DNA from: Zopfochytrium polystomum
Taxonomy: Eukaryota > Chytridiomycota > Chytridiomycetes > Chytridiales > Chytridiaceae
Direction: 5' to 3'
Assembly (NCBI GenBank): GCA_025765615.1
Contig: JAIVFJ010000197.1
Coordinates: 1 to 64,000, forward strand
Length of the DNA stretch: 64,000 nucleotides
This document shows, in pieces, positions 1 to 64,000 of the stretch. Made by a program: the position numbers and the translations under genes. The notes beneath the pieces are model-generated. The model did not search any database. It worked only from the letters and a program-made list of their open reading frames with translations, and had not been told where the DNA came from. How positions within the stretch are numbered: the first letter of the stretch is position 1; the number at the start of each line of letters is the position of its first letter.

Positions 1-116
1 GAGTTGAATCTTGACATCCATGGTGAGTTGGTGGGGCTTGGAATCTGAGGTGTTTGTGGTGCTGGTGGTGGTGATGAAACAGGGGCAGCTTGGAGGAGGG
101 TCCAGGGAATTGCCCC

Positions 117-1040
117 TCAGTGAGCCTGGACCTGGGAGTTTGGGTGCTTCTTCCTTGGGCAGTCCTTGACAGCATGCTCCTTGGAGCCACAGTAAAAACA
201 CAGTCCCTGCTGGGCCCTCCTTGTTTTCTCCTCTTGGCTCAGAGGACCCTTAGGAAGTGTCTCAACTGCATCCACTTGCATGGGTTCAGGAACTGTAAGA
301 GCTTGAGGAACTGGGGTAGGTCTTGATGTAGTTCCTACTTGTCTTTGCTTCAGCCTCTTGGAGTAGAGTCTGTTGTCAATCTTGATGGCAAGGAGAATGT
401 ACTCTTCCAAGGTCTCAGGGATGTGCAGAGACTGGGAGAGCATGTCTTGGATAGACTCATGGAGACCATCATGGTACAGCTCCATCAGAGCTGCATCATT
501 GTATCCAGAGTCTCTGGCTAGTTGCTTGAATTGGTTGGTGTAGGCCACACAAGATTGCTTTCCTTGCTTGATATGCTTGAGCTTGGATCTTGCTGTCCAA
601 GATGCGTAGGGGTCACCAAAGGTAGCTTCCAGCCCCTCCCAGAGCTCTTGCAGGGTGGTGGGTGTGCTTGGGAGAGATCTGTACCATGATTGAGCTTGAC
701 CAGACAGGAGGGTGCTTGTGAAAAGAACCTTGACTTGCTCACTGGGAAATCTTGAAGGTTGGAGAAGGATGACATTCTCCACAGTGGCCATGAAGTTCCT
801 AAGGTCTTTGGCCAGCCCAGTGAACTTGTCAGGGCTGGGAACCTTGGGCTCTCTTGCTTGGTTGGCTTGAGGCAGGGGAAGAGCTTGATGTTCTTGTTGG
901 TGAAGTTGTTGTTGAAGCTGGTGCTGCTGGTGAAGGACTTGTTCTTGAAGTTGGTGTGTCTGTCTTGAAAGGGCTTGTAATTGGTCCATCAAGGCTTGGA
1001 AGGCAGTTGCATCAGGGAAGGTGTTGTTTGGGTCAGACAT
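117..1040 (-). CDS. gag: Retrotransposon Gag polyprotein with CCHC zinc knuckle
   Basis: An intact 307-codon frame starting 41 bases after the LTR. It makes the structural Gag that packages element RNA. Residues about 15-60 are Gln/His-rich and probably coiled-coil. Residues about 70-230 match the retrotransposon gag pattern (FTGLAKDLRNF, QAQSWYRSLP, YTNQFKQLAR). Near the C-terminus CFYCGSKEHAVKDC is a C-x2-C-x4-H-x4-C zinc knuckle for RNA binding. The frame ends in TGA, and what follows is open in another frame, so pol is either frameshifted or initiated separately. No chromodomain is visible in this part. The frame is undamaged, consistent with a young insertion. Confidence 0.92.
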   Translation of the reverse strand: MSDPNNTFPDATAFQALMDQLQALSRQTHQLQEQVLHQQHQLQQQLHQQEHQALPLPQANQAREPKVPSPDKFTGLAKDLRNFMATVENVILLQPSRFPSEQVKVLFTSTLLSGQAQSWYRSLPSTPTTLQELWEGLEATFGDPYASWTARSKLKHIKQGKQSCVAYTNQFKQLARDSGYNDAALMELYHDGLHESIQDMLSQSLHIPETLEEYILLAIKIDNRLYSKRLKQRQVGTTSRPTPVPQALTVPEPMQVDAVETLPKGPLSQEEKTRRAQQGLCFYCGSKEHAVKDCPRKKHPNSQVQAH

Positions 1041-1067
1041 GATGGCAGAGAGTAGTGGGAGAGGGTG

Positions 1068-1078
1068 AAGTGAATTAT
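1068..1078 (-). promoter_or_regulatory. Predicted self-priming primer-binding site
   Basis: Two bases beyond the LTR end, the minus strand reads ATAATTCACTT. This is the exact complement of AAGTGAATTAT inside the LTR (1161-1151), about 35 nt downstream of the first T of the TATA box, where transcription should start. In Tf1 of fission yeast the first 11 nt of the RNA fold back on the PBS to prime reverse transcription. No tRNA 3'-end complement is seen here. Self-priming is inferred from position and from the 11-nt match. Confidence 0.7.
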
Positions 1079-1080
1079 GA

Positions 1081-1433
1081 TGTCAGGAACAGGGCAGGAC
1101 AGGGCAAGGCAGACAAGGAACTGAGAGGAGTGATGATTGTATTGGAAACAATAATTCACTTGAGGGATGGGACAGGTCCCCCATCCCCCTTTTATACCTT
1201 TTGAGAGTGTTCCTTGTCAAGACTCCAAGAAAGTTCCAGAAAGAGCAATTAGTAATACAATGATACCAATGATACCAATGACAACAAGACAAGTCAGGAA
1301 AGCAAAGAAGGTTCCAGAAGGTTCCACAAGGTTCCATGAAGGAATGTTCTGGAAGGTTCCAGAAGGTTCCAGAAGGTTCCATGAAGGAATGTTCTGGAAG
1401 GTTCCAGAGGTTTCCAGAGGGTGATTCATAACA
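1081..1433 (-). repeat. 5' LTR of the retrotransposon (353 bp)
   Basis: The LTR begins TGTTATGAATC at 1433 and ends CTGACA at 1081 on the minus strand, with TG...CA termini. Its boundaries are fixed by the solo LTR at 33432-33784, which has the same ends and length and is flanked by a 5-bp duplication. U3 carries blocks of alternating GAA/TTC pentamers (1341-1380 is the longest), a TATA box (1196-1189), and a predicted RNA start near 1161. Confidence 0.93.
1189..1425 (-). promoter_or_regulatory. LTR promoter: heat-shock-element arrays plus TATA box
   Basis: Positions 1341-1380 contain eight consecutive pentamers alternating nGAAn and nTTCn without a miss. A four-pentamer block lies upstream of it and a longer imperfect block lies towards the TATA box. 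A further TTC-GAA-TTC triplet lies closer to the TATA. The TATA motif TATAAAAG is at 1196-1189. Arrays of this kind are the binding sites of heat-shock factor HSF1, so heat- or stress-induced transcription is predicted. Confidence 0.75.
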
Positions 1434-1944
1434 GATAAAGTATTTTCCGTTCTATATCACATGCTTCGATGTTCGCAAAAAATATGTCCTCCCTGCAGCA
1501 AATCCAAAAGATTAATGGATTGTGATGTGCTGCAATCAGGCTATTTGCCCAACAATTTTGATGGCGACATGGTGAGAATTGATGAAGTTATTGCGTGTAA
1601 AAGAATTTGAGCGGTGGCTGAAAAACACTTGTCACTCAGCTGTACCAACACGATTCCTGAATCCAGTCTGTCATATATCACAGTACCAACACTTTGACAT
1701 ATCATAACAAGACACAAGTCAAACATATTGAACCCAATGAAGCCACTCTTATAATCAATGTCTTGAAAATCAGTTTGCCTCAGCCCAAAAGCCAAATTCA
1801 AGTTGAATGAAATGAAGCTTGATAGCAGGGTTACGCCTGGTTTTATTTGTGAGTGACCTTGCTAACTTAAAGCATAGGGATAGTTGTTGATGGCTGCATG
1901 TTTATTACTCCTTTATGACTCTTGCTGAGTGAGGATAATGCTCA
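1434..1944. other. Non-coding interval
   Basis: AT-rich single-copy-looking sequence between the LTR and the first tRNA gene. No coding frame with recognisable content is present. Confidence 0.6.
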
Positions 1945-2055
1945 GCCTGTCTTAGCTCATCTGGGAGAGCGTAAGACTGAAGTAGCCACATGGTCAGTCT
2001 GTGCAGGGGCTCTCTGGCAATCTTAAGGCACCCGGTTCAATCCCGGGAGACGGCA
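1945..2055 (+). tRNA. tRNA-Phe (GAA) with intron
   Basis: The D arm (GCTC/GAGC), an anticodon stem of TAAGA with TCTTA, and a T arm with loop TTCAATC give a tRNA-Phe body with anticodon GAA at 1979-1981. An intron of about 37 nt lies after position 37 (about 1983-2019), the usual eukaryotic site. The 3' acceptor strand AGACGGC pairs fully with GCCGTCT, but the 5' strand reads GCCTGTCT, with one extra T. The gene may therefore be damaged, or the base may be a sequence error. Confidence 0.8.
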
Positions 2056-2520
2056 TGATACAGTCGTATCTGGCACTGTAGCACTTTGGATTTTCTGCAA
2101 TGCAAACAGTGCAGCTGGTCGGGTCCAATGTACCTATTTTGTGCATTTCAAGCCTCTAAGCACTTGATTGAAATACTGATGTCCACAAGACTGGCAATGT
2201 TTTCTGTTCTTCCTCTCTCCACACATATGAGAGGGTCCATTTTCCTGTTGACTTGCAAGGTTTGAACCTTTGCTCTCCTTTTTGTTACAAAGGGACTCAG
2301 CATGATTTTATTGCACAAATTTCACAGTGGTGCCCATTCTCAAATGCTCAGCATGGTGCCATCATATGATGAACTAAACAGCACAAGCGTTTTTTCTCTC
2401 AATTGTTGTATCACTTGATGGTGTTTGGAAAAATTCAAGAAAAATGAGTGAAAATATGCACTGCCAGATTCAATATGTGCAAAAACCAGTAATAATCTCT
2501 TGGTAAGGGCTGCCAGTGGA
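2056..2520. other. Non-coding interval
   Basis: Spacer between tRNA-Phe and tRNA-Lys. No gene is recognised. Confidence 0.6.
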
Positions 2521-2637
2521 GCCTGGTTAGCTCAATCGGTAGAGCGTGTGACTCTTAGTCTCCTGCCATGTGTGTTTCGACACACTTGCCGGATTCCTGC
2601 AATTACAAGGCTGTGGGCTCGTCCCCCACATCGGGCG
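2521..2637 (+). tRNA. tRNA-Lys (CTT) with intron
   Basis: The acceptor strands GCCTGGT and ATCGGGC pair over seven positions with G-U wobbles. The D arm is GCTC/GAGC, anticodon CTT is at 2554-2556, and the anticodon stem TGTGA pairs with TTACA after removal of an intron of about 44 nt (about 2558-2601). The T stem is GTGGG/CCCAC. A T-rich stretch directly downstream can serve as Pol III terminator. Confidence 0.87.
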
Positions 2638-2810
2638 TCTTTCTTTTTCCTTTTTTCTTTTCTACTTTTTTTCAGTTTTTTTTTCTTTTGTTTTTCTCCT
2701 TAATGCAATAGCCATCAATACAACCAGGAATGCACCTTCCCTGAAGGAAAGTCGGATTCAGTTGGTAGAAATCTTGGACTTCCAGTTGACTTGGTGCAGT
2801 TTGCTCCAAG

Positions 2811-2844
<34 letters not shown>

Positions 2845-3196
2845 ATTACCCAGGTGGAGGTCAAATGTCCAAGACTCCAGTAACTATTGGACAGTGGCCA
2901 TTTTCACCTCGAAAGCTCACTCAAACAAATTGTATTGAGCTCAAAACATCTGTTCCGTTCATGCCAGATCCTGGGTTATGCGCCTTGCCTCTGGACATGT
3001 CCAAATAGGTCAGGACCAGCCAGTTGAAGCAAGGAACTACTGCAGCCCCACCTCAAGGGTTTAGACCACATGATTATGTAACAGTCAGCCACTTTCCTGC
3101 TCTGGGAATGGAAGCGCCTGACATCTGCTGGCAGGCATCCTTGCCGCTGGCAGCTTCAGTACCTACAATCCTTGTATTATACACCACTGCAATTAC
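2638..3196. other. Spacer with a 32-base A run
   Basis: Poly-pyrimidine sequence downstream of tRNA-Lys is followed by an uninterrupted A run at about 2811-2842. The A run could be the tail of an old retroposed sequence, but no element body is recognised. Confidence 0.5.
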
Positions 3197-3268
3197 CTCC
3201 CAGGCGGGGAATCGAACCCCGATCGCCACCGTGAGAGGGTGGAATCTTAACCATTAGACGACCTAGGA
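3197..3268 (-). tRNA. tRNA-Glu (CTC)
   Basis: A 72-nt intronless cloverleaf. Acceptor TCCTAGG pairs with CCTGGGA, the anticodon stem is CCACC/GGTGG with loop CTCTCAC and anticodon CTC, and the T arm has a GGTTCGATT core with a GGGG/CCCC-type stem. Confidence 0.92.
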
Positions 3269-3968
3269 ATGGTGCCACTAGCTCTTTCTTCATAACCGGT
3301 TTCGTAAATTGACCAATCCCTTGACTTTGCAACAGTGTGGTTGTGCGGTGGGAAAGTGTGGCAGGAAAAGAAGGTTTCCTCCTACAAACAAATAATTTTG
3401 CTACCATTTATATGTTGGTCATGTGCCATGGCAAATCAGAAAGGTTCAAGGTCCTGTGTCCTATGCACAAGAGCGCTGTTCAGGTTTTGGCCTGATTGGC
3501 CACTGTGGGGATGGATGAAGTACAATACTGAACGTGCAGTGGTGAGGTTGAGGCTGATTTCTGTCTGCCTTGTGTTTGTTGCTATACAAAACTGCTACAA
3601 GGACCAAAACTCAATCTCCCATGCACAAGGTGCCCATTTGCCCCACAGTGTCAGGTTAAACTTCCTGTACACTACCTACGCCAACAGACCCAAACCAAAC
3701 AGGTGCATCAAAAACGGCTTGCTGTGCAAGACACAAGTTTTGCCAGTGACTGGAAGATTGGCTTACAATTGTACATCCTTCCCATCCCACCCCATCCTGA
3801 CACAATTTTGCCCAAAGGTTCCACATCCAACTTCCACCAGTGGTCAAGGAGCTTGTGCCAGGCTTCCACAGCATTTGCAGGCCAAAACAACCATGAGGCT
3901 CTCCAACACCACACGGCAATGGCGCAAGTTGGTGCGCTGATCAAGCTGTAACTTGAAGCAACGATTCA
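3269..3968. other. Non-coding interval
   Basis: Contains short open frames on both strands, none with recognisable domains or conserved composition. Nothing supportable is seen. Confidence 0.5.
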
Positions 3969-4040
3969 GGGGGCTTCCGGGACTTGAACCCGGGACCTCC
4001 TCCACCCTAAGAAGGAATCATACCCCTAGACCAAAGCCGC
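3969..4040 (-). tRNA. tRNA-Pro (AGG)
   Basis: A 72-nt intronless cloverleaf with the fungal tRNA-Pro D-arm pattern (TGGTCTAG), anticodon AGG in loop TTAGGGT, and T-arm core GGTTCAAGT. The acceptor strands GCGGCTT and AAGCCCC pair except for one C-C mismatch at the second position. Confidence 0.88.
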
Positions 4041-4474
4041 TTGTGTTGTGGGCATAATCTGGCCCCTTTGTCTCAAGCACCAATCCTGAAACTGCAGACT
4101 TGACGTTGCTAAATCGGGCAGATTGTCCCAGGGTCAAAGGAACCAGGAAATTGTTAGCTTGTTTGTTTACCCCTGTATGCTTGTACTTGGTTCAACTGGT
4201 CGCTGCACATTCTTTACAAGATCTTGCCACTTTGTAGCTTTTTCAATAAGAAAAAAAAATTCAACCGCTGACAGTCCAGTTTTGACACTCTTGTTGTTGC
4301 CACTGTCACCTCTGTCACACTCCTAACAATATCAGCTGTCACCTTGCATTAGGTCCCATGTCCTCAACTCTCTGCTAACACATTCATTTCAAACACGGCG
4401 GACACTCACCTCCTCACAGCCCAGATTCCTTTTTTTTAAGGCCCCTTGTCCGCCATCAAGGCTGGGTGTTGGAG
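4041..4474. other. Non-coding interval
   Basis: Spacer between tRNA-Pro and tRNA-Arg. No gene is recognised. Confidence 0.5.
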
Positions 4475-4547
4475 CGAGCGTGCCAGGGGTCGAACCTGGA
4501 ATCTCTTGATTCGTAGTCAAGCGCGGTAACCATTTTGCCACACGCCC
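4475..4547 (-). tRNA. tRNA-Arg (ACG)
   Basis: Intronless 73-nt cloverleaf. Acceptor GGGCGTG pairs with CACGCTC, the anticodon stem is CTTGA/TCAAG with anticodon ACG, and the T stem is CCAGG with CCTGG. Confidence 0.92.
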
Positions 4548-5238
4548 TTGGCTTGGTGTGTGCTGCTTGCTTATCTCATGCCCTTTCTTGGAGCCTTTGC
4601 TTTGATTGCAATCTAGGGGTTTGTTAAGCAGCTGCAGATCAGAAACTATATCAGGCAATTCTCGGCAGCACCAACTACCTGGCAACACACACGCGACTGG
4701 GGATCTCGCTCCAGCAGTTTTGGTATCTCAGCGCTTTCAGCAAAGATCACAGAGAGCAGCATATGAGAATTCTCAATGTTGCTGGCTACACTGACACTGC
4801 CCACAGCGTCCACTCAGATGGAAAATCACAGCTCAGCTACAATGTTCTTTTTGGAGGACCAACTATCATCTGGACATCTGTTCAGACCAGCACTGTTATG
4901 TTGTGAGTAACCCTGAGGAAAAATGAATGACATTTGCACTGGTCCCAGTGCTATTGACACTTCTACTGCTTTTGACACTGCATGAGCACTTGGAGGTGGT
5001 CTTGGCCGCTCTGGCCTCGAAGCCTCAAACCATTTTGCAGCAAGCTTCTGGTCCTAGAAGTCCAAATGAAACAGTCAGAGCTAGAAACGCTATCACAGCC
5101 ACCCCAGCCAGCCTGCAGTGTGAAAGGGGGACCCACAGCAGCTCAGGAGAAGCATGATAAGCCTCAAAGTGTTGAGGGCAAGATGAAGGTTTTGTTTCGA
5201 AAGGTTAGGAGGAAACAAATAATTCCCAATTAGAACGA
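4548..5238. other. Non-coding interval
   Basis: Spacer between tRNA-Arg and tRNA-Gly. Small open frames only, none recognised. Confidence 0.5.
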
Positions 5239-5309
5239 GCAACAGTGGTTCAGTGGTAGAATTATCGCCTGCCACGCGGTAGACCCGGGTCCGATTCCCG
5301 GCTGTTGCA
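5239..5309 (+). tRNA. tRNA-Gly (GCC)
   Basis: Canonical 71-nt tRNA-Gly. Acceptor GCAACAG pairs with CTGTTGC, the D arm contains GGTTCAGTGG, the anticodon is GCC, and the T arm is CCGGG with loop TCCGATT. Confidence 0.95.
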
Positions 5310-5353
5310 ATCATTGTGTGATTGATAGCTAAAATGTCAACAAAGCCAATCTC

Positions 5354-5457
5354 TGCCCTCTGCTGGAATCAGACCGAACGACCTTATCCTTGCAAGGGCT
5401 GTGTGACCTCCTACGCAGGGATACGCTCTGTCAGCTGAGCAGAAGGCTCCCTAATTC
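5354..5457 (-). tRNA. Intron-containing tRNA-like gene, isotype unresolved
   Basis: Acceptor GCCTTCT pairs with AGAGGGC (one G-U), the D arm is GCTC/GAGC, and the anticodon stem TATCC pairs with GGATA after removal of about 20-25 nt. The loop reads CTGCGT before and AA after the intron, which gives no clean standard anticodon. The T stem is weakly paired. It may be a decayed gene or one with an unusual intron position. Confidence 0.5.
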
Positions 5458-6579
5458 ACTGTTTGACTAGCCCAACTCAAACTCAAGCAGCTTTGATTGA
5501 TGTGCTGGCCAATCTGTTGCAGTGGGCCAAGGCTAGGGCGTGTGAGCAATGCTTGTCCAGACAAACACACTTGCACACACAGATAAAGACCTATGCATGC
5601 ACGCACACACGTTTGCACACATACACACACACAGTCACACACAGTGTGGCAAAGCTCAACGCAGCGCTGTCCTGCTCAACCACTGCTGGCCAGCCTGAGG
5701 TGGGAAGAAAAACACCCTAACTGTGCCCACACAAAGTGATCCATGCACAACCGTCTCTCAGTGTATGTCTCCTCCACAAGGCAGTCACATCAGAAATTGT
5801 GGCACTAATTGGGGAGGAACTGTGGACTTTGGCAAGCCAAAGTGGCTGGCTGTCCAAAGTGGCTGGGCATCCTGTTGCCAACTTGCCACAGCTGTCCAAT
5901 GGCCATGGCTGTCCACTGGAGATGGCCAGCCAGCAGATTGGGCTTTCCTAAAGCCATGGTGAAGTATGAGCCAGGGTTGTCCAGGTAAGAGAAACTGTGG
6001 CCCTGGTCCAAACAGCTGCCACAGGAATCCACAGCCAATAATGCACAATTCGACACCTGGCAATTATTTTTGCTTCCCATGGCCCAGATTTCTGGACCTT
6101 GCAGTTATGGTATGCCCCAAAACAATGCAGTGGCCATTCGCAACCAGCCAGTACGCCCTTCCCCTTCATCCCCTGTAAGGGCCTCTCTCCCAAGCAGGTG
6201 CAACAGTTTTGCTTCCTGAAGCAATCAAGATGTCTTCTGTTAAAAAAAAGAAGAACAAAAATAATTAAAATCTCAAACCCACTCTTCAAATGCATCACTT
6301 CATCTTGGGATGTGAAAGTTGTGTTGTCCTTCAGTGCGCTGTGACAACATGAAACATGATCAGCAGACTTTCACAACACAGTTGATACAGGAACTCACCA
6401 GCTCAAGGCCAGATAATTTTGTTCAAATTGCCCTTCCAGCACAAAGAATGTAAGGGGCCTCTTGAATACATTTTAAACTGAATATTGCGACTCACCAAAA
6501 CTGTACAATCATACTTCTGAGTGAATATTTGAACAATATGCAAGCAAGGAATTTGGTATGATGACTGTCTTCATGACTG
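5458..6579. other. Non-coding interval with CA-rich repeat
   Basis: Contains an imperfect CA/CACG tract at about 5567-5645 and short frames with no recognisable content. Confidence 0.5.
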
Positions 6580-6965
6580 TCATCCTCCAAAAAAACCCTC
6601 CTCATGCAAGTTATAGTGGCGTGTCTGAAGATCGGTCTGTCCAGCAAAGTTGTAGCTGAGGGCAATAGACTCGCTGTCTGTGTCGAAACCCAAGAAGAGT
6701 CCAAGTGAGGCCTGAGGAGAGAACTTGGTCTTGCATGAGTTTGCAGGTTCTGTGTACTCATTGTTGAGTGTGACAATGAGGCAGCCAAAAATTCCAAGGT
6801 GGCATAGGTTGGGTTTTCGGCCTTGGTAATATTCAAATGGAATTCGACCACTGCGAGTGTGTTGCACACAATTGCACAGGAATGAAGCGTGGCGTATTGC
6901 GTAGTTTGTCAACAGCACAAGCCAGCGCCCAGGTCTGCATTGGTGGTGGCTGGCTCTCCCCATGG
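6580..6965 (-). mobile_element. Ty1/copia integrase-region relic
   Basis: The minus-strand frame contains the block that follows the integrase core in copia elements: IPFEYYQGRKPNLCHLGIFG, then FSPQASLGLFLGF, where families typically show TPYE-W-GRKP, LR-FGC and GIFLGY. No DDE core, RT or LTRs are visible and the frame is only about 125 codons, so this is a dead fragment. Confidence 0.75.
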
Positions 6966-6972
6966 CTATCAT

Positions 6973-7344
6973 GAGAATGATAACTGACAGTCACAATAGG
7001 TTTGGGTCCGTCTTGTGCCTCTTGCTACTAACATGTCAGCTCCACCTAACAGCTGGAAAAGAAAAACAGTGGACAATATTGTGTTTCTTTTGGCTGGTGT
7101 GTGGGTGATTAGGCTGCTGTGACTGCTTGCTCTTCTTGGCCCTAATAAGCATTGGACACTGGATTGCCCTGGTGTAGCAAGGGCACCCAGTGTGGACTGC
7201 TAGGCAGTGGTCAACCTGCCAGCGAGTGTGCAAATCCATCAACTGGAGTTCTGAGCAAAACCCTGCAGCTGCCGTGCTCTGCTGCTCTCAAATCAGCAGA
7301 CATATGCATTTTGTATTTTGCAAACACAAGCAAGAATCCCCAAT
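6973..7344. other. Non-coding interval
   Basis: Spacer between the copia relic and tRNA-His. Nothing is recognised. Confidence 0.5.
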
Positions 7345-7416
7345 GCTACATTCGTATAGTGGCTAGTACGCCTCGTTGTGGCCGAGGAAACGGTGGTTCG
7401 ATTCCACCATGTAGCA
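7345..7416 (+). tRNA. tRNA-His (GTG)
   Basis: A 72-nt intronless cloverleaf. Acceptor GCTACAT pairs with ATGTAGC, the anticodon stem is CCTCG/CGAGG with anticodon GTG, and the T arm is GGTGG with TTCGATT and CCACC. Confidence 0.94.
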
Positions 7417-8544
7417 ATCAGCTTTGTGCGGTACTTTGCTGCAGACTTGTTGTGGTGGTAAACACAAGTTTGTTACCAAGCGCAGGTTTTGATGGGATCA
7501 AGGGAAGCTAGCAGAGCCTTGAGGAATTGGTGACTGCCAGTGGAGGCAGGCGCACCCCCAATGCGCCATGCCACAGCCAGCAATCCGCCCGCCTGCCCAT
7601 TGTCCATGCCATCAGCCAGATAATCCATAACTCAAGGAGCTCAAGACGCGGAGAAGCCATCATCTCTGCCGTCACCGACTCCGCCTGCGCAACGCTGCAG
7701 AATTGTGCCCAGGGCCCTCACCCATTGTATTGAGGTATAACACAAATATAGATATCCTCCTCCCCAGTTGCTACTTGGCCATCTTCAGGTGTCATTGTTC
7801 ACCTGTTCAGTCAGTTGCCTCACTAGCCGGAAGAAACGGCTCTGCTCTTAGACCAACCATCCCATCTGTTCACTCTAACCAAAGTTTTGCTTTTCTGCTA
7901 GCCCATCCCTCTCAGCTACGCAGCAATTGATTGTCAGCAGTGTCTCTCATTGCGCTAGCTGGGATTGTTTGTGCTATCACAGACCTGTCCTGTTGTCCCT
8001 GAGTGTCAGTTCCCGAGTGTCAGTTCTATTCCCACGCATTGGAACCAACCTCCTGGTATTGGAATTGATCAGGAGAACCTGTTCCCCAGGTTCCGAAACC
8101 CTGTACCCAATATGGGTCAAAATATCGTCCCTTAAGAAATGTCCAATGCCGGATGGATTGGATAACCCTGGTCGTGGACTTGAACCTATTGCGACAGTCA
8201 GTTATTGTTCTACGTGATGCATGTCGAGAGCAAGACATCACTGATTTGGGCCCAGGTGCTGGCTTGCACTGTTGGCAATTCTCCAAGTTCATGTTGGGAC
8301 AGAAACCTGTTGTGAACAGTTTTCCTCCTGCCAAGGAGATAGTTATAGGAGAGGGGTTTCCCCAGTGCTGGTCACACTTGCGTTGCGACTATTCAAGGAT
8401 ATGCATTTCATTATTATGTATCAGTTATTCGTTACAGTGTTTTTTCCCCTCGAAGGCAGGCTGACTCATGGTCGCAAAAGAAATATCAAAAACCCAGGAT
8501 GCTTATATTGGTACGCTCCGATAGCCGTTGAGATTACCCGCCAT
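7417..8544. other. Non-coding interval
   Basis: About 1.1 kb without a recognisable gene on either strand, at the border between the tRNA-rich segment and the GC-rich coding segment. Confidence 0.5.
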
Positions 8545-10398
8545 TCAAGCCCCCGCGCCAACCAAAAACGCCGCACACCTCCACACAAGCCTGCGCTCGA
8601 GCGGCATCCACTCCTTTCCAGCGGCGTCGCGACGTGTCCAGAACGGCTGCGTCGCGTCGCGGTCCGCTGCGATGCGGCCGATGGATCGGCGGTCTGCGAG
8701 GGCGCCGAGAACGGCGGCGGCGTCGCGTGGGCGAAGAGCGCACGCGTCGCGGAGGATGGCGTCGAAGACGAGTCGGGCTACGGTGGGCACGCGTGCCGCT
8801 GTGGTTCGGACGACGAGGCCGTCGGCTTGGCGGGGGCGCGGGTTGCAGAGGAGGGTGCGGGCGATGCGGAGGAGGAGACGTGCGGCGGCGTCGCGGGCGG
8901 CGGCGAGAGCGGGAAGAGGCGGAGCGGAGGAACGGGGTAGGTGGGTGGGAGGCGGACTTGATGGCCGGGGGCGGATTTGCAGCAGAGGGTTGTCGGCGAG
9001 TGCGGCGACGACGTTTGGATGGGTCCATTCCCACGCTGCAGCGCCGTTGCAGGCGGAAGCGTCAAGAAGTGTGAGATGCGATCCGCGGAGGGCCTCGGCG
9101 AGGGCTGGGGTGGGCGCTTCGTTGGTGTATCGGACAGTGATACGGAGGAAGTCGAGGTGGGAGTTTGCAGCGGCATCCAGCAACGTGGCGAGGGCGCGTT
9201 GGGAGGCGACCGCGGCGGGAAGCGCGAGCTCGCGGAGGCCGGGTTGGGGTGCTGAAACGATGAGGCGGGCCAAACGGACCAGATTAGGCTCGGACAAGCC
9301 TCCGTCAATCGCGAGAGATTGCAGTTGCGATGGCGGGGAGCCGTTGTCTGTGCTAGCGCGTTCGAGGGCCAAAAGGATTATGAGCATCTGGTCATCGGAC
9401 AGCGGCTGCGGCATCCCAAACACATCCCTGATCGACAACCGGAACGACAGCAGGCTTCGCAGGCCTTGCAGCAGGTTGGTAACTGCGTTTGGCACATCGT
9501 CGGCCTCGCTTGCCGGCATCGTTGCGTGGTCGTCGTAGATGAAACCATCTCCACTTCCGCCAGCCGGTCGCACGAGCCTGACGGCAAGATGTTTCAGCTC
9601 CGCACAGCGGCCGTCCACTGCCGCCTTCCTCACAAACGCACCCCAAGCCTCTTCCTTCAGAGCCATCGCCAACCCCACGATTCCAGGTGCCTGAACAAGG
9701 CCATCTGCGAGTGCGATCACAAGGCCCTCATCCCACGCGGTGGCGTCAACCTGCAACCAGACGAGCGGAGTCGGTGGCGCTCGGGCGAGGCCCGTGCAGA
9801 GCGCGTTTCGCAGTAGAGCCGCCTCTGGCGAATCGCTCGTGGGGATCGCGACCAGGCGCTGCTTGGCGGTCAGAAGAGCGAGGGCTGGGCCGGGGCTTCC
9901 AAGGAGGAGATCTGCGACGCGGTGGTCGAGGAGTGCAGGGTAACATTCGACTGCGGCGATGCGGAACAGGAGAGGGCGCGAGCGGGACGGGTGGTGCCGG
10001 TTGAGGCAAGGGAGGTGATCGTCGAGTGCGCGGAGTGTGTCGGCGGCGGCGGCATCGGCGGCGGGACAGTGGATCTCGACACGGACGGGGAACGCTGCGA
10101 TGTCGCCTGGGTCGTCTTGAGTCGGTATTCGCTGCAGCAACGGGTGCGCCGCAATGGCGGCCAGGAACGCAAGCAAGGAGGACTTGCGGCGCTGCTGGCG
10201 CCGCAAGCGGAAGAGTGAGCGATCGTCTGAGGGAGTTTCGATTACAAGCGTGCCGGTGGCCGCGTAGCCGATTTCGACTGGACGGACAAGCCCGCGTGAG
10301 CGTAAGCCCAGGATCCATCGAGCGAAGCGGTCGGCCTCGCGATCTGCTGCAGCTCCGCCGGAAAAGGGAAAGACGAGATCGAGATCGAGGCTCCCCAT
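8545..10398 (-). CDS. LRR-like protein of a local family (617 aa)
   Basis: A single-exon frame from an ATG at 10398. The N-terminus (LDLDLVFPF, ADRFARWI) is followed by irregular leucine-rich segments at residues about 300-450 (for example LQSLAIDGGLSEPNLVRLARLI), resembling ribonuclease-inhibitor-type repeats. The C-terminus has RDAAAVLGALADRRSIG and ends with RLVWRCAAFL. The same C-terminal blocks occur in the 636-codon frame at 56-57.9 kb and in fragments near 12.4 and 58.1 kb, so this is a lineage-specific family. It has no signal peptide or membrane span. Function is unknown; protein binding is the most that the repeats suggest. Confidence 0.8.
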   Translation of the reverse strand: MGSLDLDLVFPFSGGAAADREADRFARWILGLRSRGLVRPVEIGYAATGTLVIETPSDDRSLFRLRRQQRRKSSLLAFLAAIAAHPLLQRIPTQDDPGDIAAFPVRVEIHCPAADAAAADTLRALDDHLPCLNRHHPSRSRPLLFRIAAVECYPALLDHRVADLLLGSPGPALALLTAKQRLVAIPTSDSPEAALLRNALCTGLARAPPTPLVWLQVDATAWDEGLVIALADGLVQAPGIVGLAMALKEEAWGAFVRKAAVDGRCAELKHLAVRLVRPAGGSGDGFIYDDHATMPASEADDVPNAVTNLLQGLRSLLSFRLSIRDVFGMPQPLSDDQMLIILLALERASTDNGSPPSQLQSLAIDGGLSEPNLVRLARLIVSAPQPGLRELALPAAVASQRALATLLDAAANSHLDFLRITVRYTNEAPTPALAEALRGSHLTLLDASACNGAAAWEWTHPNVVAALADNPLLQIRPRPSSPPPTHLPRSSAPPLPALAAARDAAARLLLRIARTLLCNPRPRQADGLVVRTTAARVPTVARLVFDAILRDACALRPRDAAAVLGALADRRSIGRIAADRDATQPFWTRRDAAGKEWMPLERRLVWRCAAFLVGAGA

Positions 10399-10588
10399 TG
10401 TTGTTGTGCTCGCCTGCTCTCAATCAAGGTGGCTCAGTTGAAATACCCGATCCAGCGCAGTGAAGACAAGTTGTTCGAGGCAATCGTGTAAAGCGGGCTT
10501 TCGTAAACAAAGCGTGCGCGAGAGCTCCTCAAACGAAAAAGAAGAATGAAACGCGAAATAGGAAGGTCCAGAAATCCAAGTGGCTGAC

Positions 10589-11999
10589 TTAACCACGCTT
10601 CTTCCCTGCGCCGCGTCCTTTCTTTTCTGCAGCCCGAGCCACTGCAGGCTTGCTGGGAGGTGCTGTGCTCTTTGTGCTGCCACCACTGTTGCCGCCCTTG
10701 GATCCTCCCACTGGCCCGCTCGCCCCGCTCGTACCGCTGGGTGTCGCGCCCTTGCTGGCTGAGCTGGCAGCCTTCGGCGAGTTGTTCGCACAGGCGCCGG
10801 CTCGCCGGTCCAGGGAGCCGGAGGCACGGAACAGGAACCCGTGGTTGTTGCAGATGGTGACTATGCCGGCGGAATTCTCCATTGCGCTTTGTTCCTTTTT
10901 TCTGTTTGGCGCCTTTTTGGCTGCGGGTGAGGGGAGAAATTGAGGGTTTTTAGGGAGCTGCAGGATTTGAGCGGCAAGAAACGAACCGTATCCCCAATCG
11001 ATTGGATCGAACTTTTGAGCTTTTGTCCTGCACACGAATTCGGATGAAGTGCCAAGAAAAATTAGTTGAAAAGCAGACGGCGCTTTCGTTTTCGCGCGCA
11101 ACTGGTTGCACCTCTCCTTGCCCGTGTGAACGCGAATATTCCCCATATGGATATCGCGGTCAACATACCCACTCTCGATTTGCTTTGTCTTTATGTCTGC
11201 GACGATGCGGCCGCTGAGCTTGACCTTGCCGGGGTGATCCTTGGGCTTTTCGCCGACGAGCAAGTTGATTTTGCCTTTGGGTCGCCTTTCTTTTTGTTAA
11301 GCCAGTCCTTCAAGGCTGCGGAGCCGACTTTGTGCTGAACCATCTTGTTGCCCTGTACTGCGACGAGCTGGCCGGCTGCAGGCGGAGTTGAGAGTTAGGG
11401 GGATGGTATTCACAGTGATCATGGAAGGGAAAGGGTAAGCAAAAGCCCCACCCGCTTTCGTCGCGTCAATCTCCGTCTGTTTGAATGGCTTATAGTTCTC
11501 CTTGTAAATCACGTCTTTGGCTCCATGCTTCGCGTCGTAGACTTCCGCGCTGAACGCTTCTCTCTTTATTTCGCTGCTGACCTTTTTGTAGCATAACGCA
11601 CCTCGACTTAACTTTGCCAACTGTCTGGGTCGTGCCGGCCTGTTGTGTGTATGCACGGTAGGGCGCGCTGGCAAGGGCTTGCAACGATACTAACGATACG
11701 GGAGCCCGTGTTTTTACCTTTGATGGGGCTTCGCCTGCCTTCGGAGATCCGCCGCCGTTGGAGACTGGTTCGGCCAAGACGACGGGAAGGTGCGGAAAGA
11801 CGACGAGGACCAGTACCACGGCAAAGACAAGGAAGAGCAGGTGAAGCTGCGTGCGGATGGGCGATGTGGTGAAGGGCATGTGGCCACGGCGGCCGCCGCC
11901 ACAACGACGGCGACAAGGACAAGATCTAGAGGGTGCGGTCGTGCGGGAGAAGTCGCCGCCGCAGCCGGCTGCTGCACCGCTGGGGGTGGGCGGGGCCAT
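10589..11999 (-). pseudogene. Membrane-anchored kinase-like gene, damaged copy
   Basis: Starts MAPPTPSG with a hydrophobic segment (residues about 52-76), followed by the same exon series as its neighbour at 12868-14322. The kinase-like blocks are KDVIYKENYKPF, VAVQGNKMVQHKVGS, DIHMGNIRVHTGK and FDPIDWGYGSF. Compared with the neighbour, four bases are missing between KAKS and LLVGEKP (near 11264), which breaks the frame. The HGD of the catalytic-loop motif reads DRD. Another region needs a 31-base gap to keep frame. The C-terminus is a Ser/Gly/Lys-rich tail. It is probably a decaying duplicate, although unusual splicing cannot be excluded. Confidence 0.65.
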
Positions 12000-12329
12000 G
12001 GTGGTGGTGGGTGTTGTCGGTTGCTGGTTGTGGGCGAAGGCGTTGGTGTGTCGGAGATGGCAGGTCTTTGTGTCCGAAACTGTCGTGTCGGAATATTACA
12101 AAAATAGGCCATCGCGGATTTCAACTCATATCCGCCGAGCTGGCCCGACCAGACACCAAAGAAAGACACAGCTGCTCGCTCCCTTTAGAGGACTTTTCAG
12201 CCAGTGCATCATCGACCCTGCACAAGACAACGTTAACCACTGCTGGCCGTTTCAGGTTGAGGGAAGTGAAAGGGTAATTTGAGGAGGTCCAGGTATCATA
12301 AAAACCAGCCACTGGGCACAGCGGAATGT

Positions 12330-12530
12330 TCCCGTAGCACCGCGTACCACCTTCTGCACATGTTCCTCAAAAGAATCACCAAAGCTCTTCCTTCAACCCA
12401 ACTGCCATCCCACGATTCCTGACGCCTCAGCAGCGCCCACAGTGAGTGGGGCGACAAGTCCCTCTTCCCACGCGGTGACATCAGCCTGCATCGTTGACTG
12501 GACTGTGCTCAGGAGGGCCGCATGCTCACG
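12330..12530 (-). pseudogene. Fragment of the LRR-like family
   Basis: The minus strand reads ADVTAWEEGLVAPLTVGAAE and then ASGIVGW, which matches VDATAWDEGLVIALADGLVQ and APGIVGL of the gene at 8545-10398. Stops follow immediately and no other part of the gene is intact. Its place directly 3' of a kinase-like gene repeats the order seen in the first unit. Confidence 0.75.
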
Positions 12531-12867
12531 GAGATTATGACCTTGCGCCGATTGGCGTTCAGTAGTGCGAGGACAGGAACGATGGTCGGCGTGATGGGTT
12601 CCGCCGATTGCGGCAAGTTGTCGCACAACATCAAGCCAACGTTGAACCACCTCACTTCGACTGCCTCCCGATTACAGTCTGCCAACCACTCCTGCCTCAC
12701 GCGTTAGCATGATCATCGTGTCGCGCACCTCGCACAACCTTGTGGTCAGACTCGATGTTCTTGAAGAAAGGATATTTGAGAACGAGTGCAGTTCAATTCA
12801 GGAAAGGTATAGCGATGAAACGGGGGAAAAAGAAGCACGATGAAAAAGATAGAAAGCGCCCCAAACG

Positions 12868-14322
12868 CTACTTCTTCGCACCGCCGCCTTTCTTTTCAGC
12901 TCCCTGAGAGGCCGCAGGCTTGCTCGAAGGCGTAGAGCTCTTCCCACTTCGACCGCTTTCAGCATTGCCGCCCTTCGATCTTCCCACTGCTCCGCCTGCC
13001 CCGCTCCTGCTGCCGGGTGCTGCCGCCTTGTTGGCAGAGCTGGCGGCCTTTGGTGCGTTGCTTGCACAGGCGCCGGCCGGGGCACGTCGGTACAAGGAGC
13101 CGGATGCACGGAACTGGAACCCGCGGTAGTTGCAGATGCCGCGAATGATCACGGAATTATCCATTCCGCGTTCTGCCTTGGTTTTGTCCGTCACCTTTTG
13201 GGCTGCGGGGTTGATGGATGTGTTGGAGTGGTTTTTAGCAAACAACAACCGTGTGGGAATCGTTAGCCACAAGAAAGAAACGAACCGGTTCCCCAGTCGA
13301 TAGGCTCAAACTTTTGGGCTTTTCCCTGCACCGAAGAGTTCGAAATAAAATGAGTCAAACAAGACCAGCAGGAAAGAATCGAATCATTCACTCGCGCGAC
13401 TGAATGCGCTCACCTTCCCCGTGTGAACGCGAATGTTCCCCGCGTGAATGTCGCCGTGCACGTATCCAATGTCCTGCTGCTTTTTCTTGACGTCAGCGTT
13501 GATGCGGTCGCTAAGCTTGGCCTTGCCGGGGTGATCCTCTGGCTTCTCGCCGACGAGCAGGTACTTTGATTTTGCCTTTGGGCTGTTCTTCTTGTCGTCA
13601 ACCCACTCCTTCAAGCCTGTCGAGCCGACTTTGTGCTGAACCATTTTGTTGCCCTGTGCTGCGACCAGCTGGCCCGCTGTAGACGTGGTTTGAGAAAGTA
13701 GTTTGTGGAGTTGGGGGTTAGGGGGGAAAGATATTCAAGATTATGAAGGAATAGGATAAGGGACGCCTCACCCGCTTTAGTCGCGTCCACCTCCGTTTTT
13801 TGAAACGGCGATCTGTTCTCCATGTAAATGACGTCCTTGGCTCCATGTTTCGCATTGTAGACATCCGAGCCGAACATCTGTCTCTTAATTTCGCTGCCCA
13901 CCTTGAATTCGACGGAGCGGCAGTCAGAACTCAGCAAGAAAGGGATGACGAGTGAGAGACGGCAAGCGTGGCAAACCTTACCTGAACTTTAACGTTGCCA
14001 ACCGTCTGGGTCGTGCCGGTCTGGTAATGGATGGCGCAACGCGCTGTTAAGAGTCACTTGCGAGGGAACCGGTGCTTACCTTGGACAAATCTTCATCTGC
14101 TCTTGGGGATCCGCCGTCGTTAGAGCCAGGGTGGGCCGAAACGACAGACAGGATTAACGAGAGGGCCATTGCAACTCCAAGGAGAGCGAAGAGGAGCTGG
14201 AGGAGAACGGGTTTGCGCGACGTGGTGAAGGTGCGATCTATGTGGCCGCCACGACGACGGGAAGTCGCGGCCCGTGCGTTGCGGGCGGAGCCGGTAGCAG
14301 TGGTGGTGCGCCGCAGAGCCAT
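12868..14322 (-). CDS. Membrane-anchored protein kinase-like protein
   Basis: Multi-exon gene starting MALRRTTT at 14322. A hydrophobic span (residues about 39-63) suggests type II topology or a signal anchor. Later exons give TGTTQTVGNVKVQ, GSEIKRQMFGSDVYNAKHG, KDVIYMENRSPFQKTE, GQLVAAQGNKMVQHKVGS, then YVHGDIHAGNIRVHTGK and KFEPIDWGTGSF. HGDxHxxN followed by a D-[WF]-G motif is the catalytic and metal-binding layout of the protein-kinase-like fold (aminoglycoside or choline kinase type). The tail is Ser/Ala/Lys-rich. Introns have clear GT-AG ends. The substrate is unknown. The tandem copy at 10589-11999 is damaged while this one keeps its motifs. Confidence 0.65.
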
Positions 14323-15262
14323 TCTGGTCCTGTTTTTTTCGTTTCCGCATTGGCTGTGCGGAGCGTCTGGTCTAATGTGGATAAAAAGTGAGAGAGGAAA
14401 CGACAGACTCTGTGTCTATTATTGTCGGTCTGTCTGTAGCTGCCTGTCGGACTCCACTTCCCCCCAAAAAAAATTCAGTGGACTCCCCAGCCATGAATGC
14501 TTGTTGTAGGTGGTTGAACCAAGCGTTAGGGATGCGACTGCGTCCAACTATCGAAATTGCCTCCTGCTGCCTCTTAATAGGACTTAGAAAACAAGAGAAC
14601 AATACTCGATGGTGCAGAACGGCCTAATAATCGCACAGTTGTCGTTGCCACAGTACCGATCCCGCCGGCCAGGTGGTTGCCATAAACATCACTGGCCGCG
14701 GCAGTTTGAACCGCCGGACGGCCGCTTTTGACGAAAAGACTCGGGGGGTGGAATCCGCCATACTTTTCCCGTTTCAGGGCTTACGGCACGGCATCCGCGA
14801 TGGCATTGCTCTCATCTGCAGGAGGCTGAGATTGCCGTTTGGGTTTGTCGACGAGAAAGCATAAACCCTGGTTGCGGTAGCGGCGGACGAAGAACATAGT
14901 CTCCGAACGCGAGTACTTTACATTTTAATCATTATCGCTACCACCACAGGAGCGCTGTTGTTTGGACGAAAGAAGTCGCAGCGTGCATTGCCATTTCGTA
15001 ATACTCAAAGCTGAGCCCGCTGTCACTCAACTATTGGCACACGTGTGCCATCCGCGGGTTGACGCCAATTGCAGCATATCAACGAACTTGAGGGGGCAGC
15101 CCGCTGTCCTTCCACCGTTGCAGGGTATTTCTGCTGACCTCGTCCATCGCCATTTCTTTGTACAAGACCTCGCCTGTACTGCCGCCACGACTGGTGTGGT
15201 TTCCTGGACGGACCAATGCGCGCAGGTGAGCGAAAAAGAAAAGAGCGGGCCTGCCGCGCCGG
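14323..15262. other. Non-coding interval
   Basis: No recognisable coding content. It may hold 5' sequence of the kinase-like gene and 3' sequence of the membrane-protein gene. Confidence 0.45.
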
Positions 15263-15693
15263 TTACAAGTCAGGAACTGAATCTTGAGTCGTATATATGC
15301 AGATTGTATATATGCAGACTGCGCATGCGCGCAACACACAACAATAAAGAAATGAAAAGGGAAGGAATAGGAGATGAAAGAAGAAGATGAAAGTACAAGA
15401 AAAGGAAATGAGGATAGTGCAACAAAGCACGAGGGCAAGGCAAGAAAGAATTGGTCCCCCAATGGAACAAAAGCTCATCTCTACGCGCGCGAGAGAATCC
15501 AAAAGAAAGGGCGCCACACAGTGGACTTTACCGCGCAAACTGCAGAGACTCGCTGTCGCGCGTATGCAGGGACGATCGCGACACCGTGTCTGCGGCAGGT
15601 GGCTTGCCGAGAGCCGCGAGCGGGTCTGCAGCAGGGGCGGGAGGGAAAGATGCAGCCGGGACGGACGGGGCGCTGACGAAATTGTTCTGACAT

Positions 15694-16260
15694 GAAAGTT
15701 TGAGAGGGGCGACTGTTCGGTGGGGGGCCTCACCATGTTCATTTCGTCGGTGGGATTGGAGAGATCCTGCTTTTTCCGAGAGGAGGAGGAGAAGCAGCTG
15801 ATCATTCTCGAGTAAGTGGAGAGGGCGCGCTGAGTCTGTTTTTGTGTTTTGTTTTGCGAAGAGTAGGCGCGATGAGAGTGCCGTCGAAGAAACCTACCCG
15901 ATTCCCCATTTACCGATCCAAAGCACGCCAGCATCAAGCATGCGCCGACGCCCGGAATGTACAGGTTCATATCTACGGAGTCGCTGCTGACGCCTACTGG
16001 TCCGTTCAGACCGACGGTGCCTGCGAGAGAGGCGGCTGTTCGGATCGAGTTGACAAAGTAGGCGAGGGCGAGGACGGAGATGCCGCAGCACCAGACGATC
16101 ATACGGAAGACGAACTGGACGATGGCGCGGAGGGCGGCGGGGTTGGCGGGCTCGAGGAAGTCGAACTCTCGCGTGCCGGAGAGGTTGCGGTGTTTGCGGT
16201 AGTAGGCGATCGTTGCGTTCACTGCGACGGGTTTTTGAAAGCGTTTGGCAGCGGCGATGA

Positions 16261-16299
<39 letters not shown>

Positions 16300-17387
16300 G
16301 CGCACGCACTGAGGAAGCAAATACCGACGGTGAAGAAGAGCACGTCCCAGATGATTTCGTACACTACAAACTGGTACACGTATCTGTCGTAGTCGCAATA
16401 CGAGTCGCGGACGTACCGAGCGCTGTGACAGGCAAAACACAAGAGTTAAAGAAAACTTCGTACGAAGAACAGTGATCCACAAAACGAACTCCGAAGCCCT
16501 GGACAACGTCTGCATCAAGTTGAGGACGGTGGGAAGAGCGAAAGTGATGCACAGGTAGACGCTGGTGCGGTTCCGCAAGTAGCTCCACCATCCATGCTTT
16601 GTGCTGAAGGGCGAGAGCATTTGAAACAACTCGATAGCAAGGCATGCGTTGGCAGCAACTTCGTTTTCGTGTATGGTTTTGTATCAGTAGCCCGATTCGA
16701 AGGAAGAGAAACCATCAAACTTACAAGCTACATTCGAGATCATTTTGTAAATGAATGCCTGGCGCAGGGAAAGGGGAAGATCAGCGCTTCCTTGTCATTC
16801 AGGACCATTCCCCAGCCATTCCCAACATCGAACATACCAGCGTTTCGCACATGACCCAAAACTGCGGGTAGCCCCTTACGCCGCTTACGCCGGTGGTATT
16901 GTTGGTGATGACAAAGACCATCGATCCGGGTTCGGCGGCCATGCTGACGGCGCGATCGTAGACGGCAGGGACGAGGGTGCCGTCGAGCACAAGGACGAGC
17001 TCCCAGACGACGACAGTGGCGGCCATCATGACGAGGGGTCTGTTGCCGGAGGACACGGCGGCAACGGTCACGGCGACGGCGGCGAGCAGGCCGACGATGT
17101 TGAGCAGCAGCGGAAAGAGGTGCATCGCGAAGGCACGGTCACGGGGGCGGCAACGACAGATCTTTTTTTGTGGGGGAAGGGGTGTGCGTGATTGCTAAGC
17201 CGGAGCTGTGGCGGATGGCTCGGCCGATCCGGGCCCAGCCAAACACGAAGAATGCGATGACGCAAGCTTGGTGGATAACGGGGAAGGCGATGTCAGCCTT
17301 CAGTGCAGCGGGTTTGATTGGGGGATTGGCTTTAAGGTGGAAGAGCAGCAGCAGCATCAATGCGAGGCTGGCGACTACGCACTGCAC
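15694..17387 (-). CDS. Polytopic membrane protein, about nine spans, function unknown
   Basis: Minus-strand exons carry a run of hydrophobic helices: VVASLALMLLLLFHL, ACVIAFFVFGWARIG, LLLNIVGLLAAVAVTVAAV, ATVVVWELVLVL, SVYLCITFALPTVLNL, VVYEIIWDVLFFTVGICFLS, QFVFRMIVWCCGISVLALAY and GACLMLACF. Splice sites are clear for the middle exons. One intron (about 16320-16230) contains a T run of about 30 bases. The first exon and the true C-terminus were not resolved, so the coordinates are approximate. The gene faces away from the class C GPCR. It could be a receptor or transporter; no signature motif is seen. Confidence 0.6.
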
Positions 17388-17411
17388 CGGAAGGTCCACA
17401 CGATCACTCAC

Positions 17412-17667
17412 CCACGCACTAACAACTCACTCGCTTTCAATGAGCGACGGACGGGAATTGCGGGGGCGGGCTGTTTGTATTACAGTAAGTCCGTTATCAA
17501 GTATCACTCGTTCGTTTTAAAAATTTGGAGTTCGGGTTCGTTTCTTCTTATTACTGATGAGCGAGCACCACGTTCCCTTTTTCGCTTTTTCTTTGTTGTG
17601 GCGGGAAAAGACAGACGGGATGATGGCGGCGGTCTGTTTGTTGGGGAATCAATCTGTCTGTCAGTCG

Positions 17668-17707
<40 letters not shown>

Positions 17708-18282
17708 GAACGTGTCACATCGTTTGTTTTCCCAAAGGCGAAAAAAGGAAAAATTTGCAGAGCGCGACCGGCACTTACGGCATTTCTGTCTCCTGCTGAT
17801 GATGCGCGCCTTGTCAGCAATCAATCAATCAAGCAATCAACCAATCAAAAATCAATCCATCAATCAATCAACTCCCAAATACTGCAATTGTCGCAATTCT
17901 TCGCAAGGTTCAAAACAACAAAACCTGTGAAAGAATCGCAACCTTGCTGTTGGTTGGCGAGCCACATATGTACAGTACCTCGGTCGTTCGAGAATCAGAA
18001 CTGTTTTTGCGAAGAAGAGAAATTTTTGGTGGTTTCGGTATTTTTTTTTTTTTTTTTTTTGGAAAAGCGGCTGGTCGAAAGTAGATACAGTAGCCTCGAA
18101 GTGACAGCAGCAGGCATAGCGGATGATATTGTTGTTTTTCACTATTTGTTTGTGATATTAAGCTCGTCTGTCACATCTGTCTGTCTCTCTCTTCTCCATC
18201 CTCAGCTTTCCGCTCGCTCGTCACGCTCTGACAAACCAACCTTTGATCACGAGGCGCTTTTGGTGGGTCTGGCGTCCTCGCA
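17412..18282. other. Divergent intergenic region with tetranucleotide repeats
   Basis: Lies between two divergent genes. It contains a TCTG repeat at about 17656-17708 and an ATCA/AATC-type repeat at about 17815-17875, plus a T run at about 18043-18060. Confidence 0.6.
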
Positions 18283-21200
18283 ATGCAACTCCAGCGTCTG
18301 CCCGCCGTCGTCACGTCTCGAAAAAACACCGCCGCGGCCGTGGTCACGGCGCTGCTGGCGGTCTTAGCTTGCTGTTTGCCGTTTCTGATCTCTGTGCCAC
18401 GGTGCGCGGCCCAGAAGGCGGATAAAATCAAGGTTGGTATTTGGACTGTTTACTTCTCGCTCACTCCACGGGATCTTTCCCATGCCTCCTCACCCTCCGC
18501 TTCTTCCAGGTTGCCGCCGTGCTCGGCTTCTATGTTCCACCAAACGGCCCAACTGGGCCGTTTGGCGCACTGTCGCTGTCGCTTTCAAGCATGGCGATCT
18601 ACCAAGGCGCACTCAATTACGTCTACAAAGTCAACAACGATTCTAGGTTCAGCAAATATTCTAAATTGATGGCCCGCTCTGACCCCCCTTTTAAAAAAAA
18701 AAACAGCATCCTCCCCGGAGTCAAGATAGAGCTCGTACCTGTAAACAGCTTCAGTCAAAGGGGGCAGGTCCTGAAAGGGGCGATCAAAGCTTTAGAAGAC
18801 AACGGAGCATCTGCGATGATCGGTGAAGGGATTTCCGACATGACGGTACGCGAAGACGGATCCTTGAGTAAATTAACGCTAATTTTTTTCAAGATCACAC
18901 TTGCAACGGTCGCTTCGGCTTATAACGTGAGAGCCCTCGCTAATGTACCGACAAATTTACCGAGAAAATTTACGACAGAGTCCGCTGTGCATGCCATCGG
19001 CTACTTCTTCTCTTCTGTCGGACAAACTCGCGTATCCTTCTGCCTTCAGATTGGCAACAACGAGCACTCGTAAGTTCAGCATCACCAACCATTTGTCGCC
19101 TGATTCAGCTAATCTTATGACTGCACGTGTAATACTTCAAGTACAAGCCAACGCGATCATGCGTCTCGTTTCGTCGCGCAACTTTTCCAACATCGCTGTT
19201 TTTACGCTTAACGATGACGTAAGCAATTTGCAAAGGAAATCTTTACCGCTCCCACACCCAAAGCAACTCCCAATTATGCTCAACTCCCTTCCCCCGCTCT
19301 AGTTTGGAACGGGAATGCTGTCCTCGCTAGAAGGCGCTGTCGCGGCCTATAACATTACCCTCAGGGTGATCGCAACAGGAGACAGGCTCACTACGGTGAA
19401 CTGGGAGGCCTTCTTTGACCAAGCCATCATCCGGGGAATCCAGGTGATCGTGTTTGCAATGCAGTTCAACTACGTCGTGCCGTTCCTCCGAGCTGCGGAC
19501 CGTAAGGGAATGCTGAACGGAGACTATTGGTTTGTCACGACGACGAGCTGGAACCAAAACGTCTTTGTCAACGACGCCGACCTTCTTCCAAAGATCATTG
19601 GGATTTGGCAGGTTAGAGCCCCGCGCGATCACCCCGCCGGCACCGGAGAGGATACTGTCTCAAACCCAATTTTCCCTCCTCCAATACAACAGGTGGAAGC
19701 GCCGACGCTGTTCGACTACAACCCGACGGGCGCCACGCAAGACGCGCAAGGCCTCTACGCATGGTGGAAGACGCTGTATCGCCCAAACACGGGCAGCCTG
19801 CCCGGGTTCCCGGCCGAGTTCAGTTTCGACCAGATCGTGATGTACAACGCGGCGACGCCGGCGGTGATCCCGCCGAGCCGGTGCAACAACGACAGCATGC
19901 TTTCGATCGCGGCGGAGATCAATCCGTTTCCGGTGGGGACGGTGACCAAGGGCAACGACACGTACGTGCAAGCGGTCGTCGGGAACCAGTGCTATGGGAA
20001 GGGGATGTATCCGCAGAGCTGGTTCGTGGTGCTGGCCAAGGCGCTCGGGTACGGTAATCCGACGCCGTATTTTGAGGTCGGGCAGGGGTACAGGTGCATG
20101 AAGCTTACGGTTGCGATGATGGACTACGTGAGTGCTTTTGGTGTTGGCAAAAAATTGTCCAAATCAGCATTATTATACTAACCAATGAAGAAAAAAAAAA
20201 ACACCCTGAATCTCTCATCCACACTTTCTCGTTCAACCGATTCAATGCCTTGACTTATAGCTGCTTAAGAACGGCGTACCGCTGAGCAAGATCCAAGATC
20301 GTTCGGCCTTCACCGGACTCAACTTCACCAGCCTGATAAACAACATCACCGTGGACGACCCCTACGGCGGGACGATGTACGCCGACTCCCACGGCGACGT
20401 TCAGAGCGACCAGTCGATCAACATATTCCTCAACACGACGCTGGGCGTGATCTCGACGACCGTCGGGAACTGGTCGGTGCGGACGGGGGAGCTGACGTAC
20501 TTTGACGGACGTCCGCTGGTGTTCCTGGGCGGCAAGACGGCGCCGCCGACGCCGCCGACGATCCCGAACAACGAGTTTCCGGCAAAGATGGGGCTGCGGT
20601 ACGGGGTGGACGCGGTTGTGGTGCTGTGCTCGCTGTTTTCGTTTGCGACCGTGGCGTTTATGGCGGTGCACATGAATTTGAAGGTGTTCAAGGCGTCGTC
20701 GCCGGCTTTCTTGATCCTGTAAGTGCACGAGGGATCGCCCCGTTTGCTTTTAATTTTTTTTCGAGCGTCATCGCTAAAGGCTGCTCTCTAACACATCGAC
20801 GCAGGATGGTGATTGGCGCCAACATCTCCTACGCCGGTGTAATCTACTTCTCAGTCTATCCCATGGTGATAAGCACGACAGTTCATTCGAAAATGTCATC
20901 CTCGAGCCACACTAACCCAGGCGTTTTTCGCCTATCCCACAGAACAACTCCTCCTGCATCGCCCACGTCTGGCTCAAGTACCTCGGCTTCGCGGCGGCCT
21001 TCGGAGCCCTCATCGTCAAGACGTTCCGGATCAGCGTGATCTTCGGCTCAGCGGACCGGCGGACGCGGCGAAGCAACAACAGCCTCAACAAAAGCAGCGC
21101 GAAAAGCGGCGGCGGCGGCGGCGGCGGCGCGCAGGCGGTGAAGCTGACGGACGCGACGCTGCTGTTGTACTTTGGCGTGTTCTTCGCGGGGTGGCTGGCA

Positions 21201-22113
21201 CTGATGGTCGTTTGGACGGCGCTGGAGTCGTTCCGGCCGCGGCTGGTGACCGAAGTTATTGCGAACGTGGCGGTGAACGGTAGCGTGATTGCGTACGATC
21301 AGATGCCGCATTGCGTCAATTCTAGCTTCAAGTTGAGTACTTTGGTTTTACTTCGTTGCTTCATTTTGAGGAGTGTGCTGAGGCTGACCGATGGGCTTTC
21401 AGCTATATTTGTCTTGTGGCGATGGCGCTGACGCTTGCCTACGGAGCGTTCCTGACAAACTCTGTGAAGAAGCTGCCCAGCGCTTTCAACGAATCGAAAT
21501 GGCTTGGGATTGGTAGGTTTTTGTAGTCACTGATTGGAAGCCATCGCGTCATTAAGTCGCGCCGCACATTCGTTTTGTTCACATGCAGCGATATACAACT
21601 GGGTCGTCATTGGAATTGTTCTGGTAAGCGTTTGGATAGGAGAAGGGCGCTCGTCCTTCCCATGAGACCAACACACATACTTTGCACAGAACGCCATCTC
21701 CGACTTTGCGGTGCAGGACCCAGGTAAGAGTTGGCAGCAAACAGATTTGCCTCCACTTTCACTATCTGACTCCCATCGACAGACGTTATATTTGTAATGG
21801 ACGCCCTCATGGCCATCATCACCCAAACTAGTGTCGTCGGCCTTCTAATGTGAGCATGTGGCAAAGTGTGATTTCATCGAAGTCCCTTCCTTTGGCGTAA
21901 CAAGTCATCGCCTCGCTTGAAAACAAAACAAGGGTGCCCAAAATCCTGGCCTGCCTGCGCGGCGAGGGCGACATGACCGGCTTGGCAGGGAACGGCGTCG
22001 GGCTCAGCAAAAACTCGCTCAACAATCTCACCTCGAGCTCGCACGGCAAGAGCAGCACGACGAACGCCACGCAGCTGTCGCAAGTCACGAGCGGTGGTGG
22101 GCATGGGCGCTGA
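18283..22113 (+). CDS. Class C (GABA-B-like) G-protein-coupled receptor, 16 exons
   Basis: Splicing sixteen exons at GT-AG sites gives an unbroken 901-residue protein. A hydrophobic leader (residues about 18-43) precedes a periplasmic-binding-protein-like ligand domain (about 50-600), with the family pattern CMPSATSSLLSDKLAYPSAF and QANAIMRLV. Seven helices follow: VVVLCSLFSFATVAFMAVHM, MVIGANISYAGVIYFSV, a third with ALIVKTFRIS, LLLYFGVFFAGWLALMVVW, YICLVAMALTLAYGAFL, YNWVVIGIVLNAISDFAV and MDALMAIITQTSVVGLL. A short Ser/Thr-rich cytoplasmic tail ends the protein. A Gly tract in the second intracellular loop is low-complexity. The Venus-flytrap plus 7TM order is diagnostic of class C, signalling at the plasma membrane through heterotrimeric G proteins. 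The ligand is unknown. Exon boundaries: 18283-18432, 18510-18646, 18707-18845, 18894-18926, 18979-19069, 19142-19218, 19303-19611, 19693-20127, 20261-20718, 20805-20865, 20943-21331, 21403-21512, 21589-21623, 21690-21723, 21783-21849, 21933-22113. Confidence 0.92.
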
Positions 22114-22964
22114 GGTTTGAGGGTTGTGCGTTGGTGAGGGGGAGGTTCTAATAATAAAGAAGAGGGGTATAATCCGGTAAGGAAAGTTCTGCTGGGTTCC
22201 GCGCTGATCGGCGATTCCGGTCATCTCCGACCCTGAACAGACTCCACGTAAGTGGACACTTGCGCTGTCCCTTTGGGCAAGACAGGCCCCGACGTCCACC
22301 ATCACGGTAACGTCATACGCTCCCCCACAAGCCCGCATCGTGTTTCCAATAACTCAATCACTTGGTGCAGTCGTCCCACTCAGTAACAGATCGCCTCTCA
22401 ACCATGCACGCGAGCGTGACGTATGCCGTGCCCCACGTCACTCCCAAGCACGTCGACAACATCGCGACGCGCCTTGGCCGCCGCCGCCACCGCCCCCGGC
22501 CGAGGTGACCGCGCACCTCGCCGCGGAGCTGAGGGCGAGCTGGTCGGGTTTCCTGGGCGGCGCCCGCAAGTGCGGCGAGCCGTGCGGGCGGTGCCCAAGA
22601 ATTTTTGCCCCGATCCCACGAGCAGTTTGTCCGCGTGTTCGACCTCGGCCTTTTTACAGCGGATCTGCCACTACATACCAAACGGGTCCGACTCGGACGG
22701 AGTCTCCGGGTGATATCTCTGCCTTCAAATCGTAATGTTCTCGGTTGCCTACTGGTGACGAATCCGGATCGGAAAGGCAAGCGCGAAAACAGGCTTTGCC
22801 TGCCTTGCCTATGCGGACTCCGGTCGATCACTGTGAAATGACGATTTCGATTTCCTGCCTGTGGCGCTCAAACAAGGGTCTCTCTGTCACACTCTCACTC
22901 ACTCTTACTCGCTTACAAACACACGCACACTCACAATGTCTCTCTCTGTCTCCTCCCCTTTCTG

Positions 22965-22998
<34 letters not shown>

Positions 22999-23433
22999 TC
23001 CTTCTCTGTCTATCTCTCTCTCTCTCCTCTCTCTCTCTCTTGTCTTCTCACGCGTGGATGAACCCTTGCCTTTTCGGCAACACTGTTCTTCTTGGCGCTC
23101 GCGGTTTGTGCCTTGTCAAGAAACGCGTTCTCCTTTTGGCGTCGCACAAAATCAAATCCGGAGGGAAAATTTTGGTGGCAAAAGAAGAGACACGAAAAAG
23201 GAGGCAGAGCGAGCGACAGAGAGAGGCGGAAGGAGAACACGAGAGACAGACAGAGAACAAATAAATGGGAAGGAGAGAGAGGGGGGGTGATAGGGAAAAA
23301 AATAGACGCTTCATCGCTGCTGGACCAGGGTGTCGGCACAAGCTCGACTAGAGAAGGAGGCGAGCTGATATCAACTCACTACCCTCCACGCGCGCACGTC
23401 TCCCTTCCAGCACTCTGGGTCGCAGAATAGACG
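22114..23433. other. Intergenic region with CT microsatellite
   Basis: A small open frame on the plus strand near 22403-22735 has no recognisable product. A long (CT)n-type tract with CTGT and CACT variants fills about 22921-23042, some 390 bp upstream of the next gene's start. Confidence 0.55.
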
Positions 23434-24735
23434 ATGATGACGATGACGACGAGGACGGCGTTTGCATCCATCCACCGTCGCTCTACGCTTTCGGAACAGT
23501 CGGCCTCGCGACCACCGAAAGAATCGGACCGGCAAGCTCGATCGTCCAAACCCTGGTCACTGACCCTTGCAGCCATCTCGGCCCTGGCTGGTTCCATCGC
23601 CATCTTCGCAAAACCCACCGTCGCCGACGCCGTCCGCCAGGTATCCCGCATCACCAGCGCCAAGTGCGACGCGGGCGCGGCCGGGCTCTCCCTCGTCCTC
23701 TACACGTCATCCCCGACGACCTGCAGCGCAGGGTGCAACCCTGGCACGACAACCTTCACCTCTTCGCAGTGCCTCAGCGGCGGCAGCGGCGACGCAACCA
23801 CCCCCGCGGACGCGCTCGCGGCGGCCTTTTTCGACGCCACGACGCCGTACGTGGGGTTCATCCAGTACGTGGACAGCGACTGCGCGCTGGGCGAGGCGTC
23901 GGCGGTGTTTGTGTCGATCGCGGGGTCGAGCTGCATCCCGGACGGGGCGGGCGGGTCGTACACGGCGTCGCTGTCGCTGACCACGCGCGCGGCGGTGTCG
24001 GTGTACGATACGTCGGACTGCTCGCAGGGCCCGCGGGTGAGGGAGATTGGAACGCCAGGCGCCTGCGTCGCGGGGAAGCGGTACTTTGTCGTCAAGCCGG
24101 ACGGCGTGATGGTTGTCAACGTGGGGCTGTCGCCGCCGGGGCTGCCGACGGCGACGACGTCGACACCAACGACAACAACGGCTGCCACTGTCACTGGTAC
24201 GCTGACGGGGCCGTCGCCTACGACGGCTACGACGACCACTGTGCCGCTGCCAGCGTCTTCGTCGCCGTCCTCCGCGCCATCGTCCTCGCCCGCTAGCTCG
24301 AAGCAGTCGACAAAATCGTCCAAGTCAAAGTCGTCGAGCAGCAGCGCTTCGCCCACTTCCTCCTCCGCGTCATCGTCGTCCAACGCTGCAATCTTCAACA
24401 CGAGTCAGTTCACCACCATTCCAACAACGACGACGGCGACGACGACGCCAGCGACCTCGACAAAGTCGCCGATCCTCAACACGAGCGAGCTGACCGCCAC
24501 GAAACCGGCCATTACGACGACCGCCACCGCCTCGTCGGTTTCCTCGACCGATTATTTCGCGGGCACGCAGACGAGCTCCGTGCCGGCGTGGACCACTGCG
24601 TCAGCGGCGACGGCAACCGACACGGTGACGGCCGACGGACGGGTGTTGTACTCGACCGCGCAAAGGGACGAATGGTGCCCCTTGCTTGGCACCGCGGCTG
24701 CCGCGTTTGCTCTGGCCGTCGCATTGTTGGTCTAA
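23434..24735 (+). CDS. Ser/Thr-rich GPI-type cell-surface protein (433 aa)
   Basis: Single exon. A hydrophobic N-terminal stretch at residues about 43-60 is a probable signal anchor preceded by a basic leader. Residues about 70-225 form a Cys-containing domain (Cys pairs in SAKCDAG, CSAGCNPG, DSDCALG, SSCIPDG, DCSQGPR). Residues about 235-400 are Ser/Thr/Pro-rich, as in O-mannosylated wall proteins, with a repeated motif ([IL][FL]NTS[QE][FL]T). The end is hydrophobic with no charged tail (AAAAFALAVALLV), typical of a GPI signal. A wall or surface adhesin-like role is inferred; the domain itself is not recognised. Confidence 0.75.
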   Translation: MMTMTTRTAFASIHRRSTLSEQSASRPPKESDRQARSSKPWSLTLAAISALAGSIAIFAKPTVADAVRQVSRITSAKCDAGAAGLSLVLYTSSPTTCSAGCNPGTTTFTSSQCLSGGSGDATTPADALAAAFFDATTPYVGFIQYVDSDCALGEASAVFVSIAGSSCIPDGAGGSYTASLSLTTRAAVSVYDTSDCSQGPRVREIGTPGACVAGKRYFVVKPDGVMVVNVGLSPPGLPTATTSTPTTTTAATVTGTLTGPSPTTATTTTVPLPASSSPSSAPSSSPASSKQSTKSSKSKSSSSSASPTSSSASSSSNAAIFNTSQFTTIPTTTTATTTPATSTKSPILNTSELTATKPAITTTATASSVSSTDYFAGTQTSSVPAWTTASAATATDTVTADGRVLYSTAQRDEWCPLLGTAAAAFALAVALLV

Positions 24736-25877
24736 CTGTAGAGGCCACTCACGTGCCCTGACGCGAAAAGCCTGTTTGCTGGCTGCGTCTCCTTTCCGTT
24801 GTACCAGTCACTGCTATCCACACTGAAAAACCTCCCTCCCACTCCGTCCTTCCCGTTTGCCTTTCCGCTCCCAGCTTCGCCAAACCAAAATGAACAATGT
24901 ACCTATTGCAGTATCTGTGTTTTCCCCCCAGTTCTCTTGTTTTCGTTCGTGCCATCGCTCAATTTCTCATGCCCATCGCTCGCCACTGCCAAAAATCAAT
25001 TATCCGATTGAAACTGAGCCCAGGCCGCCGCCAACCGTCGACCGCCAAAGTCAGCGGCAGCGGCTTTTGCATTGTCTCGGTCGGATTCCAAAAACCGATC
25101 GCCTTTTTTTGGTTGTTGTTTCCATGATTCTCTTTTTTTGCCGCTTCAGTAAGCGCTTGTTTTCCAGCCCCAGTTCTCCCGCGCCCAGCTTCCCCGCCCG
25201 ATATAGAGATGTCTTCGTCGACTTTTCCTTCTTCCTTGATGTCTGCTCCCGGTGCAAAGAGTAAAAGAACCGCACATATGCAGTGCCGCGGTCGGAAGAA
25301 TTTGGAGAGAGTGCCCAAGCGTGCCTCGTGACTAATGGCGAAACCGCGGATATTTTTATCTTTTCCGTTGTCTTGGCCCGTTGAAGAACACCGCAGGCAA
25401 TCCAAATCAAATCCGTGTCTGCTGATGCACTTCAGACAGAAAAAGACACAGTTTGGAAGAAAAACAAGAAAGAAATGAGCTTTTCAAATCCGCCCTTTTT
25501 CCTTTTTCGGCACACTTGACACCACATTTAGGAACGTTTTTTTTCATTTTGTTTTTTTTCGCTTTGGACAGGTGGGAGGCGTCGAAAATCCGCGCTTTCA
25601 ACTTATTTGTCGGTGGTCGGGTCGCGTGACGCAGGCGGGTTTAATTACAAGATGTGTGAGTGGCGTGCAAATGCGTCCGTTTTAGTTTCGCTGTCGGGAG
25701 GATCGAGCCGCGGATTCCCGATACACCAAGACCTGCCAAGGGCCTCCCTTTAAAAAGCTTGCCTCCTCCAACAAACGGACTTGCTCATCCCACCCGCGAC
25801 GCAGCTGCCTCCGGAACCACAATAGCAGCAACAGCCACCCTCGTACTCGAACCGCCCCAACACCATTACCAAGAATC
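24736..25877. other. Non-coding interval
   Basis: About 1.1 kb between two plus-strand genes. No recognisable gene is present; it should contain the 3' end of one transcript and the promoter of the next. Confidence 0.5.
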
Positions 25878-27562
25878 ATGGTCGAAACAATCATCTGCCG
25901 CGCCGCCGTTGCGATGACCCCTGACCAGCCGCCCGGTGAGTGTCTCCCGCGCGTTCGCCACATGTTTGGCTGCCCCACCCCTTTTTGCCCTAGCCCCCCT
26001 ACGTTTCTACGCCGCCTCACCCCCGCTCGCCCCACCAAACACCATCACAGCCATTCGAACTGTTCAAGTTCGCGCACCCCGCGCCGACGAGATCCGAATC
26101 AAGATGCTCGCGACAGGAGGTAATCAACCAATTCCGCCTCTCGGCCGCCCAGAAAACCTGACTACCCACATCCCCCGCCGCCTCCGTTTACCCTCGAAAA
26201 AAGTCTGCCACACCGACCTCGGCGCCATCACGGGCCACATGCCCGCCGCGAAATTCCCGCTGATCGCCGGGCACGAAGGCGTTGGCGAGGTGGAATCGGT
26301 CGGATCGGACGTGCGCGGGTTCGCGGTCGGCGACCGGGTGATGCCCTTGTGGGTTCCCGCGTGCGGGCGGTGCCCGATGTGCGAGCACATGAGCGAGCGG
26401 ACGAACGTGTGCGCCGAGTTTACGATCGGGAACCGGGACGGGGATTACTTCAAGTTTGCCGACGGCGAGAGGGCCGGGGAGACGGTGCATCAGCTTATGG
26501 GGACGGGCACGTTTGCCGAGTATACGAGTTGAGTGTGGACGGCGGGTGATTCGCGAGTGGGCGGCGGGTTGTGTTTCCCACGGGCAAGCGCTGATGTTTT
26601 GCTGCTCGTTTTCCAACTGTCACAGTCGTCCCACAGTGGGGCGCGGTCAAGATCGACCCAAAGGCGCCTCCTGAGAAGGTGTGCCTTCTTGCGTGCGGTT
26701 TCTCGACGGGGTAAGCTCTCGTGCTCCGAGTTTCGGCCGCGGGCTCCGATTTCTTTCCGACAAAAAAAAAACCTAACTCTGCGATCCATCCAACAGCTAC
26801 GGCTCCTCGGTCAACGTCGCGGGCGTCACCGCCGGCTCGACCGTCGCAGTCTTTGGCCTTGGCGGGGTCGGGCTGGCTGCAATCACGGGTGCGCGAGCGG
26901 CGGGGGCGAAGCGGATCATCGCGGTGGACGTCAACCCGGGGAAGGAGGCGCTCGCGCTGAAGCTGGGCGCGACGGACTTTTTGAATCCGACGGCGCTGCC
27001 GGCAGCGAAGGGCGCAACGCAGGCGGAGGGGAAGAAGCGGACGACGCAGGACGTGATCAAGGAGATGACGGGCGGGCTCGGGGTGGACTATTCCGTCGAG
27101 TGCGCGGGGCACGCGGCGGCGGTGCGGTCGGCGCTGGAGTGCATCAACCCGTTTTGGGGCGTTAGCGTCGTCGCGGGTGTGACGCCTGGGGAGGCGGCTG
27201 TGCTTCCGGAGGACATGTTGACAGGTGAGCGTCACTCTTTTTTTTTCAATGTTGGCGACGAGCACTAAATACTAGCACGTTCCAAAAACCGCTTCTAGGC
27301 AAGACCTGGAAAGGAGCTATATTCGGCGGTTTTAAGGGCAAAGACATTCCTAGACTCGTGGAAGCGTACCAGGATGGGAAACTTCCACTCGACACCTGTA
27401 GGTTTTGTGAGCGCCGACTTCTATTAGTAATTTGCTCACACAACAAACTTCTATTACTCCTCCAACGCAGTCGTCTCACATTCGATGTCTTTGGATGAAA
27501 TCAACACGGCGTTTGATCTGATGAAGGCCGGCAAGTCCATCCGCACCGTTCTCACATTCTAG
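25878..27562 (+). CDS. Zinc alcohol dehydrogenase, class III (S-(hydroxymethyl)glutathione dehydrogenase) type
   Basis: Seven exons (25878-25935, 26051-26119, 26204-26527, 26626-26710, 26797-27224, 27299-27397, 27471-27562) join into 384 residues, the normal family length. Catalytic-zinc ligands appear in VCHTDLGA, in [12 protein letters not shown] and in [11 protein letters not shown]. The structural-zinc lobe is [17 protein letters not shown], whose last spacing is two residues longer than the usual C-x2-C-x2-C-x7-C. The NAD fold shows [12 protein letters not shown] and the cofactor-ribose Asp in [21 protein letters not shown] is strongly class III-like. Expected role: NAD-dependent oxidation of S-hydroxymethylglutathione in formaldehyde and nitrosoglutathione metabolism, in the cytosol. 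Confidence 0.92.
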
Positions 27563-28166
27563 GAACCGTAGAGTACCGGGGCGGGGTGTTTGAAAGTTTG
27601 TTTTTTGGAAATTTTGTTCAACTCTTTCTCGGTGTCTGTGCTCGAATAAACTGTACCAAAATCCCAAGCAATCAAGTGTTTTCGCAAAACAACTTTTTGT
27701 TTGTTTGGGATTTCGGAAGTTCCCCGCAAAATGCATGGACGGAATCACACGAAAAAAAAAAAAGTGTATGCATGCGCAAAGAAAGAAATACACTAAATAA
27801 TTTGGCGCAGAGGAAAAGCGAGACCGAAAGCAGGCTGAGTTCGCGGAACCAGCAAGAGAAGCGGGAGATACCGAGAGAGAGTAACGTTCAAAGGCTGGGC
27901 CAGTAACCGTCACCAACCCACAAGCACGCTCTCTCTCTCTCTCTCTCTCACTCTCTCTCACTCCCTCTCTCCCTCACTCCCTCACTCTCACTCCCCCTCA
28001 CACACACACTCTGTCTCTCTCTCTTTCTCTCTCTCTCTTTCTCTCCCACATTGTTCTCGCCCTCTCCGGCTCCCAATTGTGACTGCTATCGGGCAGCGTC
28101 GACGGAATAATAAAAGGAGAGCAACTAAACACATCCCCGAAACTAAAAACATAAACACAAAACACA
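27563..28166. repeat. Intergenic region with CT microsatellite
   Basis: A CT-rich tract (CTCTCT with CACT and CCCT variants) covers about 27928-28047, some 120 bp upstream of the start codon at 28167. Confidence 0.7.
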
Positions 28167-28560
28167 ATGCGCTGCACCACGGTCATCCTCGCCCTCACCG
28201 GTGTCGCCATCGGACTACTCGCACACCCGACTACCCCTGGGGTCCTTGCTCGGTGAGTGTAAACGCGCCAACCGTGTCGGGGGGCCATCTTTTGCACGAC
28301 ATGGTACAACTCCCTCACCCCACTGCGACGGACGTTTCACCCAACGCACTCCGAAGCACCATCCCGGAAGCCAACCTCCGCGGTGACTCCGCCGACGTCG
28401 ACTGGGACAAGGCTCCCATCTTTCGATGAGGACCCAACTCGCCACGTGTGGGGGGAGTCAGCTCGGACTACAGCGGCCCTCCAAAGTGGGACGAGACGCC
28501 GCCGTTGTCGCCCAGGCAAGCCGTCCGCGTTCGGCAGCTCGCGGTCGTCGCCGCCCGTTG
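28167..28560 (+). pseudogene. Decayed member of the PKFDETP secreted family (forward copy)
   Basis: Exon 1 is intact (MRCTTVILALTGVAIGLLAH..., signal peptide, then GT splice site) and matches exon 1 of the gene at 29336-30425. The second exon begins IPEANLRGDSADVDWDKAPI, like IPHANLRADSAGAVDWSKPP in the intact gene, but then hits a stop. The later piece DYSGPPKWDETPPLSP is in another frame. At least one frameshift and no long C-terminal region remain. Confidence 0.75.
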
Positions 28561-28579
28561 CTGCGGGCGCGGCGCTTTG

Positions 28580-28960
28580 GTGACTACGGCGGCATCTCGT
28601 CGAACTTTGGCGGGTTGTTGTAGTCGACCTTGGCCCTGGTGTGGCTGCACGCGCGAGGCGGGTTTGGGGTTCTTCCAGTCGACGGCGGAGGGGTCGATGA
28701 GGGAGGTTTGCGCGTGGGAGGGTGCTGGGAATGGGGGCTCGGGGGCAACGATTGAAGACGGGGCGCGGGGAGTCGTGTTTCGCGAATGCCAACAACACGA
28801 ACCGTTGTTCCCGTTCGCTCTTCGTACTTCATTGTTAGGGAGCGGCGCGAGCTCTGAGGGACAGTGCAGTTGGGAGAGATGGGGCTCTCAGTGCCCCATC
28901 CCCCCCTCTCACTCTGCCACCGGGAGCGGCTCAGAGGCGCCTTTGCGCCGGCACTCACGT
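28580..28960 (-). pseudogene. Decayed member of the PKFDETP family (reverse copy)
   Basis: On the minus strand, SLIDPSAVDWKNPKP and VDYNNPPKFDEMPP match the intact gene's AVDWSKPP and VEYSKPPKFDETPP, but lie in different frames. With the forward copy it forms two facing fragments that meet near 28570. Confidence 0.65.
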
Positions 28961-28980
28961 CTGGTTGTTCGGGCGGGGGT

Positions 28981-29335
28981 CCGCAATGATAGCGTAAGTC
29001 GACGCTCTGGTCGGAATCAGGTGTCAGCGGTTATCGGCTGATTTTGACTTTTTTCCCCTTTTTTTGGAAATTCGTTACACTGACGCTATTCATCCTTATT
29101 CAGCACAACACGACACGACAAAGAAGCAAACGGAACGGTAATTGCAGGGAACTTTAACTAAAAAAAAAAAACCAAAAAAACAAAACAAGGAAAACGGAAC
29201 CAAAAAGCGAAGGCGACATAACATGCGAATTTCATCTCCCTCCTCGGCGTCACTTTGCCCCCCTACCCTCCAAATCGAGTAGTGACCGGCAGCAACCGCC
29301 ACCAGGGGTTCCGGACACACGCAAAAACCCAATCA
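28981..29335. other. Non-coding interval
   Basis: A/T-run-rich spacer containing the predicted 3' end of the minus-strand gene that follows. No gene is seen. Confidence 0.5.
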
Positions 29336-30425
29336 TCACACGCTCCACGCCTTCTTGAGCACCTTCTTTTGCGCCGGCGAGCTCTGCGCCGTGGCCGCAC
29401 CTCCACCGCTCTTCCCGTGCCGCGCAACCGCCGCGTCCGCCGCCTTCTCCGTGTTCTTCTTCCTGTCGGTGTGGCTGCCTTCTGGTGAAGCACCACCAGC
29501 CGCACCACCCTTCTTGCCTGGCACGACCTTCTTGAACCCGCTCGAAATCGCGGCGGTCGTTTTCCCTGTGCCGCTCCTGATCGCGGCGCCGGTCTTGCGC
29601 GCCGAGTTTGCGAGGCTGGACCCGGCGCCCATGACGGAGTCTTTCATGCGCGACAAGACGTTCTTCTTTGCCGGTTTCTCGGCGGAGGGGGAGGTGGCGC
29701 CTGAGCCTGAGCCGGAGCCGGAGTGCTTGCTGGCGGAGGTCGAGGCCTCGTGGTCGTTCTTACCCGACGGGCGACGCGCGAGAGGGGAATGCGCGCCGAC
29801 CGACGAGCCGGACGACGAGAGGGACGACGCGGCCGAAGCCGACGACGCGGACGACGACGAGCTCTCCAGTACGGGCCGCTTCCCCGAGCCCGACCGTTTC
29901 GGCGACGGGGTCTCGTCAAACTTTGGTCCTCCCGAGTTCTGGCGTTTGGGCGAGGATGGGGGGGTCTCGTCGAACTTTGGCGGCTTGCTGTATTCAACGG
30001 CACCGCCGCCACCGGCGCGGGGCGGGTCGCCCGGGTAGACGTCGTAGACGGGAGGTTTGCTCCAGTCGACCGCTCCGGCGGAGTCGGCGCGGAGGTTGGC
30101 GTGTGGGATGGTTCTGTGGAGTGGGAGGGTAGACGAGAGGGAAAGGTAAAGTCGAAAGGGGGGGATTAGGTGTGCTGGTGGGGGATTGCGGGGTTTTTGT
30201 TATGCCGGGCCAGGATGAGGAAACTGTGGCGCTCGGCAGGCTTTTGCTATATTTCCTCCCTTTCAGACTGTCGTGTTCTTTCTTTCTGGTGGTGGTGGGG
30301 AGTAGAGGGACGGTACCAAGGAGATGGATGCCTACTCACCGAGCGAGGGCACCAGGGGCAGCCGCGTTGCCGAGCAGGCCGACGGCGACGCCAATGGCCG
30401 CAAGAAGGACGGTAGCAGTGCGCAT
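29336..30425 (-). CDS. Secreted PKFDETP-motif protein (287 aa), function unknown
   Basis: Two exons (30425-30340 and 30113-29336) joined at a GT-AG intron give 287 residues. The first 28 residues are a signal peptide (TVLLAAIGVAVGLLG). Three tandem variants of a short motif follow: VDWSKPPVYD, VEYSKPPKFDETPP and GGPKFDETPSP. Then come a Ser-rich region and a basic C-terminus (residues about 175-287) with RMKDSVMGAGSSLANSARK, possibly amphipathic. No known domain is recognised. Two decayed relatives lie at 28.2-29.0 kb. A secreted, lineage-specific protein is inferred. Confidence 0.75.
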
Positions 30426-31014
30426 TGCTGTGGGCTGAGATCAGGAGGGAAGTGGGGGAGGGAGGGTATTTTCGTGTTGCTGTTTTTTTCTTTTCGAACT
30501 GCTCGCTTAGACCTCTCTTTCTCTCTTTATTCTTCCTGTTCCGAAGGGCCTCGGGGCAATTCCGCAACCAAAGTGAATGGGTTGGGGGGACAGACAGATG
30601 GCCGTGAGGGGATAGAGAGAGAGAGAGAGTGTGTGTGTGTGTGTGTGTGGGTGTATGTGTGAATGAATGAAACAGAGAGCGAATGCCCGGTGCGTCCCGT
30701 CCGCACACACACAAACAAACATTCCAGCGGGCTGAGCCGATGCCCAAAAAAAAAAAATAAAAATAAAAATAAAAATAAAAAATAAAAAAGAAAACAATCA
30801 AAGAAAGAAAAAAAGCCGACAAAAAGCAAGAGACACACGCGAAACGAACGAACGAACGCGCGGGCTGAGGCAGTCGCGCATTGCGTGTGTCTGTCCGCGG
30901 CACCCTATTTCACCCTCGCCCCGTCCATCAACGGAATTTAACACGATTAAGGAAACCTTCACTCCAAAAGAAAAAAAAGGCAAAAGCCACCCCCCTTCTC
31001 ACCACCAAGACAAC
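30426..31014. other. Divergent intergenic region
   Basis: Between divergent genes. It contains a GA/GT microsatellite at about 30618-30660 and an AAATA repeat at about 30748-30790. Confidence 0.6.
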
Positions 31015-32344
31015 ATGGCTCCGCCCTCGCGGTCGCGCAGGTCGCCGGCGGTCACCCTCACCCTCACCCTCACCCTCCTCGCCGCCTTCCTCCTCCTCCT
31101 CCTCCTCTCCACACCCCGCCCCACCCACGCCGACCCCTCGCCGCTCATCATCCACCACCGCTCCTCGCGGCTGATCGTGACCGACAAGATCCTGCCGGCG
31201 CGCACGGGGCAAAAGAAGGGCGAGGTGCACTCGCGCAACACGGACTGCATGGTCGGCAAGGTGACGGTGGTCAGCTGGCTGCGGCGCTACGACTTGTGCG
31301 AGGTGGACGTGGGGATTGCAGAGTTGTGCGAGAAGTGAGTGTTCCTTTTTTTTTTTTTTTTTTGTTTTTGTTGTTTGTTGTTGGTTACTTTCTTTTGGCG
31401 CGGCGTGACGTCTTGCTTCGAGAGGGAGCGGGGCTAACGTTACCTGTTTGTATTGAAAACTCTTATAGGCGCGACGACCGTGGCGCGTACGATCTTGCGT
31501 GGGACGCGCACAGGCAGGCTGGGTACGTTTTTTTTTTTTTACTTTCTCTCTCCCCAGGTCCATGTTGTACTTTGCAAGTCTTGTTATTTATGCTGACCCT
31601 TTTCCACCAAAGCTACAACTGCGGCGGTCGGCAGAAAAGCTTCAAGGGCAACGAGCACCACACGGTCTGCAAGAAGCTGCTCGACGGGAAAAAGTACAAG
31701 GACCTCGCTGGAATGTACAGCGCGCTCAGTTGAGTGAACCCCCCTCCCCCACCCCCCATCTCCCACTTCTTCATTCGATTTTGCTCCCCCCTCTAACTCG
31801 TATCGGCCTCACCCCCCTCTCTCTCCCAAAAAAAGAATGCCAAAAATCCGGCCCCTCCCGCGCGGCGCCGCCGCCCGAAGTGCAAGCCGCCATGGCGCGT
31901 CGTCTCAAGAAGGCGGCCGAGGCCAAGAAGCGCATCGAGGAGGCGAAGAAGAAGGCCGAGGAGGCGAAAAAGACTGCTGCCGCTGCGGCGGCCGCCAAGG
32001 CCGCGGCCGACGCCAAGGCCAAGGAGGCCGCCAAGGCGGGTACGACTTCGCGGGAGGTCAAGGGATCGTCGACGGATGGCAAGAAGAAGAAGAAGAAGGG
32101 GAAGAAGGGCAAGAAGGAAACGAAGGAAGGGAAGGGGAAGAAGGGGAAGAAGGCTGCGGCGGAGGCGGGAGACGGGGCAGACAAGAAGAAGAAGAAGAAG
32201 AAGAAGGCTAAGGCGGAGGCGGCTGCGGCTGCGGCTGCGGTGCAGGCACCCGCTGCTGCAGCGCCCGCTACGGCGCCCGCTGCGGCACCGGCGACGGCAC
32301 CAGTGGCTGCACAGGCCCCGGTTGCGGCGACTGGCGCAAAGTAA
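31015..32344 (+). CDS. Secreted protein with Lys/Ala-rich helical tail (332 aa)
   Basis: Four exons (31015-31334, 31469-31522, 31613-31728, 31836-32344) give 332 residues. The N-terminus is a signal peptide (TLTLTLTLLAAFLLLLLLS, cleavage after THA). Residues about 40-165 form a small domain with conserved-looking Cys (NTDCMVG, YDLCEVD, ELCEK, YNCGGRQ, TVCKK, KCQKS), compatible with disulfides. From about 180 the protein is a Lys/Glu/Ala coiled coil, then Lys runs and an Ala/Pro tail. No known domain is recognised. Confidence 0.7.
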
Positions 32345-33431
32345 GAAGGCAGGGAGTGCTGGGTGCGTAATGTGTGCAACTTTTCTTTTTTTTTTTTTCT
32401 TTAGTCTTTTTTTTTTCCCCTTTTTTTGCAGTGGTGGGTTGGTGTGTGTCGTTTGTCAGTGTACTTTCGGTAGGTCATTCAAATTACTATACTTCTAGTG
32501 ATTCAAGCTCTTCGACTTGTTTGCAAAGGTGGCCCGCTGCGGCTCTTCGAAGCCCTGTGCAGCGGGGGAACGAAAGTCTTCATGCACCTTGTTAAAGCGT
32601 CTTCCACCCACCACCACACCACATGATCGGAGACCTCCTGGGATCGCGATTGCCCAAATCACCACCAAACCTGGCGTGGAGAAGCATCACACAAAGCACA
32701 ACGCTGGCACATGTGGTTAACGTCCATATTAAGGGATGGAGCCTTGGAACGATCAGTGACTTTGTCGAGATCAAGCGAGCAGGTGCCCAAAGTATCATAC
32801 GCCCTTTCAAGAAGACAGGAAGCCTGGCCTACAATTACGATGTTTGGGTCAGGCAACAAAAGGCTCTGCAGAGAATCGTCACTGTTTGTTGCAGGACATC
32901 ATAAACACTGTTAATTCTTCTCAGTTCGGTCTTTGCCAGTTTCATCCAGAACCATGCAGCAGCACTTGCACATGCTTGGAATTCACAGCCACATTTCAAG
33001 GAAGACGCCTTCTTTGTCTCTGAAGCATCGAGCTAGGCACCTGGCATTTCCTCACAAGCATAAAGACTGGACTGTCAAGGATTGGGCCAAAGTAATTTGG
33101 ACAGACGAGGCAGCTTTTGAGGCTGGGAAGGCCCAGTGTGTTATGAATCACCCTCTGGAAACCTCTGGAACCATCTAAAACATTCCTTCATGGAACCTTG
33201 TGGAACCTTCTGCAACCTTCTTTGCTTTCCTGTCTTGTCTTGTTGTCATTGGTATCTTTGGTATCATTGGTATCACTGTATTACTAATTGCTCTTTCTGG
33301 AACTTTGAGTCTTGACAAGGAAGACTCTCAAAAGGTATAAAAGGGGAATGGGGACCTGTCCCATCCCTCAAGTGAATTTTTGTTTCCAATGCAATCATCA
33401 CTCCTCTCAGTTCCTTGTCTGCCTTGCCCTG

Positions 33432-33784
33432 TGTTATGAATCACCCTCTGGAAACCTCTGGAACCTTCTAGAACATTCCTTCATGGAACCTTCTGGAACC
33501 TTCTGGAACCTTCTAGAACATTCCTTCATGGAACCTTGTGGAACCTTCTGGAACCTTCTTTGCTTTCCTGACTTGTCTTGTTGTCATTGGTATCATTGGT
33601 ATCATTGTATTACTAATTGCTCTTTCTGGAACTTTCTTGGAGTCTTGACAAGGAACACTCTCAAAAGGTATAAAAGGGGGATGGGGGACCTGTCCCATCC
33701 CTCAAGTGAATTATTGTTTCCAATACAATCATCACTCCTCTCAGTTCCTTGTCTGCCTTGTCCTGTCCTGCCCTGTTCCTGACA
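33432..33784 (+). repeat. Young solo LTR (353 bp) with 5-bp target-site duplication
   Basis: Same ends and length as the LTR at 1081-1433, with three differences in 353 bp. CCCTG at 33427-33431 and again at 33785-33789 is the duplicated target inside the older LTR. The absence of internal sequence indicates LTR-LTR recombination after insertion. Confidence 0.93.
33460..33565 (+). promoter_or_regulatory. Heat-shock-element array in the young solo LTR
   Basis: Four alternating GAA/TTC pentamers at 33460-33479, eight at 33485-33524, and a further imperfect run to about 33565. The TATA box follows near 33669. Confidence 0.75.
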
Positions 33785-34379
33785 CCCTGTCCTGCCATGT
33801 TCCTGACAGGAAGCAGGGCAAAGTCTGTGTGTGGAGGCAAGCTGGGGAAAGCATTATGAATGAGTGCTTGCAAGGCTCATGCAAGATGGTTGTTCTATAT
33901 TCAGGGTTGTTTCATGTGTTTGAACCCAGGATGCTTTTCGTTCATTGACAGCTGGCTCAACTCAACCAAGTTTATTGACATTCTGGAAGTGGAGTTGGAA
34001 GTTCTTCTAGACCACATGGATAGGAAAACAAACTCTCAAGAGGATGTCACTGCCAACATGATCTAGGAGCAAGAAATGCACCAGCTCACAAAGCAGTGAA
34101 AGTGGGATAGGTTTCAGAAACTTGGATCGAAAGTTCTGGATTGGCCTGCACAAAGCCCAGATCTCAACCCAATCGAGCATCTCTGGGAACACCTGAAGCT
34201 AAAAGTGAAGGTCTAGAATCCCAGCTCTGAAAAAATCAGTCTCAAGTGCATGGAGCAAAATTTCTCATTTGTTCCTTCAACATTTAGTTGAAAGTATGCC
34301 AACGAGAATCAAGGCTGTCATCAAAAACAAAGGGGGTTTCACAAAGTATTGACTCAGCTCCCTCTTATGCACATTTTTC

Positions 34380-34849
34380 TTTTGCTTTTGCTTGCTTTTT
34401 TTTCCTTTCGATGTGTGAATAAAAGGGCTTGAACCAACACCATTTTGTTACTTTTGTCCAAGTGTAAAGTGCAACACACACACGCATTCTGATGGTCTCA
34501 CTCTCTTGTCTCTCTCTCTCTGTCTCAGCCTCTGTCTCTGTGTGGGCTGTTTTCCACGCAAGACTTATTTTACTTAGTGATGGATCTTCCAACGTCGAAG
34601 GGGTCGCGTGTTTGAGTGTTCGACGCTGGAAAACAGCGGGGCGGGTTTTGGGCGTCGATCCTCAACCAACCAACCAATCAATCGATCAACCAATCAATCA
34701 CTCGATCAATCAATAAATACATATTCCAGCAAGGAAAATCACAAACAAACAAACAAACAAATAAAAGACAAAAAAAAAGAACAAAAACAAAAGACAAAAA
34801 AAAAAAAAAAAAAAAAAAGAAAGGAGCGACCGGCCAATCATCAGAAGAC
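34380..34849. repeat. Intergenic region with AATC repeat and A runs
   Basis: An imperfect AATC/AACC tetranucleotide repeat lies at about 34663-34715, and an A run at about 34797-34818 directly upstream of the hemerythrin-like gene start. Confidence 0.6.
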
Positions 34850-36137
34850 ATGGAGACCGACCCCTATGCACGGCTTCACCAGGTTCGTCCGGCGTGCGGC
34901 GGCGGCGGCGCGAGCGTGCGGCAATTGCATGGCGGCGGGCGGCGGGCGGCGGGCGGCGTGACGGCCGCCGCAAACACAACACAACGCACACACAACACAA
35001 CACAACACAGCACAGCGTACACACGACATCTCACTCGCTCGCTCTCGCACTCCTCTTCACCCCACACGCACACGTACACGCACACGCACATTTACACCCA
35101 CACTGACCCTGAGATGTGCCTCATGAACAACAACACATCACAACCCATCCATCCATTCCATCCATTCCATCCGTACCGCCCAAAACCTTAATCCTACAAA
35201 CAAACATTCAATGTGAAACCAACAACAACAACAACATCAACAACAACAAAGATGCTCGGCCTGACGCACGAGGTGCTCCGCCGCGGCTGCCGCCAGATCG
35301 AGCTGCACGCCGCCACCGTCGCAGAGCCCGACGTGCCGGCGTTTGTCGGATACTGGTGAGTGGTTTGTGGTGTGGTGTGGTGTGGTGTGGTGTGTGTGCG
35401 TGCCATAATTCACCGCACCCAACTCACTTTCCACGAACAACAGCGTCGCGTTCGCGAGGAACCTCGCCGAGCACCACGACCTCGAGGAGCAGGTCCTCTT
35501 CCCGGCGCTCAAGGACAAGGTCACGGGGCTCGCGACGCGGCACGATGAGCACGAGAAGCTGGCTGAAGGTGGGTGTCGGGATGTGTGTTGCGCGAAACGT
35601 GTTCGGGCACTGGTCAGGCCGCTCATTTTCCTGACGGCAATCGTGACTCACGCACATCCAATCGATTTTAAACCATGTGGCACGTGCAACGTTGGACGCC
35701 CAACACCAAACTCAACAGCCCTCAAATCCTTCACGACGCACCTCTACAGCCTCGACGCAACCCTCTACCCCACCGACGCCCCGGCGCCGGCCCCCAGCAA
35801 ACTCGCATTCTCCTCCTCGGCCTTCCTCGCGGCCTTCTCCCCAATCCGCGACGTGGTCGTCCCGCACATGACGTCGGAGGACGGCGACATGTCTCCCGCG
35901 ACGCTGCGCGGGAACGGGGTGGAAGAAGAGACTGTGCGGTCCTTGATCCGCGAGATGGGTGCGCGGGGCAAGGCGACGGACCGGTCGATGGGCTTGGCGT
36001 TCATGCTGGTGCACTGGACGGGGGACGAGCGGGCCGTGTTTTTCGGCAACGTGCCGTGGTTCGTGCGGGATTACGTGTTTCCGACGTTTACGCTGTGGAA
36101 CAGCGCGTACTGGAAGTACGCGAGCACGGAGAAGTGA
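34850..36137 (+). CDS. Hemerythrin-like HHE-domain protein, copy 1 (226 aa)
   Basis: Exons 34850-34882, 35252-35355, 35444-35568 and 35719-36137. The first exon encodes METDPYARLHQ. Candidate di-iron ligands sit in LTHEVLRRG, AEHHDLEEQVLFPAL, RHDEHEKL and VVPHMTSEDGD, matching the H...HxxxE...H...HxxxD spacing of the hemerythrin cation-binding family. The C-terminal GNVPWFVRDYVFPTFTLWN is shared with copy 2 and is not part of the standard domain. There is no signal peptide. Oxygen, iron or NO sensing or binding is the usual inference for this fold. The tandem neighbour is a paralogue. Confidence 0.88.
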
Positions 36138-36397
36138 GCGGGGTGTGATTTGAGGGGGATAAGTGGTTGGGGTTGTCTGTCTTCATGTTTGTTGTCAGTA
36201 AGCAGCAGCGCCACATATCGAATGCACTGTCTTCGCTTTCGTTTCAGTTGGCCCGTCCCCAAATAAAAAGAGGACGACGCCCGGCAGCGCCGATCACCTC
36301 CTCCCGTTGCATAGCCCAGCCACTACACACCCCAACCACCAGCAGTCGATCCCCAAGTGACCCCCACCACATCCCACCCCTACCCATCCACCCACCA

Positions 36398-37561
36398 ATG
36401 GAGACCGACCCGTACGCCCGCCTCTTCCAGGTACGCACGTTCGCACATACGTATCCTCTCAAGCGTCCTCCCATTCACTCGCTACTCGCCCACGATCACC
36501 CCGCCCACCCCTATATCACCTCAAACTCACATGAAACACACACACACACACACACACACGCACTCCCTCGCCTACAAAGATGCTCGACCTCTCGCACAAA
36601 GTGCTCCGCCGCGGCTGCCGGCAGATCGACCGGCACGCGCCGACGCTGACGCAGGCGGATGTGCCTGCGTTCGTCGGGTACTGGTACGTTTTATCTTTTA
36701 CTTTTGCGGCTGCTGTTGCTGCTGCTGCTGCTGCTGGTCTCCCTCTCTCTCTCTCCCTCATCCCGCTTTCCTTTGCTCCTCTCCTTCAATCGCAAACAAA
36801 AAAACGCAACGAACAAAAACAACAAAGCATCGCGTTCGTCAAAAACATCGAGGAGCACCACAAGCAAGAGGAGGAGCTCATGTTCCCGGTGTTTGCCGCC
36901 AAGGTCGGCGGCGTTGCGACACGGCTCGAGGAGCACAAGCTCGTCGCGGAAGGTTTGTTCGAATCGGCCTGTGCACTGTTTCCGTACTCACACCCCTCCC
37001 CTCTCCTTCCCCGCCGAACAGCCCTCCGCACCTTCAGCGCCCACCTCCACGCCCTCGACCCTTCCACCCTCCCCTCCCCCCCCTCGTCGCCCCCCGCCGC
37101 CCTCGGCTACGACCCCTCCACCTTCCTGGACGCCTTCTCCCCGATCCGCGACGTCGTGATCCCGCACATGACGTCCGAGGACGGCGACATCAGTCCCGCG
37201 ACGCTGCGTGCGGGCGGGGTGAGCGAGGCGGAGGTGCGCGGGGTGATTCGGGCGATGGCGGTGGCGGGACGCGCGACGGACCGGACGGTGGGGCTGGCGT
37301 TTATGCTGGTGCATATGGGGACGTGAGTTCTTTTATTTTTATTTTTATTTTTATTTTGTTTTTTGGGATTATCGGCACGGCTCAACAAAAAACCCCCACA
37401 CAACCCTATTTCCCACCCCATACATACATACATACCCTCCAACAAGCGACGAGCGCGCCGTGTTCTTTGGCAACGTGCCGTGGTTCCTGCGCGACTACGT
37501 GTTTCCGTCGTTTACGCTTTGGAACGGGGCGTACTGGAAGTTTGCGAGCACGGAGGACTGA
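36398..37561 (+). CDS. Hemerythrin-like HHE-domain protein, copy 2 (225 aa)
   Basis: Exons 36398-36430, 36580-36683, 36828-36952, 37022-37322 and 37447-37561. Same layout as copy 1 (METDPYARLFQ; LSHKVLRRG; EEHHKQEEELMFPVF; LEEHKLV; VIPHMTSEDGD). The first three intron positions are identical to copy 1, but copy 2 has an extra 124-nt intron between HMG and TDERAVFF, where copy 1 reads straight through. That intron contains an ATTTT repeat. Confidence 0.88.
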
Positions 37562-37663
37562 GCGTCCCCTCACTCGCTCAAATGATGGTCGCTGTCGCGG
37601 GTATTTATAATAAACAACCAAAAAAAAAAACAACCAAATATTAATAAAAAAACAAAAAAAAAA

Positions 37664-39010
37664 ATGTCCGCGTCGCCGTCCGCCGCCATCGTCGCCGCCG
37701 CCGTCCGCGCCATCGTGCCGCCGCTCCTCCCCGTCGCCGCCACGGCGGCATCCGCTGTCGGATCATCACCCGCACCGTCGTCGCATTCGATCTCAGCCGC
37801 CGCCGCCGCCGCTGCCGCCGCTGCACTGCACCCGCCGCCGCCGCCGACGCGCAAGGGCCAGTGCGGGCGCGTGCTGGTGGTCGGCGGGTCCGAGGAGTAC
37901 TGCGGGGCGCCGTTCTTTGCCGGGATGGCGGCGCTAAGGACGGTAATAAGAAACCAAGCCCCCCGTCCCCATTCGGTTTCGTTTCATTTCATTTCTTCAC
38001 CGCGGCATCCACCCCAATAACAACAACAACAAACACCAAATAAAGGGCGCCGACATTTGCCACATCGTGTGCGACGCGTCGTCCAGCCCCGTCATCAAGG
38101 TGTGTGTGTGTGCGCGCGCGCTTAAAACCAGAATAAGCAAAAGAAATCCGTTTTTGAGCCGCTGAAAAGTAAAACACACACCCCCAGGGCTTCTCGCCGG
38201 ACTTGATCGTGCACCCGTACCTCCGCAACGAGTCGTTGAGTACATGCCCTTTTGCTTTTTTATTTTTTATTATTTACATATATGTATATATATATATATA
38301 TATACATACCACCATTCTAACCTTCTCCGCCATCAAGCACCTACACCGACACAGCGCCCACCCCAGCTCTCGCGATCTCCGCCATCTCCTCGCGCATCTC
38401 GACGGCGCTACTGCCGCGCGTACACGTGGTGGTGATCGGTCCGGGCCTGTCGCGCGACGCCGTGGCGCTGGGCGTCGCGGAGCGGGTGGCGGCCGCGGCG
38501 TGCGGGATGGGGTTGCCGGTCGTGTTGGACGCGGTTTGCCAGCCTTTTTTTTTTTTTTTTTGTTTGTTTTTTTGTATGCATTCTCTAACGACACATACAC
38601 ACCCCACGAACACCAAACTTCACACACACACGCACAAAAAGGACGGTCTCCACATGCTCACGCGGTCTCCGGGCCTGCTCCGCGCGAGCGGTGGACGGGC
38701 GGTGGTGACGCCGAACCGCGGGGAGTTTGAGCGGCTGTGCGAGGCGGTCGGGGTGCCCTTGTCTCCTCCTGCTTCAGGGTCGGCGTCGGCGGCGTCGACG
38801 GCGGCGGCGGAGGAGCTGAGCCGGCGGCTGGGCGGGGTGGTTGTTGTGGAGAAGGGCGCGGTGGACGTTGTGACGGACGGGAGCGTCAGTTGAGTGTGTT
38901 GTGTGTTTTTGTTTCTTGTTTTGTTTTGATTGTTTGTTTGGTTGTTTTGTTCGGATGATTCTCACGCACACTCGCTCACGCACGCAAACTCCACACACAC
39001 ACACACACAC

Positions 39011-39041
<31 letters not shown>

Positions 39042-39349
39042 ATACACGAACAAAAAAAGCGCTCCTCTCGACCGCGTCGTCGTCGCCGCGCCGCTGCGGC
39101 GGGCTCGGGGACATCTTGGCGGGCGTGCTGGCGACGTTTGTGGCGTGGTCGACTCGCCCTGGTGCTTCTTCTTCTTCTTCTTCTTCTTCTTCTTCTTCGC
39201 CGCCTCCGCTGGTCGCCAGCGCGATGGCTGCGTCTGCGGTTGCGCGGCGTGCGGCGCTGCGTGGGTTCGCGGCGCGCGGGCGGTCGATGGTTGCGCGCGA
39301 CGTGCTGGAGGAGGTGGGTGGGGCGTTTGTCGAGGTGTGCGGCAAGTGA
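37664..39349 (+). CDS. NAXD: ATP-dependent (S)-NAD(P)H-hydrate dehydratase
   Basis: Six exons (37664-37942, 38046-38099, 38188-38239, 38367-38533, 38642-38888, 39060-39349) give 362 residues. An Ala-rich N-terminal extension, possibly a targeting sequence, precedes the ribokinase-like domain: RVLVVGGSEEYCGAPFFAG, HIVCDASSSPVIK, GFSPDLIVHPYL, VVVIGPGLSRD, VVTPNRGEFERL and GGLGDILAGVLATF, the last being the phosphate-binding and catalytic-Asp motif. It repairs damaged NADH and NADPH hydrates using ATP. A run of eleven Ser encoded by a TCT repeat lies inside the C-terminal part, after WSTRPGA. Confidence 0.93.
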
Positions 39350-39943
39350 GCCAGTGGGTCCCTCCCCTGTGCTTGTTAGTGTATCCGAGGGGAGCTTGCA
39401 CATGCAAAGTGTTCTATTACACGTTTTCCGAAACAAAGGAAAACAATTGAGAGAAAACAAGAGAAAGAAAACAAAAGACAAACAAAAAAATGAAGAAAGT
39501 CGAAAAAGAAAATGAAGAATCGATTGCAAACACAAAGAAAAAAATAGAGTGTTTCATCATTTCCGAAACGCTCTAGAGGAGACAGGAAAAATCGAAAAGG
39601 CAAAGAAAAAAAGAAAAATCGAACAGCAAAGAAAAAAACCCAGTCGCTTGGCCTCACAGAGCAAACGGCTGATTGGTTGCCCCCCCGTCGCAAAAATCCC
39701 CTGAACCTGGCAGAAGGCCAGCGCTGAACCAGCCCTTCCCGCGGCAAAGTCTGCTGCCCACCCACCAAGAACCACATTCGATTATTAACACTTTAAAAGA
39801 GCGATCGCCTGGCTCTCTCGTTCATTCCACTCCTCCGACCAACCGCACGCCTTAATCACACTCCCACTCCCACACCACACCACCTTCCCCAAACCCGAAG
39901 TCCAGCCCTTTCATCCATCCATCTATAGATCCGATCCGATCGC
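39350..39943. other. Intergenic region
   Basis: A-rich sequence followed by the probable promoter of the AAA ATPase gene. No gene is seen. Confidence 0.55.
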
Positions 39944-42714
39944 ATGGCCACCCCCAACCCCTCCTCTTCGCCTGCGACGGCTGCGGCTGCCGCGGCTGCC
40001 GCTACATCTCCCGCAGCCGCCCTCTCCCTCGTCCTGCGGCCCCCACGCATATCAAAGTCCGCCCGCATCTCCCTCGCCTCCCTCGTCCTCTACCTCGCCC
40101 TCACCCGCCTCGAAAAGCTGATCCCCCTGCACCTCCGTGATCCTCCATCGTCATCATCATCGTCATCCGCTACCGACACCGACACCACCACCACCACCAC
40201 CTCGCCGACCCCGCGCCTCGTCCGCGCCGCACACCGTCTCCTCCGCCTCCTCGCGCTCCTCTCGCGCGCCGCCCGCGCCCCGCTGGACGCCGCAGCCACG
40301 GCGACGCGGCGGCTGCTCGACTACTTTGACGAAAAGTCGCAGGCGGGGATGCCGCTGGCACCACTGCGCGACCTGTTTTCGACGGCGCGGGTCGAGTCGC
40401 TGATGCTGGCGTACCTGCCGTCGACGCCGCTGGCGGCGGCGGTGCAGACGGGGGTGTTTGCGGTGGACTTTTTTGTGACGTCGCTGCTGGCGACGGGCAT
40501 CGCGTCGTCGGGCGCCGTGGTCGTCGACGGCGTGCGGGCGCTCGTCGCTGCCGAGTCGGCGCTCGAGGAGGCAGAATCGGTCAGGGTGAGAGTCGACTTT
40601 TTGAGGAGGGGCCACTGGTGCTCGAGGGTCAACCAGCACCACGTCGCGCTGCAGTGGCTCGTGTCGACGCAGTCCAAGGCGCACAAGAACGGCTTGTTTC
40701 GGATGGTGCCGTTCGACACGGAGTTTGAGGACCAGACCGAGGACGCGGATATTGCAAAGGTTTGCATTCTTTTTGTTCGCTTGGGAACCGAAGAACTAAG
40801 AGAACACTCAAAAACAAAACAGGTCGAAGACTTTAACATGCTTCCCGCAGACGAAGAGTCGTACCTGGACATCCAGCACGAAGGCTTCACGTTCCGCGTG
40901 CACTTTGACTACGCCCACCTCAACAACAGCGACAAGAAAAAGGACGACGACGCGAACCCGACCGAGCCGCCGATCCTCGTGCAGCGCATCAAGGCCGGCC
41001 CGACATCCATCCAGTGGATGAAAGACTGGCTGCGCCGCGTGTCGGTCGAGTTTGTAAAGTACCAAAAGTCAAAGAAGCGGCGGTCGCGCTACCAGTACGA
41101 CTTTGATTCCGGGGACTGGCAGTACATTCAGACGCTGCACTCGAGCCGCGGGCTGGCGTCCGTGGCGCTCGACAAGCGGGACGAGGACGCCCTCATGGCC
41201 GATTTGAACACGTTCTTGGCGGACAAGGAGTTTTACAAGAGAATGGGCCTGCCGTGGAAGCGAGGATGTGAGTGCTTATTTTTCTTTTCTCGATTGATCG
41301 CTCTTGACCTTGCTAACCGTTCTACTCCTCCCCTGTTGCATCACAAAAGACATGTTTACAGGACGTCCTGGCACGGGCAAGACCTCGCTCATCAACGCCA
41401 TCAGCGCCCACTACAACCGCGACATTTACTTTATGAACCTCAAAGAGTACGACAGCGACAAGCAGCTCCAGAACGCGTTCAGCCGGGTGCCCAAGAACTG
41501 CATGATTGTCTTCGAGGACGTGGACGCCCAGTCGCGGTGCGTGTGGAACCGGCAGCTGCGCCGAAAGCTCGAGCGGACCGAAAAGATTATCGGGCCGATG
41601 AACATTGGCGAAGACGACTCTGGCGCGGCGGCCGTCGAGGACGATGAAGGTGACGGTGCGGCGGCCGACGGCGGCAGCGTTGGCAGCAAGGGCAAGGAGA
41701 AGGCCGGATCGTCCAAGAAGAAGTCGTCCAAAAAGAAGAAGAGCGGCAGCAAGCAGGAGAAGAAGGCAAAGAAGGCGGCCAAGGCTGCAAAGAAGGCCGA
41801 CGATGCGTCAGCGGCCGTTGCAGCTTCGTCCACTCTTCTCCTGACGGTAAAGGACGAGGACTCGCGGTCGTCCAGCGCCGACTCTGCCATTGGATCGGAA
41901 GGCGGCGACGCGGCGACGACACCGCTGCTTGACTCGCGCCGACCTCTGGCTGACGCTGCCGACACGCTTGCAACTGTCAAGGCCGAAGACAGCGTGGAGG
42001 TCGATGACGCCGACGTGGTCGTTCGGCCTGCATCTGCCAGCGGCGACTCGGCCACGGCGGCAAAGGACGCAAGCAACGACGACGAGGACGAGGACTCTGA
42101 CGATTCTGACGACGACTCTGACGACGAGTCTGACAACGACGACGACGAATCTGAGCCCGCGCTTGACGAGAACGGCGACGAAATCGACGCTGCAACGCGC
42201 AAGCTTCTCGCCGCGACGTTTGGCAGCGCGACGGCGATCCCGCCGCCGCCGCCGCCGAGTGAGAACGGCCCGTCGCTGGCGACGCTGCTCAACTGCCTGG
42301 ACGGGCACTCGCTGGCGGAAGGCGTGATGATTGTGATGACGACGAACCACCCGGAGGTCCTGGACCCGGCGGTCATCCGCCCGGGGCGCATCGACCTGCA
42401 CCTGGACCTCGGGTACTGCACGCGGGTACCAGCTGCAGCGCATGTACAAGAACGTGCGCGAGGACGAGGCTGCGACCCTCGACGGCCTCGACGGCGTCCC
42501 CGAGGGCGTCGTTGCGCCCTGCGAGGCTATGCGCGTCATGATTTTGCACCGGAGGGACCCCGCGCGCGTCATGCCTGCCCTGCGCGAGGCTGCGGACGCC
42601 GCCGTTGGCGCGCTGCAGCAGCAGCAGGCGCAGCAGCAGCAGGCGGCGGCGGCGGCCGCGGAGCGGAGACGCGTGATGATGGCGGCGGCGGGGAGCAGCA
42701 GCAGCAGGGCGTAA
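39944..42714 (+). CDS. BCS1-like AAA ATPase with long acidic insertion; one apparent frameshift
   Basis: Exons 39944-40759, 40823-41267 and 41350-42714. Hydrophobic segments occur near residues 30-45 and 165-190. A BCS1-type domain (EDFNMLP, FTFRVHFDYAH, LVQRIKAGPTS) follows, then YQYDFDSGDWQ. Walker A is TGRPGTGKTSL, Walker B is CMIVFEDVDA, and the sensor and Arg finger are MTTNHPEVLDPAVIRPGRID. Between Walker B and the sensor lies a low-complexity Lys/Asp/Ser/Ala insertion of about 215 residues. At 42424-42426 a GGG run puts the following YQLQRMYKNV segment out of frame; one base fewer would restore it. The tail is Gln/Ala-rich. BCS1 acts in assembly of respiratory complex III, but many fungal relatives have unknown roles. 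Confidence 0.85.
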
Positions 42715-43306
42715 AGTGTTGCGAGTGTTTGGGGTTCACGTTTTGCAAGCATCTTGCAACTTCCTTTGTTCTTGCAACTTCCTTTGTTCTGTCCCTCTTC
42801 TGTACTTGCTTGCCTCGTTTCTTTTTTTTGTTTTTTTGCTCCATCGCCTCTCTTCCCACGCTCTTTTTTTTTTTTTTTTTTCTTCTTCAGTTTTCTGTTG
42901 TTTCATTGCTTCCCAGCGGAAGCGCCAGTGTGTGTTTTTGGTGTGCCTCTGCCTGTTATTTACAAATGCAATACAATCAATCGCTGATCTTTTATATGTA
43001 TGTTTCGAGAGGTGTTGACAAATTGCGCCCTCGAGTGTGGCATATCTCGAAATCTATGGCACCGCGAAGACACGCACCCGCCAAAGCAAGCGTATTTCTC
43101 TCGGTCTCTACATTTATTCGTTTTCGGTTACTCGTTGGAGTGGCGTTCTTTCAAAAAGCAGACAAGAAAAACAAGGAGAAACGAGAGACCACAAAGATTC
43201 CAACGAGTGCGTTCGTCCATAAACGCGAACCATCTTAACGATCTCGTGAAAGCCCTTCCGCCCGCCCCCCCGGCAGGACTCTTCTTGCCCTTCCTTCCCC
43301 TGCAGC
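42715..43306. other. Convergent intergenic region
   Basis: 3' regions of two convergent genes. A T run lies near 42864-42881. No gene is seen. Confidence 0.6.
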
Positions 43307-45740
43307 TCACTCCGCCCCCGCTTCCGCAACGGCGGCGGCGGCCGCCGCCGCCTCCGTCACCGCCACCGCCGCACCGCCAACCGGCGCTCGGACGCCGCCG
43401 AGATCCGTCTGCGCCGCAGCGTGAACGGACAACGACGACGCCGCCATCGGGCCGCCCGGCCCGCCCGTCCACCCCTGGGCCCGCGCGCGCCCGCGACCCA
43501 GCGCCGCCGTCCGCCGCACGCCCTCTGGGAGATGTCCGTCGACGCCGGGGTCGACGACGGGCAGCGCGGCGCGCGCCGCCGCCGCTGCCGTCGGGGACAA
43601 CCGCGACGACGACGAAGGGGCGAGGAGCAGCCCGGACGCGGGCGGCGGCGGCGTGGCGGGGCGCGGGTGCATGCGGACGGTCAGCACCCCATGCAACTGG
43701 CGTCCCGCATCCACTCCCGGCCCCACCACCTCCTCCTCCTCCCGCAGCTGCTGCTGCTGCTGCGCCGGCATCATCGCCCCACCATTACGGTGGTCGCCAC
43801 CACCAGCCGCCCTTTCCTCCCTCTCCTCCTCCGCCACCGCCGCCCTCACCGCCTCCTCAGCCGCCTCCACCCCCCTCCCCGCCCTCTCCGCCGCCGCCCG
43901 CGCCCTCGCCGCCGCCCGCTCCGCCCGCGCCCTCCGCCGCCGCGCCCGCCGCACCCGCGCCGCCGAGCCGGCGGCCTCGTCCGCGGAGACTTCGTCCAGC
44001 AGCGCGGCCCACTCCTGGGACATCGTGTGGATCTCGCGGGTCCGCGGGGTGCGTCTGGAAGGCGGTGGGCCGTCGGCGGCGACCGCGGGCTGCACGCACA
44101 TGGGGCAAGTCCGTCGCGGGCGGAAGTCCGGGGAGAGCGCGGCTGGGGCGGCGGCGGGCGGCGGCGCGGTCGTCGGGGATGGCGGGGTTGGGGTTGGGGC
44201 GGCGAGCTGGCCGGGGGCGACGAGCCAGGCGTCGACGCAGTTGGCGTGGAAGCAGTGGCCGCAAGCGAGGCGGCGGACGCGGTCGCCCGGGGCGTAGTCG
44301 TCGTAGCAGATGGCGCACTGGTGGTTGTCGACGTCAGCGGGGAGCGGCTGGAGCGCGGCGGAGCCGGCGGAGTGGGCGCGGGCGCGGCGGAGTTTTTGGG
44401 AGGTGCGGCGTGGGGGGTTGTTGTTGTTGTTGTTGTTGTTGCTGGTTCTTGTCCGGATGCTGCTCCGGCTCCGGCGGCGCGGTCGCGGCTGGTTCTACGG
44501 CGACCTCGTCGGAGTCGACCGTCAGCGTGACGGCGGACTCGGACGCTCTGGGGCATCCCGCGGCGTCGGCGGCTTCCTTTTCTGCAGCGGCCGCTGCGGC
44601 GGTGGGGTCGGCGTTTTTACCGTCCGTCGCGGCGGCGTCGGCGTCGGGCTGGGCGGGGCCGCGGAAGATAAAGGCCGGAAGCGACCGCAGCTCCTTCCGC
44701 GACAGGCCGCCGCGGCGCGCGCGTTGGGCGTCAAAGGGCACGAACGGGTCCGCGTCGTCGGTGGTGGCGCAGATGCCGACGACGGCGGCCGTGAGGGGGC
44801 GGATGATCGATGCAATGTAGATGACGACTGGGGGGGAAAGGGCGGGAAGTTGAGGCTTGGGAAACCGGGGGGTGGTGACGACACTTACGAATGTCAATGA
44901 GCGCGACGATGCAGAGCGGGTGCCAGAGGCAAGCGGACGCGCGGCTCACCCAGACTTGACCTGCTATGAACCAGGCCCTGTTTGTTGCGATTTGGAAAGA
45001 AGCGTCGACCCAATGTTCGGTTAACCAGTAGCAGAGCGACACCCCACAACACGCGGAAATGATCCGAGACAATATTCCCACCCATCCCTCTCCCGCCGGC
45101 CCGTTCTCCACCCTCGCAAAAACACTCACATATGCACCAACGACACCACAGTCCACACCGGCAGCCGCACTTGGTACGGCGGCCTCCACTCGGGCTGCAC
45201 GTAGTTGAAGAACTGCTGCAGTGGTTTCCGCGGCAGCCACCACAGGGCCATGATGGCGGTCTCGCCGAGGACAAAGTACGCGACGCCGACCTCGCAGAGC
45301 TGGGACGCCGCCGTCGACGATTGCGACAGCGAGGAGCTAGAAGCGGCAGCGGAGGAGTTGGAATTGTCGGAAGAGGAGGAGGCGCCGCCAAAGACGAGGG
45401 TGGGGCCGGTGGTGGCTGTCGCGGCGAAGGCGGATGGGTTGAGGGGTGGTGCGTAGCGGAGGTATGTCGCGAGGTTGAGGGTGATGAGGGATGTGTGCCA
45501 GATTCTGTGTGGTTGTGGTGGGGCGGTGGCGGGGGTGGCGAGGAGCGAGGGAGATTCGGGGGTTCGGGGGGGAACAAAGGGGTTGTTTGTAGCGAGGAAG
45601 TGCCAGTGAGTTGATACTGTCCGAAGGAGTGCGTGTAAAAGGAAACGTGACAAGATGGAGGGGAGGCAGGTCCAAACTCACAGGTCTATGGCGAGGGCAA
45701 GCATCGCTGCCGCCTTGCCGACGGGCCGACGAAGTGGCAT
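43307..45740 (-). CDS. Multi-span membrane RING-H2 protein (probable E3 ubiquitin ligase); one apparent frameshift
   Basis: Exons 45740-45682, 45504-45130, 44977-44889 and 44827-43307. Hydrophobic spans include HTSLITLNLATYL, VGVAYFVLGETAIMALWWL, LPVWTVVSLVHMAWFIAGQV, LWHPLCIVALIDILVIYIAS and LTAAVVGICA. The family-like linker LSRKELRSLPAFIF follows. The RING-H2 begins CAICYDDYAPGDRVRRLACG and continues HCFHANCVDAW; the last pair, CPMC, comes about 45 residues later, after a Pro/Ala-rich loop. The C-terminal part is an Arg/Ala/Glu coiled coil, then low complexity. A six-base G run at 44412-44417 (plus strand) separates the Gln tract from the RING frame; one base fewer would restore the frame. 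Confidence 0.8.
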
Positions 45741-46265
45741 TGGCTAGGTAGCGGTGGTCGCAGCGATTGTGGACGGCTTGCACACTCAAGTTGGGAGAGG
45801 AGAGAAGATGGAGGGCAAAGGCCGTCGGCGGAACGTCCAAGAAAGGGAGCACTCCTTTTTGTTTGTTCCAGGCAAGCGGAAACGAGACAATTCATGTCCG
45901 GAAAACTCGGACATGCAGCCACCAAGATATATGAAGCTCCAAGGAGGAAGTGGTCGCACGGATGGACCAGCGCTTTCCCCTTTCTACATATCGAAGAATC
46001 GTTGCACCAAATATTGATAACCACTTTTAACCCGCTACTCGGAGGAGGAACATGACGCTGCGAAAAAAACATGCAAGTATTTTTGCTTGCTCAGCACGTT
46101 GTGACTTTATTAACTTTGGAAGCGAGCTGCCGTTAACCTTGTTTCCAACCTCTATCGACCGCTAAACTGCTCTACATTCGCTTTTGACACACTTTTCCGT
46201 CTCCTCTAGGTTCTCTTTGAAGAGCAACACCGAAGTTTTCTGACCTGTTCTTCTCTAGACCAACC
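45741..46265. other. Intergenic region
   Basis: Upstream of the RING gene and downstream of the next minus-strand gene. No gene is recognised. Confidence 0.55.
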
Positions 46266-47645
46266 TCAGCGCTTTCCCTTTCCGTCGCGCGCATGAGGCT
46301 TCTCTCCGCTACGGTGGCAGATTCCGGGAAGACCACGCTGCGGAGGGAACCTGCACTCAAAACCCGGCGCGCACACGCCAGGGAAACGGCCGGACCCGCC
46401 GCATACCTCGCCAAGGTCGCGGAGCGGGTGGCACGCGCCGAGGCGAGGACCGCCGGGGGGCGCAATACCGCCGCCGCCGCGCGGTCCGTCGTCGCGGCCG
46501 TTCCAGTCGCCGGAAGGGGCGGCCGTGGGCTCAGGGTGCACGATCGAACCGCGGTTCCAGCCGGAGCCGGGGCGCGAGTGCGACGAGCGGGAGGGGTCGG
46601 GGCGGTCAAAGCCTGGGCCGGAGGGGAGGTCCGTCGGAGTCGGGAAGTCCGAGGCAAAGTCAGGGGGGAAGTTGCCGCCGTCGGACGGGCGCTGGGGATG
46701 GTGTCCGGCGCCCGGACCGCGAGGCCCGTCCGGTCCCGGCGGGAACGGAGGGAGGTCCGTCGGGCCTGGGAAGGGAGGCTCAAAGTCCGAGCCGGGGAGG
46801 TCGCTGCCGGACGGGTGCTCGCGGGTCCCGGTGGCGGGTCCGCGGTGCCCCGGTGGCGGCGGGATCGGTGGGATGTCGGTGGGAACGGGTCCAAAGTCGG
46901 AGGGGTGGTCGCGCTGGGAGCCGTGCTTTCCGTCCCACGGACCAGGATGGTCAAACTCGGGGCGGTCTGACGGCGAGTCCGTGGGTGAGTCATGGCTGAA
47001 GTCGAATGAAAACGAGGCGCCGGGAGGTGCAGACTCTCCACCACCGCCAAAGATGCAGGTGAGGTTCAGATCGAAGCAGACAGGGTCCAGCGGGTGAGGG
47101 GGCTCGCCAAAGGCGGGGCCGCAGGGATCTCCCACGTTGAGAGCGTGGGGGACGCAGGTGTTGTTGCGGCACACCAGACCTGTGCTCGCAATGCGCTGGA
47201 AGGGGAATCGAGATTGGCGTTGTCGAGAAGTGAAAAAAGAAATAAGCCTCTACAGAAAAAAAGGTGCAAAGGGCGACAACTTAAGAAGGGAAATAGCTTA
47301 CCTAAGTCACTATCACACGGATCACCAATGGCCAAGCGCTCAACTGGAACATAAATGAAAGGGGCGGTGGGCTCTGGAGAGTCCGAGTCGTTGTGCCTAC
47401 TAACACTTTCGTGAGCGGAATGATGGACGAAATCAGTCCTCGAGTGGTGCTCTTCGTCAGACTTGGGACGAGAGTGCCCGTCGTGGTGACCGGCAGCATG
47501 GACTGTGGCTGAAAGCAAAGAAAAATTGTTACGCCCTCCATTCTCGTTGTTAAACGGACCACTTGCCTGCACAGCCAACCGTCAAGAGAAGGAGGGCTTG
47601 AATGGCACTGACACCATATCTGGGACGCAAATGCGAGTGTACCAT
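46266..47645 (-). CDS. Secreted Cys-rich, Pro/Asp-rich protein (399 aa)
   Basis: Exons 47645-47567, 47508-47302 and 47179-46266 join in frame. A signal peptide (AIQALLLLTVGCAATVHA) starts the protein. Residues about 80-140 hold a Cys cluster (GDPCDSDLGLVCRNNTCVP, GDPCGPAFG, PVCFDLNLTC), and a second cluster lies near the C-terminus (LGACHPLRDLGEVC, GVCAPGFECR, LPGICH). The middle is Pro/Gly/Asp-rich and probably disordered. The first intron starts GCAAGT, a GC-AG intron. No known domain is recognised; an extracellular role is inferred. Confidence 0.75.
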
Positions 47646-48325
47646 GATGGAGGAGGGAATGAGATCACTGAGTATCCGTCGGGAACGACGGCATTCTGTA
47701 CTTATACGTGCCAGAATTGTCTGACAACGGTATGCCTCGAAGACATCCGCGTACCTTCCGTCGCCCTCGCCTTTGTTTTCTTTCACACTTTCCGCTTCCG
47801 TTTCCTTTCCACATGGTGGAGTTCCTTGGCGTGCTTCTTGGCGTTTGGTCTTGGCATCTTTCGCGTTGTGACGGCGGAGACAAAATTTCTTGGCGTCGCG
47901 GCTTCCCTGTCTTCGCGTGGTGACACCAAGCGGAACGATTCGTCGCCGCCACTCCCGGACCTTTCCTTTTCGTTCTTTCTTTTCGTCTAATTTAATACGC
48001 AGCGAACTCTCTTGGTCCTCCTCTGGGACAATTCCTTCAGTTGAGAGTAACCTTCATCCTCCGCCGGGGCTCCGAAATAGGGAAAGTGCATTGTGATCAT
48101 TCCATTCAGCGCCTCTTCGAGAAATAGGATGGAGGTTGCGACTAACTGATTTCAATTGAGGCCTGGTACACTGCCTGCAAAGTAAACCTATATATTCGTC
48201 CGCATTTCCAAACGGACTTCTTCCAAAGCGGATGACAAAAGGTGACGTTGCCCTCTATTTTGCAGAACTGTATTCACAAAGCGGAATGACCGAAACGGAA
48301 GTTCAAGCTCCATTACCGTGGCCAC
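47646..48325. other. Intergenic region
   Basis: About 680 bp between two minus-strand genes. A plus-strand frame at 47505-47990 has no recognisable content and looks like chance. Confidence 0.5.
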
Positions 48326-51136
48326 TTACTGCCCAGGCTTATCTGCGCCCGCTGTGGGGAGCGCAGGCCTCACCCTGGTCAAAACGGTCGTGACAGGCAC
48401 AACCTTGAGTTTCACAGTCGTAGCGACATACGTGCCCCCGACGACCGCCGTGAACCCGGGCAAACCCGGTTGCGTGAACGGATCTCCTGTGATGGTCCCC
48501 TCCGCCCACGCGCTGACCTTGCTCGCGGCCTCGCCGCTGTACTTGAAGCAATAAAACTGGCCGTCCGGCGACTCGGGGTCCTGCATGACGGTGGTCATGA
48601 CGGGTGCGGTCGCAGTGGAGAGCGGCGGGGCCAGGGCGGCGGGCGGGGGCGGCGGGCAGGCTTTTGGGGCGACGACTTTTGCGTTGAGGAAGGAGCCCGC
48701 GACGACGACTGCGATGATGGCGGCGAGGATGGCGACGGTGCAGGCGATGACGACTTTGAGGGCGAGGCGGAAGGACGGGGTGTCCATGAGGAGTTTGGGC
48801 TTGGGGGGGTCGGAGGGCCCGCCGCCGGGGTTGGACGGGTCGGCGGCAGCGGCGGCGGCGGCGAGGGAGCTGGGGTCGACGAGGACGACGCGCTGTTCGG
48901 AGGCTAGCGTGCCTTTGATGTTGGCGTAAAAGTCTTGCTCGGCGGAGACGATGGGGCTCTTTGGAGAGGAGGCGGCAGCGGCGGCCGCGGCGGAGACAGC
49001 GAGAGATGTGTCGACGCGGAGGGACGCTCGTTTCTCTGCGTCGGGACTTTCCGCCTCTTCGCCATTGATTGTCATGACTTCGACGAGCTCGGTGTTGGCC
49101 GACGGCGCGACTTTGGATTGTTTCCGAGATGGCGATTTCGCATTGGAATCTCGGTGGTACGGCATATTGCTCCTTACTGCCGAGACGACCGCGAGGGCGG
49201 ACTGTAGGCCGCCTGGGCTCGACTCTAGTCGAGCCATAAGGCCGCCGTCCAAAGAGCCAGTTTTATAGTAATTTAATTCGGCCTGCAAGAGCGCTACTTC
49301 CTGTTCCAATTGAATGATGCTTTTGTCGATGGTGTTAGGACAAGTTAAGTCCCTGCTAAATAGAGAGGTGATAACACCCACCGAAGCACGTTTGCGTCCA
49401 CGTTGAGCGACGCAACGTTCTTGACACCTTTCTTGACGCGAGTGGCAAATCTGAGTGTGGACATCGATTCCTGATAGTTTTTCGCCGTCGGCGTCACACT
49501 GGGGGATAAAGGAATTAGCGACGGAGACTTATTTTGATCTCAGCATTCACCATGCGATCATGACGGTCAACGAATTTCCTCCTAGCGAGTCTTGCAGCAA
49601 ATACGTAAGCTTGGAATCTCTGTACGGTATATGTGTCGCTTTTCCTGACGACAGCGCGTTCACGACGTTTCCAAGACAGGAAAGCGACTGGTTGATCGCG
49701 GCCCTATTGAATAAGTTAATCATACGCCCGACACTAAGTACTCGACCTTGTTACATGCATACCCTTCTTTCAATCTCTCCCCCGTGGCTCCTGTAGAATC
49801 AGCCCTCTCAGATCCTGCAAGGTCCACCAAGTTGATCTTTGATCTTTTCTTTGCAATACCACCGTCGCTGATCGGCGATCTCTGTTTTTGCCACAAAATG
49901 TATCTTCAGCCGGTGTTTTCGCACGAAAACTATGGTTACGCCTGTACCTGATCGATGGTTATCGTAAGCACTGAATGCGATCGCGATGATACGGCATTCA
50001 TATCGGTCGCCCCAACTTTGCGCCGCTCCGCTCCCATAACGATGACATCGAGGTAATCGTCAACCTCTGATACCACCATTTCTGAAAGTTCAGATCTGTT
50101 ACCACGCAGCACACCCAGAGCCCAGCCACAAACCGGTGAGCCCGCTGACGTAATGATCCTTGAGGTTTGCGCTGTCCGGATCGATTGATATCTTTAGCTC
50201 CTTTTTCGCCTTTGAGTCGGCGGAGATGAGGTCACTGAGTTTTTCATCTGTCGTAACAACGCAGGCCAAACTTCAGCATGGCCGTTTTCCAATGGAGAAA
50301 CGTGGTGCAAACCGCTTACTGTAAATTTCGAGGTAGGACAGCTGACGATTCGTTGTGAGTAGAATGTATCAATATTGATTAGTGCAGGGGCGAAAAACTC
50401 ACTTTGACGGTCGCCGTGAACCCAGGCACCCGCTTTCCGAGCTCCTTGAGCCCGTCGATGATCTGCTTTGCGACACGCTGGACGATTCCGACTTCGTCCG
50501 GCTTGCTATCCCGAAGTGACGGGCCCTGCATGGTGAACGTCTTGCCACTGGCACATGCGAGTTTGGGAGAGCTGCGGTGAGCAGAGTATTCCGAGAAGCG
50601 AGCAGTACAACGGTCGTAGGTCACCTGGCCGTCTTTAAGCACGTTTAATGATCAAATCATTGGTGAGAAGAAAATCATCTAATACAATCTGGCGGGGTGG
50701 GAGCAAGGTCTCACCTGTCCGTAACAAAAGACGGTTCCGTTGTATCCATCGAGACACCTACACCACCAAACGTAAACGACCCCACTCGGCAACGATCAAC
50801 TCCCCTTGCCTCAAGCCTTAACTTTTCTCACCTTTCAATCAAAGGTCGCACAGCCTTATCGTACACCGCCTCCTGTGTCATCTTCTCCGCCAGGACGCCG
50901 TCGAACGAAAAGTCCGACTCCCTTGGGACCGGATCTGCGGACGGGGCGGCCGGCGGCTGCGGGTCGGCGATGAAGACCGTATTTCCGTCGACGCGCACGA
51001 CGTTGGCGACGGGGTCGTAGTCGCCGCCGGAGAAGCCGGCGGTGAGGGACTTTTCGTAGGTAGGGATGTTGCGGACGCGTACGAAGACGGAGACGCCGGA
51101 GGACGGTGGGGAGGACGGCGGCGGCGGCCGAACCAT
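48326..51136 (-). CDS. Kinesin-like protein with C-terminal membrane span (751 aa model)
   Basis: Ten exons: 51136-50832, 50757-50715, 50624-50403, 50341-50320, 50247-50134, 50081-49948, 49881-49763, 49703-49551, 49498-49382 and 49352-48326. Motor motifs in order: [63 protein letters not shown] (switch I), [11 protein letters not shown] (switch II), [36 protein letters not shown] and [11 protein letters not shown] short coiled coil ([18 protein letters not shown]) follows, then a disordered linker, a 23-residue hydrophobic span at about 607-629 and a C-terminal domain of about 120 residues. The only in-frame canonical splicing puts about 24 extra residues inside the P-loop. The last intron would be just 29 nt. 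Confidence 0.8.
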
Positions 51137-51469
51137 GGTGACGGTGGATGTCGGAGTTTGTGATGTGACAATTCCACGCTTTTTTATTTTTTGTATTTTT
51201 TAGTTTGCGTTGCTAGAGGCTGCAGTACACAGAAGCCGATGGCAGCTGCTGTTATTGAGGAGCCAGACTATCAGAGTGGCGGAGGTGAAAGTAACCACTG
51301 TCGACGTGTTTGCCAGCATTTGTGTCAAGATAACGAATTCTGTCAAACTCATTGAGAGCCTTACACAGAATGATGCACGAGGCTTTAAAGCGGGGGGAAA
51401 GATGTTTATTCCGTCATTGCAATGATATACTAGTACAACTAAGTTCTTTCTTCGTCCGAAAATCTATTT
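51137..51469. other. Intergenic region
   Basis: Between two minus-strand genes; AT-rich, no gene seen. Confidence 0.55.
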
Positions 51470-52213
51470 TCATTTCGAGGACTTTGGCAGAACCCCACCG
51501 ACGGGGCTGTCTTTCGTCGCCTTGCTGACCAGAGCAGCAATGTCCGACGCCGTAACAACCTTCCCATCGAGACTACCTGCCCTCGCGAAATACGGGTACA
51601 CAAACACGGGCGTGTTGGGCTCGGAGCGCCAGCTGTCGGCGAGAGTCCCAACGTCGACAGCGTCAAATCCAACGTCCTCGACGAACGCCGCGGCGCTAGC
51701 TTTCGCCTCGCCGTCGTCGCCAGCGATGGGCAAGGCCGACCGCTCCGAGTGGCCCCTTGGGCGCGCAAGACTCTCGAGGTGCATGAAAGAGATATTGCTG
51801 AAAGCCTTGACGATACGGGCGGAGTGGAACCTGCGCTGGAGCAGCTCGCTCGAGGTCGCCTCGCGGGCGTCGAGCGCCGGGAAGCGGCCGTCGCGGTCAG
51901 GGTAGTAGTTGAGGGTCTCGATGACGATTTTGCCGGCAAATGCGTCGGCGGGGAACGTAGCGTCGTCGAAGGCGGCTTTGAAGGGGACGGACAGGCTGAC
52001 GATGTCGCTGTAGCGGATGGCGTCAGCGACGGAGGCGGCGGTGGCCAGCGGGCCAAGCTCGGCAGCGGGCAGCGGCGGCGGCGAGGGAGGACGGGCCGCG
52101 CGAGTTGCTGAGGAGGACGCGGTAGCCGGCGGCGACGGCGTGGCGGGCGAGAGCCGAGTTGACATGCCGTATCCTACGAGCCCGATGGTTTTGGTTGTCG
52201 CCGTGGTAGTCAT
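51470..52213 (-). CDS. F420-dependent-oxidoreductase-like NAD(P)-binding protein
   Basis: Single exon, 247 codons from MTTTATTKTIGLVGYG, a Rossmann start. ASVADAIRYSDIVSLSVPFKAAFDD, GKIVIETLNYYPDRDGRFP, RIVKAFSNISFMHLESL and PIAGDDGEAKASAAAFVEDVGFDAVDVGTL follow the NADP-oxidoreductase (coenzyme F420-dependent) domain. Residues about 17-50 are not family-like, but the +1 frame there reads VNSALARHAVAAGYRVLLSN, exactly the missing piece of the fold. Two compensating one-base changes (about 52163-52168 and the GGG at 52067-52069) would explain this. The substrate is unknown. Confidence 0.75.
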   Translation of the reverse strand: MTTTATTKTIGLVGYGMSTRLSPATPSPPATASSSATRAARPPSPPPLPAAELGPLATAASVADAIRYSDIVSLSVPFKAAFDDATFPADAFAGKIVIETLNYYPDRDGRFPALDAREATSSELLQRRFHSARIVKAFSNISFMHLESLARPRGHSERSALPIAGDDGEAKASAAAFVEDVGFDAVDVGTLADSWRSEPNTPVFVYPYFARAGSLDGKVVTASDIAALVSKATKDSPVGGVLPKSSK

Positions 52214-52903
52214 GGTGTTGTTGTTTTATTGGCGAAGGTGCTGCTTCCCTGATGCTATCGAGGGTGAGCTCGCGTGTCCTCTGTATTTATGAGGATTATT
52301 CAGTGCTAAGGCTTTTTCGATCCGCCCATTCAGCAGGCGTGGGAGGCAGTGGATGTGAATGTCCGCTGCGCACATCCGTTTCCTTTTTCAAAAACTGCGG
52401 TCTAAAATTGGATCGTCGCGGTGACAACAACTAACCAATCACGGCTTTCACGCAAGTGAAAAATGACGATTTCATATTTGAAATCAACGGCCGACCCGCG
52501 TGCCGAATGGCGGATTGACCTACAAGAAAAAAAAAAAGAAGAAAAAAAAAAGAAGCATGAAACAAACGCTTGACCATAATTCACGCCACGAAAAAAAGAA
52601 AAAAAAAATCGCCGGACGCCGGCGGGACCTCGTCACTTGTCCTACGTTTTTTTACATGAACGCCTGATTCTCATTGCGCAACTTCCTGCACTTCCTCAAG
52701 CTCTGAAAAGCGCCAGAAGATTACTTCCAGATGCGAGGTCCAAGACAGCAGGGGGAAAAAAATAAAAACGGCAAACCAATTCTATTACAATGCTGTTCGC
52801 CACGTTGTTTCCCTCATGCCTCCCTCAGTGAGTCCGGCTGCCAATGCGTTGAATGGTGCCTTCAACCTGCGTCCTCTTATAGGGCACACTCGCGCTAAGT
52901 CTT
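52214..52903. other. Intergenic region
   Basis: No recognisable gene. Contains A/G-rich tracts near 52525-52610. Confidence 0.55.
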
Positions 52904-54349
52904 TTAAAGCAAGGCTAGCACGGCCACCGAGGCAAAGGCGGCAACCGTCGCCGCAAACAGCGCGCTCAGGCCCGCGACGTTCACAACCCTCGCAGACCCG
53001 CTCGAGGTCGACGAGTTGCCCGACTTCCCCGTGCCGCCGCTAGGGGTGGCGGTGGGTTGGAAGAGTTTCTGGTCGATGGGAAACTTGATGGAGTTCAAGA
53101 AAATTACGAACGGGTCCGAGTCGTTCATGTAGCGGTCGGCGTCGGCTTCCGCGCCGGCGACGCACTTTGCGACGGACGTGAGGGTGTACGCGTTCTTTTT
53201 GAGGAGCGCGATGATCTGCGTGGCGGCGGAGAGCTCCTCGGAGCTGAGCTCGTGCTCGAGGGAGATGTAGCCGCCGGTGTCGTCGAAGAACGGATCGGGG
53301 AACGTGGCGCGCAGGCCGATGCGAGTTGTTCCGTTGACGAGCTGGACGGTGTCGTTGACGCGCCACGAGCCCGTGTTTCCGCTCTGGATTTTTGTGTCCT
53401 GGGTGTCGCAGCTCCAGATGACTTGCTTGAAGCCGAAGGCGCCGAAGATTGCGCGGACGCGGTCGTTGGTGTCGCCGTAGGGTGGGCGGATGTAGCGGGG
53501 AACCTTGTTGATCACCTGCTTCACTGCCAGCGCGTTCCAGATGAACTCGGCGATGACTTGCTCGGTGGACTCGTTTGTGAGACGTCGGTGCGTCCTGTGT
53601 TCGACAAGACTCTTAGTTGCAGCCGTTGCTCAATTGCCTGAAGGTTGGACACTCGCTCTCACCAGGAGTGGAGTCCGATTTGATGGCCGGCGTCGTACGC
53701 GGCCTTGAGGTTTCTGGCCCATTCTGGATTGTTGACGACGTTGCTGCCCAACACAAAGAACGTTGCCGTTGTCGAGGTGTTTGAGAGGAGGTTGAGGTAT
53801 TGGGGTGTAAAGTCTTTCGGTCCGTCGTCGTACCTGTTGACAAATACATACGGATGGTTATTGTCTACAAACAGCAAGCAACCCCACAACCAAAGCGAAG
53901 ATATGAAAACGAACGTGACAGCCCAGGTCTTGCTCGGGCAGGTAACCAGGTCCGTAGCTTTTGAAAACCTCCACGGTGTGCCAATCTCTGGCGCCAGTGG
54001 TTCATCGGGGATCGGGCTCGGGGCAAGTGCAACAATCGCCTTGGTCCATGAATCGGCGACGGGCGGGATCGGCACTTTGTAGGTGTCGCCAGTGGTGCTA
54101 CCAGAGATGGGAACCGGAGCGCCGCTCGGGAATCCAAGGGCGGTCCAGTCCGGAACGCTGTGTGGTTGTGCGGAGTTTAGGCGTATGGTCATCGTCACGG
54201 CAAGTTCAATCAGGCGCGCTAGTGCTGGCCAGTGAATGTGCAGGGTCTTCTTACGCTAAGTCGGCGGCGTCGACTGTCCTCGTCCACGACGCCACGACGA
54301 GAACCGTCGCGGCGCTGGCGGCGGCGGCGAGGGTGTCAAAGGAGACCAT
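52904..54349 (-). CDS. Chitin deacetylase / NodB-type polysaccharide deacetylase, GPI-type
   Basis: Exons 54349-54255, 54157-53915, 53833-53663 and 53594-52904 give 399 residues. A signal peptide (AAAASAATVLVVASW) opens the protein. NodB motifs: motif 1 WAVTYDDGP, formed across an intron; motif 2 GHQIGLHSWTHRRL, also formed across an intron; motif 3 RYIRPPYGD; then FKQVIWSCDTQD. The C-terminus is Ser/Gly-rich, then hydrophobic with no charged end (ALFAATVAAFASVAVLALL), a GPI signal. It deacetylates chitin to chitosan at the wall. In motif 1 the first of the usual two Asp is kept (YDDGP). Confidence 0.93.
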
Positions 54350-54379
54350 TTCCTTGCGTCGCCGTTTGGAGGTGTCTCC

Positions 54380-54435
54380 CTCTCTCAACTGACTATCTCT
54401 CCCTGTCTCTCTCTCTCTGTCTCTCTCTTTGACTC

Positions 54436-54466
<31 letters not shown>

Positions 54467-54472
54467 TTGCCA
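54380..54472. repeat. CT/GA microsatellite upstream of the deacetylase gene
   Basis: CTCTCT tract with CTGT interruptions, 30-125 bp 5' of the chitin deacetylase start on the minus strand, where it reads as GA repeats. Confidence 0.8.
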
Positions 54473-54864
54473 ATAAATCTCGTCTCCTTCCTTTTTTGGG
54501 CAATTTTCGCCCTGTCTTTCCTGAGGCTGTGAGGGCTGCGGAATCGGCTGAAACCTGCCAATGACGCGAGAGTCATTCTGTTGTTTCGTTGGGGCAAAAC
54601 CTTGCGATTTAACTACGCTACTGTCCCTGACTGGCTGACTACTGGGGTCTACCCTTCCCCTCCTCTCCTGCCCTTTCCCCCGAAACAACCGTAATGGAGC
54701 CGCCACTGCCGCGGCCGTCACCGTCACCACGGCTCATGACGAGATAAAAATAACCTGTGTATTGGGCAACAGGGGATGAAAGGGTGGCACAATTGACAGG
54801 TGAAAAACTTCGATTAGCAACTTACAAGGAGTAAACAGCAAAACAGGAAATAACAGTCCATGAA
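54473..54864. other. Intergenic region
   Basis: Spacer upstream of the deacetylase gene and downstream of the syntaxin gene; no gene seen. Confidence 0.5.
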
Positions 54865-56019
54865 CTAAAAACGAGCAAACAAACGTCTCGCACAAACTCT
54901 CCCCCTTCTCTCACCGATGCCCACGCACACGCCGGCCACTACGACAAGAAGCAAGCACAGACGCCGCATCCGCGAGCGTTTGTTATGCGCGGAAGCAGCC
55001 AGGAGCAGCTCGTTCGTCGCAGCCTCGATGTCAGTGGCTGCCGTGACGTCTGGGCTTGTTACATTCATACGGTCGCCTTTGGGAATTTTTGCGAAACAGC
55101 GTGAGTCGAGTTGCAGACGCGACTCTGAAGGAATGGCGATGTGTATACGCACCTAGCCAAAATAGATGCTCCATCCTCCTCAGTTCTGCTTCAAAGTCGC
55201 TGTATCTATCGATGGGTGCGACTGAGGAATGCGGTCGCAAAAGAGGCTGCGTCTCGTTAGTATCGTCACGATCTGCTTCTTCTCTATGGTCGGTTTCTAA
55301 ACATTAACAGGATTTTTTGGCAGCCAATCGCACAAAGACAGAAACAACAAATATATACATAAACATCCACTCAACTGTAACGCCGCTGCACGCTTCGCCT
55401 CGTGGCATCTCCGCACCGATTCCGCGGCAAGTCCAGACACGTGCTGGAACCGCTTCAGGACCTCCTGAAACTCTCGGTGCAGCTTTTCGTGCTGCGCGCG
55501 TCGGTGGTTCGAGGTGTACACCATACAGAGTATGTGCTTGAATGTTTAGCTTTCGTCGTTACCGCCCAACGACAAAGATCTCCCAAGAGAACTATAATAA
55601 AAATGTGCTCACCTTATTAAACGATGCATCGCCGACATCGCGCTCCATTATTGCCAAATCCGTCCGAGTCCGCGCGACCAAAGATCTGGCATACTCCGTC
55701 TGCGTCCTGCTGCTTCCCCAGATCTATAGTCAGCAACTGCCTCACCCAGGTCCACGTCCCCTCGCCCCCACTCTTTCCTCGCTTCTCACAGTTGACTCTT
55801 CACATCATCGGCTGCCCCCACCGCGCCGGCGTCGACCGCAGCGTCCAGGCGCTCGACGTGCGAGTGCATTATTGCGACGCTGCTTGAGATCCAGAAGACG
55901 GCGTTGGTGATGCGGTTCCTGGGCCTGAGGGTGGACAGCGCATCGTCCGCGCGAGCAGTGGACGAGGACGGGTGCCTTGCTGGGGTGGGCGAGAGGTAGG
56001 GCGGCGGTGAGCGGCGCAT
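54865..56019 (-). CDS. Syntaxin-like Qa-SNARE (290 aa)
   Basis: Exons 56019-55790, 55685-55613, 55536-55371, 55296-55153 and 55124-54865 join in frame. The N-terminal three-helix region shows ITNAVFWISSSVAIMHSHVE, VARTRTDLAIMERDV and EKLHREFQEVLKRFQ, the syntaxin Habc pattern. A SNARE-like segment follows (DFEAELRRMEHLFWL, then ATDIEAATNELLLAASAHN). Basic residues KRSRMRR precede a tail anchor, LCLLLVVVAGVCVGI. It should act in membrane fusion, with endosomal (Pep12/syntaxin-7) type suggested by EKLHREFQEVL. The central part of the SNARE helix is poorly conserved, so a splice choice there may be wrong. Confidence 0.7.
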
Positions 56020-56110
56020 GTGGACAGACTTGGGATCAATTGACTTTAGAGTTTTGCCTACTCGGTGGCGCTGTGACTGGGCCAACATTTGCAAACGAGG
56101 CCCTCATCCT

Positions 56111-57928
56111 ATGATCGACTTCCACTTTGATGACTATTCTGACGTGAAAGACAGCAGTACTCAAAAAGCGGTCGCGCAATCCCGCGCCAAAGCCTTCGTC
56201 GATCGAATCGAGCATGATTGCAGTTCAACGGACGCTGGACAGGCGACGCCGAAATCGGGTACTGTCCGCCTTCGAATCAGCTTATACAACGTGCACGACG
56301 TATGGACGAAGCTGCGCTTGGGTCTCTTTCCCTCCAGTGCCGCGGCAAACACCTTTCTCGCGGCTGTCACAATGGATCCTCGCATTTCGCTAGTCTCATC
56401 ACTCTCACCAGTACCGATGCCGCCGGCTATTCCACTCTCAATCGACTTAATCTACGACTGGGATCGGTCCTTTTCAACGGCTCCCCTGGAGGCGATCGAC
56501 ACAATGCTCTTCCGAACGGACAAAGGAACCAGCACCCACCGCTTCAGCATGGGCGATGTGGCCTGCAGGCTCTTTCCCAACAACAGAGGGCTGAGGGCGC
56601 TAACAAGGTTCCTGCCCACATGCCGCATTCGCAGTTTTAGCCTCCAAGTTACTACCGCGGACTTCAGTGCCGATCTGCTCAAGAGTCTGGTGGTAAAATC
56701 GTCGTGCGTGACTGGATTGTACGTGCTCTGGGGCTACCCGATTGATGGGGTGGAGTCGATCGCTGAAGCGGCGGCCATGAGTCCGCATTTAAAAGCGCTC
56801 CATATCACAGTCGGCGAATCTGGCCTTGAAGCCTTTGTCCAAGGCCTCGGCAGTCTTCATGGAAGTCACCTTCAGAGCTTGAGTCTCCGAATTGATCAAG
56901 GTTGGCAATCATTCGATTCGGAATCGCAAGATCGCCTTCGGCTTACGGCCGTCGCAGCCAGAATCGCTCAATTGTTCTCTTCAAACCACTTAATCTCACT
57001 AAATGTGGACCAGAAAACAGCCTTCGACGACATGTCGGTGGAGCCTATCATCACTGCCTTGGAGTCGAATAAAACGCGATCACTGCAATTTCTTCGTCTC
57101 AATTGCAACCTGGACAGTGCCATTCCCAGGTTCGCTCGAGCAGTGAAAGGCTCCCGTCTCCGGCTGCTTGGAATGAAGAGCACCGATCCGTCGCCCAGAC
57201 GCTTGGTGGACCTCATATCTATCACTGCTGGAGCACAGGAGCCGCAACTGGACGTACTTGAGGTCAACTTGACTGAAATTGCGGCGGCGTCGCGACACCC
57301 TTCTCAACCCGATTCCATGGAGGGACTGGTCGCCGCACTGCGCAACTCCTCCCTGTCCATCCTTGGAGCTCCCCTCGACCTCGAGCGCATCTGTCAAGCG
57401 AACCAAACATTCCTCCGAGTAGTTACAAGCCATGGCTCCCTTCGCTATCCGAATTTCGCAGGTGGAGTCCAAATTCCATTTCCTCTGGCGATCCGCGCCG
57501 CGCGCCGCCGCGCCGACATTCTAGCCGATGTCGTCCTCCCCTCCGCCCGTATCCTCCTCATACCTGCAACCACCAGCACCCACCGCAACACCCGCTGGCC
57601 GCCGCTGCTTTCCCGTCTTGTTCTCGACTGCAGCATGTCCGCCAGCTTCCACCCGCGGGACGCCGCCGCCGTCCTCGCGACCCTCTCCGACCGCGCCTCC
57701 ATCGGGTTCCTCGACGCCTCCGCCCAGAGCTGCTCCCCCTGCCCTTGCACCGTGCAGCCTCTTTGCGACTGCAGCACGCCCGGTCAGCACTGCTTCACCG
57801 TTTGCAACCGTACCCAGTCGAAGGCGAACGGATGGACCCCTGTGCGTGGCTGCGCTTTGTGGGAGCGCTTGTTTGTCTGGCGCTGCGCGGCGTTTTTGGA
57901 CCGCCGACGGTGCGGGGGGGCAGGGTAG
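56111..57928 (+). CDS. LRR-like protein, second member of the local family
   Basis: Open frame from 56018, but the Met at 56111 (MIDFHFDDYSD) is preferred. It aligns with MGSLDLDLVFPF of the paralogue at 8545-10398 and avoids overlap with the divergent syntaxin start at 56019. Leucine-rich segments fill residues about 150-420 (LKALHITVGESG, LQSLSLRIDQG, LQFLRLNCNLD). The C-terminal signature is RDAAAVLATLSDRASIGFLD, then a Cys-rich insertion absent from the first paralogue, and LWERLFVWRCAAFL. Single exon. Function unknown. Confidence 0.78.
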   Translation: MIDFHFDDYSDVKDSSTQKAVAQSRAKAFVDRIEHDCSSTDAGQATPKSGTVRLRISLYNVHDVWTKLRLGLFPSSAAANTFLAAVTMDPRISLVSSLSPVPMPPAIPLSIDLIYDWDRSFSTAPLEAIDTMLFRTDKGTSTHRFSMGDVACRLFPNNRGLRALTRFLPTCRIRSFSLQVTTADFSADLLKSLVVKSSCVTGLYVLWGYPIDGVESIAEAAAMSPHLKALHITVGESGLEAFVQGLGSLHGSHLQSLSLRIDQGWQSFDSESQDRLRLTAVAARIAQLFSSNHLISLNVDQKTAFDDMSVEPIITALESNKTRSLQFLRLNCNLDSAIPRFARAVKGSRLRLLGMKSTDPSPRRLVDLISITAGAQEPQLDVLEVNLTEIAAASRHPSQPDSMEGLVAALRNSSLSILGAPLDLERICQANQTFLRVVTSHGSLRYPNFAGGVQIPFPLAIRAARRRADILADVVLPSARILLIPATTSTHRNTRWPPLLSRLVLDCSMSASFHPRDAAAVLATLSDRASIGFLDASAQSCSPCPCTVQPLCDCSTPGQHCFTVCNRTQSKANGWTPVRGCALWERLFVWRCAAFLDRRRCGGAG

Positions 57929-58121
57929 CGCGCAACAGGGAAACTCTGATGCGCGAACGTGCTGGGTGAAATTTCGGATGCGCGTTGAGGGCTTGGTTTT
58001 ACCATGCAGAAGTAACGTGTGCCGATTCAACACAGCATTTTTTTTTCTTTCTTTTTTTTCTTGGTTGTCACCCCAGTTGCACTCGCCTAACCCGGTCGAC
58101 TAACAGATGGGCATCTCCTGG

Positions 58122-58191
58122 TAGGTGCGCTGTGTGGGAGCATTTGTTTGTGTGGCGCTGTGCGGCATTTGTGAACCGACGACAGGGTTAG
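58122..58191 (+). pseudogene. Duplicated C-terminal tail of the LRR-like family
   Basis: Encodes CAVWEHLFVWRCAAFVNRR and a stop, nearly the same as CALWERLFVWRCAAFLDRR at about 57850-57905, about 270 bp downstream of that gene's end. Nothing else of the gene is present. Confidence 0.8.
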
Positions 58192-58389
58192 GGCAGAGCG
58201 CAAACGAGAGAGCCTTGGAAGAAGCTTGTTGTGTTGAATGTTGCAAACCAAATAAAGAACATAATTTTGTTTTCTTTCAAGTACAAGCCCTACCCCTATC
58301 CCTACAGATTAACAGGATAGAAGTGATTAAGTCAAGTGCGTTTTCCCATCGTGGCAACCCCATCAAGATTCTTACCAATCGGAATCCAT

Positions 58390-58800
58390 ATTGTGCCGCC
58401 ACACACATGATGCTGGACAACCGCCGCCGCCCTGCCCATGCGCTCCAGCGCTGCGCCCGCCCGCCCCGGCAAGGCAGTGCCGCAGCCACGCCACGGACGG
58501 CTTCGCCCGCGGCAGCTGCTGCGGCGGTTGGGGGTTCTAGCCGAGTGTCCTGGCTCGGCGGCGTCCGTCTGCTTGCACCAAAGAAATGTCGTCGCCAAAG
58601 ACGGCCGCGAGGGGGGCGGCAGCAAGCGTGTCGGGGCTGGCTACCAGCATGGCACCGAAGTCCGCGCGAGTCCCAGCTGCACGCCGTGCTGCGCGAGGCG
58701 GTCCCTCTGGGCTGCGACGGCGCAGGTCGGTCGTGCTTGGAACGAGGATGAGTTCCAACTGCAGCAGGAACAGCAGCAGCAGCAGCATTATTAGCTGCCA
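58390..58800 (-). pseudogene. Fragment of the ankyrin-family C-terminal region
   Basis: In shifting minus-strand frames, MLVASPDTLAAAPLAAVFGD matches VLEASPDALATASLKAVVGD of the 915-residue protein (60095-62842), and WLRHCLAG matches WLRHCFGG. The middle is deleted and frames change, so it is a decayed duplicate. Confidence 0.7.
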
Positions 58801-60094
58801 TCGCATCAGTCATAGGCATACTCGTTGAGGATTGCCATCGAGCGGACAACTCTAACTTGCAAATTCTCTGGTGGAACGCAGGCAACCAATGATTTCAGCC
58901 TGTGCGCATCGTGGTTGGTGCTGTATTGGGAAGAAGACGGTGAACTAAATGCTTGCTTGGAGGCCTCTGTCGGACAGCCATAGTCCCACCCCTGAGAACC
59001 CAAAGAACACTTCGCAGCGCCGATGGAAGATCGGATCATAGCTGCAAAGCTCGTGCAAAACAGCGAGACCGAGACAAAGTGGCTGACCGAGAGCGAGAAC
59101 CCTGCCGCAACGACTGCTCGATTAGTGCTGCACAAATCGCACGACCAAAGATCGAATCGTCCGGTATCCACAGACAGGGCCGTGCGAGAAACATTCGTCC
59201 ACTTCGTGTATCAGCATAGTTGTTCGAAAAAAAATAATGAAATAATTAAAAATAGAAGACGTGCGGTTCCGGCTCTCTTCACTGGGCACGGAGCGCAAGG
59301 CCGCGCATGATGCCTTCAAGAAAAAGTTGATCGAGCCTCGGACCTACACGAGGCTCACAAGCATATAACAATATTTTTTGCTAGGCCGGAATCGAACCGA
59401 GAATGTCACCCAGCATCACCGAAGATCGAGTGTGATCAAGTAGCAAGCGAAGCGAACAAAAAGAGAACCGCATGCCCCTGCGGCACAACAGCACTTTCAT
59501 CGGAAGCCTGCAAACTTGTCCAAAACATGGTAAGGTAATCAAGGTGTGATACCCCCCTTAACCTTGAACCATCGTATGTGGCGGTGAGGTTGTTGGGAAG
59601 GTGGTTTTGGTGGGCAACGGCGGACATAAGGTGCGCACGGCGGCAGAGCTGACGGTCGGCATGATGGGGCCGCGCTGGCTCGAGTGCGAGGGAGGTGGCT
59701 GCAAGGGCGGCACGCGGCGCGCAGGCAAGACTTCGAGGAAGGAGGGAAGATCGATCAGGCTCCCCGACATCTCCTCGCGTGCCGGTACCCTGCAGCTCGT
59801 TTGTAATTCAAGTACACCCGGCCGGCACACTGCCACCCCAAGTAGCACTCGCACCGGGCAGGCGCTTCGGGTGCGTGCGTCCATTTTGCGGGAACGCATC
59901 TTTGTGATGATGATGTGCGGCGTTTCTGGGGCCGCCGCCGATGCGGACTCTTCGATCGTACGCGAAAGAATCGCCTCAGAGGAACCAGATGAAAAAAAGT
60001 ACTCACACGGTTTCGTGATTACATTCTATTTGTTAAAGCGGCAGCCCACCAAAACAAATGACGACGATAGAAGAAATCAAATCACCTCTGCAAT
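58801..60094. other. Non-coding interval with a weak tRNA-like segment
   Basis: About 1.3 kb without a supportable gene. A minus-strand segment at 59379-59445 has a GGTTCGATTCC T-loop core and partly paired ends (GCTA/TAGC) but no clear anticodon arm. Confidence 0.45.
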
Positions 60095-62842
60095 CTATGT
60101 GTCTTCCTGCATCGAAGAGGAATCCTCTAACTCGCTCCCCAACGAAATGTGAAGCCACGCCTCGTGCTCGACAACCTCCGCCGCCCTGAGCTCCAGCGCG
60201 GCGTCAACGCCGCCAAAGCAGTGCCGCAGCCACACAACAGAGTCCAGCGACCCGCGGGACACAGCAAAGTCCATCGTCTCCACCGCCGTCCGCGCGCCAC
60301 TGCGCGCGAGCATGCCCAGCATCGGGCGGAACCCGGCAAGCATCGGGTGCGCGGAAGCCGCTTCCGGGAAACCCTCACAGAGCCACTGCAGCATGGCGAA
60401 GCGAAGGTGGCGCACGCAGGATTCCATCAAAGCCGTGACGGCGCCGCGAGCGGCGAAGAGCGCTGGCCGGCGGGAGTGGAGGGATTTGAGCACCGCGACG
60501 CCGAGGCCGTCGATTGCGGCTGCGCGCTCGGACCGGTTCGCTGGCTCGTCATCCGAAGGCGCGTCCCAGAGCTCGAGCGTGTTGTCGCCAACGACGGCCT
60601 TAAGGGACGCGGTGGCGAGCGCGTCGGGGCTTGCCTCCAACACTGCGTCGAGATGCTTTGCGAGCCCGAGCTGGACGCAGCGCAACGCAAGTTGGTCGCA
60701 TTGCGCTGCGTCGCTGCAAGAGGCGACCACTACAGCCATACTGGCGACAGGCATGCCCTCCAGCGGCAGCAGATGAACGGTGGGATTGCCAGTGCGCGAC
60801 TGCTCCTCAAGGACCTTGGTCCAAAATGCTGGTACCGTTATTTCCTTCCCGCTCGCGTGCCTCTGGCTGCCGTCATCACTTTCGCCGTTGGTCCCGAGCT
60901 TCTTCCGTCGTCTGCCCTCGGCGGTCAGACCAAAATTGACTTCAAGGTACTCCACTACGTCCAGATGCCATTTGTAAAAGGCGCGCGTCGCTGCGTCACT
61001 ACTGCATCCTTCAGATCGATTTTCGTGGAGAAACTTGACCACCTCCAGATACCCTCGCTCTGCTGCCATGTCCATGGCCTTTTTGCTGCACCCCTCCTTC
61101 CGGTTCGCGTGGAGGTATTGTACCACATTCAGATGTCCGTTGCTGGCTGCTCCATTCATGGCCTCCTTAGTGCAGCCTTCGACACGACGATTGTGCAAGA
61201 ACTCGACCACGTCTAGGTGTCCCGCTGCTGCAGCTTTGTCCATTGCATCCGCTGTGAAGTTCGCAGTGTAATAGTTGTGCAGGAATTTCACAACTGCCAA
61301 ATGACCGCCCGCCGCTGCCGCATTCACAGCAGCTTTTGTGCAGCCCTCCTGGCGGTTGCTGTGCAAAAATTCGAGGACGTCCAAAAGTCCCGCGCCTGCG
61401 GCCAAGTCCATTGCCCAAGCCTCAGTCCAGCCTTCAAAGGATCGTCGATGCAAGACCTGGATGATCTCCAAGCATGCTCGTGGTACCACATGGAACCACT
61501 TGAGGATCGGCTCGTACACAGTGGCGGCCTCAAAGTCTGCCACCTCGGGACGATGTTCCAGCAGGAACTTGACCACCTCTGCTATTGCCATCAAACCCTC
61601 CCGATCCTCCGTAGACGGATACAGTGCGCCAAAGATCCCGTCCGCCGTGCAGCCCTCGGCGCGATGGGAGTGCAGGAACTTCACCACGTCAATGTGCCCA
61701 TTCTCCACTGCCCCATTCATCGCCGCGACCGTGGCCGGCGCTCCGCGCTCGTGCAAATACTCAACGACAGCAAGGTGTCCCTTCGTCGCAGCCTCGTCCA
61801 ACGCCTCGGCCACGCACTCGCTGCCGAACCTCTCCATCACCCACTCGAGCACGCGCACTCGCCCCGACTCGGCGGCCTCAGCGGCAACCTTGAGCCCAAT
61901 TTGGGTATCAAAAGGCTTGAACACGTCCGCCCACCTCAGCAAGTCAACGCGGCCGTCGCGGGCCGCGTTGTAGATAAAACCGTCGTCGATGCTGAGCGTG
62001 GGCTGCGCGGCAAAGAGCGCGACGACGCGGTGCACCGGGAGGCCGGACTGCGCAACGTCGCTCGACTCGATAGAGCACTCGCCGCGTGGTCCAGGCCGAA
62101 CGAGGTCCAGCCAGTCGCGGGCCACGGCAACAGGGTAAAGCTGGCGCACGAACCGGTCGTCTATCTTCGAATGGACAACTTCGAACATGGATCTGCTGCG
62201 GATGAGGAGGTAGTCGGGGTAGTTGAGCGACACGCCGTCGTTTAGTACCGCTGCAAAGTTCAACGCGCGGGCGGCCGTTGCTGCCGCGGCCGCGGCCTGT
62301 GTGGGTGCTGTTTTGGGATCGATGAGCAAGTTGTGGAGGTCGTGTTCGAAGATGTCGCGGCACACGGATCTGGTTCGTTCGCGATCAGCGCCGGAGCCGC
62401 CGGGGCGGAGCGGTTGGATGTCGATGCCGGACAGGAGTTGGGTAACGGGGCTGGCGAGGGCGAGCATGGTGTTTTTAAGCTCGGGTGAGAGTTTGTCCCA
62501 GTGGCTGCGGCGCACGAAGGAGGTCGTCGGAGCTTCGGCCAAGGGCCTGTGTGGGGCTGGAGCGGGGACTGGCACGGCCGTCGTGGCGGTGGGCGGTGAA
62601 TCAAGGAGCCTCAAGCTCGTGAGAAGTGTTGTCACTGCGGCGACAGCAGTTTGGAGTGCGCCAAAGTGCTCGCGGACGGGTTCGTTCGAAGAGGACGCTT
62701 CACCGCCTTTGAGGGTGGCGACTGCGGTAACAATGGCGGTGGTGGCTGCAGCTGCAGAGACGGCGGCTGCCAGCGCCTTTGCGGAGACCTGGATGGCGCG
62801 GATCTGGGCCTCGATGGCCGCCACGCCTTGCGCCGTCAGCAT
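60095..62842 (-). CDS. Ankyrin-repeat protein with F-box-like segment (915 aa)
   Basis: Single exon. The N-terminus (residues about 1-110) is Ala-rich and helical. SHWDKLSPELKNTMLALAS at about 113 resembles an F-box start. Residues about 280-660 hold about ten ankyrin-type repeats of about 33 residues in the variant GHLDVVEFLHNRRVEGCTKE, including DKAAAAGHLDVVEFLH and AAERGYLEVVKFLHENRSEG. The C-terminal 250 residues contain SLHSRRPALFAARGAVTAL and WLRHCFGGVDAALELRAAE. If the F-box is real, it would be a substrate adaptor for SCF ubiquitin ligase; this is inference. Confidence 0.85.
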   Translation of the reverse strand: MLTAQGVAAIEAQIRAIQVSAKALAAAVSAAAATTAIVTAVATLKGGEASSSNEPVREHFGALQTAVAAVTTLLTSLRLLDSPPTATTAVPVPAPAPHRPLAEAPTTSFVRRSHWDKLSPELKNTMLALASPVTQLLSGIDIQPLRPGGSGADRERTRSVCRDIFEHDLHNLLIDPKTAPTQAAAAAATAARALNFAAVLNDGVSLNYPDYLLIRSRSMFEVVHSKIDDRFVRQLYPVAVARDWLDLVRPGPRGECSIESSDVAQSGLPVHRVVALFAAQPTLSIDDGFIYNAARDGRVDLLRWADVFKPFDTQIGLKVAAEAAESGRVRVLEWVMERFGSECVAEALDEAATKGHLAVVEYLHERGAPATVAAMNGAVENGHIDVVKFLHSHRAEGCTADGIFGALYPSTEDREGLMAIAEVVKFLLEHRPEVADFEAATVYEPILKWFHVVPRACLEIIQVLHRRSFEGWTEAWAMDLAAGAGLLDVLEFLHSNRQEGCTKAAVNAAAAGGHLAVVKFLHNYYTANFTADAMDKAAAAGHLDVVEFLHNRRVEGCTKEAMNGAASNGHLNVVQYLHANRKEGCSKKAMDMAAERGYLEVVKFLHENRSEGCSSDAATRAFYKWHLDVVEYLEVNFGLTAEGRRRKKLGTNGESDDGSQRHASGKEITVPAFWTKVLEEQSRTGNPTVHLLPLEGMPVASMAVVVASCSDAAQCDQLALRCVQLGLAKHLDAVLEASPDALATASLKAVVGDNTLELWDAPSDDEPANRSERAAAIDGLGVAVLKSLHSRRPALFAARGAVTALMESCVRHLRFAMLQWLCEGFPEAASAHPMLAGFRPMLGMLARSGARTAVETMDFAVSRGSLDSVVWLRHCFGGVDAALELRAAEVVEHEAWLHISLGSELEDSSSMQEDT

Positions 62843-64000
62843 CTAATGATGATGCCCAATGGTAATGGTCCAATGGTCCAATGGTGGAGGGTGTTGTTAC
62901 GGCAGCTTCTTCGACCGACTCGACACTGGTGGTGAGAGCCAGACAGTGCCCCGTCCTCGTTGTCGTTGACAAGGTTCGCTGACCACCACGCAAGCATTCC
63001 CCTCCTCATCTCATTCCCTCATACACCCCCCCCCCCAGTGGAAGATTGCAGCAATAATAATCATCCGAAAAAGGATGCCCCCCAACTGGCCAAAATGATG
63101 GGGCAATCTTCATGAAGACCAGCGGATGCGCGTCTGATGTCTGGAGCGTGTTCGCAGCCTGGCTGTTGAATTGAAAAGGTAAGATGAGGGTGGGTGAGCG
63201 ACACAGCTGCTCGTTGACCCGCCAGCGGCGTACATGGTCTCGCTCAGGAGACCGTTGCTTCTGCAGGGAGATTCAGGCGCAAGCTCAGTGCCCACAACAA
63301 GCCGTCCTTTCGTTCAGGTTTCGTTGGATTGGGCTGATTGATAAGCGAGACTCAAGGCGGTGGATACATCACGACGAAAAGCGGTCAAGTTCTCTCCTGA
63401 ATCGGCATCTGCGTTGGTCAAGATTGGAGGCTGGTGAGGTTATGGACGGACCAAGAAGGGCATCCACTCGGCTTTTACAGTAGTACTTCTCCACCTTGTG
63501 TCTTTGTCTTTGTCTCTGTCTCTCTCTCTTTCTCATTGTCTCCAGCCAACGCCTCCAGCACATGACCACGGCCACTGGATCGACTGAGCCTGGACAGGGT
63601 CCACCACAAAAGGGTTAACACCCTCGAGGAAGGCCAAGGCAACTCAGAGGTGTTGAGTGGATTGGTGGTGGGCAGAGGCTGAGCCTCCCGAGGCAGTGGA
63701 TGCCAGAGTTGGCAGCAAGAAAGCGCTCGCACAGGGCTGCCGGCGACTGCAAACTGTGGGCATGGCGCCCTTCTCGCCGCCAGTGACCGCTCACACCAGT
63801 ACTGCGATCATGGGGTCGCATTGTATCGTCGGGGTCCACAGTGTGAGCAGCACTCCGATCACATGTGGTCCCATCTGTTTGGTGAGGGCGGGGGGGCAGC
63901 GCCGGAGGTGCACCTCCGGAGGGGCACCTCGAGGTCGAATCTTTGAAAGAGAGAAAGTTGGAGAGGAAGAGTGTGTGCGTGTGCGTTGCGTGTCATTGTG
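62843..64000. other. Non-coding interval at the right edge
   Basis: No supportable gene. Contains a C run at about 63027-63038, a CTCT-rich tract at about 63500-63540 and a perfect 18-nt palindrome at 63902-63919. Confidence 0.5.

Follow-up and report, generated by a model that had tools for sequence, protein, structure and literature searches.

Arrays of canonical heat shock elements in the LTRs of a putative Tf1-like chromovirus of the chytrid Zopfochytrium polystomum

The LTRs in the window and the element family

The assembly of Zopfochytrium polystomum (Chytridiomycota, Chytridiales) consists of 80.16 Mb in 761 contigs, and the window, that is, the whole stretch of 64,000 bases analyzed here, begins at base 1 of contig C197 (119,062 bases). 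The first 1,433 bases of the window carry, on the minus strand, an LTR (1433–1081) followed by a gag frame, and the remainder of the element lies beyond the contig start. This LTR (1081–1433, minus strand; TGTTATG...CTGACA) is 353 bp long and is the 5′ LTR of the truncated element. The gag reading frame, taken from stop to stop, occupies positions 117–1082 of the minus strand and matches Retrotrans_gag (PF03732, 1.5e-12); its ATG was read by eye at 1040. The complement of the LTR was found at 33432–33784 (plus strand) with 99% identity. This second copy is a solo LTR that was inserted into an older LTR of the family, now diverged (33139–33431, plus strand, its end resuming after 33784), and the target duplication CCCTG is seen at 33427–33431 and 33785–33789. 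The window also contains a 4.2-kb cluster of five tRNA genes (Glu, Pro, Arg, Gly, and His; 3196–7417), located about 1.8 kb from the LTR of the element, and host gene frames for an AAA ATPase (41298–43238) and an ankyrin-repeat protein (60095–62842).

The class of the element was examined by a domain search on one element of contig C14, which was searched in separate pieces on either side of its middle (the expected RT/RNase H region). These pieces gave gag (PF03732), aspartyl protease (PF13650/PF08284), and the integrase zinc-binding, integrase core, Tf2-1-like SH3, and chromodomain matches (PF17921, PF00665, PF24626, and PF00385, respectively), the last three of which adjoin the 3′ LTR. These domains assign the element to the Tf1-like Ty3/Gypsy chromoviruses. 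In the Copia order, the integrase precedes the reverse transcriptase; membership of the Ty1/Copia family, with an ONSEN-like order, was considered and rejected, because the integrase with its Tf2-1-like SH3 domain and chromodomain lies directly before the 3′ LTR. At L047:1676–3177, the gag and pol frames, taken from stop to stop, overlap by about 130 bases in different frames, which suggests a programmed frameshift.

Forty-six LTR rows were extracted from the genome, many of them at loci that were found via the heat shock element (HSE) itself. One mis-joined row (33139–33450, from the old LTR) was kept among the 46 and treated apart; the other 45 all have the ends TGTTA...TGACA. Perfect 5-bp target duplications were found in all eight elements checked, and the two LTRs showed no difference in 9 of 9 pairs (those of eight elements and one pair lying 2.8 kb apart on C1), which indicates that the family moved recently. 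The 50-base promoter core of the LTR, from the TATA box to the self-primer described below, occurs in 943 + 931 = 1,874 genome copies with at most three mismatches, while its reversed control occurs in none. Related elements were not found in viral contigs. Among the 120 listed of the 8,000 candidates scored, the closest protein relative is 77% identical and lies on a 1,473-bp contig.

The TATA box (TATAAAA; 1190–1196, minus strand) is present in 46 of the 46 extracted rows. The self-primer, AAGTGAATTAT (1151–1161, minus strand), which is also the predicted 5′ end of the transcript, begins 35 nt downstream of the TATA-box start and is present in 45. The primer binding site, ATAATTCACTT (1068–1078, minus strand), is located 2 nt past the LTR end and is the exact 11-nt reverse complement of the self-primer, as expected from a self-priming element. 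In the RNA fold, the self-primer is paired with the primer binding site; the support from the whole fold is modest (z of −1.57, with 14 of 200 shuffles equally good). The match between the two sequences places the predicted RNA start without reference to the HSEs, and the HSE distances given below are arithmetic from this predicted, self-priming-based 5′ end.

The HSE array and its variation

The whole 64,000-base window was scanned for perfect alternating nGAAn/nTTCn runs of at least three pentamers. Eight such runs were found, of which four are in the LTR at 1081–1433 and four in the solo LTR at 33432–33784 (runs of 4, 8, 4, and 3 at 33460–33637), while the older LTR has none. In the former LTR, all runs are in the U3 on the minus strand and sum to 19 perfect pentamers: a most distal block of four (1386–1405; about −244 to −225 from the predicted start), a block of eight (1341–1380; about −219 to −180), a second block of four (1306–1325; about −164 to −145), and a separate site of three near the TATA box (1228–1242; about −81 to −67). 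The three larger blocks are borne by a 45-bp tandem repeat of 2.6 copies (1307–1422, minus strand), in which periods of 10 bp and 45 bp are seen, and the 3-pentamer site lies outside this repeat. The LTR accordingly carries at least four contiguous alternating GAA/TTC pentamers upstream of its TATA box, the feature by which an ONSEN-like, HSF-responsive LTR is recognized. The first-pass annotation had described eight consecutive mismatch-free GAA/TTC pentamers at 1341–1380, and the perfect-run scan reproduced this array exactly; in its list of blocks, the 3-pentamer site at 1228–1242 had been overlooked. Its placement of the blocks upstream of a TATA box is correct on the minus strand only, which is the coding strand of the element.

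Enrichment of the pentamer phase over shuffled LTR sequence had been set beforehand as a test, and it was borne out: the real run is 8, while dinucleotide shuffling of the LTR (20,000 trials) gave runs of 4 on 4 occasions and nothing longer. Since the HSE block is a tandem repeat, shuffling alone overstates the case against chance. When the 45-bp unit was shuffled and then tiled, so that the repeat was preserved, no run exceeded 4, a length seen in 6 of 20,000 trials, whereas permuting the letters of the 10-bp unit and tiling it gave runs of at least 7 in 110 of 20,000 trials. The eight-pentamer run is thus not due to chance, and about 0.55% of simple 10-bp repeats of such make-up would resemble HSEs fortuitously.

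The motif is abundant in the genome. The six-pentamer pattern has 2,188 sites as against 0 for the pattern read backwards, and the perfect four-pentamer pattern has 7,339 as against 10 in the reversed-pattern control; these sites overlap within arrays, so that their counts exceed the array counts, one window-type LTR holding, by arithmetic, five four-pentamer and two six-pentamer sites and one 308-bp LTR two and none, respectively. Among the six-pentamer clusters on C1–C4 (the C5 rows being excluded from this count), 17 of 21 have an exact promoter core 158–226 bp downstream in the correct orientation. The remaining four (C2:2850, C2:582250, C3:472624, and C3:677739) have no exact core nearby, and some of them may have a mismatched one, as only exact cores were counted. 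Two of these, C2:582250 and C3:472624, show unusual linker letters, and they may be host heat-shock promoters, diverged LTRs, or parts of another element family. For the four-pentamer pattern, the listing of C1 reaches base 971,043 of 973,537, and in all 19 clusters there, with 68 sites in total, the blocks are spaced by 35 bp as in the LTR; extrapolation from C1 suggests that nearly all four-pentamer sites of the genome reside in LTRs.

The array differs among LTRs mostly by whole modules. The run pattern is 4-8-4-3 in 38 of the 46 rows, 4-4-3 in four, 4-4 in one, 4-8-8-4-3 in one, and 4-8-8-8-4-3 in one, and the mis-joined row has no run. Thus, 44 of the 46 rows carry 11, 19, 27, or 35 pentamers, each step corresponding to a 45-bp module of eight pentamers. 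The LTR lengths are 308, 353, 398, and 443 bp, with 34 rows, including both window LTRs, at 353 bp; small indels occur in the 354- and 363-bp rows and in one 309-bp row, and the other length steps are whole 45-bp modules. A fairer sample of 30 loci was obtained with the window segment 1081–1257 as the query, which excludes the array and includes the 3-pentamer site. An intact LTR was recovered at 28 of these loci (the exceptions being C413:44699 and C54:339555), namely 23 of 353 bp, 4 of 308 bp, and 1 of 443 bp, and all 28 have array runs with at least 11 perfect pentamers. With 100% identity over the query, the 30 loci are the best matches and therefore represent young copies rather than a random draw. 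Identical LTR pairs on C104 and C118 indicate that 11-pentamer LTRs were also recently mobile; hence, 19 pentamers are not required.

Three comparisons bear on the constraint of the GAA/TTC cores. Among the 34 LTRs of 353 bp, variable columns number 0 of 57 in the cores, 3 of 38 in the linkers, and 10 of 258 elsewhere; by arithmetic, the chance that none of 13 variable columns falls in a core is about 0.1, which makes this a weak test. Among ten repeat units of one LTR, changes are found at 9 of 40 linker and 2 of 60 core positions (p = 0.006), a value to be read with the fact that the units share ancestry and were pre-selected for at most one core mismatch. Finally, the old LTR at 33139–33431 differs from a 308-bp copy by three core and six other changes and retains no run of three, and the comparison of young with old copies gave p = 0.055. 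Overall, these sequence comparisons are suggestive, not conclusive, of core constraint.

HSF genes and heat shock promoters of the host

The search for HSF-type domains gave 14 matches, distributed over 11 places of the genome, and several of these are diverged or divided between two frames. Near-complete domains were found at three scanned loci (L054, L055, and L056). The frame of L056, the sole one compared with solved structures, matched Heat shock factor protein 2 (5d8k) at 2.4e-27; the FKHNN..SFVRQLNMYGF stretch is alike by eye, and the best relatives of L056 are HSFs. An HSF of this genome has Zopfochytrium polystomum DFJ73DRAFT_616553 as its best protein match, and at an HSF locus of C19, two exon parts were read by eye as that protein. 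Equal or near-equal HSF and HSP70 match scores recur across contigs (C17/C403, C174/C709, and C7/C459/C655), which suggests that retained haplotypes or recent duplications are present in the assembly.

The use of the motif by the host was examined by scanning the stretches upstream of genes for contiguous HSEs. The small-HSP family is expanded (33 HSP20 matches in the genome), and 12 of its loci were fetched (L067–L078). Upstream of 10 of these 12 loci, an HSE of four pentamers with a score of 15 of 16 is present (GGAATTGTCCAGAAGCTTCC is one example), as compared with 0 of 39 background stretches. The ten positive loci share just four distinct HSE sequences, so that they are not independent, and each sequence has one mismatch; no host HSE seen is thus as long or as perfect as the LTR arrays. 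A contiguous four-pentamer HSE was found upstream of neither HSP70 (0 of 5 stretches of 731 bases each, the genome having 58 matches; best score 12 of 16) nor the HSP90 genes (0 of 2), and an HSE scoring at least 15 was found upstream of 0 of the 10 fetched HSF-domain loci. Host use of the motif was thus seen only at the small HSPs. The first-pass interpretation is supported in part: the LTR does belong to a retrotransposon, its U3 does carry canonical, non-chance HSEs upstream of a TATA box, and the host has both HSF genes and the motif at its small-HSP genes; heat or stress activation stands as a prediction.

A stress-inducible promoter and its place among known elements

An unusually long string of HSF sites located just upstream of the transcription start implies that this very abundant element is probably switched on by stress. 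We consider it likely that the LTR serves a recently active Tf1-like chromovirus as a promoter that HSF drives and stress induces; HSF binding and induction are what we infer from the array and its setting. In the proposed mechanism, the trimeric HSF of the host would bind cooperatively to the array, which occupies the part of the U3 between about 65 and 245 bp upstream of the predicted transcription start. Heat or another proteotoxic stress would then lead to HSF-driven, TATA-dependent transcription of a full-length RNA, and this RNA would prime its own reverse transcription and allow re-insertion. New LTRs, including solo LTRs, would spread the stress-responsive promoter to other places, and gain or loss of array, mostly by 45-bp modules of eight pentamers, may set the strength of the promoter.

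The main rival is that the HSF-bound array is chiefly a constitutive activator, occupied in unstressed cells and supporting expression during ordinary growth or in one life stage. In yeast, strong tandem sites show basal HSF occupancy, which accords with such a role. The 11 to 35 pentamers of 44 of the 46 rows also go beyond what induction should need, as four adjacent pentamers already define the strongest class in plants. Against this stands the tendency, in the plant families surveyed, of stronger arrays to accompany larger heat induction, and we regard constitutive activation as unlikely. Another possibility is that a different protein with an HSF-type domain uses the array in response to an oxidative, osmotic, or developmental signal. 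Skn7, Sfl1, and Mga1 are other proteins with an HSF-type DNA-binding domain, and the occurrence of such domains at 11 places, in several cases in diverged or split form, would leave room for proteins of this kind. The near-complete domains at L054, L055, and L056, with HSFs as the best relatives of the last, speak against it, as does the result that no Skn7-type receiver domain was found in the ten frames scanned, which cover part-genes. Inverted pentamers phased by 5 bp are, moreover, the signature of the HSF trimer, and this explanation is judged very unlikely. Most improbable of all is that the HSE block is a neutral LTR minisatellite whose 10-bp unit is HSE-like by accident: the block is indeed a tandem repeat, permuted 10-bp units occasionally yield comparable runs, and the length alleles vary freely, with one recent-type row having only 8 pentamers, but the 3-pentamer HSE stands apart from the repeat, unit changes fall mostly at linkers, the array runs were kept in 28 of 28 intact LTRs of the 1081–1257 sample, the tiled 45-bp control never exceeded 4, and the location upstream of the TATA box suits a promoter.

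An extension of the stress-inducible reading is that the family dominates the HSE landscape of its host: the LTRs would hold nearly all perfect multi-pentamer HSEs, HSF would sit mostly on them under stress, the resulting HSF sink would set how strongly the host itself responds to heat shock, and solo LTRs would act as portable heat-shock enhancers with a digital strength given by eight-pentamer modules. We hold this to be a tentative and rather doubtful idea; it extrapolates to the whole genome from the 19 clusters listed for C1, all of which have the LTR spacing.

The principle itself is known from plants. According to a survey of Brassicaceae (PMC5059998), ONSEN/COPIA78 of Arabidopsis, COPIA37, TERESTRA, and ROMANIAT5 are likewise LTR retrotransposons with adjacent GAA/TTC pentamers in the LTR, and four adjacent pentamers accompany up to thousand-fold heat induction in ONSEN and TERESTRA. 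The Copia elements treated there have at most four adjacent pentamers, with up to five in the cluster of one family, and ONSEN, a Ty1/Copia element with eight full-length copies in A. thaliana, has one four-pentamer and one gapped site (PMC5059998). The chytrid element differs in being, by its domains, a Ty3/Gypsy chromovirus with 1,874 LTR cores and 11–35 pentamers in 44 of 46 rows. Heat induction has been demonstrated for ONSEN and is a prediction for the chytrid element.

Among fungal elements, the likeness to Tf1/Tf2 of fission yeasts lies in the Tf2-1-like SH3 domain of the integrase, and we know of no HSE array in the LTRs of Tf1, Tf2, or Tj1. The RNA 5′ end of Tf1 and Tj1 is complementary to the primer binding site (PMC4600332), and the same arrangement is seen in the chytrid element. 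Putative HSEs in fungal LTRs have likewise been described for TCN3 and TCN12 of Cryptococcus, together with temperature-linked mobility; TCN3 has two and TCN12 one, as compared with the modular chytrid array, and mobility at 37 degrees was measured in Cryptococcus (PMC12810828). MAGGY of Magnaporthe oryzae was reported in 2001 to be activated by heat shock, and no description of an HSE array was seen for it. In a 2026 paper, heat activation of transposable elements driven by host machinery is called undescribed in fungi.

HSEs or heat shock promoters also occur on mobile elements other than Gypsy LTR elements. Helitrons of Caenorhabditis bear HSEs (PMC6927752), and titles cited by PMC2685390 attribute a heat shock promoter to DIRS-1 of Dictyostelium. 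The former are DNA transposons, and DIRS-1 is a tyrosine-recombinase element. A search of the open-licence literature found, among the best-ranked matches, no report of HSE-bearing retrotransposons in chytrids, in agreement with the statement in the first-pass annotation that no report was known for this kind of fungus. Thus, while the principle is known, the host phylum, the element class, the copy number, and the modular array look new.

If the stress-inducible reading is correct, an early-diverging phylum of fungi would join the groups in which retrotransposons hijack HSF. A single genome here offers LTRs of 11, 19, 27, and 35 pentamers, a natural series on which the dose response to HSE number could be tested, and the 1,874 LTR promoter cores permit asking whether a transposon family is able to titrate a master regulator of stress.
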